Source of the DNA: Pelosinus fermentans DSM 17108
GTDB taxonomy: Bacteria; Bacillota; Negativicutes; DSM-13327
Length of the DNA: 64,000 nt
Direction: 5' to 3'
Assembly: GCF_000271485.2 (NCBI RefSeq)
Contig: NZ_AKVN02000001.1
Span: forward strand, 2,877,501-2,941,500
The position numbers and the translations under genes were made by a program. The notes beneath the pieces are model-generated. The model saw only the letters and a program-made list of their open reading frames with translations. It was not told the origin of the DNA and ran no database searches. Position 1 is the first letter of the stretch, and each line of letters begins with the position of its first letter. Shown here piece by piece: positions 1 to 64,000 of the stretch.

Positions 1-1269
1 AGCAATCAATTCTCCAACCGTTAGCCGATTCTCCATGACTTGATTGATGCCAACCCACAGTATGCTAATCATGCAAAGCTGCTGAATTAACGCTGCAGCA
101 TTATGACCAATATTGTTTATATTCGCAGTGACAAAAACTGATTTAATATATCTCGATAACATTTCATCCCACTTTTGAATGAAATATTTTTCTACGGCCA
201 AGGATTTTACAGTTTGGATTCCCGTAATGGCTTCTATCATAAAGGTTTGGTTTGCAGTCTCAAGTTTAAATTTCTCTTTTAATTTCCTTCGAAACAAAGG
301 GGTCAAGATTAAATTAAGGATGATATAAAGCCCTAAAGCTGCTAATGTTATTCCGGTAAGAGAACCGCTATACGTAAACATGATGGCAAGATAAATTACT
401 GAAAATACACTGTCGAGAACCGCAGTAAAAGCAGATCCGACAATAAACCCCCGTATCGTATCCAACTCTCGAATGCGAGATACAATCTCACCAACTTTAT
501 ATTTTTCGAAAAACCGTATTGGCAATGCCATAACATGATGAAAGATTCTTGCACTGAGCGTAACATCAATTTTACTTACGTGGTGGTTCAGCATACAACT
601 TCTTAACCCATTAATCCATGCTTCAAATATGCAAAGGATTAACATGCCTACAATGAATATATTGAGGGTACTCAGACCGTGATGCACTAAAACCTTATTG
701 ATAATTACTTGGGTAAATAAAGGGCTCACAAGTCCAAATAGCTGTAACACTAATGAAAGCAGCAGTACTTTACCAAAAGCTTTTTTGTACTGCATAATGA
801 TCGGGAGAAACCAGGCTAATCCAAATTTGGGCTCTTCTTTTTCGATATAGCTAGGCTGCTTCGCAATCAGAATGATTTTGCCACTCCATTGTTCTAAGAA
901 AACACTTTCTGCAATGCTTACTGGATGGTTTTTGTAAGGGTCAAAGACAATTGTGTTTTCACGATCTCGATTCAGTATGATTATGTAACAGCCATTTTTT
1001 AAGATCCCAATTGCAGGCAAAGGGAATGATGCTTTACCTTTTTTATTACTGTAATCTGTAAAATGAGCTTTTAGTCCCATTTCTTTCGCTGTTCGGATAA
1101 GAGTTGTTAAATCCATCCCTTCATTGCCTATGATGTGAGCACGACGTATTTGTTTTTCATCGGCTGCAATGCCAATCATTTGGGCTATCATTAGTAAGCA
1201 TTTTAATGCTGAATCAACAAAAATATTATCTTGTAGTTTCACTTCTTCTTGCATATTTTGTTTAGCCAT
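1..1269 (-). CDS. Type I secretion ABC transporter, second paralogue (C-terminus beyond window)
   Basis: Only the first 423 codons are inside the window; the ATPase domain lies past the left edge. The visible part has an N-terminal C39-peptidase-like domain (about residues 1-130) followed by the membrane domain of a HlyB-type exporter. The catalytic cysteine region of C39 peptidases is replaced (VDSALKCLLMIA), and the usual histidine position reads NGCY, so the domain is probably a non-proteolytic substrate-docking domain. The ATG is 3 bases after the adaptor gene's stop and has a purine-rich ribosome site, so this is the third gene of one operon. It is a diverged paralogue of the exporter at 2684-4837, suggesting a heterodimer. 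It does not appear as an open frame with a stop because of the truncation. Confidence 0.88.
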   Translation of the reverse strand, partial: MAKQNMQEEVKLQDNIFVDSALKCLLMIAQMIGIAADEKQIRRAHIIGNEGMDLTTLIRTAKEMGLKAHFTDYSNKKGKASFPLPAIGILKNGCYIIILNRDRENTIVFDPYKNHPVSIAESVFLEQWSGKIILIAKQPSYIEKEEPKFGLAWFLPIIMQYKKAFGKVLLLSLVLQLFGLVSPLFTQVIINKVLVHHGLSTLNIFIVGMLILCIFEAWINGLRSCMLNHHVSKIDVTLSARIFHHVMALPIRFFEKYKVGEIVSRIRELDTIRGFIVGSAFTAVLDSVFSVIYLAIMFTYSGSLTGITLAALGLYIILNLILTPLFRRKLKEKFKLETANQTFMIEAITGIQTVKSLAVEKYFIQKWDEMLSRYIKSVFVTANINNIGHNAAALIQQLCMISILWVGINQVMENRLTVGELIA

Positions 1270-1272
1270 ATC

Positions 1273-2691
1273 CTATCTCTCTCTCAAAGATTCGCTTTTG
1301 TATTTTTTAAATGGCTCTAAGAAAAATTCATAGATTTGCTTTTGCCGCGTTTTAATTTCAGCATTGACCACCATACCACTATTGAAACGCGTTTCTTGGT
1401 TGTTCACAACCACATGGTCTCTATCCATTTGCAAAATGACTCGATATACATTGCCCTTTTCCCGATCTTCTACTGCATTTGGGCTAATCGTAACGACAAC
1501 AGCAGGAATCGTACCATATTTTTGAAAATTAAAGGATTCTATCTTCACCTCAGCAGATTGTCCCTTCTGTATAAATCCAATATCTTTATTTGCCACCCAG
1601 GCCTCAACTTCTAAGCTGACTTTATCAGGCACTACCTCCAGCAATACCTGGGCAGGCGTCACAATGCCTCCAATTGTATGCACTGCTAAATTGCTTATAT
1701 ACCCGTCATCTGGTGCCACAATGGTTGCTAAACGATTCTTTTCTTCTGCTTTTTTCAATGCTTCATTGCAATAGAAACGTTTTTGTCTTGCCTCAACCAG
1801 CTTTGTGTCAACCTCCACATTTTTTTCTGCTACAACCCGTGCTAAAGAGGCCTGGCTTTTTGATAATAAGGATTCTTGTGCCTTGATTATCGATTCTTGT
1901 TCTGCTAAATTCTGCTCAACTTCTTCTCGTTTACTTTGCTGGTCTATCAAGGTAAATTTTGATATTGCATTTTCATTTACTAGCTGTTCTAGTTTACTTT
2001 CTTTTTCTTTGGCAAGCTGATGCAGCTTTGTTAGTTTATTCTTCTCCACTTGAGCACTCAGCAAATTTTGCTGATATTGCTGCACCATATGCCGGGCTTC
2101 TTCGAATCTTGTCTGATATGCAAAATTACGACTGTTATAGAGATTGATTTGCGCTTGTCTATCGTTTTCTTCTGCTTCGAGTATTGCATGGGGCAGAAAG
2201 GATCGATTTTCTTTTTCGGCGGTCAGGCGCTCTACTTCAAGCTGGGCATTAATGGCTTCCCTTTTCACCTTAGCTAAATCATCTGCAGAATATGTAGTAT
2301 CTAATTCTAATAACAAATCTCCCTTTTGTACTTTTTGTCCATCTACAACATGAATCTTTTTAATGATCCCCTTATCTTCCGCTTGAAGCACTCTAACATA
2401 GCCATTAGGAATAATTTTTCCTGGCGCTATTGCGACTTCGTTTACACTGCCAAATGTCACCCACAGCAATGCAATAACTGCTAAGATGAAAAATGTCCAT
2501 AATACCGTTCTGCTGCCATAGGATGGCGGCGATTCAACGATTTCCAAAGCTGCAGGTAAAAATTCAGCTTCCTTACTTTTAAATCTTTCGATATTCTTAA
2601 TTTTTACTCTTTCATAAAATTCTTTTACCTTTTCTGGAAGATTCTTTAACTCTTCCTTATTCTTCATATATCCGTACATTTTATTAAGCAT
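1273..2691 (-). CDS. HlyD-family membrane fusion (adaptor) protein of type I secretion
   Basis: A 472-residue periplasmic adaptor that would link an inner-membrane ABC exporter to an outer-membrane TolC-type channel. There is a short cytosolic N-terminus, one membrane helix at about residues 63-85, a biotinyl/lipoyl-like segment (GKIIPNGYVRVLQAEDKG), a long coiled-coil hairpin at about 130-310 rich in Glu, Lys and Gln, and a C-terminal beta-barrel region. The start overlaps the end of the upstream ATPase gene by 8 bases and is preceded by AAGGAG at good spacing, so the two are translationally coupled. Its presence supports a diderm host. The cargo is not known from the sequence; see the protein at 5490-6143. 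Confidence 0.93.
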   Translation of the reverse strand: MLNKMYGYMKNKEELKNLPEKVKEFYERVKIKNIERFKSKEAEFLPAALEIVESPPSYGSRTVLWTFFILAVIALLWVTFGSVNEVAIAPGKIIPNGYVRVLQAEDKGIIKKIHVVDGQKVQKGDLLLELDTTYSADDLAKVKREAINAQLEVERLTAEKENRSFLPHAILEAEENDRQAQINLYNSRNFAYQTRFEEARHMVQQYQQNLLSAQVEKNKLTKLHQLAKEKESKLEQLVNENAISKFTLIDQQSKREEVEQNLAEQESIIKAQESLLSKSQASLARVVAEKNVEVDTKLVEARQKRFYCNEALKKAEEKNRLATIVAPDDGYISNLAVHTIGGIVTPAQVLLEVVPDKVSLEVEAWVANKDIGFIQKGQSAEVKIESFNFQKYGTIPAVVVTISPNAVEDREKGNVYRVILQMDRDHVVVNNQETRFNSGMVVNAEIKTRQKQIYEFFLEPFKKYKSESLRER

Positions 2692-4837
2692 GGCAGTCTC
2701 CTTGCTGTTGATAGAGATTATAATATATGCCTCTGTCCTTTATGAGTTTGTCATGTGTCCCTTGTTCTATAATTTGACCTTTCTCCATGACAATAATTGC
2801 GTCACACTCTTTGACATTTGCCAGACGGTGAGCAACGATGATCATTGTACGTCCAGCTGCGATCTGTGCAAGATTTCCCATGATGATCCGCTCGGAATGA
2901 TAATCTAATGCGCTGGTAGCTTCATCAAATATTACAATCTTAGGATTGGAAATTAATGCCCGGGCAATCGCAATTCGCTGGCGCTGACCACCAGATAATG
3001 CAGCACCCCGTTCTCCGACAATCGTATCATATCCTTCAGGAAGTTCGAGAATAAAGTCATGAGCACCCGCAAGCTTAGCAATCCGATTGATCTCTTCCAT
3101 GCTTGCACCTTGACGGGCAAGAGCTATATTGTCTCGCACACTGCCATTAAACAGATAGTTGTCTTGCATCACCACACCAATTTGCTGTCTTAACCAAGCT
3201 GGATCAGCTTGAGCTATATCCACACCATCAATCAAAACCCGACCTGCTTCAGGAATATATAATCGTTGAATGATTTTGGTTAATGTGCTTTTCCCGGAGC
3301 CCGATCGCCCTACGATACCGATCTTCATCCCTGGTTTTATGTGTAGATTGATTTTTCGCAGTACTTCATCATTCTCAATGTAGTACCTAAAGGTTATATT
3401 TTCAAGTTTTATTTCGCCTTTGATTTCTGATAATCGAATTGCATCTGGCAAACAAGTTGGTTCTGGTACTGCATTTAATATATCTCCGATTCTTGTAACA
3501 GCCAGCTTTGTCTGCTGAAAAGATTGCCACATTCCTACTAAGCGCAATAAAGGTGCACCAGCCTGATTGGCCATCATTTGGAAAGCAATAAACTGACCGA
3601 TTGTTACCGCTCCATCAATTACCATAAATCCGCCAAACCAGATCAGTAAGTAGGCAACTAGTTTTTGTGTAAGGCTTCCCCCATTATTTAATACAACGCT
3701 GAACTGTGCTTTATCCAGATTAGTACTAACGCTTTTGGCTAATAATCTTTCCCATTTAAACTTAAATTGCGGCTCCACTGCCAGAGACTTTACAGTATGA
3801 ATGCCCGTTATCGCTTCAACAACAAACGCATTGTTTTCTGCACTGGCATTCCAAGAGTCCTGCAGTCTTTTCTGATACATTGGCGTTCCTACTATATTGA
3901 TTGCCAATTGAATGGGTATGGCAGCAATAGCGATTAAAGTCAAAGGTGCACTATAATAAAACATTACAGCAAAAAATACGGCAGAAAAACCCAAGTCAAT
4001 CAGCACCGTCATGGCGGTACCAGTTAAAAATTCGCGAATATTATTTAAAGCAGATACTCTCATCAGAGTATCCCCAACCCGTCTTTTTTCAAAGAATTGT
4101 ATAGGTAGATGCATCAGAAGACGGAACATTCTAGTACCTAAGATTACATCTATTTTATTTGTGGTATGGGTAAATAAATATGTCCTAATCAGGTTCATTA
4201 CGGTTTGGAATAGGACTACAAACACCATCCCCACAACGAGTATATTTAAAGTGACGGTTCCGTGATTAATAATTACTTTATCAATGATTACCTGTGTGCA
4301 TAAAGGCACTGCTAGTCCAAATAATTGAAAAAAGAATGCGGCTCCCAAAATCTCTATGAAGTAACGCTTATATCGGACTACAACAGGTATAAACCAAATT
4401 AAATTAAATTGTCTGCTGATGTCCTTTATATTAAAGGAGCGCTTACATATAATAGCTTGACCTGTCCAACTAAGGAGGAATTCTTCTAAGGGCATTACGA
4501 TGGAATGTCCATGCCTTGGAGAAAACAATGCTACTTTCTTTGCATTATTTTCCCCAATCACTACATAATCCCCGTTGTTCATAATCCCAATTGCAGGAGC
4601 CGTAATTGCAGAAAGTCCCCTTTTCCCTGCTTTTACTACTTTTGCTTTCAGATTTATCTTCTTTGCAGCTTTTATTAAGTCCTTTGGTTCAAAGAGATCA
4701 TCGCCAATCCCATACTCTTTTGTCAGTTTTTCTTCGTCAATTGGCATTCCAAAGCCTTTTGCTATTACTGCCAAACAAATCTTCCCGGTGTTCATATATG
4801 CTAAATTTTCTTTTTCTGTAATTATTTTTTCTTCCAT
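2684..4837 (-). CDS. Type I secretion system permease/ATPase (HlyB-like, inactive C39 domain)
   Basis: A 717-residue exporter. Residues 1-130 form a C39-like domain lacking the catalytic Cys (MNTGKICLAV) and His (NGDYVV), as in HlyB and RtxB. Residues about 145-430 are the membrane domain. The ATPase follows, with Walker A GRSGSGKST (510-518), signature LSGGQ (614-618), Walker B IVIFDE (634-639) and the H-loop His at 670. The start at 4837 is chosen because AAAGGAG lies 5 bases upstream; an in-frame ATG 14 codons earlier has no ribosome site. It is the first gene of the operon ATPase - HlyD - ATPase. The family exports unfolded proteins in one step across both membranes. Confidence 0.93.
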   Translation of the reverse strand: MEEKIITEKENLAYMNTGKICLAVIAKGFGMPIDEEKLTKEYGIGDDLFEPKDLIKAAKKINLKAKVVKAGKRGLSAITAPAIGIMNNGDYVVIGENNAKKVALFSPRHGHSIVMPLEEFLLSWTGQAIICKRSFNIKDISRQFNLIWFIPVVVRYKRYFIEILGAAFFFQLFGLAVPLCTQVIIDKVIINHGTVTLNILVVGMVFVVLFQTVMNLIRTYLFTHTTNKIDVILGTRMFRLLMHLPIQFFEKRRVGDTLMRVSALNNIREFLTGTAMTVLIDLGFSAVFFAVMFYYSAPLTLIAIAAIPIQLAINIVGTPMYQKRLQDSWNASAENNAFVVEAITGIHTVKSLAVEPQFKFKWERLLAKSVSTNLDKAQFSVVLNNGGSLTQKLVAYLLIWFGGFMVIDGAVTIGQFIAFQMMANQAGAPLLRLVGMWQSFQQTKLAVTRIGDILNAVPEPTCLPDAIRLSEIKGEIKLENITFRYYIENDEVLRKINLHIKPGMKIGIVGRSGSGKSTLTKIIQRLYIPEAGRVLIDGVDIAQADPAWLRQQIGVVMQDNYLFNGSVRDNIALARQGASMEEINRIAKLAGAHDFILELPEGYDTIVGERGAALSGGQRQRIAIARALISNPKIVIFDEATSALDYHSERIIMGNLAQIAAGRTMIIVAHRLANVKECDAIIVMEKGQIIEQGTHDKLIKDRGIYYNLYQQQGDCHA

Positions 4838-4896
4838 AGATACTCCTTTCTTCGGATTCAAAACATGTCCTATTTCCAACTTTTAGTCACATTCTC

Positions 4897-4926
4897 ACTT
4901 ATTTTAGAAGTTTTAGTAAAATAAGT
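4897..4926. promoter_or_regulatory. Inverted repeat upstream of the secretion operon
   Basis: Two perfect 10-base arms (4897-4906 and 4917-4926, ACTTATTTTA and its complement) are separated by 10 bases, about 60 bases before the start of the first exporter gene. The position fits an operator. It could also be a weak hairpin in the leader. In the rest of the 398-base gap 4838-5235 I see only a terminator-like hairpin (5017-5060) and A/T-rich sequence. Confidence 0.35.
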
Positions 4927-5016
4927 AACATATACGTATAGATTTTGTCACATATTTAGTATCCTGGCAAGGCTTTCAAACAACAAGAGGACTAAAGTAA
5001 CACTTTATTTTGTATA

Positions 5017-5060
5017 ACAAAAAAATTGCTACTCCCAGCACAGTACTGAAAGGCAGCAAT
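5017..5060 (-). terminator. Probable minus-strand terminator lying upstream of the immunity gene
   Basis: On the minus strand, arms ATTGCT and AGCAAT (5055-5060 and 5025-5030) enclose an imperfect inner stem and are followed by a run of T residues (5018-5024). No such signal lies between the 217-residue protein gene (ends 5490) and this point. A transcript of that gene would therefore run antisense through the whole small ORF at 5236-5475 before ending here. Confidence 0.5.
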
Positions 5061-5235
5061 CTATTCTAAAGACGATATGATAATGCTCATTAACGAATGT
5101 TCGCTAATCATAAGCTTGTCATAAATCTGTCATATTTTTCTTATATTATAACAATAGAAAACCAAAATTGGAAAAATCTAAGAATCATAACAATAATCCC
5201 CAACTATAAAATAAATCGATTAATGAGGTGATCAT

Positions 5236-5475
5236 ATGAAAATAACAGCAACAGCATCGTATCTTAAAGTAGAGATCGCTGACAAAGAAACAATCATTCA
5301 AGGAAAAATGCTTACAGACGGATTCATTGCCTTTAGCGATACCATGAATTATTGGGAACCGCCATATGCAGATATCAAAATTAATGAGAATATAAAAACG
5401 GAACTTATAAACTGCCTAATGAAAGAAACTCAGAATTCTAATTTTAGAATCATCTTCACCAAAGAATCAAATTAG
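5236..5475 (+). CDS. Small Imm74-like immunity protein
   Basis: A 79-residue soluble protein, the only plus-strand gene in this region. The sequence alternates short beta segments and has a central motif WEPPYADIKI after GFIAFSDT. This resembles what I recall of the Imm74 family of predicted polymorphic-toxin immunity proteins, which are about 80 residues and carry a conserved W-E-P-P element. The start has GAGGTG 7 bases upstream. It is convergent with the gene at 5490-6143, only 14 bases apart. If it is an immunity protein, the neighbouring secretion operon and 217-residue protein are the obvious places to look for the matching toxin. The family assignment is from memory of the motif and is moderate; existence of the gene is likely. 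Confidence 0.6.
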   Translation: MKITATASYLKVEIADKETIIQGKMLTDGFIAFSDTMNYWEPPYADIKINENIKTELINCLMKETQNSNFRIIFTKESN

Positions 5476-5489
5476 TACCTTCTGGATTT

Positions 5490-6143
5490 TTAATCACCAT
5501 GCTCCGTCTTCTCACCCGTCTTAAGAGCCTCTCCTGCAGAGCTATCGAGTTGAATTTCATTACGATCATCATTTCGGTGAAACACATTGCTTTGATCAAA
5601 CTCTGCCATGTCTCCTTTGATACAACCATCTAGCTGGATATTTCTGTAGGGACTATCCCAACCCCCAGATGAAATTTCTTCAATTTTTGCTACGATCTTA
5701 TTATCGATATCTGTAATAACTTTCTCAACACTTTTCATTTCTGGTGATACATATTTATTATATAAATCAGTGACGGCTTTCACTACCGATCCAACTATAC
5801 TGCCACGTTCAAACCAACTTTGAACATTGCCAATTTCACGGGTATCACAGATATCCTCTAGTGAATCATTTACAAAATAGCGATTCATATTTCCTAAATA
5901 AACAGCCCCTCCTGCAATCCCCCCTTTAGTATCAGTATTAATATCTAACATACTCCCAACTGATTCTATAGCAATTTCCCTTCCTAGGACTGACTTGTAA
6001 TCACTGCTAGGGTTCTCTGCTCCAAAGCCGCCATTCACACTATTATCTAAGAGCTCTAATCCAAAACCGCCGCTAAAGCTGCTATTGGAAGTCTCTGCTC
6101 CAAAACTTCTATTAGAATCTTTTTCAGAACTATCATGACTCAT
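5490..6143 (-). CDS. Unrecognised 217-residue protein with N-terminal FG(A/L)E repeats; candidate secreted cargo
   Basis: I do not recognise a family. The first 50 residues are Ser/Asn/Gly-rich and contain three spaced copies of a short motif: SFGAE, GGFGLE and GGFGAE. A more ordinary middle follows (about 55-160), with a helical stretch YNKYVSPEMKSVEKVITDID. The C-terminal 50 residues are highly polar and acidic. There is no signal peptide and no membrane helix. The start has a GGGGG tract about 9 bases upstream. It lies upstream of, and on the same strand as, the two-ATPase secretion operon, with an Imm74-like gene convergent to it. Cargo of that exporter is a reasonable guess, but nothing in the sequence proves it. 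It lacks glycine-rich RTX nonapeptides. Confidence 0.7.
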   Translation of the reverse strand: MSHDSSEKDSNRSFGAETSNSSFSGGFGLELLDNSVNGGFGAENPSSDYKSVLGREIAIESVGSMLDINTDTKGGIAGGAVYLGNMNRYFVNDSLEDICDTREIGNVQSWFERGSIVGSVVKAVTDLYNKYVSPEMKSVEKVITDIDNKIVAKIEEISSGGWDSPYRNIQLDGCIKGDMAEFDQSNVFHRNDDRNEIQLDSSAGEALKTGEKTEHGD

Positions 6144-6230
6144 TTATTCTTACCCCCATTCATTTAGTTCTTTCTTTAATAAAAGTAAAATTCCTATCTA
6201 TGTTCTATTTACCATTAAATATCAAAATCC

Positions 6231-6265
6231 TGCAATAAAAATACAATAATTGTAATTTTATTGCA
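6231..6265. promoter_or_regulatory. Inverted repeat upstream of the 217-residue protein gene
   Basis: Arms of 16 bases (6231-6246 and 6250-6265, beginning TGCAATAAAA) pair with a single mismatch around a 3-base centre. The repeat lies about 90 bases before the start of the gene at 5490-6143. It could be an operator for that gene. It lacks a T run, so a terminator role is less likely. Confidence 0.35.
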
Positions 6266-6293
6266 TATTTTTTACTTAAGATAGAGTTTTATT

Positions 6294-6333
6294 TAAAAAG
6301 ACCGGATACTGCTGACAGTATCCGGTCTTTTTA
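6294..6333. terminator. Strong bidirectional terminator after citF
   Basis: Perfect 13-base arms (6299-6311 and 6316-6328, AGACCGGATACTG and complement) close a 4-base loop, with A and T runs on either side. It ends the minus-strand citDEF transcript 50 bases after citF and isolates that operon from the gene at 5490-6143. Confidence 0.9.
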
Positions 6334-6384
6334 CTGTTTTTTTAATCCCTATCCCTCTTGCTTTTATATGAGAGACAATTCCAC

Positions 6385-7926
6385 CTAGAATATTGGACGC
6401 CTGATTACATCAATAATGGTTCCATCCCGATATTCTACAACTCCAACAATCTCATCAGTGACTTCAATCGGTTCTGGTTTCCCGCATAATCCATAAGCAA
6501 TATCTTTAAGATCATAAATCGACATAATGGGAAGACCCGAATGTTTTAAATTATCAATTACGTCTAATCTTTTAGGGTTAATGGCAATTCCTCGCTCTGT
6601 AACAATAGCATCCACTGTTTCACCAGGGGTTACTACCGTCTGAACAGCATCCTTAACCATGGGCAAACGACCACGGAGCAGCGGTGCTACCACAATGGTT
6701 AGTTTTGCTCCTGCTGCAGTGTCGCAGTGACCACCGGAAGCACCCATTATCACTCCGTTTGAATCGGTAATCACATTGACATTAAAATCAACGTCAACTT
6801 CGGTTGCACTTAATATCACAGCGTCAAGATTATTAACAATCGCTCCACTATTATGAGGGTTTGCATAGTAAGAGGCTGACATCTCTAAATGGTTGCTATT
6901 TTTCTTGATGGATTCAATCGCTGGAATGTCAAAATCCTGCACATCAAACATCATTTTGAATAATCCTTCTTCCATCATTTCAGCAAAAACACCTGTCATG
7001 CCGCCAACTCCAAAGCTGCCGGTAATTCCTCGTTCTAGCATTTTTGTTTTGATAAACCGGCCAACAGCCATGGAAGCGCCACCGCTGCCAAGCTGCATGG
7101 AAAAATCCTGCTGCAAGTAGCCTGAGTAGTCCATCACATCGGCAGCATATTTGGCAATGAGCAATTCTTTTGGGTCTTTCGTATAACGAAGGGCGCCTGA
7201 AGCGATCCCTGCTGGGTCACCAATACTGTCAACTACAACAATATAATCGACCTGGGTTTGAGGTATGCTAATGGGAAACAGTGGATGGGCCATGAGATTA
7301 TCTGTAATGGCTACAACTTGATCGGCATAGGCCGCATCTTGTATTGCATATCCAAGAGAACCGCAGGCTGATTGCCCTTGAATACCGTTAATGTTGCCGT
7401 AGCGATCGCAGGCCGGAGCACCAAGGAAAGCTACATCAATGTGAATGGCGCCACTTTCAATGGCCTGCGCCCGACCGCCATGGGAGCGAATATGCAACGG
7501 TTTTTTCAAATGTCCTTCTGTTAAGAATCGTCCCATTTTTCCTCTGGCACCACTTGTTTCGATTGCGGTAATGACCCCCTGCTCAATGTAGGGAATGATG
7601 GCGTCATTGACCGTATTAAGTGAGCTTGGGGAAAGGGTAATATCACGAATCCCCTTTTTTGCAATTGCTTCAACAACACGATTTAGGATTCGATCTCCAT
7701 TGCGAAAATGGTGATGAAACGAAATGGTCATGCCGTCTTTCAGGCCTACGGCATCAATGGCAGTTTCAATGGATGCTAAGAGTTTATCCCCACGTGGCAG
7801 GCATGTATTTAAAGCTGGCCCTGCAGTCCGTCCAACAGGTTTACGGGCAAATGCACCGCCAAAACCAGTCACTTTCCCTAGTCCAGGTATATAATCAGGA
7901 ATTTCTCTTCCGATGGAGTTTTTCAT
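6385..7926 (-). CDS. citF: Citrate lyase alpha subunit (citrate CoA-transferase)
   Basis: A 513-residue subunit that exchanges acetyl for citryl on the acyl carrier protein (citrate + acetyl-ACP to citryl-ACP + acetate). The whole protein matches the CitF pattern, from the N-terminal NSIGREIPDYIPG through the CoA-transferase core (SFHHHFRNGD, GSGGASMAVGRF, GASGGHCDTAAGAK) to the ending VVEYRDGTIIDVIRRP. It follows citE with a 2-base gap, and its ribosome site AGGAGG lies inside the end of citE. It is the last gene of citD-citE-citF, before a strong terminator. Length is normal for the family. Confidence 0.97.
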   Translation of the reverse strand: MKNSIGREIPDYIPGLGKVTGFGGAFARKPVGRTAGPALNTCLPRGDKLLASIETAIDAVGLKDGMTISFHHHFRNGDRILNRVVEAIAKKGIRDITLSPSSLNTVNDAIIPYIEQGVITAIETSGARGKMGRFLTEGHLKKPLHIRSHGGRAQAIESGAIHIDVAFLGAPACDRYGNINGIQGQSACGSLGYAIQDAAYADQVVAITDNLMAHPLFPISIPQTQVDYIVVVDSIGDPAGIASGALRYTKDPKELLIAKYAADVMDYSGYLQQDFSMQLGSGGASMAVGRFIKTKMLERGITGSFGVGGMTGVFAEMMEEGLFKMMFDVQDFDIPAIESIKKNSNHLEMSASYYANPHNSGAIVNNLDAVILSATEVDVDFNVNVITDSNGVIMGASGGHCDTAAGAKLTIVVAPLLRGRLPMVKDAVQTVVTPGETVDAIVTERGIAINPKRLDVIDNLKHSGLPIMSIYDLKDIAYGLCGKPEPIEVTDEIVGVVEYRDGTIIDVIRRPIF

Positions 7927-7928
7927 TT

Positions 7929-8810
7929 TTATTTGCCTCCTTTCCCGGCAGTAGCTTTCGCATAAGCCAAGGTTCGTTCTGCCCTTGCTACAATCGGCAG
8001 ATCAATCATTTTTCCGTTTAGTGAGATAACCCCCGATTTTTTTTCAAGGGCTTCTTGATAAGCGGCAAGAACTCTTTGGGCATGGTCAATTTCTTTCGCC
8101 GTAGGCGCAAAGAAATCATGAACAACACTGACTTGACGTGGATTTACTACGGATTTACCATCAAAGCCCATTTCTTTAATGAGTTCGAGTTCATTTTTAA
8201 ATCCTTCTTCATCATTAATATCAGAGAAAACCGTATCAATACATTGAATGCCCGCTTCCCGAGCTGCCAGTACCAATTGTCCTCTGGCCGCCAGTAACTC
8301 CCGACCCAATTTACTGCGTGTGGTTTTTAAGTTGGCAATAAAATCTTCTGCACCAATGGCTAATGCCACCATTCGGGGACTGGCTGATGCGATTTCATAG
8401 GCTAATCGTAATCCTTTGGGAGTTTCAACAGCCGCCATCATTTTTATAGATCCCGCAGGAAAGTTATTTTTTTGTTCTGCTTCGCTGATGAATTCATCAA
8501 TTTGGCGGATTTCATCTGGCCCTTGGCACATGGGTAAACGAATGAGATCCGGTTTTGCCGGCAGGATTCGTTTTAGATCATCCCAGCCAAAGGGTGTGCT
8601 AATGTGATTGATTCGAACAGCTACTTCTGTACCATAATTCATTTCGGATATCGCTTGAAATACAAGATTTCTTGCGGAATCTTTCTCCGTAATCGCTACG
8701 GCGTCTTCACAGTCTAGAATGATCGTATCAGCGCCATAAATTCCGGCATTTTGGAGCATTCCTGGATTGTTACCAGGAACAAACATCATGCTTCTTCTCA
8801 GCTTTTCCAT
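7929..8810 (-). CDS. citE: Citrate lyase beta subunit (citryl-ACP lyase)
   Basis: A 293-residue member of the HpcH/HpaI aldolase superfamily that splits citryl-ACP into acetyl-ACP and oxaloacetate. Diagnostic segments are RRSMMFVPGNNPGML at the N-terminus, the metal/CoA-site motif LDCEDAV, AAVETPKG in the middle, and SVVNPRQV near residue 220. GAGGAGG lies a few bases upstream of the ATG. It sits between citD and citF in a tight operon. No citrate lyase ligase (citC) or prosthetic-group genes (citX, citG) lie nearby, so activation of the lyase must be encoded elsewhere. Confidence 0.97.
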   Translation of the reverse strand: MEKLRRSMMFVPGNNPGMLQNAGIYGADTIILDCEDAVAITEKDSARNLVFQAISEMNYGTEVAVRINHISTPFGWDDLKRILPAKPDLIRLPMCQGPDEIRQIDEFISEAEQKNNFPAGSIKMMAAVETPKGLRLAYEIASASPRMVALAIGAEDFIANLKTTRSKLGRELLAARGQLVLAAREAGIQCIDTVFSDINDEEGFKNELELIKEMGFDGKSVVNPRQVSVVHDFFAPTAKEIDHAQRVLAAYQEALEKKSGVISLNGKMIDLPIVARAERTLAYAKATAGKGGK

Positions 8811-8820
8811 TGTATCCTCC

Positions 8821-9093
8821 TCACTCTCCTGCTCTTTGTAATGCAGTTATTACCCGGGCCTTTATTGTACAATCTAATGCGCCTCTGTCAGTAGCATTCA
8901 CCTGGACATCTTCAATTCCGTGGCTAGCAAGTGTCTCCGTTATAAGATTGTTGATATGCTTTCCATATTGCTGCATTGTAGGACTGACTAGTTCTACTTG
9001 TATCCCCGTTCCAGCATCTGCTGGTGCCAGAGTAATAAGGATATCACTTGATTCTACTGTCCCTGCTTGGGCTAATTTAAGTAATTTACTCAT
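8821..9093 (-). CDS. citD: Citrate lyase gamma subunit (acyl carrier protein)
   Basis: A 90-residue acyl carrier protein that holds the phosphoribosyl-dephospho-CoA arm. The N-terminal motif AQAGTVESSD carries the expected attachment serine (about residue 15), and the conserved DRGALDC lies at about 68-74. The start at 9093 is preferred over an ATG 9 codons earlier. It has a GGGGGG tract 5-6 bases upstream, and the protein then begins as other CitD proteins do, directly before the AGT-ES motif. It is the first gene of citDEF. Confidence 0.95.
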   Translation of the reverse strand: MSKLLKLAQAGTVESSDILITLAPADAGTGIQVELVSPTMQQYGKHINNLITETLASHGIEDVQVNATDRGALDCTIKARVITALQRAGE

Positions 9094-9154
9094 AAATACC
9101 CCCCATTTCTGTTTGTTCATACAATAAAAATTAAAGATTAAATAAGAGAATCAT

Positions 9155-9182
9155 TCTATAATCTAGCGCAATCTTTCGACAA
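9155..9182 (-). promoter_or_regulatory. Possible promoter of citDEF
   Basis: On the minus strand, TTGTCG (9177-9182) and TATAGA (9155-9160) are separated by 16 bases, about 60 bases before the citD start. Both hexamers match the housekeeping consensus only partly. The rest of the gap 9094-9427 is A/T-rich and otherwise holds only the terminator at 9357-9393. Confidence 0.4.
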
Positions 9183-9356
9183 TTTCACACTATATAGAAG
9201 TATCGTCTCTAGTCTTATGTTATCATATATTATCAAAGAATTCTCAATAATCAGAGTTTCGTTTATTTTGTTTATTTAGTTTTTTTAGTTCACCATCTTT
9301 ACAATAGAGATTAGCCGATAATACAAAAAGACCAATCCATCTATCCAGAAAAATAG

Positions 9357-9393
9357 ATAAACATGAAATTTTGCTATAAAATTTCATGTTTAT
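9357..9393 (-). terminator. Terminator of the response-regulator gene
   Basis: Two perfect 16-base arms (9357-9372 and 9378-9393) close a 5-base loop. On the minus strand they are followed by a T-rich stretch. It lies 35 bases after the stop of the response regulator and separates it from citDEF. Confidence 0.8.
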
Positions 9394-9427
9394 TATTTCT
9401 CTTAAATTAGACCATAGTATTCATAAC

Positions 9428-10120
9428 TTATAGATTTATATCCGTACTTACTAACGTGAAGCGGTGGATTGGCCTACCTACTGAAATATACGACAAATCC
9501 ATCTGCAATTGTCCTTTATCGACTAAATACTCCAGGTAACGTCTACATGTTACCCGTGAAATTCCCACACCAGAAGAAAGTTCTTCAGCCGAGATCGGCT
9601 CTTTACACGCAAGTAAATAATTAGTAATCATAGTCAGCGTTTGCGTATGAAGATTCTTAGGCATTGCTTTTTTTTCGTTCTGAATTGAAACAGCTAACAG
9701 ATTGTCAATATCACTTTGTTCAAGATTTGTCTTCTGCAGTATCGTTTGCTTTTGTCGTCTGTAATTTTCAAGAATCAATCGATAACGATCAAACTTAAAA
9801 GGTTTTGTTATATAGGCAATTACGCCTTGCCGCAATACTCTACTAACAGTATCAGAATCATCGGCAGCAGTAATCATTATTACATCAATGTTTTTGTCTT
9901 CCCTCCGAATGAGTGATAGAAGGTCTACTCCATTGATTTCTGGCAAATAAATATCAAGAATGACCAAATCTATATCTATTTCGTTAATCTTCTCTAATGC
10001 ATCTTTACCATTTCGGGCAATACAACTAACACAAAACCCTTCAACAGCTTCCGTATAATTCTTGTTAATCTCCGCAACCATAGGGTCGTCTTCTACAATT
10101 AAGACCTTGATTTTTTTCAT
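9428..10120 (-). CDS. CitB/DcuR-type response regulator, now without an adjacent kinase
   Basis: A 230-residue two-component regulator. The receiver domain has the acidic pair D11-D12, the phospho-acceptor D56 (LVILDIYLP) and the conserved Lys in ITKPF. The C-terminal part carries a helix-turn-helix (AEELSSGVGISRVTCRRYLEYL) typical of the CitB/DcuR/MalR group, which responds to citrate or C4-dicarboxylates. The start at 10120 is chosen because AGGAAGG lies 8 bases upstream; earlier GTG/ATG codons overlap that site. It lies between citDEF and the citrate transporter and probably controls both. The partner kinase gene directly upstream is reduced to a 3' remnant (10137-10301). Confidence 0.93.
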   Translation of the reverse strand: MKKIKVLIVEDDPMVAEINKNYTEAVEGFCVSCIARNGKDALEKINEIDIDLVILDIYLPEINGVDLLSLIRREDKNIDVIMITAADDSDTVSRVLRQGVIAYITKPFKFDRYRLILENYRRQKQTILQKTNLEQSDIDNLLAVSIQNEKKAMPKNLHTQTLTMITNYLLACKEPISAEELSSGVGISRVTCRRYLEYLVDKGQLQMDLSYISVGRPIHRFTLVSTDINL

Positions 10121-10136
10121 ACTCATCACCTTCCTA

Positions 10137-10301
10137 CTAATAGGGTAACCATACGATAAAAAACTCTACTCCACCTTTAGGCAGATTGCGATGAAATATC
10201 TCACCAGCCACTAGATTTAGTTTGTCCACAATTAACGCAAGACCTAACCCGCTATTTCCTTTCTTAGTCGTAAATCCGCGTTTAACAGTTATAGGTCCCT
10301 T
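10137..10301 (-). pseudogene. 3' remnant of a CitA/DcuS-type sensor histidine kinase
   Basis: Translating the minus strand gives an in-frame stretch of about 54 codons ending in TAG at 10137-10139. It reads GFTTKKGNSGLGLALI and continues to the ending VEFFIVWLPY. This is the G2 box and C-terminal end of the ATPase domain of CitA/DcuS kinases. A TGA at 10302-10304 closes the frame upstream, and no kinase sequence continues before it. The stop sits just before the response-regulator start, exactly where a kinase gene would be in a citA-citB pair. The rest of the kinase gene has been lost. Confidence 0.85.
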
Positions 10302-10494
10302 TCAGATTGTAAAGAACTAAATGAATAACCTATGAATAGTACAGTACATTCATCATATTAAATCATTATACATCATTTTAATTAATAAAATAATTAGAAA
10401 TCAGAAAATATCTTATTATTACTTTTAAGATTTTTATAACCAAAATGAACAAAAAGATATCCCTGCCGATTAATGTGTTATCCTATTAACGAAA

Positions 10495-10500
10495 TATACT
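10495..10500 (+). promoter_or_regulatory. Possible -10 element of the citrate transporter gene
   Basis: TATACT lies 22 bases before the transporter's start codon. No convincing -35 hexamer is found 16-18 bases further upstream, which would fit activation by the neighbouring CitB-type regulator. The sequence 10302-10494 is otherwise A/T-rich with no clear structure. Confidence 0.3.
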
Positions 10501-10521
10501 AAAAATTCAGGAGGAAAAAAC

Positions 10522-11847
10522 ATGTTAGCATTTATTGGTTTTCTCATGGTAATCGTTATTATCTATTTGTTAATGCAATCAAAAGCAACACCAGCCCCCA
10601 TATTCATCCTTGTGCCCTTAGTTGCTGCCGCCGCTGTCGGCTCATCCTTTGTAGAGGTATCAAAATATGTTAAAGACGGTGTGGCTGTTACGATGCCTAT
10701 TGCTGTCTTATTTATGTTTTCTATTATCTACTTTGCGTTAATGTCTGATGCAGGGATGTTTGACCCTCTTATTAACTTTTTAGTTAAGAAAGCAGGAAAT
10801 AATGTTGTAGCAATCACAGTAGCAACTGGTATTATCGCCACAATTGCCCATCTCGACGGCTCCTTGGCAGCTACCTTGTTGGTAACTGTACCAGCGATGC
10901 TGCCTTTGTACAAAAAACTTAATATCAGACCATTGATAATGCTCGTCATTATCGGATCGGCTATGAGTATCATGAATCTGGTTCCCTGGGGCGGACCTGT
11001 TGCCAGAGTAGCCGCTATTACTAAAGTAGACATCAATCAGTTATGGCATACCTTAATTCCCCTTCAGGTGGTGGGAATGATCATCGTTCTTGCCTTTGCT
11101 GCTTTCTTAGGAGTACTAGAGAAAAGACGCGGTGCTGGTATGCAAGCACTTGACGTAAATGCCGCTGCTCTTACCGCTGAGGAGCAAGAGCAAAATGCTG
11201 CTAAATCCGCCAAGGCAGAAGCTCTAAAACGTCCTAAACTAGTGGTGTTCAATGTTTTCTTGACAATCGGTGTTATTGCTTTAATGATGTTCACTAAGAT
11301 TCCATTATATGCAGCATTCATGTTTGGATTGGCAATTGCCTTACTTGTAAATTACCCTAATGTTAAGGAACAAAGCGCCCGGCTCAAGGCTCATGCTGGA
11401 GAAGCATTATCTATGGCCACCATCTTATTGGCATCCGGCGTATTTTTAGGAGTCATTTCTGGTGCTAAAATGCTCGATGGTATGGCGATCGCCTTCATCT
11501 CGATCATTCCTCCTTTCTTAGGACCATATTTACATCTTATCATGGGAGTATTTGCAGTACCGATTGGCATGTTACTCGGAACAGATTCTTATTTCTTTGG
11601 CTTACTTCCAGTTGCTATGAGCGTAGGAAGTAAGTATGGCATTGACCCGGTAAATATGGCTAACGCAATGTTGATTGGTAAAAACTATGGGGTTCTTGTT
11701 ACTCCTCATGCAGCAACAACCTTCCTGGCAATCGGACTTGCTGGCGTAGAATTAAAAGAGCATCTAAAGTATTGTATGCCATTATTGTGGGGACTTAGTC
11801 TCGTATCACTCTTTGCAGCAATTCTATTAGGTATTGTTAAAATCTAA
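10522..11847 (+). CDS. CitMHS-family citrate transporter
   Basis: A 441-residue integral membrane protein with about 11-12 hydrophobic helices. It matches the CitMHS family, which carries citrate complexed with a divalent metal in symport with protons. Supporting segments are the N-terminal pattern LAFIGFLMVIVIIYLLM, the re-entrant segment TGIIATIAHLDGSLAATLLV, VPWGGPVARVAA, and the C-terminal half with LGTDSYFFGLLPVAM and TPHAATTFLA. AGGAGG precedes the ATG. It is the only plus-strand gene in the citrate region and diverges from the response-regulator gene. It would supply citrate to CitDEF. The metal specificity cannot be read from the sequence. Confidence 0.93.
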   Translation: MLAFIGFLMVIVIIYLLMQSKATPAPIFILVPLVAAAAVGSSFVEVSKYVKDGVAVTMPIAVLFMFSIIYFALMSDAGMFDPLINFLVKKAGNNVVAITVATGIIATIAHLDGSLAATLLVTVPAMLPLYKKLNIRPLIMLVIIGSAMSIMNLVPWGGPVARVAAITKVDINQLWHTLIPLQVVGMIIVLAFAAFLGVLEKRRGAGMQALDVNAAALTAEEQEQNAAKSAKAEALKRPKLVVFNVFLTIGVIALMMFTKIPLYAAFMFGLAIALLVNYPNVKEQSARLKAHAGEALSMATILLASGVFLGVISGAKMLDGMAIAFISIIPPFLGPYLHLIMGVFAVPIGMLLGTDSYFFGLLPVAMSVGSKYGIDPVNMANAMLIGKNYGVLVTPHAATTFLAIGLAGVELKEHLKYCMPLLWGLSLVSLFAAILLGIVKI

Positions 11848-11858
11848 TAATCATAGTA

Positions 11859-11911
11859 AAAAGCACTACTCTTCATTGTTTATTCTACAATGGAGGGTAG
11901 TGCTTTTTTTC
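11859..11911. terminator. Bidirectional terminator between the citrate transporter and malic enzyme genes
   Basis: A long stem (arms start AGCACTAC at 11862 and end GTAGTGCT at about 11904) is flanked by A and T runs. It lies between two convergent genes and can end both transcripts. Confidence 0.88.
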
Positions 11912-11927
11912 TGCTAAGGAATTAAGA

Positions 11928-13154
11928 TCAATTAATTCTCGCTGCCGTCTTAGCCCTTATTTCTTCAGGATCAACGATTATTCTGGCAACACCTGTTTTT
12001 ATCGCCGCTTGTGCTACAGCTGCTGCCACGGCTGGAGCAACACGTTTATCAAAAACATCGGGAACAACATAATCTTCCCGCAATTCTTCTTCTGCTATTA
12101 ACCCGGAAATGGCATACACCGCTGCTAGTTTCATTTCTTCATTAATTTGGCGGGCCCTGACATCTATGGCTCCACGAAAAACTCCAGGAAAGACAGTAAC
12201 ATTATTCACTTGATTCGGAGAATCCGAACGCCCCGTACCCGCTACTTTTACCCCAGCAGCTTTAGCATCTTTATAGCTAATTTCCGGCTCTGGATTACAC
12301 AAGGAAAATACGATAGAATTTGCATTCATACTCTGAACAATTTCCGTCGTAAAGGAACCAGGCTGGGATACTCCGATCAGCACATCTGCGCCTTTGGCAA
12401 TATCTGCTATACCGCCTTTCTCTTTCTTTAAGTTGGTTTTAGGCAACAGTGCAGCTTGAATCCGATTCACTCGGGACATCTCCATTCCCTCATACATAGC
12501 ACCTTTGGAGTTCATCATAACGACATGCCCCACACCAGCATTGAGTAAGAGTTGTACAATCGCAGTACCAGCCGCACCAGCACCATTGACAACAACTTTG
12601 ACATCGGACAATTGTTTTTTTACCAGTCTCAGTGCACCAATAGTAGCTGATACTGCAGCAATAGCTGTACCATGCTGGTCATCATGAAACACTGGTATAT
12701 CCATTTCTTTTTTTAGAGCATCTTCAATATCATAGCATTTAGGAGAAGAAATATCTTCTAAATTAATTCCTGCAAAATTAGGCTGCAGCATCCGAACCGT
12801 TTTGATAAATTCATCTGCATCCTTCGTATCAATGGATAAAGGAATTGCATCCACATCCGCAAAGGTTTTATATAGTACAGCTTTTCCTTCCATTACAGGT
12901 ATAGCTGCCTCTGGACCAATATCCCCAAGTCCTAATACCCTAGTTCCATCCGTAATCACTGCCACCATGTTCCCCCTACAGGTGTATTCAAAGGATAGAT
13001 CTTTCTCACGGTGGATCTCCATACAGGGTTCTGCTACTCCTGGTGTATATGCCAGACTAAGATCATAACCATCTCTTATGGGGGCCTTAGCTACCACACC
13101 CAGTTTACCATTATTCTTTCGATGATATTGTAGTGCCTCATCACGTAAACTCAT
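11928..13154 (-). CDS. Malic enzyme / CitM-like oxaloacetate decarboxylase
   Basis: A 408-residue short-form malic enzyme (no phosphotransacetylase tail). It has the substrate motif LAYTPGVAEPC, TDGTRVLGLGDIGP, the metal-site region HDDQHGTA, a dinucleotide fold GAGAAGTAIVQLL, and SLCNPEPEI. These enzymes oxidatively decarboxylate malate. Close relatives in citrate gene clusters of lactic acid bacteria (CitM) instead decarboxylate oxaloacetate to pyruvate. With citrate lyase and transporter adjacent and no biotin-dependent decarboxylase in view, the second role fits this context well. AAGGAGAG precedes the ATG. It shares a terminator with the transporter gene. Confidence 0.93.
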   Translation of the reverse strand: MSLRDEALQYHRKNNGKLGVVAKAPIRDGYDLSLAYTPGVAEPCMEIHREKDLSFEYTCRGNMVAVITDGTRVLGLGDIGPEAAIPVMEGKAVLYKTFADVDAIPLSIDTKDADEFIKTVRMLQPNFAGINLEDISSPKCYDIEDALKKEMDIPVFHDDQHGTAIAAVSATIGALRLVKKQLSDVKVVVNGAGAAGTAIVQLLLNAGVGHVVMMNSKGAMYEGMEMSRVNRIQAALLPKTNLKKEKGGIADIAKGADVLIGVSQPGSFTTEIVQSMNANSIVFSLCNPEPEISYKDAKAAGVKVAGTGRSDSPNQVNNVTVFPGVFRGAIDVRARQINEEMKLAAVYAISGLIAEEELREDYVVPDVFDKRVAPAVAAAVAQAAIKTGVARIIVDPEEIRAKTAARIN

Positions 13155-13250
13155 ATCTATCTCTCCTTCTAACTCAATAAACCAGCAATGACTTCATCCA
13201 CATTATACGGTTTATTAGAATAGAAAGATAATATCGAATATTCATTACAT

Positions 13251-13267
13251 GATAACTTTTAGTTATC
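13251..13267. promoter_or_regulatory. Short inverted repeat upstream of the malic enzyme gene
   Basis: GATAACT and AGTTATC flank a 3-base centre about 100 bases before the malic enzyme start. Its size and position suit a dimeric repressor or activator site, but the regulator is not known. Confidence 0.3.
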
Positions 13268-13324
13268 GATATCATTCTCGATCGCTATATATATTTCTAC
13301 TTTCAACAATGCTGCTGCATTTAA

Positions 13325-13365
13325 TGAAAAAGAAAGTCGCCCATTAGGAACGACTTTCTTTTCAG
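13325..13365 (-). terminator. Terminator of the two-peptide operon
   Basis: Arms of 10 bases (13330-13339 and 13351-13360, AAGAAAGTCG and complement) are followed on the minus strand by a T run. It lies about 35 bases after the stop of the 33-residue peptide at 13398-13499, which supports real transcription of the small ORFs. Confidence 0.75.
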
Positions 13366-13397
13366 GATTTTAAAGAGAACGGGAAGAGTACCATATT

Positions 13398-13499
13398 CTA
13401 TAAATTGAATAAGGCCATAATTGAGTTACCTGCAGTATACACTACTAATAATCCAGCAATGAATACAATCGGATTTTCTTTCCATTCGCAATTATTCAA
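13398..13499 (-). CDS. Tiny single-helix membrane peptide (33 residues)
   Basis: A minus-strand ORF of 33 codons starting at TTG (13499), with GAGGTG 6 bases upstream; a GTG three codons earlier is the alternative start. It reads as a charged N-terminus (MNNCEWKENP), one hydrophobic helix (IVFIAGLLVVYTAGNSIMA) and a short tail. It is 45 bases downstream of a second peptide ORF with a strong ribosome site and just before a terminator. I do not recognise a family. Possible roles are a small subunit or regulator of a membrane transporter, or a toxin-like peptide. It is too short for ordinary gene callers. Confidence 0.55.
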   Translation of the reverse strand: MNNCEWKENPIVFIAGLLVVYTAGNSIMALFNL

Positions 13500-13544
13500 A
13501 TCAAACACCTCTTTTACCATTTACTACTATTAACAATGCCATGG

Positions 13545-13631
13545 TTATGGCAATTTAAAGTACATGCACAATACAGTACCTAACGTGATAGCACCAACAC
13601 AAAATGACCCGTATAAAATATCTAACAGCAT
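13545..13631 (-). CDS. Tiny single-helix membrane peptide (28 residues)
   Basis: An ATG ORF of 28 codons with an excellent ribosome site (GAGGAGG, 6 bases from the ATG). Apart from a few end residues the whole peptide is one membrane helix (FCVGAITLGTVLCMYF) flanked by LLDILYGS and KLP. It is followed by the 33-residue peptide ORF and a terminator, so the pair looks like a two-gene transcript. Function unknown; no family recognised. In the gap 13155-13944 these two ORFs, their terminator, the inverted repeat at 13251 and the terminator at 13847 are all I see. Confidence 0.65.
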   Translation of the reverse strand: MLLDILYGSFCVGAITLGTVLCMYFKLP

Positions 13632-13846
13632 CTAAGTCCTCCTCTATTAAGATAAAAGCAATTACAATTCAATATACTATCAAATCATTACTGTAAAAAT
13701 ATGTAATCCCATGGTAAATTATTAACTTTATTTATTGACAAATTTCGTGCTAAATCTAATTTAATCGCAATTATTATTTTTCTTCATTGACCCATCGTTT
13801 TGTTTCATTTTGATTTCTAGATCCTCAAATATTCTATGATGCAATA

Positions 13847-13878
13847 CAAAAAAAGCCACTCATTATGAGTGACTTTTC
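13847..13878 (-). terminator. Terminator of the ytfQRT-yjfF operon
   Basis: On the minus strand an AGTCACTCAT stem pairs with ATGAGTGGCT (one mismatch) and is followed by seven T residues. It lies about 70 bases after the last permease gene. Confidence 0.8.
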
Positions 13879-13944
13879 TATATTATTTATCTACTCTATT
13901 CAAAGTGCTGCATCCTGGCGCATGTATTTAACGTTAGGGTTGTA

Positions 13945-14919
13945 TTATGTGATTGACTTAGTACGCTCTTTTTTAGAGACAACGATTCTTTGCAGTACAA
14001 TAAACAAACAGAGTAGAAATGCAACAGCAATTTTAGTCCACCAGGAACTTAGTGTGCCCTGGAACATGATTAGTGTTTGGATTACTCCTTGGATCAAAAC
14101 TCCAAAAAGCGTTCCTGTGACAAATCCGACTCCGCCTGTTAAAGGTGTTCCACCGATAACAGCAGATGCGATCGCATCCATTTCTAATCCCATGGCATGT
14201 AGTCCATAGCCTGAAAGCATATAAAAACTAAACACAACCCCTGACAGGGCAGAGCAAAATCCACTTAGACCATACACCAGCACTTTTGTCCTGCCAACTG
14301 GCAGTCCCATCAGCATTGCCGATTGTGCATTGCCGCCAATAGCATATACGGCACGCCCAAATCTAGTATAATTGCTAAGATATAATGCTGCTGCCACTAA
14401 CACGAGAGCGATAATAACACTAATTGAAATATAATTATCAAAAGGCAAGGGTATTCGATAAGTAGCGACAAATAGATAGAAGGGATTAGTAATCATAATA
14501 GTATCAATACTAATTACATAGCATAATCCCCTAGCTAAAAACATACCTGCAAGAGTTACAATAAAAGGCTGTATCGTAAAAAAATGAATAAAACTACCTT
14601 GCACAAGACCAAAGAGAAATCCCATAAGCAGCATTAGAGGTATGACAACCATAGCGCTAAGGTGCTGCATTTCCAGTAAATATGCTGATAGCATACATAC
14701 TAACGCAATTACGGAACCCACAGAAATATCAATTCCGCCAATAATAAGTACAAAGGTCATACCAATTGCTGTAATAATCAGAAAGGCATTATCAATTAGC
14801 ATATTGAGCAATACTTGTGTGGAAAAAAAGCCATTATACAAGACGGAGCCCGCTGCAAATAACGCAAAAAACAATACAACCGTAATCATCAGGTTGATGT
14901 ATTTATAACTTAGCTGCAT
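13945..14919 (-). CDS. yjfF: Furanose-type sugar ABC transporter permease (YjfF-like)
   Basis: A roughly 324-residue permease of the ribose/galactofuranose class with about 8-10 hydrophobic helices and the family loop IGMTFVLIIGGIDISVGSVIAL. It aligns from its first residues with E. coli YjfF (LMIT, DNAFL, GMTFV, GGIDxSVGSV). The start is set at 14919, where AGGTG lies 6 bases upstream; a GTG three codons earlier, with AGGGGG upstream, is equally possible. A longer frame reaching 15030 lies inside the upstream gene and is unlikely. It overlaps the preceding permease gene by 17 bases. It is the last gene of the operon; the two permeases probably form a heterodimeric channel. Confidence 0.9.
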   Translation of the reverse strand: MQLSYKYINLMITVVLFFALFAAGSVLYNGFFSTQVLLNMLIDNAFLIITAIGMTFVLIIGGIDISVGSVIALVCMLSAYLLEMQHLSAMVVIPLMLLMGFLFGLVQGSFIHFFTIQPFIVTLAGMFLARGLCYVISIDTIMITNPFYLFVATYRIPLPFDNYISISVIIALVLVAAALYLSNYTRFGRAVYAIGGNAQSAMLMGLPVGRTKVLVYGLSGFCSALSGVVFSFYMLSGYGLHAMGLEMDAIASAVIGGTPLTGGVGFVTGTLFGVLIQGVIQTLIMFQGTLSSWWTKIAVAFLLCLFIVLQRIVVSKKERTKSIT

Positions 14920-15985
14920 TTTTTTCACCTGGAATCCCCCTCTTTTGAGTCCATTTAGAAAATACAATTTTTCGAAAATTAGCAGATTGCAGCAGACATA
15001 TGATAATGACAACAACGGATTTAACCACAAGTGTAATCTCTGGCGGTACTCCTAATGCATAAATTGTTGTTGTAATACTTTGAATAACTAATGCCCCTAT
15101 CAGGCTGCCGACCAAAGAAAATCGACCACCGTCCAGAGAATTCCCTCCAAGAGAAACTGCTAAAATAGCATCGAGCTCGATAAATAATCCTGCATTATTT
15201 CCATCGGCTGAACTTACATTGGAACAGATAATAAGTCCTGCCAAGCCAGCACACAAGCCGGAGAAGGCATAGACAGAAAAGATGTATTTACTCACATTGA
15301 TTCCTGCAAACCTGCTCGCAACGGCATTAATTCCTATCGATTCAATAAACAGACCTAAGGCTGTCTTTCGTACTGCATAAAAGGTAATACCGAAAACCAA
15401 CCCTACAAGAAAGAGAGAAAAAGGCAATCCCAATATATATCCAGTGCCAATGAATTGGAACGGTTTATAATATACAGTAATAATTTGCCCTTGAGTAATC
15501 AGCTGGGCGATTCCCCGACCAGCAACCAGTAGAATCAGCGTGGCAACAATTGGCTGAATTCCTACTTTAGAAATTAATAATCCATTCCACATCCCTAAAA
15601 GAGTGGTAACCAAAAGAGCAGTAAATATGGCAACAGGCATGGGAACAAGTGTAACAAGTGTTTTTACGCCATCGACATATTCTAGCTCACCACCAATTAG
15701 CGAAGCTGCTACCGCTCCAGAAATAGCAATCATCGACCCTACAGATATATCAATTCCTTTTGTCGCAATGACCAAAGTCATACCAATAGCGAGCAGCATC
15801 AAAGGTGCAGCACGATTCAAAATATCAATCGTAACTCCATAGAAGTGTCCATCTTTCATTTCAATCGCGAAAAAATCTTTCGTAAAAAAGAAATTGAAAA
15901 GCAATACAATAATCAATGCCGCTAAAGGCCAACAGAGTCTAGAACTCGTAAATCGATTCCAAGTAGACTGTATTTTCTCCATCAT
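14903..15985 (-). CDS. ytfT: Furanose-type sugar ABC transporter permease (YtfT-like)
   Basis: A 360-residue permease matching E. coli YtfT: KDGHFYGVTIDILNRAAPLMLLAIGMTLVIATKGIDISVGS is recognisable in pieces, including DILNRAAP and GMTLVIAT. It has about ten hydrophobic helices and the typical ASRFAGINVSKYIFSVYAFSG region. It starts 2 bases after the ATPase gene and overlaps the second permease gene. In E. coli the homologous system imports galactofuranose. Here arabinose genes lie downstream of the regulatory unit, so arabinofuranose is another candidate. Confidence 0.92.
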   Translation of the reverse strand: MMEKIQSTWNRFTSSRLCWPLAALIIVLLFNFFFTKDFFAIEMKDGHFYGVTIDILNRAAPLMLLAIGMTLVIATKGIDISVGSMIAISGAVAASLIGGELEYVDGVKTLVTLVPMPVAIFTALLVTTLLGMWNGLLISKVGIQPIVATLILLVAGRGIAQLITQGQIITVYYKPFQFIGTGYILGLPFSLFLVGLVFGITFYAVRKTALGLFIESIGINAVASRFAGINVSKYIFSVYAFSGLCAGLAGLIICSNVSSADGNNAGLFIELDAILAVSLGGNSLDGGRFSLVGSLIGALVIQSITTTIYALGVPPEITLVVKSVVVIIICLLQSANFRKIVFSKWTQKRGIPGEKNAAKL

Positions 15986-15986
15986 C

Positions 15987-17498
15987 CTACACCCCTGCTA
16001 TCGTCTGCATAATATATTTTTCTTCCATCTCTTCACCCGAAATCTCTGCTATCTTTACTCTGTCTCTTAAAACTGCCATACGGCTGGAGCACCGAACCGA
16101 TTCATCCAGCTCCGAAGAAATAAATACAACGGACATGCCCGTTTCTGCCAGAGACAGTATTAATTTTTGAATCTCAACTTTAGCACCTACATCAATCCCC
16201 CGTGTAGGCTCATCCAGTATTAAAAGCTTAGGTTCTGTCAGCAGCCATCTAGCTAATATTACTTTTTGCTGATTGCCTCCGCTTAAATTTTTGATTAGTT
16301 GTTCTGGTCCAGCGGTCTTAATATTTAATAATTCAATATATTTTTTTGAAATCTCTTCTTGTCTTCTCTTCGGTATATATTTCATCCACCCTACTTTAGC
16401 CTGTAACGCCAAAACGATATTTTCTCTTACAGAAAGGTTTTCGATAATCCCTTCTGTTTTTCTATTTTCGGAACAATATGCCAGACCATATTGAATTGCA
16501 TCAGCAGGGCTTTGTATGGTAACAGTTTGTCCTTCAATGGCAATTTCTCCGCTATCGGCTTTGTCAATACCAAAAATAGTGCGGGCAACTTCTGTTCGCC
16601 CTGATCCCAATAAACCTACCAGGCCAAGCACTTCACCTTTGCCAATTTCAAGATCAAAGGGATGGATCGATCCTTTGTGTCCAAGACCGCGAACTCGCAA
16701 AAAATTATTACGTTTTTCTTGAAGAATATCCAGTTTCAATGTCTTGCAGCTGCTTTCAAATCCATCAAAGGCTTTGCCAATCATTTTTGCAATCAGCTGA
16801 ACACGAGGCAGATTTACAGTCTCATAGGAACCAACTAATTCACCATTACGTAATATGGTAATCTTATCGGAGATCGCATAAACTTGCTCAATAAAATGAG
16901 TCACAAAAATAATTCCTAAACCTTGCTTTTTTAATTTACGCATGAGTCCAAAGAGTTTTTCAACTTCTTGAGCATCCAGGCTCGAAGTCGGTTCATCCAA
17001 TATCAAAACTTTAGCCGATATGTCAAGGGCTCTTGCAATCGCTACCATTTGCTGTATTGCAACAGAGTAACGCTCTAAAGGCTGAGTAACATCAATCGCA
17101 AGACTCAACTTCGCCAATAGCTCCTGTGATCTCCGATTCATTTCCTGCCAATCAATACTGCCAAAGCGCAATGGTTCTCTGCCAATAAAAATATTTTCAG
17201 CAACTGACAAATTGGCACAAAGATTAACCTCTTGATAAACTGTACTAATTCCTAGTTGTTGGGCATGATGAGGAGAATTCGGTGCAATGGCTTTACCGTC
17301 TAAAAAGATAGCTCCAGCATCGAGACGATCAACACCCGTCAACACTTTAATCAAAGTCGATTTACCAGCTCCATTTTCTCCCATTAAACAGTGAATCTCT
17401 CCAGGTTTCAGTTCGAATTCTACATTATTAAGAGCTTTAACCCCCGGGAAATCTTTACAAATCCCCATTGCTTTTAATAGAAAATTTGCATTATCCAT
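15987..17498 (-). CDS. ytfR: Sugar ABC transporter ATP-binding protein (YtfR-like, two ATPase domains)
   Basis: A 503-residue double-ATPase of the RbsA/MglA class. The first domain has an intact Walker A (GENGAGKST) and Walker B (VLILDEPTSSLD). The second has the usual degenerate P-loop (GLLGSGRTE), with signature LSGGNQQK and [12 protein letters not shown]. The start at 17498 is chosen because GGAGGTG lies 9 bases upstream; an ATG 6 codons earlier forms part of that site. It lies between the binding-protein gene and the two permease genes, with a stem-loop in the intercistronic gap. Confidence 0.93.
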   Translation of the reverse strand: MDNANFLLKAMGICKDFPGVKALNNVEFELKPGEIHCLMGENGAGKSTLIKVLTGVDRLDAGAIFLDGKAIAPNSPHHAQQLGISTVYQEVNLCANLSVAENIFIGREPLRFGSIDWQEMNRRSQELLAKLSLAIDVTQPLERYSVAIQQMVAIARALDISAKVLILDEPTSSLDAQEVEKLFGLMRKLKKQGLGIIFVTHFIEQVYAISDKITILRNGELVGSYETVNLPRVQLIAKMIGKAFDGFESSCKTLKLDILQEKRNNFLRVRGLGHKGSIHPFDLEIGKGEVLGLVGLLGSGRTEVARTIFGIDKADSGEIAIEGQTVTIQSPADAIQYGLAYCSENRKTEGIIENLSVRENIVLALQAKVGWMKYIPKRRQEEISKKYIELLNIKTAGPEQLIKNLSGGNQQKVILARWLLTEPKLLILDEPTRGIDVGAKVEIQKLILSLAETGMSVVFISSELDESVRCSSRMAVLRDRVKIAEISGEEMEEKYIMQTIAGV

Positions 17499-17554
17499 TA
17501 TTACTTTCACCTCCATAAATCAGTAGTTCGATAAAAGAAAAACCCACTCCATCA

Positions 17555-17578
17555 GGGGTCATCCATTAAGATAACCCC
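17555..17578 (-). other. Intercistronic stem-loop between ytfQ and ytfR
   Basis: GGGGT with a following AT pairs with AT-ACCCC (17555-17563 with 17570-17578). The hairpin follows the binding-protein gene and precedes the ATPase gene. This is the usual place for a structure that stabilises the binding-protein mRNA or partly stops transcription so that the binding protein is made in excess. Confidence 0.55.
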
Positions 17579-17635
17579 CGATTGTTTCTATTTTTACATA
17601 GAACTGGTGGGGTGGATCAGTTTATTTGTATGATT

Positions 17636-18643
17636 TTAGTATTTACGATTTGGCAATTCCTTGGCAGCAACATCTGCAGGGAATACACCTTCTTTTGTAA
17701 CAATCCGTTTATCAAGGGTCTTACCTGCTACCAAATCTTTCGCAGCTGTCATCAATTGGTCTCCCAGTAGTGGGCTGCACTCAATGGTTGCATTTAATTT
17801 CCCTGCAATCATGGCCTCGAAAGCCCCTTTAACACCATCAATTGAAACAATAATTATGTCTTTTCCAGGTTTTAGCCCAGCTTCTTCAATTGCTTGAATC
17901 GCACCAATTGCCATATCATCATTATGGGCATATAATACATCGATTTTTTGTCCATCAGCCTTGGCTGATTTCAAGAATGATTCCATCACTTCTTTCCCCT
18001 TGGCACGTGTAAAGTCGCCAGTTTGCGACTTAATAACTTTATAATTCGCATGTTGTTTTAAGATTTCTTCAAAACCAGCTTTACGATCAATCGCGGGTGC
18101 GGAACCAACGGTTCCTTGCAATTCGACAATATTTACAGCCTCATTATCCTTTTTCATGAAATCGACCAGCCATTTACCAGCTCGTCTTCCTTCTTCCACA
18201 AAATCAGAACCCATAAAGGTAACATAATAATCTTCTGCATTGCCACTGCTCATTTTAATGGACCGATCTGTTAAAATCACAGGTATCTTAGCAGCTTTTG
18301 CTTCTTGCAGTACAGCATCCCAGCCTGTTTCTACAACAGGCGAAAAAGCAATTACATCAACCTTTTGCTGTATAAATGACCGTAAGGCCTTTATCTGGTT
18401 TTCTTGCTTTTGCTGAGCATCCGAAAACTTTAGTTCAATGCCAGCTGCTTGTGCCGATGCTTTTATGGATTCCGTATTTGCTGTGCGCCATTCACTTTCT
18501 GCACCGATCTGTGAGAATCCCAGAACGATTTTTTTGTCTGCAGGTTTAGCCGCCGTTTCCTGCTTGGTGCCTGAACAGCCTGCCAATGTTAACATCATAA
18601 TTCCAACACTCAACGCAATCGTAACCTTTTTCCACTTGGACAT
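17636..18643 (-). CDS. ytfQ: Furanose-binding lipoprotein of the ABC transporter (YtfQ-like)
   Basis: A 335-residue solute-binding lipoprotein. The N-terminus is a signal peptide with lipobox LAGC and lipid-bearing Cys23. The mature part is a type-1 periplasmic binding fold that matches E. coli YtfQ in several places: GFSQIGAESEWR, DAQQKQENQIKALRSF, SPVVETGW, ELQGTVGSAPAIDRK and AHNDDMAIGAI. AAGGAGG precedes the start. It is the first gene of ytfQ-ytfR-ytfT-yjfF. It is also strikingly similar to the second half of the tandem binding protein at 18768-20633, so one probably arose by duplication of the other. Confidence 0.95.
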   Translation of the reverse strand: MSKWKKVTIALSVGIMMLTLAGCSGTKQETAAKPADKKIVLGFSQIGAESEWRTANTESIKASAQAAGIELKFSDAQQKQENQIKALRSFIQQKVDVIAFSPVVETGWDAVLQEAKAAKIPVILTDRSIKMSSGNAEDYYVTFMGSDFVEEGRRAGKWLVDFMKKDNEAVNIVELQGTVGSAPAIDRKAGFEEILKQHANYKVIKSQTGDFTRAKGKEVMESFLKSAKADGQKIDVLYAHNDDMAIGAIQAIEEAGLKPGKDIIIVSIDGVKGAFEAMIAGKLNATIECSPLLGDQLMTAAKDLVAGKTLDKRIVTKEGVFPADVAAKELPNRKY

Positions 18644-18687
18644 GTTTCTTACCCTCCTTATTTTTTAGAACCTGTAGTACTAGTTCT

Positions 18688-18693
18688 ATTATA
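18688..18693 (-). promoter_or_regulatory. Consensus -10 element before ytfQ without a recognisable -35
   Basis: TATAAT on the minus strand lies 45 bases before the ytfQ start codon. No TTGACA-like hexamer occurs 16-18 bases upstream, which is typical of promoters that need an activator. The YesN-type regulator encoded just upstream is the likely activator. Confidence 0.45.
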
Positions 18694-18767
18694 GGATGGT
18701 AATGTTTGTTCGTATTTAGAATAATCAGTAATTTCTTATACTTTTCCGAACTGTTTTAACATAATGC

Positions 18768-20633
18768 TTAGTACCTGCGATTCAGATAATCCTGCCGCGC
18801 TGTTTCTGCAGAAAATACACCCTCAGAAGTAATAATCCTCATTGGCAGCTGCCGTCCTGCCATCAAACTTTTTACCGCCTGCATAAGCTGAGGACCAAGA
18901 AGGGGATTACACTCCACAGTACTGTTTAACTTACCTGCCATCATCGCTTTAAAGGCCGCTGCTGTAGCATCAACAGAGACAATCAGAATATCCTTGCCCG
19001 GTCTAAGTCCATATTCCTCAATCGCCTTGATAGCGCCGAGAGCCATATCATCATTATGAGCATAAACAACATGAATTTGATTGCCATATATGGCTAAAGC
19101 AGCTTTCATCATATCTTGCCCGCCAACCTCGGTAAAATCGCCAGATGCAGAATAAATCACTTGAAATTGAGGATAATTAGCAATAATTTCAGCAAATCCT
19201 TTTTTGCGGTCAATGGCTGGTGCCGAATCAATTGTTCCTTCCAATTCAATAACATTGACTGATTGACTAGCTATTTTTTTTTCTACAAGCCAGCGGGCGG
19301 CTCTGCGCCCTTCTTCCAGAAAATCGCTGCCAATAAAAGTGGCATACAACGAATTATCATCAGGTTTAATCGCTCGATCGGATAAAAGAACAGGAATTTC
19401 CGCCATTTTGGCTTCTTCCAATACTTCGTCCCAACCCCCTTCTACAACAGGAGAAAAAGCAATTACATCCACCCCTTGGGTGATGAATGATCGAATGGCT
19501 TGAATCTGCTTTTCCTGTTTTTGATCGGCCTCCAGAAAAACAAGATCAATGCCTGCCTCTAATGCCGCATTCTTTATGGATTGAGAATTTGCTCTACGCC
19601 AATCGCTCTCCGCTCCAAGCTGAGAAAATCCCAATACAATTTTTTTGCTGCGATTTTCTTTTCTAGGTTCATTCGCTGCTTTTAAATATTCCAACACATT
19701 GTAACGGGTAATTTTATTGCTCCGAGGGATGATCTTCTTTGGTATTCCTTTCTCATGATTTAAAATATCAACAGCATATAAAATAGCCTCTCGTCCACCT
19801 GTCAGACAAGTAAACGTCCCTTCTAAGATACCTTCTTCTACCAATTGCAATCCCCCATTAGGGCCCGAAAAACCGTCAACACCAACAAACTGTATCCCAT
19901 CGGCTCCATGCTTCTTGGCAGCCTTATAAGCCCCCAGCGCCATGTAGTCGCTATGAGCGAAAACAACATCAATTTTAGGATACTGCTGCAGCAATTTTTC
20001 CATTTCATCTTCTGCTTTATCTCTTTGCCAATCGGCAATTACGGTTGCAACGATTTTAATATTGTTATACTGTCCCAGGACTTCCCGAAATCCAGCACTT
20101 CTTTCTCTAAGGGAAGGCAATCCTGCTGGTCCCTGAATCTCTACAACATTTCCCCCATTTCGTAAAAGATCTGCGATGTATTGCCCCGCTTCTTTGCCAA
20201 GGGATTTATTATCCGGTCCGATATATAACGTGTACGCATATCCTTCCACAGCTCGATCCAATACAATGACTGGAATCTTTTTGTAAGCCTTCGCTACAAT
20301 TGGTGTCAGCTCCGCAGAATCATTGGGTGAAATAATTAATAAATCAATCCCCGCTTCTAACAATTCTTCTACATCTCGAATCTGCTTGCCACTGTTTTGC
20401 ACAGCATCGGTAAAAACAATCTTAACATCTGGGTGCTTTAGTACTTCTTCTTTGATTTCCTCATTCATAATCACTCTCCAAGGCTCAATCAAATTGGCTT
20501 GGGATACACCAATTACAAACTTCACCTGATCGGAGCCTGCTGCTTGGTTTGATGGATGATAACATCCTGTAAGTATTGTCACAATCATCAGAAGAACGAT
20601 CATATTCAGCTTGACTTTAAACACCCCGCTCAC
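18768..20633 (-). CDS. Fused double sugar-binding lipoprotein, probable sensor for the YesMN pair
   Basis: A 621-residue lipoprotein (lipobox LTGC, Cys24) made of two complete periplasmic binding domains in a row: about residues 35-325 and 333-621. The second half is nearly a copy of YtfQ (GFSQLGAESDWRRAN, ADQKQEKQIQAIRSF, SPVVEGGW, AHNDDMALGAI, ending LNRRY versus LPNRKY). The first is a more distant relative (GVSQANLIEPWR, AHSDYMALGAY). It starts with a GTG overlapping the response-regulator stop by 4 bases, so it is co-translated with the two-component genes rather than with the transporter. Detection of sugar for the YesM kinase is the likely role. A binding protein with two fused ligand domains is unusual. 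Confidence 0.88.
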   Translation of the reverse strand: MSGVFKVKLNMIVLLMIVTILTGCYHPSNQAAGSDQVKFVIGVSQANLIEPWRVIMNEEIKEEVLKHPDVKIVFTDAVQNSGKQIRDVEELLEAGIDLLIISPNDSAELTPIVAKAYKKIPVIVLDRAVEGYAYTLYIGPDNKSLGKEAGQYIADLLRNGGNVVEIQGPAGLPSLRERSAGFREVLGQYNNIKIVATVIADWQRDKAEDEMEKLLQQYPKIDVVFAHSDYMALGAYKAAKKHGADGIQFVGVDGFSGPNGGLQLVEEGILEGTFTCLTGGREAILYAVDILNHEKGIPKKIIPRSNKITRYNVLEYLKAANEPRKENRSKKIVLGFSQLGAESDWRRANSQSIKNAALEAGIDLVFLEADQKQEKQIQAIRSFITQGVDVIAFSPVVEGGWDEVLEEAKMAEIPVLLSDRAIKPDDNSLYATFIGSDFLEEGRRAARWLVEKKIASQSVNVIELEGTIDSAPAIDRKKGFAEIIANYPQFQVIYSASGDFTEVGGQDMMKAALAIYGNQIHVVYAHNDDMALGAIKAIEEYGLRPGKDILIVSVDATAAAFKAMMAGKLNSTVECNPLLGPQLMQAVKSLMAGRQLPMRIITSEGVFSAETARQDYLNRRY

Positions 20634-21841
20634 CGCCAGTTGCCTTTTTTGCGATATTCCGCTGGAGATAATCCAACTACTTTTTTAAATGTATTACTAA
20701 AATAATGTTGATTACTATACCCTACTTTTTCTGCCACTTCATATAGTTTCATCGTAGGATCTCCCATCATTTGAATGGCTTTTTCGATTCTCACCTGAGT
20801 TAAATATTCAATGAAAGAAACACCAATTTCATTTTTTAACAAGCGACTTAAATACGTAGGGCTAATCTTAATAATTTCTGCTAGATTCTGAAGTGAGAAA
20901 TCCTCCTTGCAGTAATTAGCTTCTATGTGTTTTTGTGAAAGAAGCACTGCAGGAGTATAACTAACCTTGCGGTTTAGTTCTAAGGTCAGTTCATGATAAA
21001 CAGCGGAAACACCCCTTAGCAAATCCATTAGCGGGTGCTGAGCAACAATTACGACTTGTTCTAAATGCTGCTCAATAACCTGCTGTAAAGTAGCACTCAG
21101 TTTATACCAGTCGCTTGGATTTAGGAGGGGTGTTATCGCAATCAGATTATCTGCTCTGTCATGAAACATAATATAAGGCTGCCATTGCTCTAATAATTCC
21201 ACACAAATATTTTCTATGGAAAATACCAGCAATTCCCGCTCCCAATCTTTGAGAAGCTGCCCTCTGGTGTACTGGCCAGCCACTTTCAGAGCAATCATTC
21301 CAGATGCTGGCGACAAATCCAATTCCAAAAAAGCAAGCTGAGACCTTATGTATTCCTCACTTAATTGACCATTTACCCAATCTTTACAGAAAGCTTCCCT
21401 TAATAACGGCAAATGTTTTTTTGTTTCCTGATTAGTCCAATTCAGATAATGATTTTGCAGACGAGAATTCAGCAATTGCTGTGCTGCTCGTTTTAACACG
21501 GTTTCCAGTTGGTCTTCAAAGACAGGTTTTAATAAATAATCAAAGACTTGCAGCTTAATCGCTTTATGGGCATAGGAAAACTCATCATGTCCAGTAATGA
21601 CAATGATGATGCAATCTTGTAATATGCTGTTTACTTGTTCTATAAACTGCAATCCATTTAAAAAAGGCATACAAATATCTACTAGCAGAATGTCTGGCAG
21701 GGTTTTTCTCGCCACTTCCAAAGCTATTTCTCCATCTTCAGCCTCCCCCACAACCTCCATATCAAGCCTTGCTTTCTCAACCAGGCTTTTGAGGCCACGA
21801 CGAATTTTAGGTTCATCATCGATGATTACTACTTTCAACAT
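20630..21841 (-). CDS. YesN-type response regulator with AraC DNA-binding domain
   Basis: A 403-residue regulator. The receiver domain has D8-D9, the phospho-acceptor D55 (LLVDICMPF) and the conserved Lys in LLKPVFED. A middle linker of about 170 residues follows. The last 100 residues carry two AraC-type helix-turn-helix units (LAEIIKISPTYLSRLLK and VAEKVGYSNQHYFSNTFKK). Such regulators usually activate adjacent sugar transporter operons. It is encoded 15 bases after the kinase gene and overlaps the tandem binding protein gene. The ytfQ promoter is the expected target. Confidence 0.94.
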   Translation of the reverse strand: MLKVVIIDDEPKIRRGLKSLVEKARLDMEVVGEAEDGEIALEVARKTLPDILLVDICMPFLNGLQFIEQVNSILQDCIIIVITGHDEFSYAHKAIKLQVFDYLLKPVFEDQLETVLKRAAQQLLNSRLQNHYLNWTNQETKKHLPLLREAFCKDWVNGQLSEEYIRSQLAFLELDLSPASGMIALKVAGQYTRGQLLKDWERELLVFSIENICVELLEQWQPYIMFHDRADNLIAITPLLNPSDWYKLSATLQQVIEQHLEQVVIVAQHPLMDLLRGVSAVYHELTLELNRKVSYTPAVLLSQKHIEANYCKEDFSLQNLAEIIKISPTYLSRLLKNEIGVSFIEYLTQVRIEKAIQMMGDPTMKLYEVAEKVGYSNQHYFSNTFKKVVGLSPAEYRKKGNWR

Positions 21842-21856
21842 TGAACCACTCCCTAA

Positions 21857-23620
21857 TTAACGTATTGGATGCCAAACTTCTACCTTCGTACCTTCCTGAT
21901 CCACGCTGGTATATTGTAAACCGTATTCTGAGCCAAAGGATAATCGAATTCGTTCATTCACATTAAAAATACCAAAGCCCGTTCTTGCTGCCTCTCCATG
22001 CTGACTGTCTAATGATTTTCTTAATTCTGCGAGTTTTTCCGCTGTCATTCCTATGCCGTCATCTGCTACGCTAAAATATAATTTCTCCTTGTCCATGCGA
22101 GCGGTGATCTTGATGGTACCGCCCCCTCTTTTTGCATTAATGCCATGGTAAATCGCATTTTCAACAAGAGGCTGCAATATGAGCTTAAGCACTCTGTAAT
22201 TCAATATTTCTTCTTCATAGTTGATTTCATATATCAATTTATCTTCATAGCGAGCTTTCTGAATCATTAAATAACTGCGAACATGTTCTAATTCTTCATG
22301 AACAGGAATCATCTCTTTCCCTTTGCTTAAACCAATGCGAAATAAATTCGCAAGTGCACCCACAATACGAACGACTTCCTGTGCACCATGCTCCCCAGCC
22401 ATCCACTGAATCGTATAAAGAGTATTATAAAGAAAGTGTGGTTTTATTTGGGCCTGCAAGGTTTTCAGCTCTGCTTCTCGTTTGCGTTTTTGTTCCGTAT
22501 ACACCATGTCCACCAAATTGCTAATTTCTTTGATCATCGTGTTAAAGCTATTACCAAGCTGTCCGATTTCATCATTATATTTACTGTTAAATCGTACGCT
22601 CAGATCGCCTTCCTCAGCCTTCTTCATCAAGCTGCGGAGTTTACCTAAAGGCTTGGCAATGGAAGCAGTAAAAAAGAAGGCGGCGATTACTGCCAGTATT
22701 AAGGTAACAAGCCCAATCAGTATGGAGTAATGACGCAGAATCGTTACCTCTTTCAGTGTCTCACTAAGGGAAAAAACACCGATAGTTTTCCATTTTGTAT
22801 ACGCTGAATCTTTATAGATAATCTGAAACTCACTGCCTTGAATGATTTTTACAATACTATTGGCAGAATGGTTAAGCCACTCACTTTTTACGCGATATAC
22901 AATCGGATTAACTGGTGCATAAACAATGCCACCATTTGCATCCATAATATATAAAAATCCATTCTTACCTAATGTAATCGTCTCAATTACTTCTTTGAAT
23001 TTAGCCAATTTCAGATCAATCAGTATGACGCCAAGATACTGGCTGTTCTTGGGATCAACAACCGCCTTAGCAATCGAAACCACTTCATCAGCGCTATAGT
23101 TAAGAGTTGTCGTTATATTACGGCCAATCGGTTTACTAAACAGCTGCATTGCATTTGGCGATGCAATCGCTCTTTTGTACCAAGTCTCATCAGTAAGGGG
23201 ATCACGTGAAATACGATGCATTTCATTGCTAATATAAAGATTATTCTCATTTACAATGAGTATTCCGGCAATCTCTGGATGTACATTCGTGTAGGTTCTT
23301 AAGATTCGCCGAACCTCATTATTCAGCGATTCATCTTCATCTCCCTCTTTCATAGTTCGTAAGAACGCAATAATCTGAGGATCACCCAAAAGGTAAGACA
23401 CGATATTTTCCATATCATGAATATAAAACTCAACATTGCGAGTGACTTGCTCAATCATTTGTCCAGTATGCTCATTGGCCTGTTCTTCAATCGATTTGCT
23501 ATAGATGACATTACCCAATACTCCGAGTGTAACAATGGGCAATAAAATGAGAGTGAAAAAATATAATAACAATTTAGAACGAATATTTTCGGTCTTAAGT
23601 AATTTACGAAAGAATTCCAA
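21857..23620 (-). CDS. YesM-type sensor histidine kinase
   Basis: A 587-residue membrane kinase. A first membrane helix (about 18-40) precedes an extracytoplasmic Cache-like sensor region (to about 290), a second helix, a HAMP linker (KPLGKLRSLMKKAEEGDLSVRF), and a His_kinase domain with the phospho-site QIKPHFLYNTL. The ATP-binding end has QPLVENAIYHGI and GIGMTAEKL. The gene starts with TTG, with AGGATGG 7 bases upstream. It is the first gene of kinase - regulator - double binding protein. The signal probably comes from the binding protein docking on the Cache region, which is inference. Confidence 0.94.
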   Translation of the reverse strand: MEFFRKLLKTENIRSKLLLYFFTLILLPIVTLGVLGNVIYSKSIEEQANEHTGQMIEQVTRNVEFYIHDMENIVSYLLGDPQIIAFLRTMKEGDEDESLNNEVRRILRTYTNVHPEIAGILIVNENNLYISNEMHRISRDPLTDETWYKRAIASPNAMQLFSKPIGRNITTTLNYSADEVVSIAKAVVDPKNSQYLGVILIDLKLAKFKEVIETITLGKNGFLYIMDANGGIVYAPVNPIVYRVKSEWLNHSANSIVKIIQGSEFQIIYKDSAYTKWKTIGVFSLSETLKEVTILRHYSILIGLVTLILAVIAAFFFTASIAKPLGKLRSLMKKAEEGDLSVRFNSKYNDEIGQLGNSFNTMIKEISNLVDMVYTEQKRKREAELKTLQAQIKPHFLYNTLYTIQWMAGEHGAQEVVRIVGALANLFRIGLSKGKEMIPVHEELEHVRSYLMIQKARYEDKLIYEINYEEEILNYRVLKLILQPLVENAIYHGINAKRGGGTIKITARMDKEKLYFSVADDGIGMTAEKLAELRKSLDSQHGEAARTGFGIFNVNERIRLSFGSEYGLQYTSVDQEGTKVEVWHPIR

Positions 23621-23742
23621 TATTGCACCATCCTAGCGCTCATTTTTTCTAATACTCCCACTTTATTATACACAATAAAACATACTAAATGGTAAATTTT
23701 TCTTGTTAATAAAACAATAATTGAACCAGAAATTTTCTTAGC

Positions 23743-23804
23743 AAAAAGCCCTCTATATGAGCAGTTTGTTAGGGTGTTCTATACCCCTGCCAACATAGAG
23801 AGCA
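23743..23804 (-). terminator. Terminator after the ROK regulator gene
   Basis: On the minus strand GCTCTCTAT pairs with ATAGAGGGC (one mismatch) around a long structured loop, followed by TTTTT. It separates the arabinose genes from the kinase operon. Confidence 0.7.
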
Positions 23805-23814
23805 TTTTGTCATG

Positions 23815-25017
23815 TTACCGTAAATAAATCCCTTCCATTACCACATCTACAATGCCCTTTAGGGCATCTTGCCTGCCTTCTGAAGAAAACTCAATACGAG
23901 TTAAAGAATAACAGCTTGCCAAAGCCCTTTCTTTTATAACTTGCATGATTGTCTCTTCCATAAATCTTCGTCCCTTAACGATACCACCACCAATGAGTAC
24001 CAGCTGGGGATTAAAAATATTAATAATATTGGCAGCACCCATACCAATATACTGAGCAATCTGCTGGAGGGTTCTGATTGAAAGCGGATCTCCCTCCTCA
24101 GCCGCAGCGTAAATATGTTTTGGTCTAATGGCATCTAGATTGCCTTTTACCATCTCCGATACTGCAGAACATTCACCATCTGTTATTGACTGAACCATAT
24201 TATTTACCAACGCTGACTCAGATGCCATGGCTTCCAGACAGCCATAATTCCCGCAGCTGCATAAGGGACCATGAACATCTACAACGGTATGACCGATTTC
24301 CCCTGCACTATCACCTAAGCCGCGATATAGCTCACCATTTAAAATAATCCCCGAACCAATTCCACCCCCGACTCCTAGAAAGACCGCATTTTTAATATCC
24401 CGGTATGGACCATAATGATAGGCTCCCAATGCCATAGCCCGCATATCATTTTCGACAAAAACAGGCAGCTGAAACTGCTTTTCCACCAGATATTTCAGCG
24501 GCACATTACGCCAGCCAGCACTGGGAGAAAATAAGGAAAGCCCTTCCTTAGACATAACAGGTCCTCGTACAATTATACCAATCGCTAGAGCTAACTTACC
24601 ATACTCTGAAGCATAACACTGTGCAATTGTATTTTCCAAAAAAGATAAAATCTTTTCTTCTTTTAAATGTTGAATATCATGACATATCTCTTCTTTAATC
24701 TCTAAACCTCCATTAATCAGATAGCCAATCATTTCCTTAGAACGAATATCTACAATAATCATGTTCGCTATTTCAGAATGAACCTTAAGCAGTACCGGAC
24801 GTCTGCCTCCACTATATTCACCAACCATATACTCATGAATCAGTCCATTTTCAATGAGTTTACTTGATATATTTGTTACAGTTGGTGGTGTTAGGCCAGT
24901 CAACTTAGCAATATCAACACGAGATATTGGCCCCCGCCTGCGAATCGCATTAATAATCAGCGACTCATTTGCTCCTCCTCCTACAGCTTTTGAAACAATC
25001 GTATTTACACCTTCCAT
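23815..25017 (-). CDS. ROK-family transcriptional repressor (XylR/NagC type)
   Basis: A 400-residue repressor. An N-terminal winged helix (about 15-65, ISRVDIAKLTGLTPPTVTNISSKL) precedes a ROK sugar-binding domain with the zinc site His243, Cys253, Cys255, Cys260 (HGPLCSCGNYGC) and the sugar-contact motif VENDMRA. Proteins of this type release DNA when they bind a sugar. It lies downstream of the sugar ABC transporter on the same strand, so it probably controls the arabinose/transporter genes. The A/T palindromes at 25141-25158 and 33346-33387 are candidate operators. Confidence 0.93.
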   Translation of the reverse strand: MEGVNTIVSKAVGGGANESLIINAIRRRGPISRVDIAKLTGLTPPTVTNISSKLIENGLIHEYMVGEYSGGRRPVLLKVHSEIANMIIVDIRSKEMIGYLINGGLEIKEEICHDIQHLKEEKILSFLENTIAQCYASEYGKLALAIGIIVRGPVMSKEGLSLFSPSAGWRNVPLKYLVEKQFQLPVFVENDMRAMALGAYHYGPYRDIKNAVFLGVGGGIGSGIILNGELYRGLGDSAGEIGHTVVDVHGPLCSCGNYGCLEAMASESALVNNMVQSITDGECSAVSEMVKGNLDAIRPKHIYAAAEEGDPLSIRTLQQIAQYIGMGAANIINIFNPQLVLIGGGIVKGRRFMEETIMQVIKERALASCYSLTRIEFSSEGRQDALKGIVDVVMEGIYLR

Positions 25018-25140
25018 AAAACACCTACACTCTTGCTTTCAATATTTTATACTATACAACCTTTGAATCCATTCTCTTTTAACCATATAGACATGAAAGA
25101 ATTTATTTAATCATTATATAATATTAAAAGCTAAAATGCC

Positions 25141-25158
25141 TAATTAAATTTTTAATTA
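25141..25158. promoter_or_regulatory. Candidate operator upstream of the ROK gene
   Basis: TAATTAAA and TTTAATTA flank a 2-base centre between the permease stop and the ROK repressor start. The arms resemble part of the 42-bp palindrome before araB. Autoregulation by the ROK protein would explain both, but A/T-rich sequence gives such matches easily. Confidence 0.3.
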
Positions 25159-25162
25159 AGTC

Positions 25163-26326
25163 TTATGACTGTTTTGATTTTGTATAAATATCAAAAGCTA
25201 CAGCTAATAATAAAACTAAGCCTTTAATGGTTTGCTGCATATCAATGGTAACGCCAATTAAAGACATGCCGTTGTTCATAACCCCCATAACCAACCCGCC
25301 AATAATGGCCCCCATAACAACACCAATCCCTCCTGCAGTAGAGGCTCCGCCAATAAAACAGGCAGCAATGGCATCCAGCTCAAAACCCGTGCCTGCTTTC
25401 GGTGTTGCTGCATTAAGACGAGCCGCAAAAACAAGACCCGAAAGGGCTGCTAATACCCCCATATTTACGAAAACCCAAAACACAATGCGTTCGGTTTTTA
25501 CACCCGACAGCTTTGCCGCCTTTTCATTACCGCCTAATGCATAAATATGACGCCCTATCACTGTTTTTGTCGTTATAAAGGTATAAAATACAATTAGAAT
25601 AAATAATAATATCAACACATTAGGAATGCCTTTATACGAGGCAAGCAAATACATAAACCAGTTGATCGCCACGCCAACAAATACCAATTTCGCAGCTAAA
25701 AATTGCACCGGAATTACCTCGAAATTATACTCTTGCTTAGCTTTTCTATGATTTAATTCAAAATATATATATACCAACGTCAAAATAATTCCAACCACAA
25801 GGGTTGTAATATGGATGGATGTTCCACTCAATACATCTGGTATAAACCCATTACTCATTTTCTGAAAAACCTCTGGAAAAGGCGCTTTCGATTGCCCTTC
25901 TAAAGCAGTCATTGTTAACCCTCTAAAAATCAACATTCCTGCTAATGTAACAATAAAGCCGGGGATTTTAAAATAGGCAACCCAATACCCCTGAAACGCT
26001 CCAGCAAGACCTCCTATCAGCAAAGAAATCAATATTCCAGGTACAACACCAATATGATGATCAATCATTAAGATTGCGGAAACCGCACCAACAAAAGCAG
26101 CAATAGATCCTACAGATAAATCAATTTGAAAAGCAACGATAACTAGCAGCATGCCGATCGCCAATATGAGTATATAACTATTCTGCTGGATTAAGTTGGT
26201 TACATTTAACGGTTGCAGGAGTACACCCTTGCTGACAATTTCAAAAAAAATCACAATTGATACTAGTGCAATAACCATACCATATTCTCTGATATTATTT
26301 TTAAACATTTGCTTTAGAGTTTCCAT
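25163..26326 (-). CDS. gguB: Monosaccharide ABC transporter permease (XylH/GguB-like)
   Basis: A 387-residue permease with about ten hydrophobic helices. It has the family loop IGMLLVIVAFQIDLSVGSIAAF, the segment GFIVTLAGMLIFRGLT, and the C-terminal GAIIGGLVMGVMNNGMSLIG. The length and the central insertion before KTVIGRHIYALGGNEKAAKLSG place it with XylH/GguB rather than RbsC. The start follows the ATPase gene by 13 bases. The substrate is probably arabinose, judging from neighbouring araBDA. Confidence 0.93.
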   Translation of the reverse strand: METLKQMFKNNIREYGMVIALVSIVIFFEIVSKGVLLQPLNVTNLIQQNSYILILAIGMLLVIVAFQIDLSVGSIAAFVGAVSAILMIDHHIGVVPGILISLLIGGLAGAFQGYWVAYFKIPGFIVTLAGMLIFRGLTMTALEGQSKAPFPEVFQKMSNGFIPDVLSGTSIHITTLVVGIILTLVYIYFELNHRKAKQEYNFEVIPVQFLAAKLVFVGVAINWFMYLLASYKGIPNVLILLFILIVFYTFITTKTVIGRHIYALGGNEKAAKLSGVKTERIVFWVFVNMGVLAALSGLVFAARLNAATPKAGTGFELDAIAACFIGGASTAGGIGVVMGAIIGGLVMGVMNNGMSLIGVTIDMQQTIKGLVLLLAVAFDIYTKSKQS

Positions 26327-26339
26327 GACGATCCCTCCT

Positions 26340-27863
26340 TTATTTGCTCATTACATATTTCATAATTCTTTCTTGTGATGCCTCCGCCCCTGCAAGTTCT
26401 CCTGTAATACTGCCTTCGCTCATAACATATATTCGATCACACATTCCCAGTATTTCAGGAAGTTCTGAAGAAATCAGCACAATGCCTTTTCCATCTTTAG
26501 CTAGCTCATTAATGATGTTATAAATTTCAAATTTAGCTCCTACATCAATTCCTCGAGTAGGTTCATCCAGAATCAGAATATCTGGCTCAGTAAAAATCCA
26601 TTTGCTCAAAACAACTTTTTGCTGATTTCCACCACTCAAATTTACAGTGTTTTGTAAAACACTGGAGCATTTAATATTCATTTGCTGACGACTTTTCTCC
26701 GCCACTAGAATTTCTTTATTGTCATCAATTACAGAATGTTTTGCGATATTTTTTAAATTAGCCAAGGTAATATTTCGTTTAATATCATTATTTAATATTA
26801 AGCCATACTGTTTGCGATCTTCCGTTACATATGCAACACCTTGCTCAATCGCCTGGCTTACATTTTTCAAATGTACTTCTAAGCCATTCTTATAGATGTG
26901 TCCACTTATTTTTTGTCCATAGGATCTGCCAAAAATGCTCATAGCAAGCTCTGTTCTTCCTGCCCCCATGAGTCCTGCAATTCCTACAACCTCACCTTGC
27001 TTAACGTGAAAGTTAACATTATGAATCACTTTACGGCCACTATGTAGATGGTGGTAAACATTCCAATTCTTAACCTCAAAGATGATATCGCCAATAGCTG
27101 CATCTCTTTTAGGATATAGCTCTGTTAATTCTCTTCCTACCATGCCTCTGATAATTCGATCTTCTGTAATGTGGTCATTTCTTACATCCAAGGTTTCAAT
27201 GGTGGCTCCATCACGCAACACGGTAATGGAATCAGCAATTCTTGAAATTTCATTTAATTTATGTGAAATAATAATTGAGGATATTCCCTGCTTTTTAAAC
27301 TCCAACAATAATTTTAAGAGATTATCGCTATCATCTTCATTCAATGCCGCCGTAGGTTCATCTAGAATTAACAATTCAACTTCCTTTGATAAGGCCTTGG
27401 CAATCTCAACTAATTGTTGCTTGCCAACTCCTATATTGGTTACCAAAGTACTTGGCAATTCTTTGAGTCCTACTGTCGCTAATAACTTTTTGGTACGCAT
27501 AGTAGTTGCATGCCAGTCGATAAGACCGTGTTTGCCTTGTTCGTTGCCAAGGAATATATTCTCTTCTATAGATAGATAAGGGATGAGAGCTAATTCCTGA
27601 TGAATAATAACGATGCCTAATTTTTCACTTTCTTTAATATTTTTGAATTCACATCGTTTCCCTTTATAATGAATCTCCCCTGTATAAGTTCCATGAGGAT
27701 ATACTCCACTTAACACTTTCATCAAGGTTGATTTCCCCGCACCGTTTTCGCCAACCAATGCATGAATTTCGCCTTTTTCCACCTGCAGATTTACATGATT
27801 TAGCGCTTTAACACCTGGAAAGGTTTTAGTTATATCTATCATTTCTAGAATAATATCTTCCAT
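26340..27863 (-). CDS. gguA: Monosaccharide ABC transporter ATP-binding protein (XylG/GguA-like)
   Basis: A 507-residue double ATPase. Domain 1 has Walker [10 protein letters not shown], Walker [13 protein letters not shown] and the Q-loop region [11 protein letters not shown]. Domain 2 has the degenerate P-loop GLMGAGRTE, signature LSGGNQQK and [13 protein letters not shown]. It is of the same class as YtfR but is a separate, clearly diverged paralogue serving the GguB permease. It lies between the binding-protein gene, with a stem-loop in the gap, and the permease gene. Confidence 0.94.
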
Positions 27864-27908
27864 ATATCCTCAACTCCTTGCTATATCGCTCTTTGGTATT
27901 AAGCCATT

Positions 27909-27948
27909 AATAATTTAGTAATGACTTTACAGTCATCACTAAATTATT
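27909..27948 (-). other. Intercistronic stem-loop between the chvE-like and gguA genes
   Basis: Arms of 11 bases (27909-27919 and 27938-27948, AATAATTTAGT and complement) continue into an inner ATGACT/AGTCAT stem. No T run follows. As at 17555-17578, it follows a binding-protein gene, suggesting mRNA stabilisation or partial termination that favours binding-protein output. Confidence 0.65.
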
Positions 27949-27967
27949 TTGGCCCTGCAATCCCGTA

Positions 27968-29050
27968 TTATTTAAGTTGATCAGCAGTATAATATCCGCT
28001 TTCAACCAATATTTTTTCATAGTTTGATTTATCAACAGAAACTGGTACTAATAAATAGGACGGCACTACTTTAACACCATTGTTGTAGGTCTTATCATCA
28101 TTGGTTGTTGCTTTTTTACCGCTAAGTACTGCATCCACCATATCAACAGCTACTTTAGCAAGATCTCTGGTATCCTTAAATACAGTCTGTGCTTGTTCGC
28201 CCTTAATAATGGATTTAATAGAAGGAGCTTCCGCATCTTGTCCCGTAACGATAGGCATTGGCTGTGATGGGGTTCCGTATCCAACAGCCTTCAAAGAAGA
28301 AATAACACCGATACTGATACCATCATAAGGAGATAGAACCGCGTCTATTTTTGTTCCCGTATAGTTCTTACTTAGCAGATTATCCATTCTTGCCTGGGCA
28401 GTAGCGCCATCCCAGCGTAAAGTAGCACAGACGCCCATATCCATTTGTCCACTTTTCACAACTAGTTTCTTCGAATCAATATAAGGTTTTAAAACTGACA
28501 TCGCACCATCAAAGAACATGTATGCGTTATTGTCATCCGGTGAACCACCAAAGATCTCAATGTTAAACGGACCTTTACCATCTTTTAAGCCTAAGCTTTT
28601 TTCAATATAAGCAGCTTGAAGAACTCCGACCTGAAAATTATCAAAGGTTGCATAATAATCTACATTTGCAGTCTTTTTAATTAAGCGGTCATAAGCGATA
28701 ACAGGAATATTTTTATCCTTCGCTTTTTGCAATACCGTTGTTAAGGATTCACCATCGATATTAGCGATTACCAATACATTAGCACCTTTTGTAATCATAT
28801 TCTCGATTTGCGCAAGCTGGTTTTCAACATTGTCTTCGCCATACTGTAAATCAGTTTCATACCCTTTGGCTTTTAGCTGCTTAACAATATTATCACCATC
28901 TGCTATCCATCTAGATGACGACTTCGTAGGCATTGCGATACCTACTTTCTTCTTATCGCTGCTGCTGGGAGCTGTACTAGGATTTGAACCACATGCGGTC
29001 AGCATCAGTACCATAGCAAACATCAGAAATAAAGCCACTACCTTTTTCAT
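27968..29050 (-). CDS. chvE: Sugar-binding lipoprotein of the ABC transporter (ChvE/XylF-like)
   Basis: A 360-residue lipoprotein with signal peptide and lipobox LTAC (Cys20). The mature part matches ChvE-type multiple-sugar binding proteins: [79 protein letters not shown] and VTGQDAE. ChvE binds arabinose, galactose, glucose and others; the context favours L-arabinose. It is followed by its ATPase and permease genes. Confidence 0.94.
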
Positions 29051-29068
29051 TAAAATCTCCCCTTCTTT

Positions 29069-29137
29069 TTATTCTTGGCAGCCCAATCCATTACTTTTCG
29101 TTATGCCTTCATCACCTACTTTCAGTCTATTAATCAT
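29069..29137 (-). CDS. Possible 22-residue peptide ORF between araA and the binding-protein gene
   Basis: ATG at 29137 with AAAGGAG 8 bases upstream opens 22 codons (MINRLKVGDEG... ending CQE) that stop 18 bases before the binding-protein start. The good ribosome site suggests translation, either as a coupling leader or a decayed remnant. There is no membrane segment and no known family. Confidence 0.35.
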   Translation of the reverse strand: MINRLKVGDEGITKSNGLGCQE

Positions 29138-29187
29138 CCCATTATCTCCTTTATCATTTGCTCTTTAATGATCAAGTGTTCAAGCAA

Positions 29188-30690
29188 CTATTTTGCCAAA
29201 TGATAATATAAATCGTTCCACCGAAGTTCTTTCTTCAAATCACGAATCGTAGTCTCATGATTAATTAAAACAAATTCAATTCCAGCTATTTCGCAAAAAT
29301 CTTCTAAATGTTCTTTCGTTACCGCTTGGCTAAAGCCGCTGTGATGGGCTCCACCTGCCAAAATCCATGCTTGTGTACCAACTTTAAGATCAGGTTGTGG
29401 TACCCAAAGGGCTCTGGCAACTGGCAGTTTGGGTAAATCATAGTCCGGATTCACCACATCCAGTTCATTGACTATCAGTCTGAAACGACTGCCTATATCA
29501 ATAATTGTGGCATTAATGCCCTTGCCGGCAGCTACATTGAAGACCAATCGCACAGGATCATCCTTACCGCCGATAGAGAGGGGATGAATCTCCAGTGAAG
29601 GCTTTTGATCTGCAATCGATGGACATACTTCCAGCATATGAGAACCGAGTACCTTCATATTGCCGTCTTCCAAGTGGTACGTATAATCCTCCATGAAAGA
29701 AGTTCCGCCTGTAAGCCCATAAGACATTACTTTCATGGCTCTAATCAGCACCGCAGTCTTCCAATCCCCTTCACCGCCAAAACCATACCCAGCTGCCATT
29801 AAACGCTGGCATGCCAGCCCTGGCAATTGTGATAAACCATATAAATTTTCGAAATTTGAGGTAAAGCCTTTAAACTGACCCGCTTCAAGGAATTTTTTCA
29901 TACCTAGCTCAAGCTTGGCAGCATCTTTTAGTGATGCACGTTTAGCCCCACCTTGAGTCAGCTCTTTATGCACTATATAGGATTCTTCATACTCAGCAAC
30001 CAATGCGCGAATTTCGGCATCACTGACAGCATCCACATATGTAACAAGATCACCTAAGGCATATCCATTGACAGAGTATCCGAATTTTATCTGCCCCTCA
30101 ACCTTGTCACCTTCCGTCACGGCCACATCTCGCATATTGTCACCAAAGCGGGCAAATTTGGCCCCCTGCAAATCGTTCCAAGCTAGTGCTGCACCGCACC
30201 AGATCGCCAGTTTTTGGATGACATCTTCATCCTGCCAAAAGCCGACAATCACTTTACGTGATCTTTTCATTCTAGTGCATATAAACCCAAATTCTCGGTC
30301 CCCATGGGCAGACTGGTTGGTATTCATAAAGTCCATATCAATGTCTGACCAGGGAATCTCACGATTGTATTGGGTATCAAGATGGGCCAAGGGTTTATTT
30401 AATATGTTTAGGCCGCCAATCCACATTTTTGCTGGTGAGAAGGTATGCATCCAGGCAATCAGCCCAATGCAACGATCTGCGCTGTTTGCTTCCATACAAA
30501 GATTATAGATAGCATCTGAATTGGTCAATACAGGTTTAAAAACAACTTTTACAGGTATTTTCGCATTTTCCCCCAGTGACGCAGCAATCGTTTGCGAATG
30601 CTGCGCCACTTCTTTTAGTGTATCTTCACCATAAAGATGCTGACTGCCAGTTATAAACCATACTTCTTTATCTTTTGAATTCCTAAACAT
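29188..30690 (-). CDS. araA: L-arabinose isomerase
   Basis: A 500-residue isomerase converting L-arabinose to L-ribulose. It has the full-length family pattern: [13 protein letters not shown] at the N-terminus, the [13 protein letters not shown]-like segment ([15 protein letters not shown]), [40 protein letters not shown] with the metal-site Glu, [18 protein letters not shown], and the metal-binding His region LAGGAHHS. It is the third gene of araB-araD-araA, followed by the transporter. Confidence 0.97.
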
Positions 30691-30720
30691 GATAGTCGTC
30701 CTCCTTTTGCTAATCCTATT

Positions 30721-31416
30721 CTACAGTTTGTTTTGTCCATAATAGGCATTTTTGCCATGTTTTCTTAAAAAGTGCTTATCCAATAACAGTTGATCCATGA
30801 CTTTGACTTCTGAATTTGTTGAACAAGTATAAAAGGCCATTTTTGCCAACTCCTCTAAGACTACTGCATGATAGACAGCATCCTGGGCATCTTTTCCCCA
30901 GGAGAAAGGACCATGATTGGCGACTAGAATTCCTGGAACGTGAAGCGGGTTTTTCTGCCCAAATTTCTCCACAATCACTTTACCCGTTTCTTCTTCATAT
31001 TCCCCTTGAATTTCTTCCCTGCTTAGATTACGGGTACAAGGAATTTCACCATAAAAATAATCTGCGTGAGTGGTACCAAATGCCGGAATCGATTTTCCCG
31101 CCTGGGCCCACGCTGTAGCACAGGTAGAATGAGTATGAACAACGCCGCCAATAGCAGAGAAATTCCGGTATAAGACGATATGAGTAGGCGTATCAGAAGA
31201 AGGTCTAAGGTCTCCCTCCACCTGGTTTCCCGCCAAATCCAGCACCACCATATCTTCAGGCTGCATCGTATCGTATTCTACACCACTAGGCTTGATAACA
31301 ATCAAGCCTTTTTCCCTGTCAATACCACTGGCATTACCCCAGGTAAATACGACCAATCCATGTTTTTGTAAATTCATATTTGCTTGCCATACTTGTTGTT
31401 TCAGTTCTTCTAACAT
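30721..31416 (-). CDS. araD: L-ribulose-5-phosphate 4-epimerase
   Basis: A 231-residue class II aldolase-fold enzyme that converts L-ribulose-5-phosphate to D-xylulose-5-phosphate. It shows [37 protein letters not shown], the zinc histidines in [28 protein letters not shown], and [10 protein letters not shown] with the third zinc His. The order here is kinase - epimerase - isomerase. Confidence 0.96.
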
Positions 31417-31453
31417 AACGTTCTGAGCCTCCTTTTTTTACTTCACCATCGTT

Positions 31454-33136
31454 TTACGCTCTACAACTTTTTGTATTTTTCTTAATTTCTTTAAGCCGTT
31501 TCATAACATCATTAGCACCACGGCCAAAATAGTCATGTAAGATTTTATATTCTGCATACAGCTTTTTATAGCGAGCAACATTTTCTGGAATAGGTATGTA
31601 TACCTGCTTTATATTAGTCATCTTCGCTGCCGCATCAAAAATAGTATCATATCCCCCAAATTCTTTGCCTGCAGCAACAGCACCAAACATTGCAGCGCCC
31701 AAAGCGGGTGTCTGCAAAGAGGCAGCAACACGAATCTCTAAGCCTGTTGCATCCGCATAAATTTGCATTAACATGTTATTTTTCTGGGACAGCCCGCCGC
31801 AAGCATACAATTGTTCAATAGGTACCCCTGCATTGGTAAATGTTTCGACAATCATATTGGTACCAAAGGCAGTAGCTTCTATAAGTGCCCGGTAAATTTC
31901 CTCTGGTTTGGTAAGCAAGGTAGCTCCGAGCAGCACCCCCGTCAGATTGGTATCAACAAGTACGGAACGATTGCCATTCCACCAATCAAGGGCCAATAAA
32001 CCACTTTCTCCAGGTACCAATTTGCTAGCCTTCTCTTCTAGTAATTGATGAACATTAATATTTCTCTCACTTGCTTGGGCAAAGTAGCTGCCGGGAACGC
32101 AATTTGCTACAAACCATTCAAAAATATCTCCTACAGCAGACTGACCAGCCTCATACCCAAAATAGCCGCCAATAATACCATCCTCAACTACACCACACAT
32201 ACCATCCACTGTTTTTTCTTCCTCGCCTAATACTAAATGACAAATTGATGTACCCATGCTCATCACCATTTTCCCCGGCGTAACAACCCCTGCTGCTGGA
32301 ACGGCAGCATGAGCATCCACATTGCCTACTGCTACAGCTGTACCTGCTTTTAATCCCATTTGCTTGGCCATACCGGAAACCAAGCCTCCAGCTTTGCTGC
32401 CAATCGCTACAATGGGGCTATTTAATTTTTCTTCCACCAAATTTTTTAATCTGGGATCTAAAGCTTTAAAAAAATCTTTTCCCGGATATCCGTCTTGCTT
32501 ATGCCATATTGCTTTATAGCCAGCAGTGCAGCTATTACGTACATCTATCCCGGTCATCTGCATGGTTACCCAGTCAGTGGCCTCCATGAATCGATCAGCA
32601 GCTTCATAGATTTCAGGTGCTTCATCGAGAATTTGCCAAATTTTCGGAATTATCCATTCAGAAGAAATCTTGCCGCCGTACCGAGCTAAGAAAGTCTCAC
32701 CACGATCAGCTGCAATGCGATTCAACGAATTGGCTTCATCCTGAGCAGCATGATGTTTCCACAGTTTGACCCAAGCGTGAGGATTGTTTCGGTATTCTGG
32801 AAGCTGGCATAAAGCCCTGCCATCTTTTGCCACAGGCAGCATTGTACAAGCAGTAAAGTCAATCCCGATCCCGATTACGTCTGTAGGTTCTATCTGAGAA
32901 TCCCTTAAAACCTGTGGTATTGCCTTATGCAAAACCTCTAAATAATCTTCCGGATTTTGCAGTGCCCAATCATGCTCTAACTGAATAGCAGTGCCTGGTA
33001 ATTGTTTATCAATTACACCATCGGCATAAGGCACTACTGCAGTAGCAATTTCCTTGCCAGTTTCCACCTCAACAAGCATTACCCTGCCAGATTGCGTCCC
33101 ATAATCAATTCCAATACTATACTTTTTATTTCCCAT
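31454..33136 (-). CDS. araB: Ribulokinase
   Basis: A roughly 560-residue FGGY-family kinase that phosphorylates L-ribulose. It begins [18 protein letters not shown]. It carries [28 protein letters not shown], the ribulokinase-specific [25 protein letters not shown], and [22 protein letters not shown]. The start at 33136 is chosen because GGAGG lies 8 bases upstream; an ATG 12 codons earlier is part of the leader. It is the first gene of the arabinose operon, behind a 417-base gap with two inverted repeats. Confidence 0.96.
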
Positions 33137-33286
33137 ATACTGACCTCCTTTTATTAAATAGCGATAACACAATTTTATTTTTTAAAATGATTGACATCAG
33201 GAAATAAAGGCTTTTTCTTGAAGATGACAACATATCTAATATTTAAGGAATTAAATTTATTACATTATTTAATTTTAAATTTGTTA

Positions 33287-33324
33287 TATGGAATTATATT
33301 CCTTATAACATGTATAATTCCATA
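33287..33324. promoter_or_regulatory. Inverted repeat upstream of araB
   Basis: Perfect 12-base arms (33287-33298 and 33313-33324, TATGGAATTATA and complement) are spaced by 14 bases, about 150 bases before the araB start. It is a candidate operator in the araB-galM gap, next to the longer palindrome at 33346. Confidence 0.45.
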
Positions 33325-33345
33325 ATTTTTCTAATATGCACCTCT

Positions 33346-33387
33346 TTATAAAATAATTAATTTAATATTAAATTAATTATTTTATAA
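33346..33387. promoter_or_regulatory. 42-bp perfect palindrome made only of A and T
   Basis: All 21 base pairs on either side of the centre between 33366 and 33367 match, with no G or C. It lies about 210 bases upstream of araB and about 70 bases before the terminator after galM. A double operator for a dimeric regulator, such as the ROK repressor at 23815, is the simplest reading. In the rest of 33137-33553 I see only A/T-rich sequence, the shorter inverted repeat and the galM terminator. Confidence 0.55.
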
Positions 33388-33454
33388 TTACGCTATATTT
33401 TTTTTGTTTTCCTTCTTTTCGTAACAAAAAATTCTTTTTTTCTTAACTATAAAT

Positions 33455-33512
33455 AAAATACCCCCTCTATAGACAGGTACTGGTTCTAATGACCCTGTCA
33501 CAGAGAGAGCAT
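33455..33512 (-). terminator. Probable terminator after galM
   Basis: On the minus strand a CTCT...GACAGG stem pairs with CCTGTC...AGAG around a loop and is followed by a T-rich stretch (TATTTTATTT). It lies about 40 bases after the galM stop. Confidence 0.6.
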
Positions 33513-33553
33513 TCTTAATTTAAAATAGATTACACATTTCTTCGCTCACATTA

Positions 33554-34606
33554 TTAAAGCACTACACTAAAGGTATATGTCGTCGTTGTGGTAGAAATTT
33601 GATTTTTCTGCAGAATGCAGGATGGAAAATGAGAATGATGAATTGCATCAGGAAGTCCTTGGGTTTCAAGACATAATCCTAAATAGGGTCTAGATTTTAC
33701 CCCATGAATATCAAAATCACTTGGTATGTGATTCCCCGTATAAAGTACTACACCTACTGCATCTGTTTCGATAGTCAGAACACGTCCGCTTTCCTCATCC
33801 TGCAAGACAATCTCTCCATTATGATTACTGTCTAAAATAAAGGGATGATCATAGCCTTGTCCGGCTATCGTATTTTGGGGATTGATGGAATTGATTCCCT
33901 CTATTATTTTCCGGCCAGTTCTAAAGTCAAAAACCGTATCCGTTACATCCAGCAGCTTACCAGTTGGAAGCAGCTGCTGTGTTAGTTCCAAAAAGCGACT
34001 ACTATCTATTTTCAAACTGTGTTGAGAGATATCTTGTTTAAAATTGCCGCTTAAATTAAAATAGGTATGATTTGTAGGGTTGAACAAGGTAATTTCGTCT
34101 GCTACTCCATAATAATGAATGCTGAATTCATTATTGTTATTAAGCGTATATGTTACTTTTGTTGTCAGTGTTCCTGGATATCCTTCTACCCCGTCCAAAC
34201 TGGTATGAGAAAATTCAATAGTATCTTCTTGCTCTTTACTGACCACCGCTGCGTCCCATACTGCATTCTGAAAACCATTTGGTCCACTATGAAGATTATT
34301 GTGACCATCATTATTGGGCAGGGTGTAGTTTTTTCCTTCTAATTCAAACTGTGCATCTCGTATTCTGCCAGCTACTCTGCCCACAACTGCACCAGCGAAT
34401 AGAGGATTTCTTTGGTAATCGGCTAACTCTTGAAATCCGATTACGATATTTTCATAATTACCTCTGCGATCCGGTACTATAACCTTAGTAATAATGCACC
34501 CATAATTCAAACAAGAAATTTCTATACCATTATCATTTTTAAACGTATATTCGCATACCTCTTGCTCATCGATCTTGCCGAATAGTCGCTTACTAATTGA
34601 CATCAT
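33554..34606 (-). CDS. galM: Aldose 1-epimerase (galactose mutarotase)
   Basis: A roughly 350-residue mutarotase that interconverts alpha and beta anomers of free sugars. Catalytic motifs are present: the NLHSG histidine, TNHTYFNLSG with the general-acid His, and LCLETQGLPDAIHH with the general-base Glu. The start at 34606 follows GGGAG by 5 bases; a GTG two codons earlier overlaps that site, and the next ATG is also possible. It is upstream of the arabinose operon but behind its own terminator, so probably separately transcribed. It would speed use of arabinose or galactose brought in by the nearby transporters. Confidence 0.94.
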   Translation of the reverse strand: MMSISKRLFGKIDEQEVCEYTFKNDNGIEISCLNYGCIITKVIVPDRRGNYENIVIGFQELADYQRNPLFAGAVVGRVAGRIRDAQFELEGKNYTLPNNDGHNNLHSGPNGFQNAVWDAAVVSKEQEDTIEFSHTSLDGVEGYPGTLTTKVTYTLNNNNEFSIHYYGVADEITLFNPTNHTYFNLSGNFKQDISQHSLKIDSSRFLELTQQLLPTGKLLDVTDTVFDFRTGRKIIEGINSINPQNTIAGQGYDHPFILDSNHNGEIVLQDEESGRVLTIETDAVGVVLYTGNHIPSDFDIHGVKSRPYLGLCLETQGLPDAIHHSHFPSCILQKNQISTTTTTYTFSVVL

Positions 34607-34647
34607 TTTCACTCCCTTGTGTTATAGGGTTTTTACGTTTACTAAGA

Positions 34648-34679
34648 GAGCATATCAGCAACTTAAAGCCGACATGCTC
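34648..34679 (-). terminator. Weak hairpin after the D,D-carboxypeptidase gene
   Basis: GAGCAT and ATGCTC (34648-34653, 34674-34679) enclose a small inner stem about 35 bases after the carboxypeptidase stop. There is no clear T run, so it may be a processing site or a weak terminator. Confidence 0.35.
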
Positions 34680-34711
34680 CATCTTTGTGATTCAAAGCCT
34701 ATTTTCTTATG

Positions 34712-35530
34712 TTATTTCCTTTTTTGTGACTGGATCTGCTCAAATCCATAATCAAAGAGTTTAGCCGCATCATCCCAGCGGTAGTCACTATTGAGGATAA
34801 CGGCTATTAATTGTATATCGCCTCGTTTGGCAGAAGCCACTAAGCAATCACCAGCATCATTGGTATAGCCTGTTTTAACACCATTGGTTCCAGGATATGT
34901 ATTTAGCAATTTATTCGTATTGCGAACATGCATTACACTTCGGTTCAGAAAGTTAACATTATATTCTTGAGTGGATACGATTTTTGCAAAATCAGGATTT
35001 TTCATCCCATATGCAGTAATTAATCCAAGATCATAGGCAGTAGTATAATGATTTATTGGATCAGGCAGTCCATGAGGATTGGTAAAGTGAGTACTCGTTG
35101 CTCCGATTTTCTCTGCTTTTGCATTCATAATCTCCACGAAAGCGGGTATTGATCCAGCTACATTCTCAGCGACAGCCTCTGCTGCATCATTACCTGATAT
35201 CAGCATCATACCGTACAACGCATTTTTCAATGTTAATTGATTCCCTGCTTTTAGTTCGAGACTTGACCCTTTACAAGCTGCATCACTAGAACTTACAGTA
35301 ATGATATCATTAGAATTACCTTTTTCCAGTGCAGTGATCAATGTCATGATCTTAGTCGTACTGGCTGGATACATAATACCTTTTGAATTCTTTTCAAATA
35401 ATACCTGATTGGTATTGGCCATCATTACGATAGCCGCTTCAGCCTCTAATTGAGGGGGAATTGGGGCGGCAAAAGCAATATTTACCCCAAAAATCATGCT
35501 TAAAAATAATAGTGTGAGCCGACGATACAT
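34712..35530 (-). CDS. D-alanyl-D-alanine carboxypeptidase (PBP5/DacF type, short form)
   Basis: A 272-residue exported penicillin-binding protein. The signal peptide ends near AFAAP (residues 1-22). All three active-site motifs are present: STTK (57-60), SGN (112-114) and KTG (219-221). It trims the terminal D-Ala of peptidoglycan stem peptides. The C-terminal beta domain and amphipathic anchor of typical PBP5 proteins are missing, so the protein may be periplasmic rather than membrane-anchored. It could act in vegetative wall maintenance or in the spore cortex; the sequence does not decide. Confidence 0.93.
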   Translation of the reverse strand: MYRRLTLLFLSMIFGVNIAFAAPIPPQLEAEAAIVMMANTNQVLFEKNSKGIMYPASTTKIMTLITALEKGNSNDIITVSSSDAACKGSSLELKAGNQLTLKNALYGMMLISGNDAAEAVAENVAGSIPAFVEIMNAKAEKIGATSTHFTNPHGLPDPINHYTTAYDLGLITAYGMKNPDFAKIVSTQEYNVNFLNRSVMHVRNTNKLLNTYPGTNGVKTGYTNDAGDCLVASAKRGDIQLIAVILNSDYRWDDAAKLFDYGFEQIQSQKRK

Positions 35531-35626
35531 ATATGCTGCCTCCGATTTATTTTGACCACAAACATAGCCTTGGTCAGTATATTATTTCAAATCCACAAAT
35601 CATCCGATAGATAGAAGATCTTTTCT

Positions 35627-36979
35627 TTAAGCCTCCTTCTCTAATTGACTATCTTCTAATAATTCTTTCATTTCATCTTGCTGTTTATATAAATAACCAT
35701 GTTCCCAGTTCAAACTCATAGCTTTTTCAAAATCGGCAATCGCATTTGTTATATCATCCATATTCTGATATGCACGAGCCTTTCGTGCATATAATAACGC
35801 TCTGTTTGCATAAGCAGCATCATGTTCAGGTTCTAAAACAATAACTTGACTATAATCATGGATCGCCTCCAAAAATTCTTCTGAAACATGTGCATATGAA
35901 AGATGATCATTCTTTTCAAGAGCTTGCTTCTCTTTATGTAATGCTATTTCGTCATATAGTTCACCCCGCCCGAAATATCCAGCTGCATTATTAGGTGACA
36001 ATCGAATTGCTTCGGAATAATCGGCCAACGACTTATCTTTTACCCGCAAGCTGCGGTGATAACAATTGCCGCGATGAAGATAGGCTGCAGATTCATTAGG
36101 ATTTACCTCAATTGCTGCCGTAAAATCTTGCAATGCATCTACATATTGTCCTAATGTGCCGTATAACAAGCCTCTTTGTATTAACGCATCATAATGCTTA
36201 GGATTAGCGGATAGTACCTTTGTAAAAGCGTTACAGGCTCTTACCCAATCTTTCTGCTCCAATAGCGCCATCCCATATAAATAGTCCCGCTGTTCATGGT
36301 TCTTATTTAATAGCTGACCTTTGCTCTTTTTTTCCTCAAATTTCATTTTAGAGTGCTTCTCGCAATATTGCCGTATGCTCGCGATTACTTCTGGTATATT
36401 GATTTCCTCATATTTTGCCAAACTATCTTTAATATATTGAGAATCAAGAGCTGCGCTAGCGGAATCTTTGGCCAACGATTGTTTATTAAATCGATCCCCT
36501 TTTGTCAGTAAAATACGCTGTTCCAATTCCAAATGCAACTCTGTAAGACCCGTTCCTGCACTAGTCAAACTTCTATACCGAAGTAACTGTTCCTCAAATA
36601 ATTGATTAAACAATCTTTCATCCACATAAAGTACAGTATGAAATTTCTCTGCTATCCATTCCCGAATCGGAAGAGCGATTTGTTTTGCAAGCTCTGGCTG
36701 CTCCTTGTCTAACCAAATTTCCACTCGATAATAGGTATAAGCAGCAATTTCAAAGATGGTAGCATCTCCTAAGTATTGCTTTGACACCTGCAAATTCTGG
36801 TCATCCTGCCCTTTTATATCAGACTTTCCCCAAGAAACAGCAGTCTGTATGAGTCCTAGAAATAGCGCGTAAACATCTGGATTTTCGATGTCCACCTTCT
36901 TCATCTCTTGTAGTATCCATTTGCGAACCATCGAATTTTTTTCCGTATTTTTTGAAAATAACCACGAAAAGATACTCAA
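35627..36979 (-). CDS. TPR-repeat protein of unknown role
   Basis: A 450-residue soluble protein. The first 220 residues are helical with no recognised domain. From about 225 to 440 there are several tetratricopeptide repeats (MALLEQKDWVRACNAFTKVL, RGLLYGTLGQYVDALQDF, RGNCYHRSLRVKDKSLADY, ANRALLYARKARAYQNM), which mediate protein-protein contacts. The start is TTG at 36979 with AGGAGG 7 bases upstream; another TTG two codons earlier overlaps that site. No signal peptide is seen. The neighbouring carboxypeptidase gene on the same strand gives no firm clue to function. Confidence 0.85.
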   Translation of the reverse strand: MSIFSWLFSKNTEKNSMVRKWILQEMKKVDIENPDVYALFLGLIQTAVSWGKSDIKGQDDQNLQVSKQYLGDATIFEIAAYTYYRVEIWLDKEQPELAKQIALPIREWIAEKFHTVLYVDERLFNQLFEEQLLRYRSLTSAGTGLTELHLELEQRILLTKGDRFNKQSLAKDSASAALDSQYIKDSLAKYEEINIPEVIASIRQYCEKHSKMKFEEKKSKGQLLNKNHEQRDYLYGMALLEQKDWVRACNAFTKVLSANPKHYDALIQRGLLYGTLGQYVDALQDFTAAIEVNPNESAAYLHRGNCYHRSLRVKDKSLADYSEAIRLSPNNAAGYFGRGELYDEIALHKEKQALEKNDHLSYAHVSEEFLEAIHDYSQVIVLEPEHDAAYANRALLYARKARAYQNMDDITNAIADFEKAMSLNWEHGYLYKQQDEMKELLEDSQLEKEA

Positions 36980-37072
36980 AATCAACCCTCCTTTTATTAT
37001 ATAATTATCGCATAATTTGGAAAATACACAACCCTAAAGAAGCAGGATTTATTCTAATACATGATGCTGAAT

Positions 37073-37106
37073 AAAAAAAGAGTCAAGCAGATCAATGCCT
37101 GACTCA
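37073..37106 (-). terminator. Terminator overlapping the pfkB stop codon
   Basis: On the minus strand GAGTCA-GCA pairs with TGC-TGACTC around a short loop, followed by seven T residues. The stem includes the TGA stop of the PfkB kinase gene, so termination is immediate. Confidence 0.85.
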
Positions 37107-38051
37107 GTGGCCTCGCAAAAACATCTCAACGGTTTTTAATGATGGCAATCCTTTTCTTCCCCCAAGAGTCTGGGTATTAAGAGCAGCTACTGCACTGGCA
37201 AACTCGGCACATTTTTTCAGGGGCATGTTATGGAGAAGTCCATATAAGAAGCCTCCGTGATAACTATCTCCGCATCCTGTGGTGTCTACCACATTGTCCA
37301 TTTTAAATGCAGGTTGATGAAAGATACCAATGTCGTTGTCGAAGACCCAGCTTCCATTGATTCCATCTGTTATTACGACAAGTTTTAAGCCGGATTTTAG
37401 TAATGACTCCCCTGCACGATCCACTTTAGTTTCATCTGTATAGGTAAGAGCGAATTCCTTTGCCAAAATACAAATGTCTACCTTTGGTACAATTCGCCGC
37501 ATACTTGGGTTGTATCGATTTGCACCACCATCAAATGATATTTTAACACCCGCGTGTTTTGCAATATCGATTGCCGCTAAGCTAGCGTCTAAATGCCTCC
37601 CATTCAAATGAAGAACTTTGGCTCCTTGTATGATAGGGGTATACTTTGTAATGTCTCTTATTTCTGGAACTGATCCAGGACGATAGAGAATGGCACGAAT
37701 GCCAGTATCTTTCTCAACTAGTATATTGGCAATTGAAGAAGAGTGCTCCGGAAAAATTTCGAGGCAGTGAGTCTGCACATTATATTTTTTAAAATCTTCT
37801 GCAATCAGCAAGCCGCTCCAATCATCCCCTAGATTGTCAATCATTATCGTGTTGGCTCCTAATTTTGCCAGCGTCACCATCGCTGTGGCAACAGGTCCAC
37901 CGCCATCAAGAACCATCCTGGATGCTTTTTGCACTTCTCTGGTCCTAGGAAAGGCGTCAACAACAGTAAACATATCCAAAGTGGATACCCCAAGTCCTAC
38001 CACATCCACCTTGCTATTCACTTCATCATACACGGTCATCACTCTTTTCAT
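37104..38051 (-). CDS. PfkB-family carbohydrate kinase
   Basis: A 315-residue ribokinase-fold kinase. It has the N-terminal substrate region DGGGPVATAMVTLAKLG, the PfkB signature 2 DTTGCGDSYHGGFLYG with the anion hole and catalytic Asp, and VDVVGLGVSTLDMF near the start. It is the last gene of PRD regulator - PTS IIB - PTS IIC - kinase, so it probably phosphorylates the sugar-phosphate delivered by that PTS, or a product of it. The exact substrate cannot be read. The start is uncertain: the first ATG lacks a good ribosome site, and an ATG four codons on has AAGAG before it. Confidence 0.88.
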   Translation of the reverse strand: MKRVMTVYDEVNSKVDVVGLGVSTLDMFTVVDAFPRTREVQKASRMVLDGGGPVATAMVTLAKLGANTIMIDNLGDDWSGLLIAEDFKKYNVQTHCLEIFPEHSSSIANILVEKDTGIRAILYRPGSVPEIRDITKYTPIIQGAKVLHLNGRHLDASLAAIDIAKHAGVKISFDGGANRYNPSMRRIVPKVDICILAKEFALTYTDETKVDRAGESLLKSGLKLVVITDGINGSWVFDNDIGIFHQPAFKMDNVVDTTGCGDSYHGGFLYGLLHNMPLKKCAEFASAVAALNTQTLGGRKGLPSLKTVEMFLRGH

Positions 38052-38081
38052 TTATTTTCTAATTCACTACAAAGAGAAGCA

Positions 38082-38113
38082 GCGTGCTATCCTTACTTCT
38101 TAGAATGGCACGC
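38082..38113 (-). other. Intercistronic hairpin between PTS IIC and pfkB
   Basis: GCGTGC/GCACGC (38082-38087, 38108-38113) plus an inner five-pair stem form a stable hairpin with no following T run. It may reduce expression of, or protect the mRNA end before, the kinase gene. Confidence 0.5.
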
Positions 38114-38131
38114 CTTTCTCAAATTTTCAGC

Positions 38132-39505
38132 CTAGCCCTGCACATTGTTAATGGCATGAGCCTTGGTTTTTATATAATTTGGAATCAAAAGTACTATTAC
38201 TAGAATCGCTATAAGGATATAAATCCCTGTTGGACCTACTGCCTCATATGCTTTACCTAACAAAATTCCTAAGAAACCAAAATCTGCATCACCGAAAGTT
38301 GTATTCTGGAATCCTAACTGCCCAAGGACAGGAAGCAGAAATGCAGGTAAAAAAGTAATGAGCAAACCATTTACAAACGCTCCTAATGCAGCTCCTCTTC
38401 TGCCACCAGTGGCATTTCCGTAGATTCCAGCCGTAGCGCCGCAGAAGAAATGCGGAACAAGCCCTGGTATGATGAGCACACCTCCAGCAGTTCCTAATAG
38501 TAACATGCCTATTATACCGCCAATAAAGGAACTAATAAAGCCGATTACCACAGCTGTTGGGGCATAGGTAAAAAATACAGCACAATCCACCGCAGGAATT
38601 GCGTTGGGTATGATTTTGGTTGCTATTCCTTGAAAAGCAGGGATTAAATCACCAAGGATCATTCGAACACCTGCATACACGATGGTAACACCAACAGCAA
38701 ATTTCAGAGCGGACATGATGGCAAATAGGAAGGGTGACATTTCACCAGATAAAGTGGTTACATAGCTGGGTCCCGCAGCAAAAGCTGCAATTAAATAGAA
38801 TATCATCATGGTCAGCGCTGTGGATATGGTAGTATCCCTGAGAAATCCCCATTGCTCGGGTACTTCCATCTTTTCTGTACTTTCTTCTGGTTTTCCAGCA
38901 AATTTTCCAACCCAGGCAGATAAATAATAACCTAGGCTGCCAAAGTGTCCCATGGCAATTTCATCACCATCCGTCACCTTTAACGTATATTTCTGACCAA
39001 TTGCCGGCGAGATGGCACTCCATGCCCCAAGAATAAAACCACCAATGAGAATCAGTTCGACTCCTTTCATGCCTGAGGCACCTAGAACCGCTGAAAGAAG
39101 ACACGCCATAAAGAAACTATGATGCCCTGTTAGAAACACATATTTATATTTAGTAAATCTTGCAATAAGAAGATTAATTACCAAACCAGCTACGAGAATA
39201 GACATGGTTTCAATGCCCAGTACTTTTTGTGCTACGGAAACGATAGCTTCATTATTAGGAACTACGCCAGTAATATGAAAACCTTCTTCAATCATTTTTC
39301 CCAGGGGTGTCAAATTCGCAACGATAAAATCAGCACCTGCCCCTAGCATCAAATAGCCTAGAATTGGCTTTAAAGTCCCTGTCATGACTTTGAACATAGG
39401 TCTTTTTAGAGCTACCAGCCCGATGAGTGCCATAATTCCCATTAATAATGCCGGTTGTTTCAGTACGTCCCGAAAGAATTCTAGAATAATGGTAAATGTG
39501 GACAT
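38132..39505 (-). CDS. ulaA: Ascorbate-type PTS permease, IIC component (UlaA/SgaT-like)
   Basis: A 457-residue membrane protein with about ten hydrophobic helices. It matches the AG-superfamily IIC proteins: FRDVLKQPALLMGIMALIGL, GTLKPILGYLMLGAGA, the substrate-site segment TGHHSFFMACLLS, PHFFCGATAGIYGNATGGRRGA and FLPAFLLP. In E. coli UlaA imports L-ascorbate with phosphorylation, but related systems carry other sugars or polyols. It follows the IIB gene by 12 bases. No separate IIA gene is present; the regulator upstream contains one. Confidence 0.92.
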   Translation of the reverse strand: MSTFTIILEFFRDVLKQPALLMGIMALIGLVALKRPMFKVMTGTLKPILGYLMLGAGADFIVANLTPLGKMIEEGFHITGVVPNNEAIVSVAQKVLGIETMSILVAGLVINLLIARFTKYKYVFLTGHHSFFMACLLSAVLGASGMKGVELILIGGFILGAWSAISPAIGQKYTLKVTDGDEIAMGHFGSLGYYLSAWVGKFAGKPEESTEKMEVPEQWGFLRDTTISTALTMMIFYLIAAFAAGPSYVTTLSGEMSPFLFAIMSALKFAVGVTIVYAGVRMILGDLIPAFQGIATKIIPNAIPAVDCAVFFTYAPTAVVIGFISSFIGGIIGMLLLGTAGGVLIIPGLVPHFFCGATAGIYGNATGGRRGAALGAFVNGLLITFLPAFLLPVLGQLGFQNTTFGDADFGFLGILLGKAYEAVGPTGIYILIAILVIVLLIPNYIKTKAHAINNVQG

Positions 39506-39517
39506 AGATCATACCTC

Positions 39518-39802
39518 CTACATTTTACTTTCTTGTATTTTTTTTAGAATCTCAAGAACATCTTCTTCAATCTTTTTCTTATTAATGTAACTTCGAACCA
39601 CCGCCACTTCACGACCTTCAAATTGATAGGCCAGCTCTTTTACCGTAATAATCAAGTCCGCCTTTTTCCCTTGGGCCGAATTAAAATCTGCTGATTCCAC
39701 AGAAGCTTTAATATGATGGTCTTCACAAATCTCATCAATTTTCATTTTCAGCATAATACTGCTGCCAATCCCATTTCCACACACGGTTAAGATGGTAAGC
39801 AT
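39518..39802 (-). CDS. ulaB: Ascorbate-type PTS IIB component
   Basis: A 94-residue cytosolic IIB domain. The phospho-acceptor Cys8 lies in the loop TVCGNGIGSSIMLKMKI, as in SgaB/UlaB proteins. It passes phosphate from IIA to the sugar in IIC. It starts 7 bases after the regulator gene and is followed by the IIC gene, so the three are one transcript. Confidence 0.92.
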   Translation of the reverse strand: MLTILTVCGNGIGSSIMLKMKIDEICEDHHIKASVESADFNSAQGKKADLIITVKELAYQFEGREVAVVRSYINKKKIEEDVLEILKKIQESKM

Positions 39803-39809
39803 AATTAGG

Positions 39810-41942
39810 TCACCTCCTATCTACTTCTTTGCTATTGATATATGCTAAAATTTCGTCTTTACTGCTTGCTGTATCCGCCATTGTCTTAAATTCTTCATCA
39901 TCTAATAATTGCATGAGTTCAGCTAACGCTTTTAAATGGGTAGTATTATCTACAGCACACAAGAAGACCGCTACACTAACAGGATCATTCTCCTTGCTGC
40001 CAAAGTTCACTGGATTCTTTAGAGTCATCAATGCCATTCCCACTTTTTTTGCTCCATCTTCCGGTCTTGCATGAGGCATGGCAATCCCTTTTGCAATAAC
40101 AATATAGGCTCCCATTTTCTTTACCGTATTCACCATGGCATCCACATAGCGATGTTCAATCAACCCACGATCCTCTAAAAGTTTTCCGCCTGCATAAATT
40201 ACCTCCTCCCAACTCTTCGCTTTTACTTTTACCTCTATCATATCTGCCGTTAATAGTTCTCTTAACAATGGTTGTACAACTCCCTTCTGCCCTACATTGT
40301 CCGTTTTTAAAATTTTCGCCAGTCCTGTTACTAATGCATCATAGTTTTTTATGTCACAATGTTCTTCAATCAGCCTTAGTGTCTGGATAAAAATATTCTT
40401 TGGCTGAAAGTGGTATTGGGTTAAATATTTTTTTAAGTTCTCAACATCTTTATCTAGAAGCATCGGATTGACCTGTACCCAAGGAACTGCATCACATTTT
40501 ATAGGCAGTGTTGTTATAATAAGATCAACTTCCTGATATTTGAGAATTTGACCTATTTGACGATAAGCAATCACATCCACAATATTCACCTGAAATAATT
40601 GCTGTAATCTGGAAGAGAGCAACCTGGCAGTACCTAATCCCGTACTGCAAACCACCAGAATCCTCTTTTCCATTTCTTTTTTGTCTTTTAATTTTTCTAA
40701 AGCTGCGCCAAAATGCAAGGTAAAATACCCGATTTCTTCATCATCAAATGATTTGCCGATATAACCTTCTACCGAAGCCATGCTGTTTTTTACAATTTGA
40801 AACAAATGATGATATCTTACTTTAATTTCTTCGAGTACTGGATTTTTTAATTTCAAATCATTTTTTAGTCTGTAGATGGCAGGTCGTAGATGTTCCAGCA
40901 AACCGCTAAATAGGTGTTCATCCTGAATCAAGGACTCCTGCTGCAAGCTTTCACTTACTTCTTCCAGAATCTTTCCTGTTATGATTTGAAGAGCAGCCCA
41001 CTCTTCACTGGATGAGGAATTTGCTGCATATACGTTACTGCCAAGTAAATGAATGGTGATATAGCCAATTTCATCATAGGGAACTTCAATCTGAAATTCT
41101 GCTTCCAGCCTGCTGGCGACATAAGATGCAGCGGCAAATTCTTTCGTTGTCTCATAGCTTTTAAGTTCGTTATAAGGCATTACAATATCTCTGCCTAATT
41201 TGATTCTTTTTATAGCGATCGCTATATGTATGACCAAGCCATAAAATGCCTCATCAGAAAAAGTGGTTTCTAACTGCTTTTCTGCCTCAATCACGCAGCT
41301 TTCAATAAAGGGTATATTCATATTCGTAAACATATTGGAAATTTCCGATTGAGAAAGAGTCTTTATATTTTTTAACATCGGTGACATTTCCTGGCTTAAC
41401 ATGCCTTGCACTTCTATGCTTTTCATTAATAATTCAATAGACGCACGCCGCAAATATTTTTCCTCTCCTATGATTTTTATCCCATGATTTGTGGAAGAAA
41501 GCAATGTTAAGTGATTACTTTTCAATACCTCTCTTACTTTATTTAAATCTTTGATTACGGTACTGCGACTCGTTTTTAACCTTTCGCCAAGATCGTCAAT
41601 CGTCATATAATTTTGCTGCTGCAACAATACAGCCAAAATCATTTCGACTCGTTCCTCCTGAGAGGCTATGTAATGATGGTTTTCTCGCTCCAGCAGCTTC
41701 TGCATAATCCTCTCCACGACCTGGGGAGGGGCAGTATAGGTGATTCCCACATTAGGTTTGCGAAGAAATTGCGGAAACTTATTGTATTTTAGGAATTCAT
41801 CTATTTTATCCAACTTATAGCGAATTTGCCGCGGAGTGCTGTGCAAAGCCTCTGCTAGAGCAGAAATCGTTACAGCCTGATTACTGCTTGTGATCCTTTG
41901 AAATAATTGAGCAGACATTTCATTTAGTGTAATACATATCAC
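39810..41942 (-). CDS. PRD-containing transcriptional regulator with EIIB- and EIIA-like domains
   Basis: A LicR/MtlR-type activator of about 710 residues: two helix-turn-helix units (AEALHSTPRQIRYKLDKI and LGERLKTSRSTVIKDLNKV), two PTS-regulation domains (histidine-containing stretches around VIHIAIAIKR and YFTLHFGAALEKL), an EIIB-like domain with Cys in VVCSTGLGTARLL, and a C-terminal EIIA domain with the active His in IAMPHARPEDGAKK. The start is uncertain. The longest frame begins at a TTG at 42017, but a TATAAT-like element lies inside that extension, and the ribosome site AAAGAGGTG ends at 41940. Real candidates are GTG 41942, an ATT at 41933 or ATG 41918; I give the GTG. Confidence 0.85.
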   Translation of the reverse strand: MICITLNEMSAQLFQRITSSNQAVTISALAEALHSTPRQIRYKLDKIDEFLKYNKFPQFLRKPNVGITYTAPPQVVERIMQKLLERENHHYIASQEERVEMILAVLLQQQNYMTIDDLGERLKTSRSTVIKDLNKVREVLKSNHLTLLSSTNHGIKIIGEEKYLRRASIELLMKSIEVQGMLSQEMSPMLKNIKTLSQSEISNMFTNMNIPFIESCVIEAEKQLETTFSDEAFYGLVIHIAIAIKRIKLGRDIVMPYNELKSYETTKEFAAASYVASRLEAEFQIEVPYDEIGYITIHLLGSNVYAANSSSSEEWAALQIITGKILEEVSESLQQESLIQDEHLFSGLLEHLRPAIYRLKNDLKLKNPVLEEIKVRYHHLFQIVKNSMASVEGYIGKSFDDEEIGYFTLHFGAALEKLKDKKEMEKRILVVCSTGLGTARLLSSRLQQLFQVNIVDVIAYRQIGQILKYQEVDLIITTLPIKCDAVPWVQVNPMLLDKDVENLKKYLTQYHFQPKNIFIQTLRLIEEHCDIKNYDALVTGLAKILKTDNVGQKGVVQPLLRELLTADMIEVKVKAKSWEEVIYAGGKLLEDRGLIEHRYVDAMVNTVKKMGAYIVIAKGIAMPHARPEDGAKKVGMALMTLKNPVNFGSKENDPVSVAVFLCAVDNTTHLKALAELMQLLDDEEFKTMADTASSKDEILAYINSKEVDRR

Positions 41943-42056
41943 CTCTTTTTCATTTCCATTATATAACATAGAAAGCCACTCATAAAAGAGTAAGATTTGG
42001 CGTACTAATTGTGACAAAACTAACCTAATAGCGACTTATATTCATCATAAAAAGAC

Positions 42057-42100
42057 AAACCTCCTATACGAATTCCAGCTGGAATTCGTATAGGAGGTTT
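42057..42100 (-). terminator. 44-bp perfect palindrome acting as terminator after the folT-like gene
   Basis: All 22 pairs match around the centre between 42078 and 42079 (arms begin AAACCTCCTATACG). On the minus strand a TTTGTCTTTTT stretch follows. It lies 15 bases after the folT-like gene. A related, imperfect stem with the same CCTCCT/AGGAGG base occurs at 62784-62829. Confidence 0.85.
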
Positions 42101-42114
42101 CATGCCAGAATGGG

Positions 42115-42657
42115 CTACTGGGATGACCCTACTGATTGTTCTCGATAACCGAATTTCACTCTGTCTACTATAGCATAAATCAACATGCAGTATATCGGGA
42201 TCAGAATCCCTTGTGTAATCAGTCTTGCTGGCAGTGTAACCCAAAAAGGAATGCCAAAATGCCATTGCAGTAAACAAGGCACTAGGAAAATGGCAACCAA
42301 AATCTGACTTACAGCAATGGCTAAATACATACGCCATCGCGAACAATCTTTGATTTTGCCGCTTCCTGCAATCAGCCCTGCAAGCAAACCATGCAAGCCG
42401 GCAGCAATCGTAAAGGTTGGCAGAAATATACCTGACGGTGCCAGGATAAACCCCAGCACATCGCCAATCAAGCCTGCAAGAAAACCTAACCTTGCACCTA
42501 ACAAAATGCCACTCAGTACTAACGGCAGCGTGGCAAACCCGATTCTAATACCTTCAACACCTTCAAATGGAATATGAACGCTGCAAATCCTACTTAAAAT
42601 CATGTTTAGAGCAATAAAAATGGCCATAAGCGTAATACTTCGAACCGATACCGTCAT
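42115..42657 (-). CDS. folT: Folate-type ECF transporter S component
   Basis: A 180-residue membrane protein with about six hydrophobic helices, resembling folate ECF substrate-binding subunits: ALNMILSRICSVHIPFEGVEGIRIGFATLPLVLSG can be followed piece by piece, plus GARLGFLAGLIGDVLGF and the LLQWHFGIPFWVTLPARLITQ region. S components bind the vitamin and need a shared energy-coupling module, which is not in this window. AGGTG lies upstream of the ATG. It lies just after hutH on the same strand. The histidine pathway here uses tetrahydrofolate (FtcD, FchA), so folate uptake would fit. No folate riboswitch was found upstream. Confidence 0.85.
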   Translation of the reverse strand: MTVSVRSITLMAIFIALNMILSRICSVHIPFEGVEGIRIGFATLPLVLSGILLGARLGFLAGLIGDVLGFILAPSGIFLPTFTIAAGLHGLLAGLIAGSGKIKDCSRWRMYLAIAVSQILVAIFLVPCLLQWHFGIPFWVTLPARLITQGILIPIYCMLIYAIVDRVKFGYREQSVGSSQ

Positions 42658-42776
42658 TACATCACCTAAGTTTCAATTCTACTGGTTTAACAGTCTAAAA
42701 CATTTTAGCACATTCCATCATCTGATAAAATACCCCAATTTATCTACACTGCTATTTTACAGGATTTTCATTCGTT

Positions 42777-44306
42777 TTAATAAATCTTCAATTTGCCAAC
42801 CACCGCTTCTACTTCTCGAACGATTCTGCCGCTGGCAATTAAATTGTGAAGTGTTTTAATATCCGGTGCCGGTACCCGGTCCTCATCCAAATGCGATACA
42901 ACACTGCGAATGGTTTGATGAGCTTTAGCTGTGCCATCACCTGGTGTAAGAGGTGCCAAGAAGTCAACACCTTGTGCGGCAGCCAGCATTTCAATCGCTA
43001 ATACGTTGCAGACATTATCCAAAATTTCTCTGGCCTGACGAGCCGCAATCGTTCCCATGCTTACATGGTCTTCCTGATTGGCAGAAGTCGGAATGGAATC
43101 GGCACTAGCTGGATGTACCAGAACCTTATTTTCCGATACCAATGCAGCTGCAACATATTGCGTAATCATAAGACCAGAATCAACCCCTGGGAAAGCTGTT
43201 AAAAAAGCTGGCAGATCGCTTAAATGCACATCTAACAGACGATTGGTACGTCGTTCAGAAATATTACCTAGTTCAGCAATTGCTAGTTTTAGATAATCCA
43301 TAACCAAAGCAATCGGCTGACCATGGAAATTTCCGCCGGAAATTGCTTCACCCGTTTCCGGCATGATGAGCGGATTATCTGTTGCCGCATTAATTTCGAC
43401 ATTCAAGGTTTCTTCTGCACGCCTAAGGGCATCTTTAGAGGCACCATGCACTTGAGGTATACAGCGCAGTGAGTATGCATCCTGTACTTTTTTGCAGTTG
43501 ATATGAGAAGCAATGATAGCGCTATGGGCGGTCAGGCGCAGCATATTTTGGGTAGTCGCAACCTGCCCCGGATGTGCTCTAACCTGACTAATCCGCGGAT
43601 CAAAAGCCGCCCTGGTACCTTTTAAGGCTTCTACGCTTAAACCTGCTGCAATATCTGCTGCCTTCATCAAATTAACGGCATCATGCCAGGCAATCGTGCC
43701 AACCGCTGTCATAATTTGTGTTCCATTAATCAATGCCAGCCCTTCTTTGCCACTCAATACAACTGGTTCTAGGTCACAAGCTTTTAAAGCCTCAGCACCT
43801 GTCATCAACTGACCATTTAGATAAGCCTCACCTTCCCCCAGCATAACCAAAACCATATGTGAAAGGGGTGCTAAGTCGCCGCTGGCACCAACTGATCCTT
43901 TAGCTGGGATTGCAGGACATATGCGTTTATTGAGGAGATTTAACAACATTTCTACTGTTGACAGCCTAATCCCTGAATAACCTTTTGCCAATGAATTAGC
44001 TCTAAGCAGCATTGCCGAGCGAACAACATCTTCTGACAAATGCTCGCCAACACCGGTAGCATGGCTTAAAATCAGATTACGCTGCAGCTTTGCCCTCTCA
44101 TCTTTTGAAATAAAGATGGTGCTGAAATCGCCAAACCCAGTAGAAATACCATAAACAGGTCTTTCTTCCTCTAATATCTTATCAACGATCTGTCTGCTGG
44201 CAATGATCTGCTCCCGACCTTGGCTACTGAGCCTGACTTCTTCATAGCTGCGTGCTACCTTTATCACATCTGCCAATATTAAGGAATTTCCATCTAATAT
44301 TATCAT
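42777..44306 (-). CDS. hutH: Histidine ammonia-lyase
   Basis: A roughly 509-residue lyase that deaminates L-histidine to urocanate, the first step of the pathway. The self-formed MIO cofactor triad Ala141-Ser142-Gly143 lies in GSVGASGDLAPLSHM. Active-site Tyr52 (VYGISTGFGD), the NGTQ segment and TSANQEDHVSMG are present. The start at 44306 has GGAGG 9 bases upstream; an ATG six codons earlier lies before that site. It is the last catabolic gene of the hut cluster, after the permease gene. Confidence 0.97.
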   Translation of the reverse strand: MIILDGNSLILADVIKVARSYEEVRLSSQGREQIIASRQIVDKILEEERPVYGISTGFGDFSTIFISKDERAKLQRNLILSHATGVGEHLSEDVVRSAMLLRANSLAKGYSGIRLSTVEMLLNLLNKRICPAIPAKGSVGASGDLAPLSHMVLVMLGEGEAYLNGQLMTGAEALKACDLEPVVLSGKEGLALINGTQIMTAVGTIAWHDAVNLMKAADIAAGLSVEALKGTRAAFDPRISQVRAHPGQVATTQNMLRLTAHSAIIASHINCKKVQDAYSLRCIPQVHGASKDALRRAEETLNVEINAATDNPLIMPETGEAISGGNFHGQPIALVMDYLKLAIAELGNISERRTNRLLDVHLSDLPAFLTAFPGVDSGLMITQYVAAALVSENKVLVHPASADSIPTSANQEDHVSMGTIAARQAREILDNVCNVLAIEMLAAAQGVDFLAPLTPGDGTAKAHQTIRSVVSHLDEDRVPAPDIKTLHNLIASGRIVREVEAVVGKLKIY

Positions 44307-44345
44307 GCTGAATCGCCTCCGCATTTTTCGAAAATTTCTGCTAAT

Positions 44346-45782
44346 TTACTTGCTAATTTCTGCTGGTTTTTCTTCACGCTTGCTGTGAAGAAAAATGTAA
44401 TACAAGTAAATCCCTAGGATGATTGGCAAACCTGTATAAAGGACAATCTCCTGTCCATCAATGAAAGCTAAACTTGCGATAATACAAATATTCAAGATAA
44501 TTGCCACAATTGGCAGTGCCGGATATAATGGCGTTCTAAAAACCAAGTCTTTCAAATCACCGCCAATTTCCAGAAAGTGTTTGCGAAAATTAATTTGGCA
44601 CCAAGCAATGACAATCCAAATCAAGCAGCCAGTCAATCCTACACTGGACATCAGCCATATATAAACCGTGTCAGCAGCATATTCACTGGTCAACAGTGAT
44701 AATGCAGATAACAGCAGTGTCAAAAAGACACCGTTAATGGGCACGCCCCCCGAATTTAAATGTCCTAACCATTTTGGTGCGTGCCCGTCTTTGGACATTG
44801 ACCAGAGTAAGCGCGAACAAACATATAGCGCAGAATTACTGGCTGATAAGGCTGAGGTAAGTACAACAAAACTCATAATATCTTTTGCAATGGGGATCCC
44901 GATACGACCAAAAACGTATGCAAAGGGGCTTTCTAACACACCTGCTTCTTTATAAGGAATGGTTGCTCCTAATACGATGATTGCCAGCACATAAAACACA
45001 ATGATTCGAAAAACAACACCTTTAATAACTTTAGGAACATTTTTACCGGGATTTTCACATTCCCCGGCAGCCACGCCCACCAGTTCCGATCCCTGGAAGG
45101 AATATACTACCGTAATCATAGTCAAAAATAAAGCCCAGCCACCATTTGGAAATAACCCAGCCCCGGTGTTAAAATTGGAAAATCCAATAGCTCCTTCATT
45201 ACCAACAGTACCAAACATCAAACCTGCACCAGCAAGAATAAAGGCAATAATAGCTGCAACTTTGATGCCGGCAAACCAAAACTCAGTTTCACCATAAACT
45301 TTTACGGAAATTAAATTCAGGGCAGTTACCAATACGGCAAATAATACACACCAGATCCAAATAGACACATCAGGAAACCACAGTGACATAATAATAGCAG
45401 ACGCGGTAAAGTTAGCTGCAATACAAACCGCCCAATTAATCCAGTACAACCATCCAACTGTAAAACCTACGCCGGGGGAAATAAATTTCATGGCATAACT
45501 TTGGAATGATCCTGAAACTGGCATTGCCACGGCAAGTTCTCCTAAACATAGGAGAGCCAAATACATGACCATCCCACCAAACAGAAAAGCTAACACAGCA
45601 CCAACTGGTCCTGCTTCGCTCACCACTTGCCCAGCACCTAGAAACAACCCAGTACCAATAGTGCCACCAATGGAAATCATCATCATATGCCGCGATTTCA
45701 AATCACGATGCAAACCTTTTTTTTCTGGAACCAGTGCTCCTGTATCCACCGCTTGTTTTTTGGGGTCTGTCAGCGTTGTCAC
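44346..45782 (-). CDS. APC-family amino acid permease, probably for histidine
   Basis: A roughly 478-residue permease with 12 predicted hydrophobic helices. It has the amino-acid transporter signatures SRHMMMISIGGTIGTGLFLGAG, YALKF-like SYAMKFISPGVGFTVGWLYW, and VYSFQGSELVGVAAGECENP. Flanking hutH and fchA suggest it imports histidine. The start is probably GTG at 45782, which has GGAGGAG 6 bases upstream; the ATG five codons earlier forms part of that ribosome site. Confidence 0.92.
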   Translation of the reverse strand: MTTLTDPKKQAVDTGALVPEKKGLHRDLKSRHMMMISIGGTIGTGLFLGAGQVVSEAGPVGAVLAFLFGGMVMYLALLCLGELAVAMPVSGSFQSYAMKFISPGVGFTVGWLYWINWAVCIAANFTASAIIMSLWFPDVSIWIWCVLFAVLVTALNLISVKVYGETEFWFAGIKVAAIIAFILAGAGLMFGTVGNEGAIGFSNFNTGAGLFPNGGWALFLTMITVVYSFQGSELVGVAAGECENPGKNVPKVIKGVVFRIIVFYVLAIIVLGATIPYKEAGVLESPFAYVFGRIGIPIAKDIMSFVVLTSALSASNSALYVCSRLLWSMSKDGHAPKWLGHLNSGGVPINGVFLTLLLSALSLLTSEYAADTVYIWLMSSVGLTGCLIWIVIAWCQINFRKHFLEIGGDLKDLVFRTPLYPALPIVAIILNICIIASLAFIDGQEIVLYTGLPIILGIYLYYIFLHSKREEKPAEISK

Positions 45783-45858
45783 AACAATCTCCTCCATATT
45801 CTTTTTTCTTTTATTGACCTATTTTTCTTGTTTTTATAAATTTACTGCACTTTATTCT

Positions 45859-46482
45859 TTATATTTTTTCATTTGCAGTTTTAACGAGTTGATCCATTAA
45901 CACTTCCGAACGTGCTACGATATCGTCAACCCTGCTTTTCATGTCAGCAACAAAATCAGCATCTTTAATTGACCCCAGATTAATTCGTACATTATAAATA
46001 GCTGACCACATAGCAGCCTCTGCCATTCTTCCCGCTACCGCTGCATCACTTGCCGCATTGACGTTGCCAATAGAGATTATTTTTACCGATAACTCTAGTA
46101 CATCCAGACAAGTCCTGGCAACGGTAAACGGTAATGTAGATGCAGCTTTTAGGAATTCTTGAATAGCTTTTATACGCACCTGTTTTTCTTCATCAGTATT
46201 CTTAGGTAATTTATAGGCTTTCATTACCTGTTTAAAGACTTCTGTATCCTCATCAATATATTTTTCCAACGAAGCTAAACGTTCTTCAAAATCCAAAGAC
46301 ACCCCTTTGCATTGCTCATGTACCGTTTCATATTTTGCACTACCTAGCGTTAGATTTCCTACCATAATTCCCAGCGCCGCCCCGATGGCCCCCACTAAAG
46401 CGGCTGCACTGCCGCCTCCTGGTGCCGGGGAGTCTGATTTTAGTTCTGCTAAAAAGCCTGTGATACTTTTATCAATCAGCAT
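45859..46482 (-). CDS. fchA: Formimidoyltetrahydrofolate cyclodeaminase
   Basis: A 207-residue all-helical enzyme that converts 5-formimino-tetrahydrofolate to 5,10-methenyl-tetrahydrofolate with release of ammonia. It shows the family N-terminus FLAELKSDSPAPGGGSAAALVGAIGAALG and the segment SIGNVNAASDAAVAGRMAEAA. In animals it is fused to FtcD; here the two are separate neighbours, as in clostridia. It channels the one-carbon unit of histidine into folate metabolism. Confidence 0.95.
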   Translation of the reverse strand: MLIDKSITGFLAELKSDSPAPGGGSAAALVGAIGAALGIMVGNLTLGSAKYETVHEQCKGVSLDFEERLASLEKYIDEDTEVFKQVMKAYKLPKNTDEEKQVRIKAIQEFLKAASTLPFTVARTCLDVLELSVKIISIGNVNAASDAAVAGRMAEAAMWSAIYNVRINLGSIKDADFVADMKSRVDDIVARSEVLMDQLVKTANEKI

Positions 46483-46549
46483 ACGATTAATACCCCCAAT
46501 TTTATCAGTATACTTTCAAAAAACGACCATAATATAGGCATAAACAATT

Positions 46550-46606
46550 AGCAAAAGATGAACATAACACAGAAGGTTAAACCACAGATTGTACTCATCT
46601 TTTGCT
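46550..46606 (-). repeat. Inverted repeat between ftcD and fchA
   Basis: Perfect 12-base arms (46550-46561 and 46595-46606, AGCAAAAGATGA and complement) are separated by 33 bases in the 168-base gap between two pathway genes. It may be an mRNA processing or attenuation structure. No T run follows it on the minus strand. Confidence 0.5.
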
Positions 46607-46650
46607 GTCCTAAATGAGACTCCAAAAAGACTACTCACATTATCCAGCAA

Positions 46651-47541
46651 CTAAATATTTTCTTCCAGCACTTGCTTGCGATTGAAGCCTTCGAGGCGTA
46701 AGTAATAGTCCGCTGTATCAATGAGTGCCTGCATTGGTACCAACCCCACAATTTCGCTGCCAATAATGTTCACACCATAACGAGCTGCTTCATTTTTTAC
46801 CGTTTCAAACACGCGGTGCAGTGGTGTACCTTCATAATTAATCATATTAATAGTAACTTGTGCTACATTGCGTTCTTCAATCATAATGCCCATTGCACGG
46901 CAGTATTTGAAACCTCCTTTGGCTTCCCGGATAGCCGTGGCAATCTTCTTAGCTATGTTGACATCACTGGTACTTAAATTAATATTATAAGCAATTAAAC
47001 ACTGCCTAGCCCCTACTATTGTAGCACCAGCCTTAGGATGCATTTTGGCCGGACCATAATCCGGCTTTCTTTCCGGCTGCGTAATCGCTGTTTTTAAGCC
47101 TTCATACTGCCCTTTGCGAACATCCGGCAAGTTCTTACGCTCATGCTTTTTCGCGGCTGCTTCATACATATACACTGGGATGTCTAGTTTTTCAGCAATT
47201 TCTTTCCCTAATTCATTGGCTAAATCCACGCATTCTTCAAGGCTGACTCCTCGTACAGGAATGAAGGGAATTACATCAGTAGCTCCCATACGCGGATGCT
47301 CACCATGATGTTGTTCCATGTCAATCAATTCCGCAGCCTTGGCACAAGAAGCAAATGCTGCCCGTTTAACGGCTTGGGGGTCGCCTACAAATGTCACCAC
47401 CAAGCGATTGTGACTGGCATCGGATTGTACATCCAGCAGCTTGATACCTTCTATTCTCTTCACTTCATTTACGATGGCCTCAATGACTTCAGGGCGGCGT
47501 CCTTCACTAAAGTTAGGTACACATTCTACTAATTTACTCAT
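46651..47541 (-). CDS. ftcD: Glutamate formimidoyltransferase
   Basis: A roughly 296-residue enzyme that moves the formimino group of N-formimino-glutamate to tetrahydrofolate, giving glutamate. It shows the family start KLVECVPNFSEGRRPEVIEAI, SHNRLVVTFVGDP, GEHPRMGATDVIPFIPV, GPAKMHPKAGATIVGARQCLIAYNINL in pieces, and VQMINY-like TINMINYEGTPLHR. The start at 47541 has GGGAGG upstream; a longer frame (to 47631) runs back into hutI and is not likely. There is a 1-base gap to the hutI stop. Confidence 0.95.
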   Translation of the reverse strand: MSKLVECVPNFSEGRRPEVIEAIVNEVKRIEGIKLLDVQSDASHNRLVVTFVGDPQAVKRAAFASCAKAAELIDMEQHHGEHPRMGATDVIPFIPVRGVSLEECVDLANELGKEIAEKLDIPVYMYEAAAKKHERKNLPDVRKGQYEGLKTAITQPERKPDYGPAKMHPKAGATIVGARQCLIAYNINLSTSDVNIAKKIATAIREAKGGFKYCRAMGIMIEERNVAQVTINMINYEGTPLHRVFETVKNEAARYGVNIIGSEIVGLVPMQALIDTADYYLRLEGFNRKQVLEENI

Positions 47542-47542
47542 C

Positions 47543-48826
47543 TTATTTATTACCTCCCAGATTACTATTTCGTTTGTCTGCAACCACTTGCCCTTTCTTA
47601 ATAACCCGGTCGACGATATCCATCCCGACATGATAACTCAAGAATAAATAAGATGGATATTTCAGCATAACAATATCAGCCTGCTTTCCAGGTTCTAACG
47701 TACCGATACGATCTGCTCTTCCAACGGCAGCTGCACCATTTAGCGTCAACGCCGTCAGAATTTCTGCTGGTGACAACGCAAGCTGGATAGCGGCCAATGC
47801 AATCAGCATGGGAATCGAATGACTAAAACAGCTTCCTGGATTATAGTCGGTTGCTAGTGCAAGTGCTCCGCCATTATCAATGATCCATCTGGCTCTGGCG
47901 TATTGTTCCCTCAGACAAAATGCCGTCATTGGCAGCACTGTCGCCACTACACCTCGGGCCGCCATGTCAGCAATCCCCTTATCCGATGCCTGCAGCAAAT
48001 GATCAGCAGAAACAGCCCCAAGTTCTGCTGCGAGCTCTGCTCCGCCAAAGGATACAATCTCATCAGCATGAATTTTTATTTTTAAGCCTAAATCACCTGC
48101 GGCCTGCAGAATCTTTCGCGTCTGATGGACTGAGAATACCCCTTTTTCGCAAAATACATCGCAAAACTCTGCAATTGACTGCTCTATCACTGCCGGCAGA
48201 AGCTTTTCCACAATGAATGTGACATAGTCATCTTCCCGCCCACGATATTCAGGAGGCACAGCATGGGCTCCCATAAAAGTAGGTACAACCTCAACAGCAT
48301 GATCAGCATTTAATTTTCCCATGGCTTGTAATTGCATGAGTTCCGTATCAAAATCCAATCCATAACCACTCTTACCTTCCACGGTGGTAACACCCATAGC
48401 TAGCATCTCATCTAACCGCCTTGACGCAGTCTCAACCATTGCCTCATATCCCATGGACTGAGTGGCTTTGACGGTATTTAAAATACCACCGCCACGCTCT
48501 AAGATCTCCAAATAAGGCGTTCCGCTAAGGCGCCAGAAAAATTCTTCTGGACGATAGCCGCCAAACACAAAATGTGTGTGAGAATCTACAAACCCTGGAA
48601 TGACACTGCACCCCGTCGCATCAATAATCGTTATATTATCATGGAAAATCTCGGGCAGATCAGCAGTTGCCCCCACCCATTCAATCATTCCATTCTTCAC
48701 CAATAACGCACCATCAGTGATTCTCTCTAAACGGTTCATATCGGTTCCTTTTCTTGCTATTGTCCCTGTGCTGGTAACAATCTCTGCTGCATGTTTAATT
48801 AATAATATACTACCTTCACTATGCAA
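47543..48826 (-). CDS. hutI: Imidazolonepropionase
   Basis: A 427-residue metal-dependent amidohydrolase that opens imidazolonepropionate to N-formimino-L-glutamate. Metal and substrate motifs are visible: VDSHTHFVFGGYR, GKSGYGLD, KIHADEIVSFGGAELA, and ATDYNPGSCFSHSIP. It starts at TTG with GGGGGAG 5 bases upstream. It begins 34 bases after the true, frameshifted end of hutU. Confidence 0.96.
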   Translation of the reverse strand: MHSEGSILLIKHAAEIVTSTGTIARKGTDMNRLERITDGALLVKNGMIEWVGATADLPEIFHDNITIIDATGCSVIPGFVDSHTHFVFGGYRPEEFFWRLSGTPYLEILERGGGILNTVKATQSMGYEAMVETASRRLDEMLAMGVTTVEGKSGYGLDFDTELMQLQAMGKLNADHAVEVVPTFMGAHAVPPEYRGREDDYVTFIVEKLLPAVIEQSIAEFCDVFCEKGVFSVHQTRKILQAAGDLGLKIKIHADEIVSFGGAELAAELGAVSADHLLQASDKGIADMAARGVVATVLPMTAFCLREQYARARWIIDNGGALALATDYNPGSCFSHSIPMLIALAAIQLALSPAEILTALTLNGAAAVGRADRIGTLEPGKQADIVMLKYPSYLFLSYHVGMDIVDRVIKKGQVVADKRNSNLGGNK

Positions 48827-48860
48827 AGCATCTCCCCCTTTAGCACTTTTTCGTACGAAA

Positions 48861-50887
48861 CTATTGAAACGCTACAGTGACAATGGTATCGATCAGTTCT
48901 TCCTTTGGGATATAAGGAATCGTCACATGAGCCTTGCCTGCATAATCGCGGTTAAATTCAATAATGGTTTCAATTGAATGTTCATTCCTTGCCCATGATC
49001 GACGGGCTACCCCCCAATGACATCCCACAACATGGCCGATCGCAAAATTTCATCCACCCGCTCACTACCATCCAACACCATACCAAAGCCGCCATTGATT
49101 GATTTACCGATTCCCACACCGCCGCCATTGTGCAATGCTACCAGGCTCATTCCTCTCGCAGCATTTCCTGCAAAACATTGTACTGCCATATCTGCCATTA
49201 CGTTGCTGCCATCTTTGATATTTGACGTTTCACGAAAGGGTGAGTCCGTGCCGCTGACATCGTGATGATCGCGCCCTAACATGACCGGACCAATCTCACC
49301 GCGGCGCACCATTTCATTAAAACGTAATGCAATACTCTTACGGCCTTCTGCATCCTGATATAAAATGCGCGCCTGGGTTCCTACAACCAACTTATGTTTT
49401 TGGGCATCACGAATCCAAATATAATTATCCCGATCTTGCCAGCGCCGTTCAGGGTTAATGCATTGCATCGCCGCCTGATCGGTTTTATGTAAATCTTCTG
49501 GTTTGCCGCTTAAGCAAACCCAGCGAAACGGACCATAGCCATAATCAAACAATTGTGGTCCCATGATATCTTCCACATAAGAAGGAAAAATAAAGCCATC
49601 TTTTTCATCATGTCCGTTTTTAGCAATTTCTGTAACCCCTGCATCATAAATTGCCTTCATAAATGCATTTCCGTAATCAAAAAAGTAGGTTCCCTGTTCT
49701 ACCAGTTCTTTAATTAATACAAAATGACGCTGTAAGCTCTTATTAACCAATGCATGAAATTTGCCGCGATTCTCAGTCAAAAGTGCAGTCCGCGCCTCGA
49801 AGGTCAACCCTTGTGGACAATAACCACCATCATAGGCCGCATGACAGGAGGTTTGATCAGACAACAAGTCAATATGCTTCCGATTGGCTACTGCATATTC
49901 CAGCAAATCTACAATATTGCCATGGTAGGCTATTGACAACGCTTTGCCCGCATTCTGATATTCTTCCGCCATTTTGAATACTTCCTCAATATCATCGCTG
50001 CATTTTCCAACCCATCCTTGTTCTAAACGTGTCTGAATACGGGAGAAGTCTACCTCAGCAATAATACCGACTGCACCAGCAATTTCTACTGCTTTTGGCT
50101 GTGCACCGCTCATACCGCCTAATCCAGAGGAAACAAACAACTTCCCATGCAAATCATCATGAGGTGCAACGCCCAATTTAATCCTACCTGCTGTTAGCAA
50201 GGTGTTAAAAGTTCCATGAACAATGCCTTGCGGACCAATATACATCCAGCCGCCCGCTGTCATCTGTCCATAGTTGGCAACTCCCATCTGTTCGGCAACT
50301 TCCCAGTCATCCTGATTATCAAACATCCCCACCATCAAAGCATTGGTGATAATTACCCTGGGCGCTTCAGGTTTTGAGGGGAACAATCCCAGGGGATGTC
50401 CTGATTCTACAACTAGTGTTTGATCTTGCGTCATAACTTCTAAATATTTTTTAATCAATCGATATTGCATCCAATTTTGGCATACGCTTCCTGTCTCTCC
50501 ATAAGTGACCATTTCATAAGGATAGAGTGCAACATCATGATCCAGATTATTATCAATCATGACTTGAAATGCCTTACCTTCAATGCAATTACCTTTGTAT
50601 TCATCTAATGGTTTACCGTAAATAGTTTCCTTCGGCATATACCGATAACCATAAATCCGCCCATATGTTTTTAGTTCTTCCATAAACTCCCTCGCCAAAT
50701 GGCTATGCAACTCCTCAGGAATATACCGTAGAGCATTTTTCAATGCAACTTTACTTTGTTCAATACTTAATCGAAAACCTCTATCCGGTGCCCTGCGCAC
50801 GCCCGCCTTAAATATCGGCGGCTCTGGTAATGCATCGTCCAGCTTAATCGTCATGGCACAGGTAATCTCTTTATTATCGATCTTCAT
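48861..50887 (-). CDS. hutU: Urocanate hydratase, interrupted by a one-base frameshift near the 3' end
   Basis: An NAD-dependent enzyme that hydrates urocanate to imidazolonepropionate. The first frame is normal (AGGWMYIGPQGIVHGT, SSGLGGMSGAQPKA, YCPQGLTFEAR, FGYGPFRWVCLSG-like YGYGPFRWVCLSG, GRDHHDVSGTDSPFRETS, LHNGGGVGIGKSINGG) but stops after WDVIGG at a TAG (49007-49009). The tract there has six G residues. With a seventh, the frame continues as VARRSWARNEHSIETIIEF and ends in TAG at 48861, giving a protein of about 674 residues like the long HutU class. It is a true frameshift or a homopolymer sequencing error. The start at 50887 has AAGGGG 8 bases upstream; the frame opens at GTG 50905. 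Confidence 0.93.
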
Positions 50888-50975
50888 CGTCATATCCCCT
50901 TCCACGAAATAGTATTAAATCATCTATAAAATAATTAATTAAATATATTTCATTATAAATAATCTTTATATTCTG

Positions 50976-51029
50976 ATTATAATACGCCTACTGTCAAAAT
51001 ATCGTCAAAAGAATGCCCAGCATCGTCAA
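50976..51029 (-). promoter_or_regulatory. hutU promoter region with phased TTTGAC repeats
   Basis: On the minus strand three TTGAC(G/A) hexamers (51024-51029, 51003-51008 and 50992-50997) are spaced 21 and 11 bases apart, that is two turns and one turn of the helix. TATAAT follows at 50976-50981. The block 50976-51012 aligns without gaps with the block before the PAS/hutG unit (23 of 37 bases, including TTTGACGATA). This looks like an activator site shared by the two hut promoters. Confidence 0.65.
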
Positions 51030-51053
51030 ATTATACACCAAATATCTTCACTG

Positions 51054-52064
51054 TTACCTAGCCAACCCTTTCAGTCGGCAAAGAGTATCAACTACAGCAA
51101 AAATGATCACTTTGGCCAAACTCGCAGTTGCCCTGTCATGATCAAACCGCGGTGATACTTCTGCAATGTCAAATCCAACAACTTTCTGTGTGCGAAGTAT
51201 ATGCTTTAAATACTTCAGCACCATCTCCGGATGCAGCCCTAAAGGCTGTGGTGCGCTGACTCCGGGAGCAAAAGAAGAGGAAAATACATCTGCACAAATC
51301 GTTACGTAAAGATTGGGTATGGACTGCATAAAAGAATCGAGCTTTTCCAGGATATGTTCTTCATATTGCATGGAAATATCACCTGCTAATAAATAACCTG
51401 CTCCTAATTGTTGGGCCGTTTTGAATAATTCAAGTGTATTGCTGCTGCGCTGGATGCCCAGGCAAAAATAATGAAATCCTTCTCCCGATTTGCAAGCATC
51501 ATCGGCAATTTGCCGAAACATCGTCCCAGAATTTCCTTCCCCAATAAATGGTCGAAGATCAAAGTGTGCATCAAAATTTAAAATACCCAGATCACATTTG
51601 CCATCTTTCTGTCGCAGAAAATCCGCTTGTCCCCGGAAATGTCCCAAAGCAGTTTCATGACCGCCTCCCATAACCAGAGGAAACAGTCCGGCTTGACGAA
51701 GATAAAGAACTGCTTGTTCCAGCGCCATCTGGCTTTTCATTAGCTCTCCATCTGCACAGGTAATGTTTCCCGCATCAAACACCAACACCTCTGAAGAAAA
51801 AGAACAGGGTAAATTAACAAGTTCACGCCGTATCCCCTCCGGCCCCGAAGAAGCACCTTGGCGTCCGTTATTCCTCCGTATGCCCTCATCGCAGCAAAAT
51901 CCCAGCAAAGCAAATCCCAATTTACCCGTGAATTTGAATAATGGCTGCCTTAAATCCAGCGGTTTTATCCATTGGTGCCACCGAAAAGCATCATAATTTT
52001 CCCTGCTGTCAATCCGCCCCTGCCACATTGTAAAATCCCCTGTCTCATATCGATCCTGAAACAT
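51054..52064 (-). CDS. hutG: Formimidoylglutamase (arginase family)
   Basis: A 336-residue manganese ureohydrolase that splits N-formimino-glutamate into glutamate and formamide. Metal-site motifs are PLVMGGGHETALGH, LNFDAHFDLRPF and ICADVFSSSFAPGVSAPQPLG, plus FDIAEVSPRFDHD near the end. In the third site the first Asp of the usual D-x-D is Cys (CAD), a pattern I recall from some HutG proteins. CAGGAGG precedes the ATG. Its presence beside FtcD and FchA gives the cell two ways to finish histidine breakdown. It follows the PAS protein gene. Confidence 0.93.
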   Translation of the reverse strand: MFQDRYETGDFTMWQGRIDSRENYDAFRWHQWIKPLDLRQPLFKFTGKLGFALLGFCCDEGIRRNNGRQGASSGPEGIRRELVNLPCSFSSEVLVFDAGNITCADGELMKSQMALEQAVLYLRQAGLFPLVMGGGHETALGHFRGQADFLRQKDGKCDLGILNFDAHFDLRPFIGEGNSGTMFRQIADDACKSGEGFHYFCLGIQRSSNTLELFKTAQQLGAGYLLAGDISMQYEEHILEKLDSFMQSIPNLYVTICADVFSSSFAPGVSAPQPLGLHPEMVLKYLKHILRTQKVVGFDIAEVSPRFDHDRATASLAKVIIFAVVDTLCRLKGLAR

Positions 52065-52113
52065 ACTTATCCTCCTGCTCAGTCTTATCTATTGGTTTAC
52101 GATTTGTATTGGC

Positions 52114-52494
52114 TTAAAATAATCCAGTAATTTTACCATCATTATCAATATCCATCATTTCTGCCGCAGGTTTTTTCGGAAGTCCTGGCATTGTCATAGA
52201 TAATTCCACCAGACCCGCATATTCCCCATTATGATACCATGGAGTTTGATAAACCAGCTTTTTTACGCCGTTTTTTTCAATAGTATAACTATTGGCAGTT
52301 TTGGTTTCGATAATCTTAGTAATTTTTTCGCAGACACGCTCAGAATGAATATCTGCTACATTTTTCCCAATCAAAGTCTTTCCACCATATTTTTCAAAAG
52401 TTTGAACTGAGCTATCATTCATTTCAATAATATTGCCGATTTTATCTGTAACGGTAACTGCAATAGGCAATTCCTTTACCCATCCAGTAGACAT
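52114..52494 (-). CDS. Stand-alone PAS-domain protein heading the hut cluster
   Basis: A roughly 126-residue protein that is essentially one PAS domain (WVKELPIAVTVTDKIGNIIEMND, then LIGKNVADIHSE and LVYQTPWYHNGEYAGLVELSM) with a short acidic tail DIDNDGKIT. There is no output domain, no signal peptide and no membrane helix. The start at 52494 has AGGAGG 9 bases upstream; an earlier ATG overlaps it. It lies 49 bases before hutG behind a promoter that shares its element with the hutU promoter. It could sense a ligand or redox state and act on a separate regulator; the partner is unknown. Confidence 0.85.
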   Translation of the reverse strand: MSTGWVKELPIAVTVTDKIGNIIEMNDSSVQTFEKYGGKTLIGKNVADIHSERVCEKITKIIETKTANSYTIEKNGVKKLVYQTPWYHNGEYAGLVELSMTMPGLPKKPAAEMMDIDNDGKITGLF

Positions 52495-52539
52495 ATGCTT
52501 CCCCCTCCTCCCCATCTTAAAGTTGTTCTGCTTATATGA

Positions 52540-52572
52540 ATTTTACAAAAAGCAATGTCTAACTATCGTCAA
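52540..52572 (-). promoter_or_regulatory. Promoter of the PAS-hutG unit, sharing the hutU element
   Basis: On the minus strand TTTGACGATA (TTGACG at 52567-52572) is followed 11 bases later by TTAGACA and then by TAAAAT at 52540-52545. The spacing between TTGACG and the -10-like element is 21 bases, identical to that before hutU. Confidence 0.6.
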
Positions 52573-52601
52573 ATCGTAGTGACACTTTTTATCTTACTAT
52601 T

Positions 52602-52641
52602 ACAAATAAAAAAAGTGGCAAATAGCCACCTTTTTTATTTG
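52602..52641. terminator. Bidirectional terminator upstream of the PAS-hutG promoter
   Basis: An A-run, GTGGC, 5-base loop, GCCAC, T-run structure (GTGGC 52615-52619, GCCAC 52625-52629) with nearly perfect long arms. It insulates the hut cluster from the spore operon. Confidence 0.8.
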
Positions 52642-52728
52642 TCATTGGTTTTCTTTAGTTGAATAACTAGTTAATAATTCTACAAGGAAGTGTTAGAATG
52701 AAGTTTATAAATAGCAAATTACATAAAA

Positions 52729-52761
52729 ATAAAAGCTGAATTGGTTTTTTCAGCTTTTATT
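52729..52761 (-). terminator. Terminator of the spoVA operon
   Basis: AATAAAAGCTGAA and its complement form 13-base arms around a short loop, with a T-rich tail on the minus strand. It lies about 30 bases after the last DUF1657 gene. Confidence 0.8.
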
Positions 52762-52789
52762 CAAGATGAACTTTACCATTAATCACTTG

Positions 52790-52990
52790 CTATTTGTATT
52801 GAGGTTCTTGATTTTCAATGTATTTTTGCCTTCCCTTCAATGTTTCAATAGCATTGTCAAGGGTTGTTGCTAATTGCTCAAATGTTTGTTTTGCTTGCGG
52901 ATCCTGAGTTTCCATAGAAAATGTTTTCATGCTGGATGCAGCAGATTGAATAGTTGCAATAGCCTGATTCATTTGTGTACCTACCGTCAT
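52790..52990 (-). CDS. DUF1657 spore-associated small protein (last gene of spoVA operon)
   Basis: A 66-residue helical protein of the DUF1657 family: MTVGTQMNQAIATIQSAASS then FSMETQDPQAKQTFEQLA and the ending YIENQEPQYK. The start at 52990 has GAGGAGG 7 bases upstream; a frame extending to 53059 overlaps spoVAE and is rejected. It resembles the protein at 55758-55964 (both begin MTV and end QEPQYK). These proteins accompany spoVA genes and YetF-type membrane proteins in spore formers; the biochemical role is unknown. Confidence 0.9.
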   Translation of the reverse strand: MTVGTQMNQAIATIQSAASSMKTFSMETQDPQAKQTFEQLATTLDNAIETLKGRQKYIENQEPQYK

Positions 52991-53018
52991 TTTTCTCACC
53001 TCCTCTTCGAAAATATTT

Positions 53019-53372
53019 TTATCCTTTTGGTTTGCATAATAAAGCTGACAAAAATCCAAATATAATCGCTGCTGAAATACCTGAACTGGTGATTTTAAAA
53101 ATACCTGTTAATACTCCAATAATACCAGTCTTTTCTGCTTCTTGAAGAGCGCCTTTTACCAATTGGTTGCCAAAGCTGCTTATTGGAACGGATGCTCCAG
53201 CTCCAGCGAATTTTACTAAATCATCATATAAACCAAATCCTCCTAAAACAGCTCCAGACACTACTAATGTAACCATTGTATGTGCAGGAGTTAGCTTTAG
53301 CCCGTCCATAAGGAGCTGTCCAATCACACATATAGCCCCACCAACGATAAACGCCAAAATAAATTTTTCCAA
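53019..53372 (-). CDS. spoVAE: Stage V sporulation protein AE (SpoVAEb type)
   Basis: A 117-residue inner-spore-membrane protein with about four hydrophobic segments and the family pattern FIVGGAICVIGQLLMD, GAVLGGFGLYDDLVKFAGAGASVPISSFGN. Together with SpoVAC and SpoVAD it forms the channel that moves calcium-dipicolinate into the forespore and out during germination. It is 16 bases from spoVAD in the same transcript. Confidence 0.96.
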   Translation of the reverse strand: MEKFILAFIVGGAICVIGQLLMDGLKLTPAHTMVTLVVSGAVLGGFGLYDDLVKFAGAGASVPISSFGNQLVKGALQEAEKTGIIGVLTGIFKITSSGISAAIIFGFLSALLCKPKG

Positions 53373-53388
53373 ACCTGGTGCCTCCTGT

Positions 53389-54390
53389 TTACATTTCTAT
53401 AGATACTGCATGGGCAACGCATGGTATAGTTTCCTTTTGCTGGTAAGACATGGGGGATAATAAAGCACCTGTGCCTATAACCAGAATTCGGTTCAGTTCT
53501 CCTTTTCGCATACGATTTAAAAGATGCCCGAAGGTTGTTGTCGCAACACAGGCACAACCACTGCCTCCTGCCAGAACTGGCTGGTTTTCTTTATACATCA
53601 AAATACCGCAATCGGTCAATTTTTCTACAGGGATATCAAGCCCATGCTGTTTAAGCAAATCTCCTGCAATTGGGTGACCTACCCTACCTAAATCTCCGGT
53701 GGCAATCAGGTCATATTGTAATGGGGATATATTTAAATCCCTAAAGTGGGCTTCAATGGTGTCAACTGCAGCAGGAGCCATAGCTGCCCCCATGTTAAAG
53801 GGGTCAGAAAGCCCCATGTCTATTACACGTCCAATTGTAGAAGCTGCGATGCGTGGTCCTTCACCTTGCTTCGCAACAACTGCAGCACCTGCTCCCGTCA
53901 CAGTCCACTGTGCAGTAGGTGGCTTTTGCGCGCCATATTCCGTAGGGTAACGGTACTGTTTTTCACTAGCTGCATTATGACTAGATGTGCCAACAAGTGC
54001 ATTCTGTGCGAAACCGCTATCAATCATAAGAGATGCTAAAGAAAGACCTTCCATTGAACTAGAGCATGCTCCATAAATCCCCAAAAAAGGAACAGCAAGG
54101 GTACGTGCAGTAAAGCTGCTGGGGATAATCTGGTTAATTAGATCACCGCTGAGAAAAAACTGGATATCCTCTTTCTTAAGTCCTGATTTTTTAATTGCAG
54201 TCTCACAAGCCTGTTCCAAAAATTTTTTTTCTGCTTGTTCATAACTGTCTTGTCCAAGCCATATATCGCCATGAAGCAGGTCAAAGTCCTTTGCCAGGTT
54301 GCCTTGTGCCTCAAAAGGTCCGCCTATAGCTGCAGATCCAATAATTACTGGCTTGGATTGAAAAACCCATGTTTGATGACCTTGCAACAT
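53389..54390 (-). CDS. spoVAD: Stage V sporulation protein AD
   Basis: A 333-residue thiolase-fold protein that binds dipicolinic acid on the inner spore membrane in Bacillus. It is recognised by HQTWVFQSKPVIIGSAAIGGPFE, FDLLHGDIWLGQDSYEQAEK, FLGIYGACSSSMEGLSLA, and the end region PVLAGGSGCACVATTTFGHLLNRM. The gene is directly adjacent to spoVAC and spoVAE. Confidence 0.97.
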   Translation of the reverse strand: MLQGHQTWVFQSKPVIIGSAAIGGPFEAQGNLAKDFDLLHGDIWLGQDSYEQAEKKFLEQACETAIKKSGLKKEDIQFFLSGDLINQIIPSSFTARTLAVPFLGIYGACSSSMEGLSLASLMIDSGFAQNALVGTSSHNAASEKQYRYPTEYGAQKPPTAQWTVTGAGAAVVAKQGEGPRIAASTIGRVIDMGLSDPFNMGAAMAPAAVDTIEAHFRDLNISPLQYDLIATGDLGRVGHPIAGDLLKQHGLDIPVEKLTDCGILMYKENQPVLAGGSGCACVATTTFGHLLNRMRKGELNRILVIGTGALLSPMSYQQKETIPCVAHAVSIEM

Positions 54391-54870
54391 TTACATTCCA
54401 CCTAACGACTTAATCATTACACTTATAATAGCAACAACAAAAGCAGAAAAGACGCCAAAAACAATGACTGGTCCTGCGATTTTAAACATATTGCCCCCAA
54501 CACCTAATACAAATCCTTCACTTTTATGATCAAGAGAAGCTGAAGTGATAGTATTTGCAAATCCTGTAACCGGAACCGAACTTCCCGCACCAGCCCATTG
54601 AGCAATATGATCATATACTCCAAAGCTTGTAAGTAACACTGATATCATAATTAGAACCGCAACGGTAGGGTCTCCAGCTGTCTTTTCATCAAAATCGAAA
54701 TACTTTATAAAAAATAATTGTATTCCCTGACCTATTGTACAGATAATTCCTCCGCCAATAAAAGCTCGTACACAATTTGCTAGTATGGGACGCTGTGGCT
54801 CCCTTGCACGAGCAAAGTCTTGGTACTGCTGCTGCACGGGAGTTAGATTCTTTCTTTTGAAACTTGACAA
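54391..54870 (-). CDS. spoVAC: Stage V sporulation protein AC
   Basis: A 159-residue membrane protein with about four hydrophobic helices. It shows the SpoVAC pattern VRAFIGGGIICTIGQGIQ, DEKTAGDPTVAVLIM, GVYDHIAQWAGAGSSVPVTGFANT. In Bacillus SpoVAC behaves as a mechanosensitive channel for dipicolinate release. It is homologous to SpoVAE over the membrane region, and stops one base before the spoVAD start. Confidence 0.97.
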   Translation of the reverse strand: MSSFKRKNLTPVQQQYQDFARAREPQRPILANCVRAFIGGGIICTIGQGIQLFFIKYFDFDEKTAGDPTVAVLIMISVLLTSFGVYDHIAQWAGAGSSVPVTGFANTITSASLDHKSEGFVLGVGGNMFKIAGPVIVFGVFSAFVVAIISVMIKSLGGM

Positions 54871-54882
54871 TACAATCCACCT

Positions 54883-55749
54883 CTATCTTAATAAATATGG
54901 CTTGAGTTTTCCCATAAGTTGTTCTAATTTTTCAGCATGCTCCGAATACATCTTTCGAGCTGCTTCATTTTTTGTCTCCAGTGAAAAGCTCATGAGATCA
55001 GCCTGACTTTTTTCAAAATTTGCATAGAGCATTTCCTTAACTTTAGGCTGGGGTATTTGTATAGAGTCGTCAAACAAATCCAGGTATAAATCCCCAGATG
55101 AATCTACTTGTCCGATGAAAACATTATCGATGGATACTCCTATGGTTTCCAATTGAATCTCTAGCCATTCTCTATTAAAGCCTAAAGAAAATAGGGATTC
55201 GTTTAGCATATTGCCATCTAGTATAACAGTCTGCGGTTCCGTCAGTGGTGCCAATTTCATTCCTAAATCATAGGAAGACACAGGCTTTTTATGGGACTTC
55301 ATAAATACATTTATGTCTCCGGTATCCTCCATTACAGCAAATTCTACATCTGCTAAACTGAAAGCATTTTTGGAGCGAAGTTCTCGCAGCAGTTCCTCTG
55401 CTGTCAATCTTGTTTGTAGAAGATTTTCTTCCATGATATTCCCATGCTTAATTAGCACAGTTTCTTTTCCGTTGACAATGTCATGGATCCACTTGCTTTT
55501 TAGAGATAAATAATCCAATGCTATAGGAAATAAGACCCAAACACTAAGAGCAATAAATCCAAAGGTAAGATTTGCAATTAAATTTAAGGACATTATTGCA
55601 GCAATTACTGCAGCTACAATGTAACTTACAAATCTAAAAGGCGTCATTCGGACAATATTTCTTTTTCCCATTAATCTGACCAAAATCAACATTAAAAAGA
55701 ATAATGAAACTGAGCTCAGTAATATCTGTATCCATGTTTGCATTTTCAA
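54883..55749 (-). CDS. DUF421 (YetF-type) membrane protein with a C-terminal DUF1657-like segment
   Basis: A 288-residue protein. Three hydrophobic helices (about 8-85) are followed by the YetF cytosolic domain (VNGKETVLIKHGNIMEENLLQTRLTAEELL is recognisable in pieces; SLADVEFAVMEDTGDINVFMK). The last 50 residues (FEKSQADLMSFSLETKNEAARKMYSEHAEKL) resemble the two DUF1657 proteins of the operon, so the DUF1657 unit appears three times. Proteins of this kind occur with spoVAC-AD-AE in the mobile spoVA2 operon linked to heat-resistant Bacillus spores. It lies between the first DUF1657 gene and spoVAC. Confidence 0.92.
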   Translation of the reverse strand: MKMQTWIQILLSSVSLFFLMLILVRLMGKRNIVRMTPFRFVSYIVAAVIAAIMSLNLIANLTFGFIALSVWVLFPIALDYLSLKSKWIHDIVNGKETVLIKHGNIMEENLLQTRLTAEELLRELRSKNAFSLADVEFAVMEDTGDINVFMKSHKKPVSSYDLGMKLAPLTEPQTVILDGNMLNESLFSLGFNREWLEIQLETIGVSIDNVFIGQVDSSGDLYLDLFDDSIQIPQPKVKEMLYANFEKSQADLMSFSLETKNEAARKMYSEHAEKLEQLMGKLKPYLLR

Positions 55750-55757
55750 TCTCCTGA

Positions 55758-55964
55758 CTAATTTCCTTTATATTGTGGCTCTTGATATTCCAAAACTTTT
55801 ATTCTTTCCTCAAGATCGCTGATAATTTGCGCTGTAGCCTCTAACGTCTCATTGTAAACTAATTTGCTTTCTTTATCCCTCGTCTGTAGCGCGTATAGTC
55901 TTAATGTTCCTTGATTACCTTTTAGAGTGGCTAATGTTTTTTTTATCTGAGAAGCAACTGTCAT
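55758..55964 (-). CDS. DUF1657 spore-associated small protein (first gene of spoVA operon)
   Basis: A 68-residue helical protein: MTVASQIKKTLATLKGN, LQTRDKESKLVYNETLE, and the ending VLEYQEPQYKGN. The start at 55964 has GGAGG 8 bases upstream and gives the family's usual MTV beginning; longer frames to 55997 pass through that ribosome site. It opens the spore operon behind a sigma-G-like promoter. Function unknown. Confidence 0.9.
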   Translation of the reverse strand: MTVASQIKKTLATLKGNQGTLRLYALQTRDKESKLVYNETLEATAQIISDLEERIKVLEYQEPQYKGN

Positions 55965-55988
55965 ATCCATTACCTCCATCTTCCCTTT

Positions 55989-56018
55989 TAGTATCACTCT
56001 TATTCTAATTTTTATTCA
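55989..56018 (-). promoter_or_regulatory. Sigma-G/sigma-F-like promoter of the spoVA operon
   Basis: On the minus strand TGAATA (56013-56018) and GATACTA (55989-55995) are 17 bases apart, 25 bases before the start of the first gene. The forespore consensus is TGAATA - 17/18 - CATACTA, so only one base differs. This fits forespore-specific expression of the operon. Confidence 0.65.
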
Positions 56019-56093
56019 GTAAGCTATGATTCGTGTATTGTTATAAGCAGAAAAAACTCTCCAGCATCCTTCTAGGGAAGAATGTAAAGTAAA

Positions 56094-56126
56094 GCGTCTG
56101 GAACAGGAAAAACCTGTTTCAGACGC
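56094..56126 (-). terminator. Terminator after the BTAD regulator gene
   Basis: Arms of 14 bases (56094-56107 and 56113-56126, GCGTCTG...CAGACGC, one mismatch) enclose a 5-base loop. A T-rich tail follows on the minus strand. It lies about 60 bases after the regulator's stop. Confidence 0.75.
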
Positions 56127-56184
56127 CTTTTGGTGGTGGGTAGATTCCATAAAGCAGAAAGTTCTGTCAAATTCCAACGGTATA

Positions 56185-59100
56185 TTACCTTTTGCTGCTA
56201 TATTCAGCCATCATGTCTTCCAAAGATTTCAGTTCAACCTCCATACCCATTTTATAAAAAACTTTTCGGGCCTGCTGATAATAATCTACTGCAGGCAAGG
56301 GTAAATCCTCTTCAAATACTTCTGCTACTTTTGCGTCATTTCTCATCAGCAGCTTTATCTCTGCTTGGGTACGAAAGATTAGTCCATTTTGATATTGATC
56401 ATTATATTTTTTCAAGAAGTCCTTCGCCTGCTCAAAATACATTCTTGCTTCATAAGGACGATGCTGCCTGACAGCAATCAATGCCAGTACACAATTGAGC
56501 GTACAATAACCACGCAAACACCAATAGCCTTTTTGATCGCCAAACCCTTCTGCCACCGACAAAGCCTTCGTAAGATATGCAATAGACTTTGCATAATTAT
56601 TGAGTTGAAAAGCTGTATAACCAGCATTAATATAAAACAAAGCTACTCCTTCGCTAATATTTTTATGTCCAGCTATTCTAGCAGCTTGTTCATAGTGATG
56701 TAAAGCTGCTTGATAATCGAAACTCTCTCGTCTTAAATCACCAATATAATTTTGGGCTGCTGCAATAGTAAAAGCATAAAAACGATTGCGCGTTGCCAAC
56801 TTCTTAAAGAGTGCCAATGATTGCCTGTAATAATTCTCCGCTTCTTGATATTGCCCTTTGAGCGCGCAGGCAATTCCTAAAAATCGTAAAGCTGTCGCTT
56901 TTTTATCCGGAAGTTCATCATGCTCCGTCAAATGCAATAACTTGAGGGCAAATTCCTGGATCAAATATGCCCTCCGAGTTTGAATACCGCAATAAATAAT
57001 TTGCTGATACCCTTTGATTTGATACTCTCTAAGTTTTTGCATTGAAGCTAAGCGCAGCATCTGGTGAATTAGTTTCAACCCCAGCAAATGTTCCCCCCGC
57101 CAGATATGATAGCGGCCAGACATTTCCCAGTAAGCAACTTTATAAGCATTCAATCGTTCATCTGCTATTTTGGAATGGACTAATACATCCAGCAATTCCT
57201 TTATTTTCTCCAGATATGTAGTGATCTGACTCCGACTTTCCCGAAAATCAACATATCCCGTTGGGTAGTAACGATTCAGTTCCGGAAACATTTCATACTG
57301 GGGACAAAAATATTTTTCAGATAATTTAATAGTATAATCCAACATTTTCAACTTTTCATCGGCATTTGTGTAATGGTATAAAATATGTTCATATACATCT
57401 TTGCTTTGCATGCCATCTTGCAGCTGCTGTTCTAAATAGGATGCCGCTTGCTTATGAAACATCCGTTGCCTGATTGTTGACATTTGATTATATACGTAAT
57501 TACGAATCTGCAAATTATAAAACGTATAGGCCGATCCGCCTCTATCTGAATCCAGATCTTCCATCAGCAGTTGTTTTTGTTGTAATTCCTCTAGCACTTC
57601 CACCAATTCAAATTCATTGATTTTAGAAATAGCCTGCAGCACCTCATAATTCACATTATTAAAGAAAACGGATGCAATCTCTAGAATTTTTCTGGCATTA
57701 TCAGAAACATTGCCAGTACGTTCTTTTAATACGCTGTTCAATCGGATTGAGCCGTGGCTAATATCTCTGCCAGCTGCAATTAAATTCAGACATTCAATCA
57801 AAAACAGCGCATTGCCGCCTGTATAGTCGTATAGCCTGGACTGCATCTCCTTACTAATACCAGGCAGCCGTAAAACAGACAGTTTCATTACGTCTTGCGC
57901 ACTGAACCGACCAATTTCTAAGTGTTCCAACATATTGCTGCGTTCAAATTCTTCCATGGTTTTGTCAATCTGCTGTAAATACTCCGCATGACAGGTCGCT
58001 ATACAGATTATATGTTTACCATGAATGCGCAATACCTGCCATAGCAGCAGCCATCCTTGCTTATCCATCCAATGAATGTCTTCAATCAATAGTATGGTTT
58101 TCTTCAAATTAGCAGCTTTACCCAAAACCTCACACATAATTTCTTCTACCATGGTTGCACTGAATTTATACGCATCCACTGTTATTTCTTTCTGTAACAG
58201 CGTTTCACTTATTTTCGTCGTTGGAAAAACATAAGCAATTACCTGTTGCCAAAGGACTGGCAAATGAACATCCGCTTGCATTAAGCAGCTCATTGCCTGT
58301 AAAAAAATATTGTTCCATGCCTTATACACATATTCATATTCAGCCTGATAGCATTGAGTACGAAAAATATTATTATGTTTTATTGGAATGCTTGCAAAAA
58401 GTTGTTCAATAATTGCTGATTTACCAACACCTTGATCTCCCTGGAGCAATATCATCTGCTTGCTATGACCCTTTTGATAAAAGTCATCCAGCCATAGACG
58501 CAATTGCAGTAATTCTTTTTCCCTTCCGAAAAATCTCTGATTACTAACTACCTCTTCTTCAATAGTTCTGCTGCTTTTCCGGTCCTTGATCCGCCTATAG
58601 AGTTCCTGAGTCTTAGCACTGGGCAGCAAGGACAAATCCTGTGCCATCTTTCTCTCAAGATCTTGATAAATTTCCACTGCTTTATAAGAGTCTTCTTTTT
58701 CATAGATTTTCATCAATACCCGATAGGCACTTTCGTTATATGCATCCATCCCAATCAATTGCTTTAAATATTTCTTGGCTGATGTATACTCTTTTTGATT
58801 TATTAGTCTTATGATATATTTAGTCAAATAGTTTATACTATTCATCCTAAACTGCTCGCGTTTTTCGGTAACCCATTGATCAAAACTGGCTGCATCTTTA
58901 CAATAAAAACCACCTAAAAATTCACCAGAATTTTTTTCTAAAAATTTTACAATATCAGTTGCCGTCAATAGCTCCAAATCTGTCGCTGACACTACATTTT
59001 GGTTTAATACAATCTTTGCCCGGGATGAAGTAATCAGTAAATCCACGGAAAACATTTTTCTCAACAGATACACTGTATTGCGTAAATTTCGTTTCGCGGC

Positions 59101-59271
59101 ATGATCTCCCATATCTCCCCAGAGCAGTGCTGCCAAACCCTCTCGTGTAGCTTCGCCAGTAACTAAAAGATAGTACAACAAGGCTTCCATTTTTGCAAAA
59201 GGGAATATCATTTTTTGATCATTCCAATACACTGCCGGTTTTTCAAATAGTACTGCACGTAATTTAGCCAC
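56185..59271 (-). CDS. Large BTAD / AAA / TPR transcriptional regulator
   Basis: A 1028-residue regulator. The N-terminus (about 1-95) is an OmpR-like winged helix (MEALLYYLLVTGEATREGLAALLWG, AKRNLRNTVYLLRKM). A bacterial transcriptional activation domain follows (about 100-235). An AAA/STAND ATPase (about 245-520) carries Walker A GDQGVGKS and Walker B ILLIEDIHW, and the C-terminal half holds TPR-like repeats (about 650-1000). Such proteins are signal-integrating activators related to SARP and MalT types. A TATAAT lies 42-47 bases upstream of the ATG. It is transcribed alone between the spore operon and the M50 protease gene, so the targets are not evident. Confidence 0.9.
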   Translation of the reverse strand: MAKLRAVLFEKPAVYWNDQKMIFPFAKMEALLYYLLVTGEATREGLAALLWGDMGDHAAKRNLRNTVYLLRKMFSVDLLITSSRAKIVLNQNVVSATDLELLTATDIVKFLEKNSGEFLGGFYCKDAASFDQWVTEKREQFRMNSINYLTKYIIRLINQKEYTSAKKYLKQLIGMDAYNESAYRVLMKIYEKEDSYKAVEIYQDLERKMAQDLSLLPSAKTQELYRRIKDRKSSRTIEEEVVSNQRFFGREKELLQLRLWLDDFYQKGHSKQMILLQGDQGVGKSAIIEQLFASIPIKHNNIFRTQCYQAEYEYVYKAWNNIFLQAMSCLMQADVHLPVLWQQVIAYVFPTTKISETLLQKEITVDAYKFSATMVEEIMCEVLGKAANLKKTILLIEDIHWMDKQGWLLLWQVLRIHGKHIICIATCHAEYLQQIDKTMEEFERSNMLEHLEIGRFSAQDVMKLSVLRLPGISKEMQSRLYDYTGGNALFLIECLNLIAAGRDISHGSIRLNSVLKERTGNVSDNARKILEIASVFFNNVNYEVLQAISKINEFELVEVLEELQQKQLLMEDLDSDRGGSAYTFYNLQIRNYVYNQMSTIRQRMFHKQAASYLEQQLQDGMQSKDVYEHILYHYTNADEKLKMLDYTIKLSEKYFCPQYEMFPELNRYYPTGYVDFRESRSQITTYLEKIKELLDVLVHSKIADERLNAYKVAYWEMSGRYHIWRGEHLLGLKLIHQMLRLASMQKLREYQIKGYQQIIYCGIQTRRAYLIQEFALKLLHLTEHDELPDKKATALRFLGIACALKGQYQEAENYYRQSLALFKKLATRNRFYAFTIAAAQNYIGDLRRESFDYQAALHHYEQAARIAGHKNISEGVALFYINAGYTAFQLNNYAKSIAYLTKALSVAEGFGDQKGYWCLRGYCTLNCVLALIAVRQHRPYEARMYFEQAKDFLKKYNDQYQNGLIFRTQAEIKLLMRNDAKVAEVFEEDLPLPAVDYYQQARKVFYKMGMEVELKSLEDMMAEYSSKR

Positions 59272-59377
59272 CCACTCATCCCCTTTTGAAAAAACTTGCT
59301 ATACTCAACTATATTATACTGAATTTTCTTGTTATTGCCTACATGTTCCTGCAAGGTAAGCAGCTATGATACAACAT

Positions 59378-59422
59378 AAAAGAAGTGGAAAATCAAAAAA
59401 TGATTCTTCCACTTTCTTTTTC
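59378..59422 (-). terminator. Terminator after the M50 protease gene
   Basis: AGTGGAA and TTCCACT (59384-59390, 59407-59413) with an ATCA/TGAT inner stem form a hairpin with A and T runs outside. It lies about 60 bases after the protease stop. Confidence 0.65.
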
Positions 59423-59479
59423 GTTACCAAATAAGTAACAATAACGTAATTACAGTTATAACTTCACTGCAAGAGCGAA

Positions 59480-60322
59480 TTATAGATTCAGTACTTCATG
59501 TATACTGTAAGTATAATAGGCAGACAGAACAAACAAAGAAAAATACGATAACCCCATTTTAAAACGGAAGCTGCTATCTGTATCATAATAGGGATTCTCT
59601 CGATCTTTCCATACTTCCCATGCTTTTTTTATGGCCAATATAGAGATCAAAATACCAATTGGATTAAAGAAATATAGGGAGAAAAATACCATTACCGGGA
59701 TACCAACTATCCAAAGTTTTAGGGATATAGCAGTAACAATCCGTCCACCATCTAGGGGATGAGCCGGAATGAGATTAAAAGCTGTTAATAAAAAACCAAA
59801 ATATGCTAATGCAAGCAACAATGCGGAATTAAAGATTTCTCCAAACAAGAGACAGACGAATGCACCAAGCGCTCCGAAGATTGGACCAGCAATACCAACA
59901 ATCGCCTCTGTCTTAGCATCCTTCGGTGCTTGTTTCATTTGGATGATGGCACCGATAAAGGGGATAAACATCGGCAGGCTCGTGTCAATTCCCAATCGCC
60001 TAGAAGCAGTCAGATGCCCCATTTCATGAATAAACAACAACAAAACAATGCCTATGGCATATTTCCATCCATATAGAAAGGTATACGTAATGATCATCAG
60101 CATCATTGACAAACCAGTAGTAAGAAACTTCCCAAATTTAAGAAATATAAAAGCTCCTTTAATGAGCGCCCATATCTTTCCTGCTTTAAAAAGCAGCAAT
60201 AATCCACCAAAGCTCGTAAACCAACCCCATTTACTTTTCTTTTTTTCAGGAAGTTCGTTTTCCTCTGAAGGCTCGCTGCTTGCTAAAAAGATTTCATTTT
60301 CTTTGTTTTTATTCTCTTCCAT
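59480..60322 (-). CDS. Site-2-protease-family (M50) membrane metalloprotease
   Basis: A 280-residue membrane protein. The first 30 residues are charged and Glu/Lys-rich, followed by about six hydrophobic segments. Zinc ligands are His99 and His103 with catalytic Glu100 (LFIHEMGHLTASRRLG), and the third ligand is Asp191 in NLIPAHPLDGGRI. No PDZ domain is present, so it belongs with the small YwhC/SpoIVFB-like group. It would cut membrane-embedded substrates such as anti-sigma factors or pro-proteins; the substrate is unknown. The gene lies alone between the BTAD regulator and the helD-like gene. Confidence 0.92.
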   Translation of the reverse strand: MEENKNKENEIFLASSEPSEENELPEKKKSKWGWFTSFGGLLLLFKAGKIWALIKGAFIFLKFGKFLTTGLSMMLMIITYTFLYGWKYAIGIVLLLFIHEMGHLTASRRLGIDTSLPMFIPFIGAIIQMKQAPKDAKTEAIVGIAGPIFGALGAFVCLLFGEIFNSALLLALAYFGFLLTAFNLIPAHPLDGGRIVTAISLKLWIVGIPVMVFFSLYFFNPIGILISILAIKKAWEVWKDRENPYYDTDSSFRFKMGLSYFSLFVLSAYYTYSIHEVLNL

Positions 60323-60390
60323 AATTTAAAAGCCTCCTTTTATACGAATCTTTCTATATCTATGAACGCTGCATGCCAAGCAATACATTG

Positions 60391-62649
60391 TCATTTACAA
60401 ACTGGTGTGATTTCATAAAGCTTCTCATCCATCTCCCTTAAGAAAAGCGAGGGTTTTCCACAATAAAAAAGACTTAAACGATGCAATGTACGTGTACACA
60501 TTGTATATAAAATATGACGCTCTTCTTCACTACTAAAGTTAATTGTATCAGCATTAACGACCAATACTGCATCAAATTCCAATCCTTTTGCTAAATACGA
60601 TGGAATTACAACAATTCCTTGATGGAATGAGTCCTCCTCATCAATTACAAGATTCAAATCAATATATTCTTTCAGCTCCCAAAAAACCTTTTTCGCTTGA
60701 TAGGTATTCTTACAAATAATGCCGATTGAATGCCATCCTTCTTTAAGGATATTCTTAATGGTTTGAATGAGAACAGGGGTGTACTCGTGAAGATTTTCAA
60801 TTTTGGTCACTGCGGGTAAAGATCCTGAACGATTGATTGCTTCTACTTTTGTTTTATCAGAAAGTATCGCCTGACAAAAAGCCTGAATTTCCTTTGTCGA
60901 TCGGTAACTGCGCGTTAGTCGGAAGGCAATTGATTTTTCATTTCCGATAATTTCACTCATATCGGTAAAGCTCGCTGTATTTAAAAATGGATGCACGGCT
61001 TGCGCAGGATCTCCTACTACTGTCCATGTAGAGTTCGGAAAGAGTGTCACAAGGATTTGATATTGCATTCTGGTATAATCCTGGGCTTCATCAATGATCA
61101 AATGTTTAATATCGCGGTTTATGGGAAAACCTTGCAGCACACCTTGAAAATATATAAATCCTGGAGTATCTTCATATGGCAGTACACCATTATTTAAGTA
61201 AGAAAGAGTTTGTCTTTGAATTGACTGCCATGCTTTAGGAAAATCAGTTTTATTTGACGACCTGGCAAGCAGCCAGCCCCCTTTAAATAGTCTTCGATAT
61301 TCTGCCAGCGGACTCAATTTAGTCAATCTGTCAATTTTCTCGTAAAAGGAAGCGAACTCTTCCCGGGCCGCAATTCTTGCCAGAGCTTTAATGGTATTCT
61401 CGTCAACCTCTTCAGCGCGGTTTACAATTTCGGCTTCCTTTTCCTTACGAACAGCATGAAACAGCGGGCGCATTCTGCCTTCGATCACCGCTCTTATCTT
61501 TTCTAATCGGATCTTTACTGGCATCTCGGAAAGATTGCCAAGAAAATAATGCTTCCACTCCTCTTTTTTAAAGATCACTTGACCGCGAAATTCGATATCT
61601 GGATACTCATCCACTAAGTTTGTTTGTACCCATTCTAGATATTCCCGCAGGATATTCTCAAAATTGCGAGATGATTTAAAACGTATATTTTCTGCGCGCA
61701 GGGTCTGTTGGTGGTCACTCCCATTTGACAATACCGTTTCCAGATGAAACGTACGGGTTTCAAGTTTTATGGGAAGCTGGTTTATTGCCTCGAAGACACA
61801 ATCATGAAATGTTTTTTGCAGCACATTTTCTTCTCCCATTTCCGGTAAAACATTGGAAATATAGTCGCTAAATAAATGATTCGGTGAAAGAATCAGAACA
61901 TTTTTCTCATTAATACTCTTTCTGTCACGATAAAGCAAAAATGCGATACGGTGCAAGGCTACAGAAGTTTTGCCACTGCCTGCTGGCCCCTCTACAAAAA
62001 GTGCTCTATGGTTTGCATCACGAATAATTTGGTTTTGCTCACGTTGAATGCTGTTAACAATAGTATGCATTTTATCATCAACACTTTTACCTAATATTTC
62101 TTGCAATACTTCATCATCGATTTTTAAATCTGCATTAAACATATACTGCATACAACCGTTTGCTATTTTATATTGACGTTTTAGTATGATCTTTCCATTG
62201 ATATTTCCTTCTGAACAATGATAAGCGGCTTGGCCTAAGCCATAATCATAAAACATGCTCGAAATAGGTGCCCGCCAATCATAAATGAGAAATTCTCCAG
62301 TTTCTTCATCCATTAATGTAGAAAGACCAATATATACTTTTTCTTCCTGAAGTTCCATCCCAGTATCCTCTTCGATAAAGTCAATGCGTCCGAAGTAAGG
62401 TGAGTTTAGCATTTTTTTTAATTTAAGAGGAGTGCTGTGGGTTAAGGATGAAAGTGCCCGCTGACGATTTGCGGTTTCTACTAATTGTGCTTCATCACTG
62501 CCACATTTTTCCCAATAATTTAACAGGGTTTCTTTAAGTTCAGATTGTTTTACTACACAATTGTCTTCGCTTATTACTAGTTGTTTTTTTATTTCCTCAA
62601 GAGTTTCCTCTAGTTTTATCGCTTCTTTTTGTCTTTCTTGATCGTCCAT
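60391..62649 (-). CDS. helD: HelD-type UvrD-family ATPase/helicase
   Basis: A 752-residue superfamily-1 ATPase with the N-terminal HelD coiled coil (about 1-75, KEAIKLEETLEEIKKQL). It also has the HelD-specific IGLSTLMDEETGEFLIYDWRAPISSMFYDY region, Walker A GPAGSGKT (221-228), the Asp-Glu box LIIDEAQDYTRMQ, and late motifs LTRSYRST and GLEFDAVLVV. HelD in Bacillus frees stalled RNA polymerase from DNA and nucleic acids. The start at 62649 follows GGAGG by 5 bases; an ATG four codons earlier is part of that site. Confidence 0.93.
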   Translation of the reverse strand: MDDQERQKEAIKLEETLEEIKKQLVISEDNCVVKQSELKETLLNYWEKCGSDEAQLVETANRQRALSSLTHSTPLKLKKMLNSPYFGRIDFIEEDTGMELQEEKVYIGLSTLMDEETGEFLIYDWRAPISSMFYDYGLGQAAYHCSEGNINGKIILKRQYKIANGCMQYMFNADLKIDDEVLQEILGKSVDDKMHTIVNSIQREQNQIIRDANHRALFVEGPAGSGKTSVALHRIAFLLYRDRKSINEKNVLILSPNHLFSDYISNVLPEMGEENVLQKTFHDCVFEAINQLPIKLETRTFHLETVLSNGSDHQQTLRAENIRFKSSRNFENILREYLEWVQTNLVDEYPDIEFRGQVIFKKEEWKHYFLGNLSEMPVKIRLEKIRAVIEGRMRPLFHAVRKEKEAEIVNRAEEVDENTIKALARIAAREEFASFYEKIDRLTKLSPLAEYRRLFKGGWLLARSSNKTDFPKAWQSIQRQTLSYLNNGVLPYEDTPGFIYFQGVLQGFPINRDIKHLIIDEAQDYTRMQYQILVTLFPNSTWTVVGDPAQAVHPFLNTASFTDMSEIIGNEKSIAFRLTRSYRSTKEIQAFCQAILSDKTKVEAINRSGSLPAVTKIENLHEYTPVLIQTIKNILKEGWHSIGIICKNTYQAKKVFWELKEYIDLNLVIDEEDSFHQGIVVIPSYLAKGLEFDAVLVVNADTINFSSEEERHILYTMCTRTLHRLSLFYCGKPSLFLREMDEKLYEITPVCK

Positions 62650-62783
62650 GTCGACCTCCATCTATAGAAAAGATTCATATGAACTAAGGTACCAGCAATC
62701 TGCTGCCTGCAAAGATCATATCTAGGATTGTATCATACTCTATTTACTCTGGCTATGTGATCAAATTTAAGGATTCTAAAATA

Positions 62784-62829
62784 CAAACCTCCTACAAAAA
62801 ATTCCTTTCGAATTGGTGCAGGAGGCTCC
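62784..62829 (-). terminator. Terminator after rlmN
   Basis: On the minus strand AGCCTCCT pairs with AGGAGGTT around an inner AATTC/GAATT stem, followed by a T-rich stretch. The base of the stem resembles the palindromic terminator at 42057-42100. Confidence 0.75.
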
Positions 62830-62856
62830 CTTAATGAATGTGTTTGTTAACCACAA

Positions 62857-63924
62857 TTATTTTTGCCGGGCTTCTTTGATTTGTTTACTTCTTAACTGCC
62901 CACAAGCAGCATCAATGTCGGTCCCATGCTCTAGACGCTTGCTGCAATGAATGCCATTCTTTTTCAGTATATCGTAAAAGGTTCGCATGGCTTCCAGCTC
63001 GCTTCTTTGATATTGACTATGCTCGTCTACTGGATTATAAGGGATCAAATTTACATTGACATTTTTCTTTCTATCACCAATCAACTCAGCAAGTTCAAGA
63101 GCATGCTGACTACTATCATTCATATCCTTTAGGAGAATGTATTCTAACGTAATCCTTCTATTGGTTTTTGACAGATAGTAATCAACAGCCTGCATTATTT
63201 GCTCTATCGAAAAAACACGGTTTATTTTCATGATCCGCGATCGAAGTTCATTATTTGGCGCATGTAAAGAAATTGCTAAATTAACCTGCAAATTGGTATC
63301 GGCAAATTCAACAATTCGATCTGCAAGTCCGCTGGTCGATACGGTGATCCGCCTTGCAGCAATGGCTAGACCGTTATGCTCTTTGATAATTAATAAAAAA
63401 TCGATTAGATTTACAAAATTATCAAGTGGTTCGCCAATTCCCATTACTACAACATGACTGACTCTTTCTTCTTGATTCTCCTGATCTAAATACTGTTCGA
63501 CTTTCATAATTTGCTCCACAATTTCGCCACTGGTCAAATCGCGTTTTTTCTTTAATAAGCCACTTGCACAAAAACTACACCCAATATTACAGCCAACTTG
63601 TGTTGTAACACAAACCGACAAACCAAATTTATTTCTCATTAGAACGGTTTCAATTAAATTGCCATCAAACAACTGAAATAAAAACTTGACCGTTCCATCT
63701 GCTGCTTCTTGCCTACAGTGTTCTTTTAATGTTGCAATGACGAAATGATCTGCTAATAATTGAACACACTCTTTATTGACATCAGTCATTTCGGAGAAAT
63801 GCATTACCTTTTTCCGATAAACCCACTGCCATACTTGCACTGCACGAGATTTCTTCTGTCCACGTTCTATAAGCCACGCTTCTAGTTGATTTAATGTCAA
63901 TCCATAAAAGGATGCTTTGTCCAT
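62857..63924 (-). CDS. rlmN: Dual-specificity 23S rRNA / tRNA adenine-C2 methyltransferase
   Basis: A 355-residue radical SAM enzyme that methylates C2 of A2503 in 23S rRNA and A37 in some tRNAs. The iron-sulfur cysteines are Cys112, Cys116 and Cys119 (GCNIGCSFC). The methyl-carrying Cys is 341 ([11 protein letters not shown]). Other family motifs are [19 protein letters not shown] and [14 protein letters not shown]. The start at 63924 has AGAGGA 6 bases upstream; a TTG six codons earlier is less likely. The remaining 76 bases to the window end hold nothing I can name. Confidence 0.96.
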
Positions 63925-64000
63925 TCGTTGTCCTCTTTTCAAACTAATAAAAATCGCTTTTATATCATTAGGTATTTGGAGCCTACCAATCTGTTTCTTA

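Follow-up and report, generated by a model that had tools for sequence, protein, structure and literature searches.

What use would a bacterium have for a lipoprotein that joins two complete sugar-binding domains in one chain, when its gene is tied to a sensor kinase and a response regulator and when an importer provided with a binding protein of its own stands next to it? The question is raised by the window analysed here, a stretch of 64,000 nucleotides from Pelosinus fermentans DSM 17108, where the following features are relevant.

18768..20633, minus strand: double sugar-binding lipoprotein, 621 aa (open reading frame with Pfam, orthologues and AlphaFold2 model)
20562..20633, minus strand: signal peptide with lipobox LTGC, Cys24 (sequence)
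19653..20546, minus strand: N-half binding domain, residues 30-327, BT1754-like (2x7x match and conservation)
19641..19670, minus strand: short linker joining the halves, about residues 322-331 (domain alignment)
18771..19643, minus strand: C-half binding domain, residues 331-621, GafA/YtfQ-like (6hbd and 2vk2 matches, residues)
20630..21841, minus strand: response regulator, REC and AraC-type HTH, YesN type (Pfam)
21857..23620, minus strand: sensor histidine kinase, LytS/YesM type, with dCache_1 and HAMP (Pfam)
22706..23533, minus strand: extracytoplasmic dCache sensor of the kinase (AlphaFold2 model, structural match)
18712..18740, minus strand: candidate regulator site, the 29-bp element TATAAGAAATTACTGATTATTCTAAATAC (one occurrence in the genome, kept ahead of ytfQ in relatives)
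18688..18693, minus strand: TATAAT, likely -10 of the ytfQ promoter (sequence, conserved in relatives)
17636..18643, minus strand: YtfQ, transporter binding protein (best NCBIfam match YtfQ, below its cutoff)
15987..17516, minus strand: YtfR, ABC ATPase (best NCBIfam match YtfR, below its cutoff)
14903..15985, minus strand: YtfT permease (named from its place in the operon, without a family-model match)
13945..15030, minus strand: YjfF permease (NCBIfam PRK11618.1, above cutoff)

The gene of the double protein begins with GTG and its frame is open end to end. A frame break between the halves was looked for and none was found: the frame is intact in all eight Pelosinus genomes (78-98% identity to the copy in the window), which rules out an artefact of this kind. 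The original prediction of one lipoprotein with two complete binding domains therefore stands, with a single open frame of 621 codons, a lipobox and two Peripla_BP_4 stretches (Pfam, E 1.9e-93). The start at 20633 shares four nucleotides (GTGA) with the TGA stop of the response regulator gene, upstream of which sits the kinase gene (Pfam: His_kinase, HATPase, HAMP and dCache_1). This overlap had been correctly seen; the accompanying view that the gene is set apart from a transporter has to be given up, as ytfQRT-yjfF follows in the same orientation after 124 nt, with a candidate promoter of its own. As listed, the frame of yjfF has a TTG start and overlaps ytfT by 128 nt, and its true start is probably internal. 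Further upstream are found a ROK regulator, a GguB/GguA/ChvE importer and L-arabinose isomerase, together with a class II aldolase-family gene, an FGGY kinase and an aldose epimerase, a set of genes which points to L-arabinose and perhaps D-galactose.

The double chain is made of two complete, dissimilar type-I binding domains, anchored in the membrane, and Pfam finds no permease domain within its frame. The nearest solved relative of the N-half is the sensor domain of BT1754 (PDB 2x7x, E 4.7e-60), also among the best Foldseek matches, while the C-half matches 6hbd (E 7.5e-95) and, as a structure, 2vk2, 6hbd, 6hbm and 5ocp at Z 40-42 (41.9 for 2vk2). The AlphaFold2 model (pLDDT 90.8, pTM 0.86, for two equal domains) suggests that the halves hold a defined mutual orientation. 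Against the GafA/YtfQ equivalog NF041827 the double protein scores 407.7 bits, below the cutoff of 510, and the adjacent YtfQ itself scores 378.8. Among its relatives the N-terminus shows a lipobox in some and a hydrophobic helix in others, with one sequence truncated; this sorting of anchors follows a simple pattern, and several of the rows labelled as helix still show a cysteine.

We may now ask where the second half came from. It had been understood as a near copy of the adjacent YtfQ, a view that does not survive comparison: the two are only 59% identical, as against 60-64% between the C-half and proteobacterial YtfQs, and in the tree all transporter YtfQs form one clade (support 99), outside of which the C-halves fall. 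This equal identity and the tree rule out a recent duplication of the adjacent ytfQ. The fusion is therefore old, and the C-half belongs to an old sensor lineage rather than being a copy of a local gene; a single clade of all C-halves is not rejected (p-AU 0.55). When importer binding proteins are used as the outgroup, in a quick tree where supports are moderate, loci from Paenibacillus that carry the N-half alone branch first and similar loci from Clostridium are nested among the doubles, so that one or a few fusions followed by several losses fit best. A single-domain sensor would thus have given rise to the fusion in one or very few events, the C-half being later lost or decayed in several lineages.

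How common is this arrangement? Within the class, 17 of 380 genomes carry the double protein, 16 of them along nearly the whole query: besides the genus Pelosinus, nine further genomes have it, eight with a whole copy at 60-71% identity and one with a copy cut by the end of a contig. A survey seeded with an alignment of the N-half, which covers C-only partners of such kinases only in part, kept 80 loci. The C-half follows the N-half in frame in 65 of them, distributed among Clostridia, Negativicutes, Bacilli and Spirochaetia, and a kinase, a regulator or both are nearby in 62 of these 65. The remaining three are a locus on a 3.4-kb contig (L127), another at a contig edge (L149) and L151, where none was recognised. 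In this last locus (L151:5914-9743) the double gene comes close after a ytfT-like frame, without recognised YjfF, kinase or regulator, an arrangement which is a deletion or an assembly fault. The double form had been thought not to be a standard arrangement; among related loci the reverse is true, and for this protein family we did not encounter many genomes that use the fusion as a simple part of a transporter. Two further loci may be recorded beside ytf operons: one has a kinase-regulator pair with a single binding protein that matches the N-half at only 27% identity along part of its length (L079:16058-17026), and in the other such a pair adjoins two unlabelled frames (L080:2282-4579).

The N-half stands alone in the other 15 loci (11 Clostridium loci with ytf genes, three from Paenibacillaceae and one other), all of them with both kinase and regulator nearby. 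Since the Clostridium loci have the ytf importer and no C-half, a furanose site is no strict requirement next to this importer. N-halves of doubles and singles differ mainly at P103, D289, G296 and R304, and three of these four positions lie near the C-terminal end of the N-half, before the linker.

The same 17 of 380 genomes of the class that carry the double protein, and no others, give scores above 370 bits with a profile of the kinase sensor; in no other genome does the score exceed 95. Kinase and double protein are a tight partnership, and the proposed tie to a pair of the YesM/YesN type is borne out both by gene order and by this co-occurrence. Response regulator genes adjoin nearly all the weaker matches of the sensor profile (66-94 bits), near which no binding protein of the N family was found in the class. 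Several of these weaker dCache kinases (L189-L195 and L197) have, with their regulator gene, an unlabelled frame (roughly 340-395 aa) immediately ahead of the kinase, and may represent another family of binding-protein sensors.

To understand what the two halves may bind, we compared their sites with that of GafA, whose binding-site residues are identical in three GafA proteins, with discussion of the mycobacterial Glu28 and Asp105 (PMC10191376). The numbering below is that of GafA (Glu28, Asp105 and so on), unless that of the window (residues of its double protein) is stated. For site positions beyond the residues of the GafA study and the equivalent core, we assumed the layout of a type-I site as it is generally understood. 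It had been suggested that retention of ligand residues be checked in both halves, and sugar-site residues are indeed retained in both. In the C-half, E28, R32, D105, R106, R163, N213, D241, E260 and C261 are invariant in 62 of 62 aligned sequences, a conservation equal to that of transporter YtfQs; in the numbering of the window the ligand residues are E342, W345, R346, W401, D419, R420, R476, N527, D555, E574 and C575. Judged by these residues, the C-half should bind L-arabinofuranose, D-galactofuranose or both. In the N-half, W31, R32, D105, R106, R163 and D241 are kept in 72-77 of 77 sequences and N or S is present at position 213 in 75 of 77 (the core being W52, R53, D126, R127, R178, S228, D229 and D253 in the window). 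It is devoid of E28, W87 and E260, so that its specificity should differ from that of the C-half type. Its sugar was sought via the neighbours of the Paenibacillus loci that carry it alone, and none could be named there: the importer genes are RbsA/XylG-like and ribose-permease-like, below cutoff, and the hydrolases nearby differ from one locus to another.

Since the C-half retains the ligand site of YtfQ and the ytf operon adjoins the gene, the double protein might be seen as a second substrate-binding component of the importer, a feeder of high capacity or broad specificity for which the vicinity of the kinase is incidental. A precedent of sorts exists in another double binding protein (L075:8488-10272 and L076:5341-7122), about 31% identical to that of the window, whose gene comes directly after genes for an ABC ATPase and permease, with no kinase or regulator found nearby; tandem binding domains are thus used outside the double-sensor family. 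Incidental vicinity, however, accounts poorly for a gene that overlaps that of the regulator and co-occurs exactly with the kinase, or for single-N loci that retain both signalling genes. Moreover, most doubles already have a dedicated YtfQ beside them, and positions conserved in the transporter YtfQs (Q370, K372, N375, Q496, K506, E510, F512 and K514, in the numbering of the window) are relaxed in the C-halves. We hold this feeder role to be very improbable.

The opposite simplification would make of the C-half a mainly structural piece, which serves to place the N-half on the kinase or to keep together a dimer-like assembly, its ligand site adding little to signalling. Two spirochaete loci placed beside ChvE-GguA(B) could be read in this way: their C-half is still fused although it has lost R32, D105, R106, N213, D241, E260 and C261, and it retains a patch, EEGRRAxRW (L153:4585-6324 and L156:7935-9683). 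The N-half of these proteins keeps W31, R32, R106, R163, N213 and D241, with Asn at 105, and no ytf gene was seen on the available contigs. A ChvE-like nature of these C-halves is unsupported: they align weakly to YtfQ (24-26%) and their site is lost. The fixed orientation suggested by the pTM of the model would suit a structural role, as would the existence of gene sets that manage without any C-half. Ligand residues that are invariant in the 62 other C-halves, just as in transporter YtfQs, would nevertheless be unexpected in the absence of binding, and there is very little chance, in our judgement, that the second site is of so little consequence.

Which half faces the kinase can be approached through the singles, which keep the N-half with the same kinase and regulator, and through the distances between kinase sensors, which follow the N-half (partial r 0.65) more than the C-half (0.39) or YtfQ (0.01), an excess of N over C that is weak, being seen in 89.5% of subsamples. 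For these two reasons we take the N-half as the probable kinase-facing module. The sensor of the kinase is itself a complete dCache fold (AlphaFold2 pLDDT 87.3; tandem CACHE 6mni at Z 20.8); LuxQ is not among the 50 structural matches listed for it, although a similarity may exist. A kinase so equipped might answer a ligand of its own dCache domain, with the double protein only modulating its sensitivity, in the way CuaSR without CuaD still weakly senses cellobiose (PMC10384115). Yet no kinase sensor of such similarity was found in the class without the double protein, and we consider this division of labour unlikely.

As for the output, the 29-bp element is the best candidate for the site of the regulator. 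It is found once in the 5-Mb genome at up to three mismatches. In Pelosinus and several other Negativicutes it recurs ahead of ytfQ, conserved between flanks that vary; TATAAT stands 18 nt after it. The regulator would probably activate ytfQRT-yjfF through this candidate element.

We can therefore understand the locus, probably, as a three-component system of the XylFII-LytS/CuaDSR type, an extracytoplasmic sugar sensor whose input protein has two sites. An anchored double chain is inherited together with a dCache kinase and a regulator of AraC type that belong to it; beside them lies a furanose importer of the GafA/YtfQ type, and the C-half of the chain keeps the ligand residues of the importer family. 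The two spirochaete loci beside a different importer, where the C-half has lost most of these residues and the N-half has kept most of its core, are a natural experiment in favour of this reading. The N-half would contact the dCache domain of the kinase, and the C-half would add a second site with the specificity of the importer itself, for L-Araf, D-Galf or both; binding of sugar would change the assembly of N-half, C-half and kinase, upon which the kinase would phosphorylate the regulator, and the phosphorylated regulator would activate ytfQRT-yjfF via the candidate element. It is conceivable, and we put this forward only tentatively, that the device integrates two inputs: two ligands, or a furanose and another ring form of the same sugar, would occupy the two halves, a single kinase reading their combination after a binding domain of the type of the new importer was added to an older single-domain sensor.

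The consequences are of some interest. The double sensor looks widespread in anaerobic bacteria of two phyla, yet it appears undescribed: full-text searches yielded no account of a two-domain sensor of this kind, and absence there is not proof. Natural losses of the C-half inside a single genus, together with the decay of its sugar site beside another importer, make the question of two sites for one kinase directly testable. The double protein is also a ready sensor part for the furanose sugars of plant biomass.

How does this setup compare with those already known? Binding proteins act on the sensors of kinases in XylFII-LytS, TorT-TorS and LuxP-LuxQ (PMC6321045), and CuaD binds CuaS, which the transporter binding protein CuaA does not (PMC10384115). 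As in XylFII-LytS and CuaD-CuaS-CuaR of the Firmicutes, we find here an anchored signalling binding protein, separate from the YtfQ of the importer and encoded with a kinase of LytS/YesM type and an AraC-type regulator, beside the importer thought to be controlled. In those systems, however, the binding protein has a single domain, whereas here two dissimilar domains are fused and the sensor of the kinase is a dCache. Known kinase-feeding binding proteins are single-domain, and the two-domain version is conserved in three classes of Bacillota and in Spirochaetota. With BT1754 of Bacteroides (2x7x), a hybrid two-component system that senses fructose, the N-half shares the nature of a sensory type-I binding domain; in BT1754 the domain lies within the chain of the kinase, while here three separate genes are involved and the anchored protein has a second domain. 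That second domain shares its fold and the tested ligand residues with the furanose-binding proteins GafA and YtfQ (2vk2, 5ocp, 6hbd), but these feed an ABC importer, whereas the C-half follows a sensor domain in one chain and falls outside the clade of transporter YtfQs. Two binding domains in tandem with a short linker are also found in GlnPQ, where they belong to a transporter with a fused permease, a domain that the double protein does not have; the tandem domains of GlnPQ are reported to bind independently, without cooperativity (PMC8025302), which calls for caution before cooperativity is assumed in the double protein. Finally, as in LuxP-LuxQ and TorT-TorS, the binding protein would act on the extracytoplasmic domain of a kinase, but in those two systems it is single-domain, and both its ligand and the regulatory output differ.
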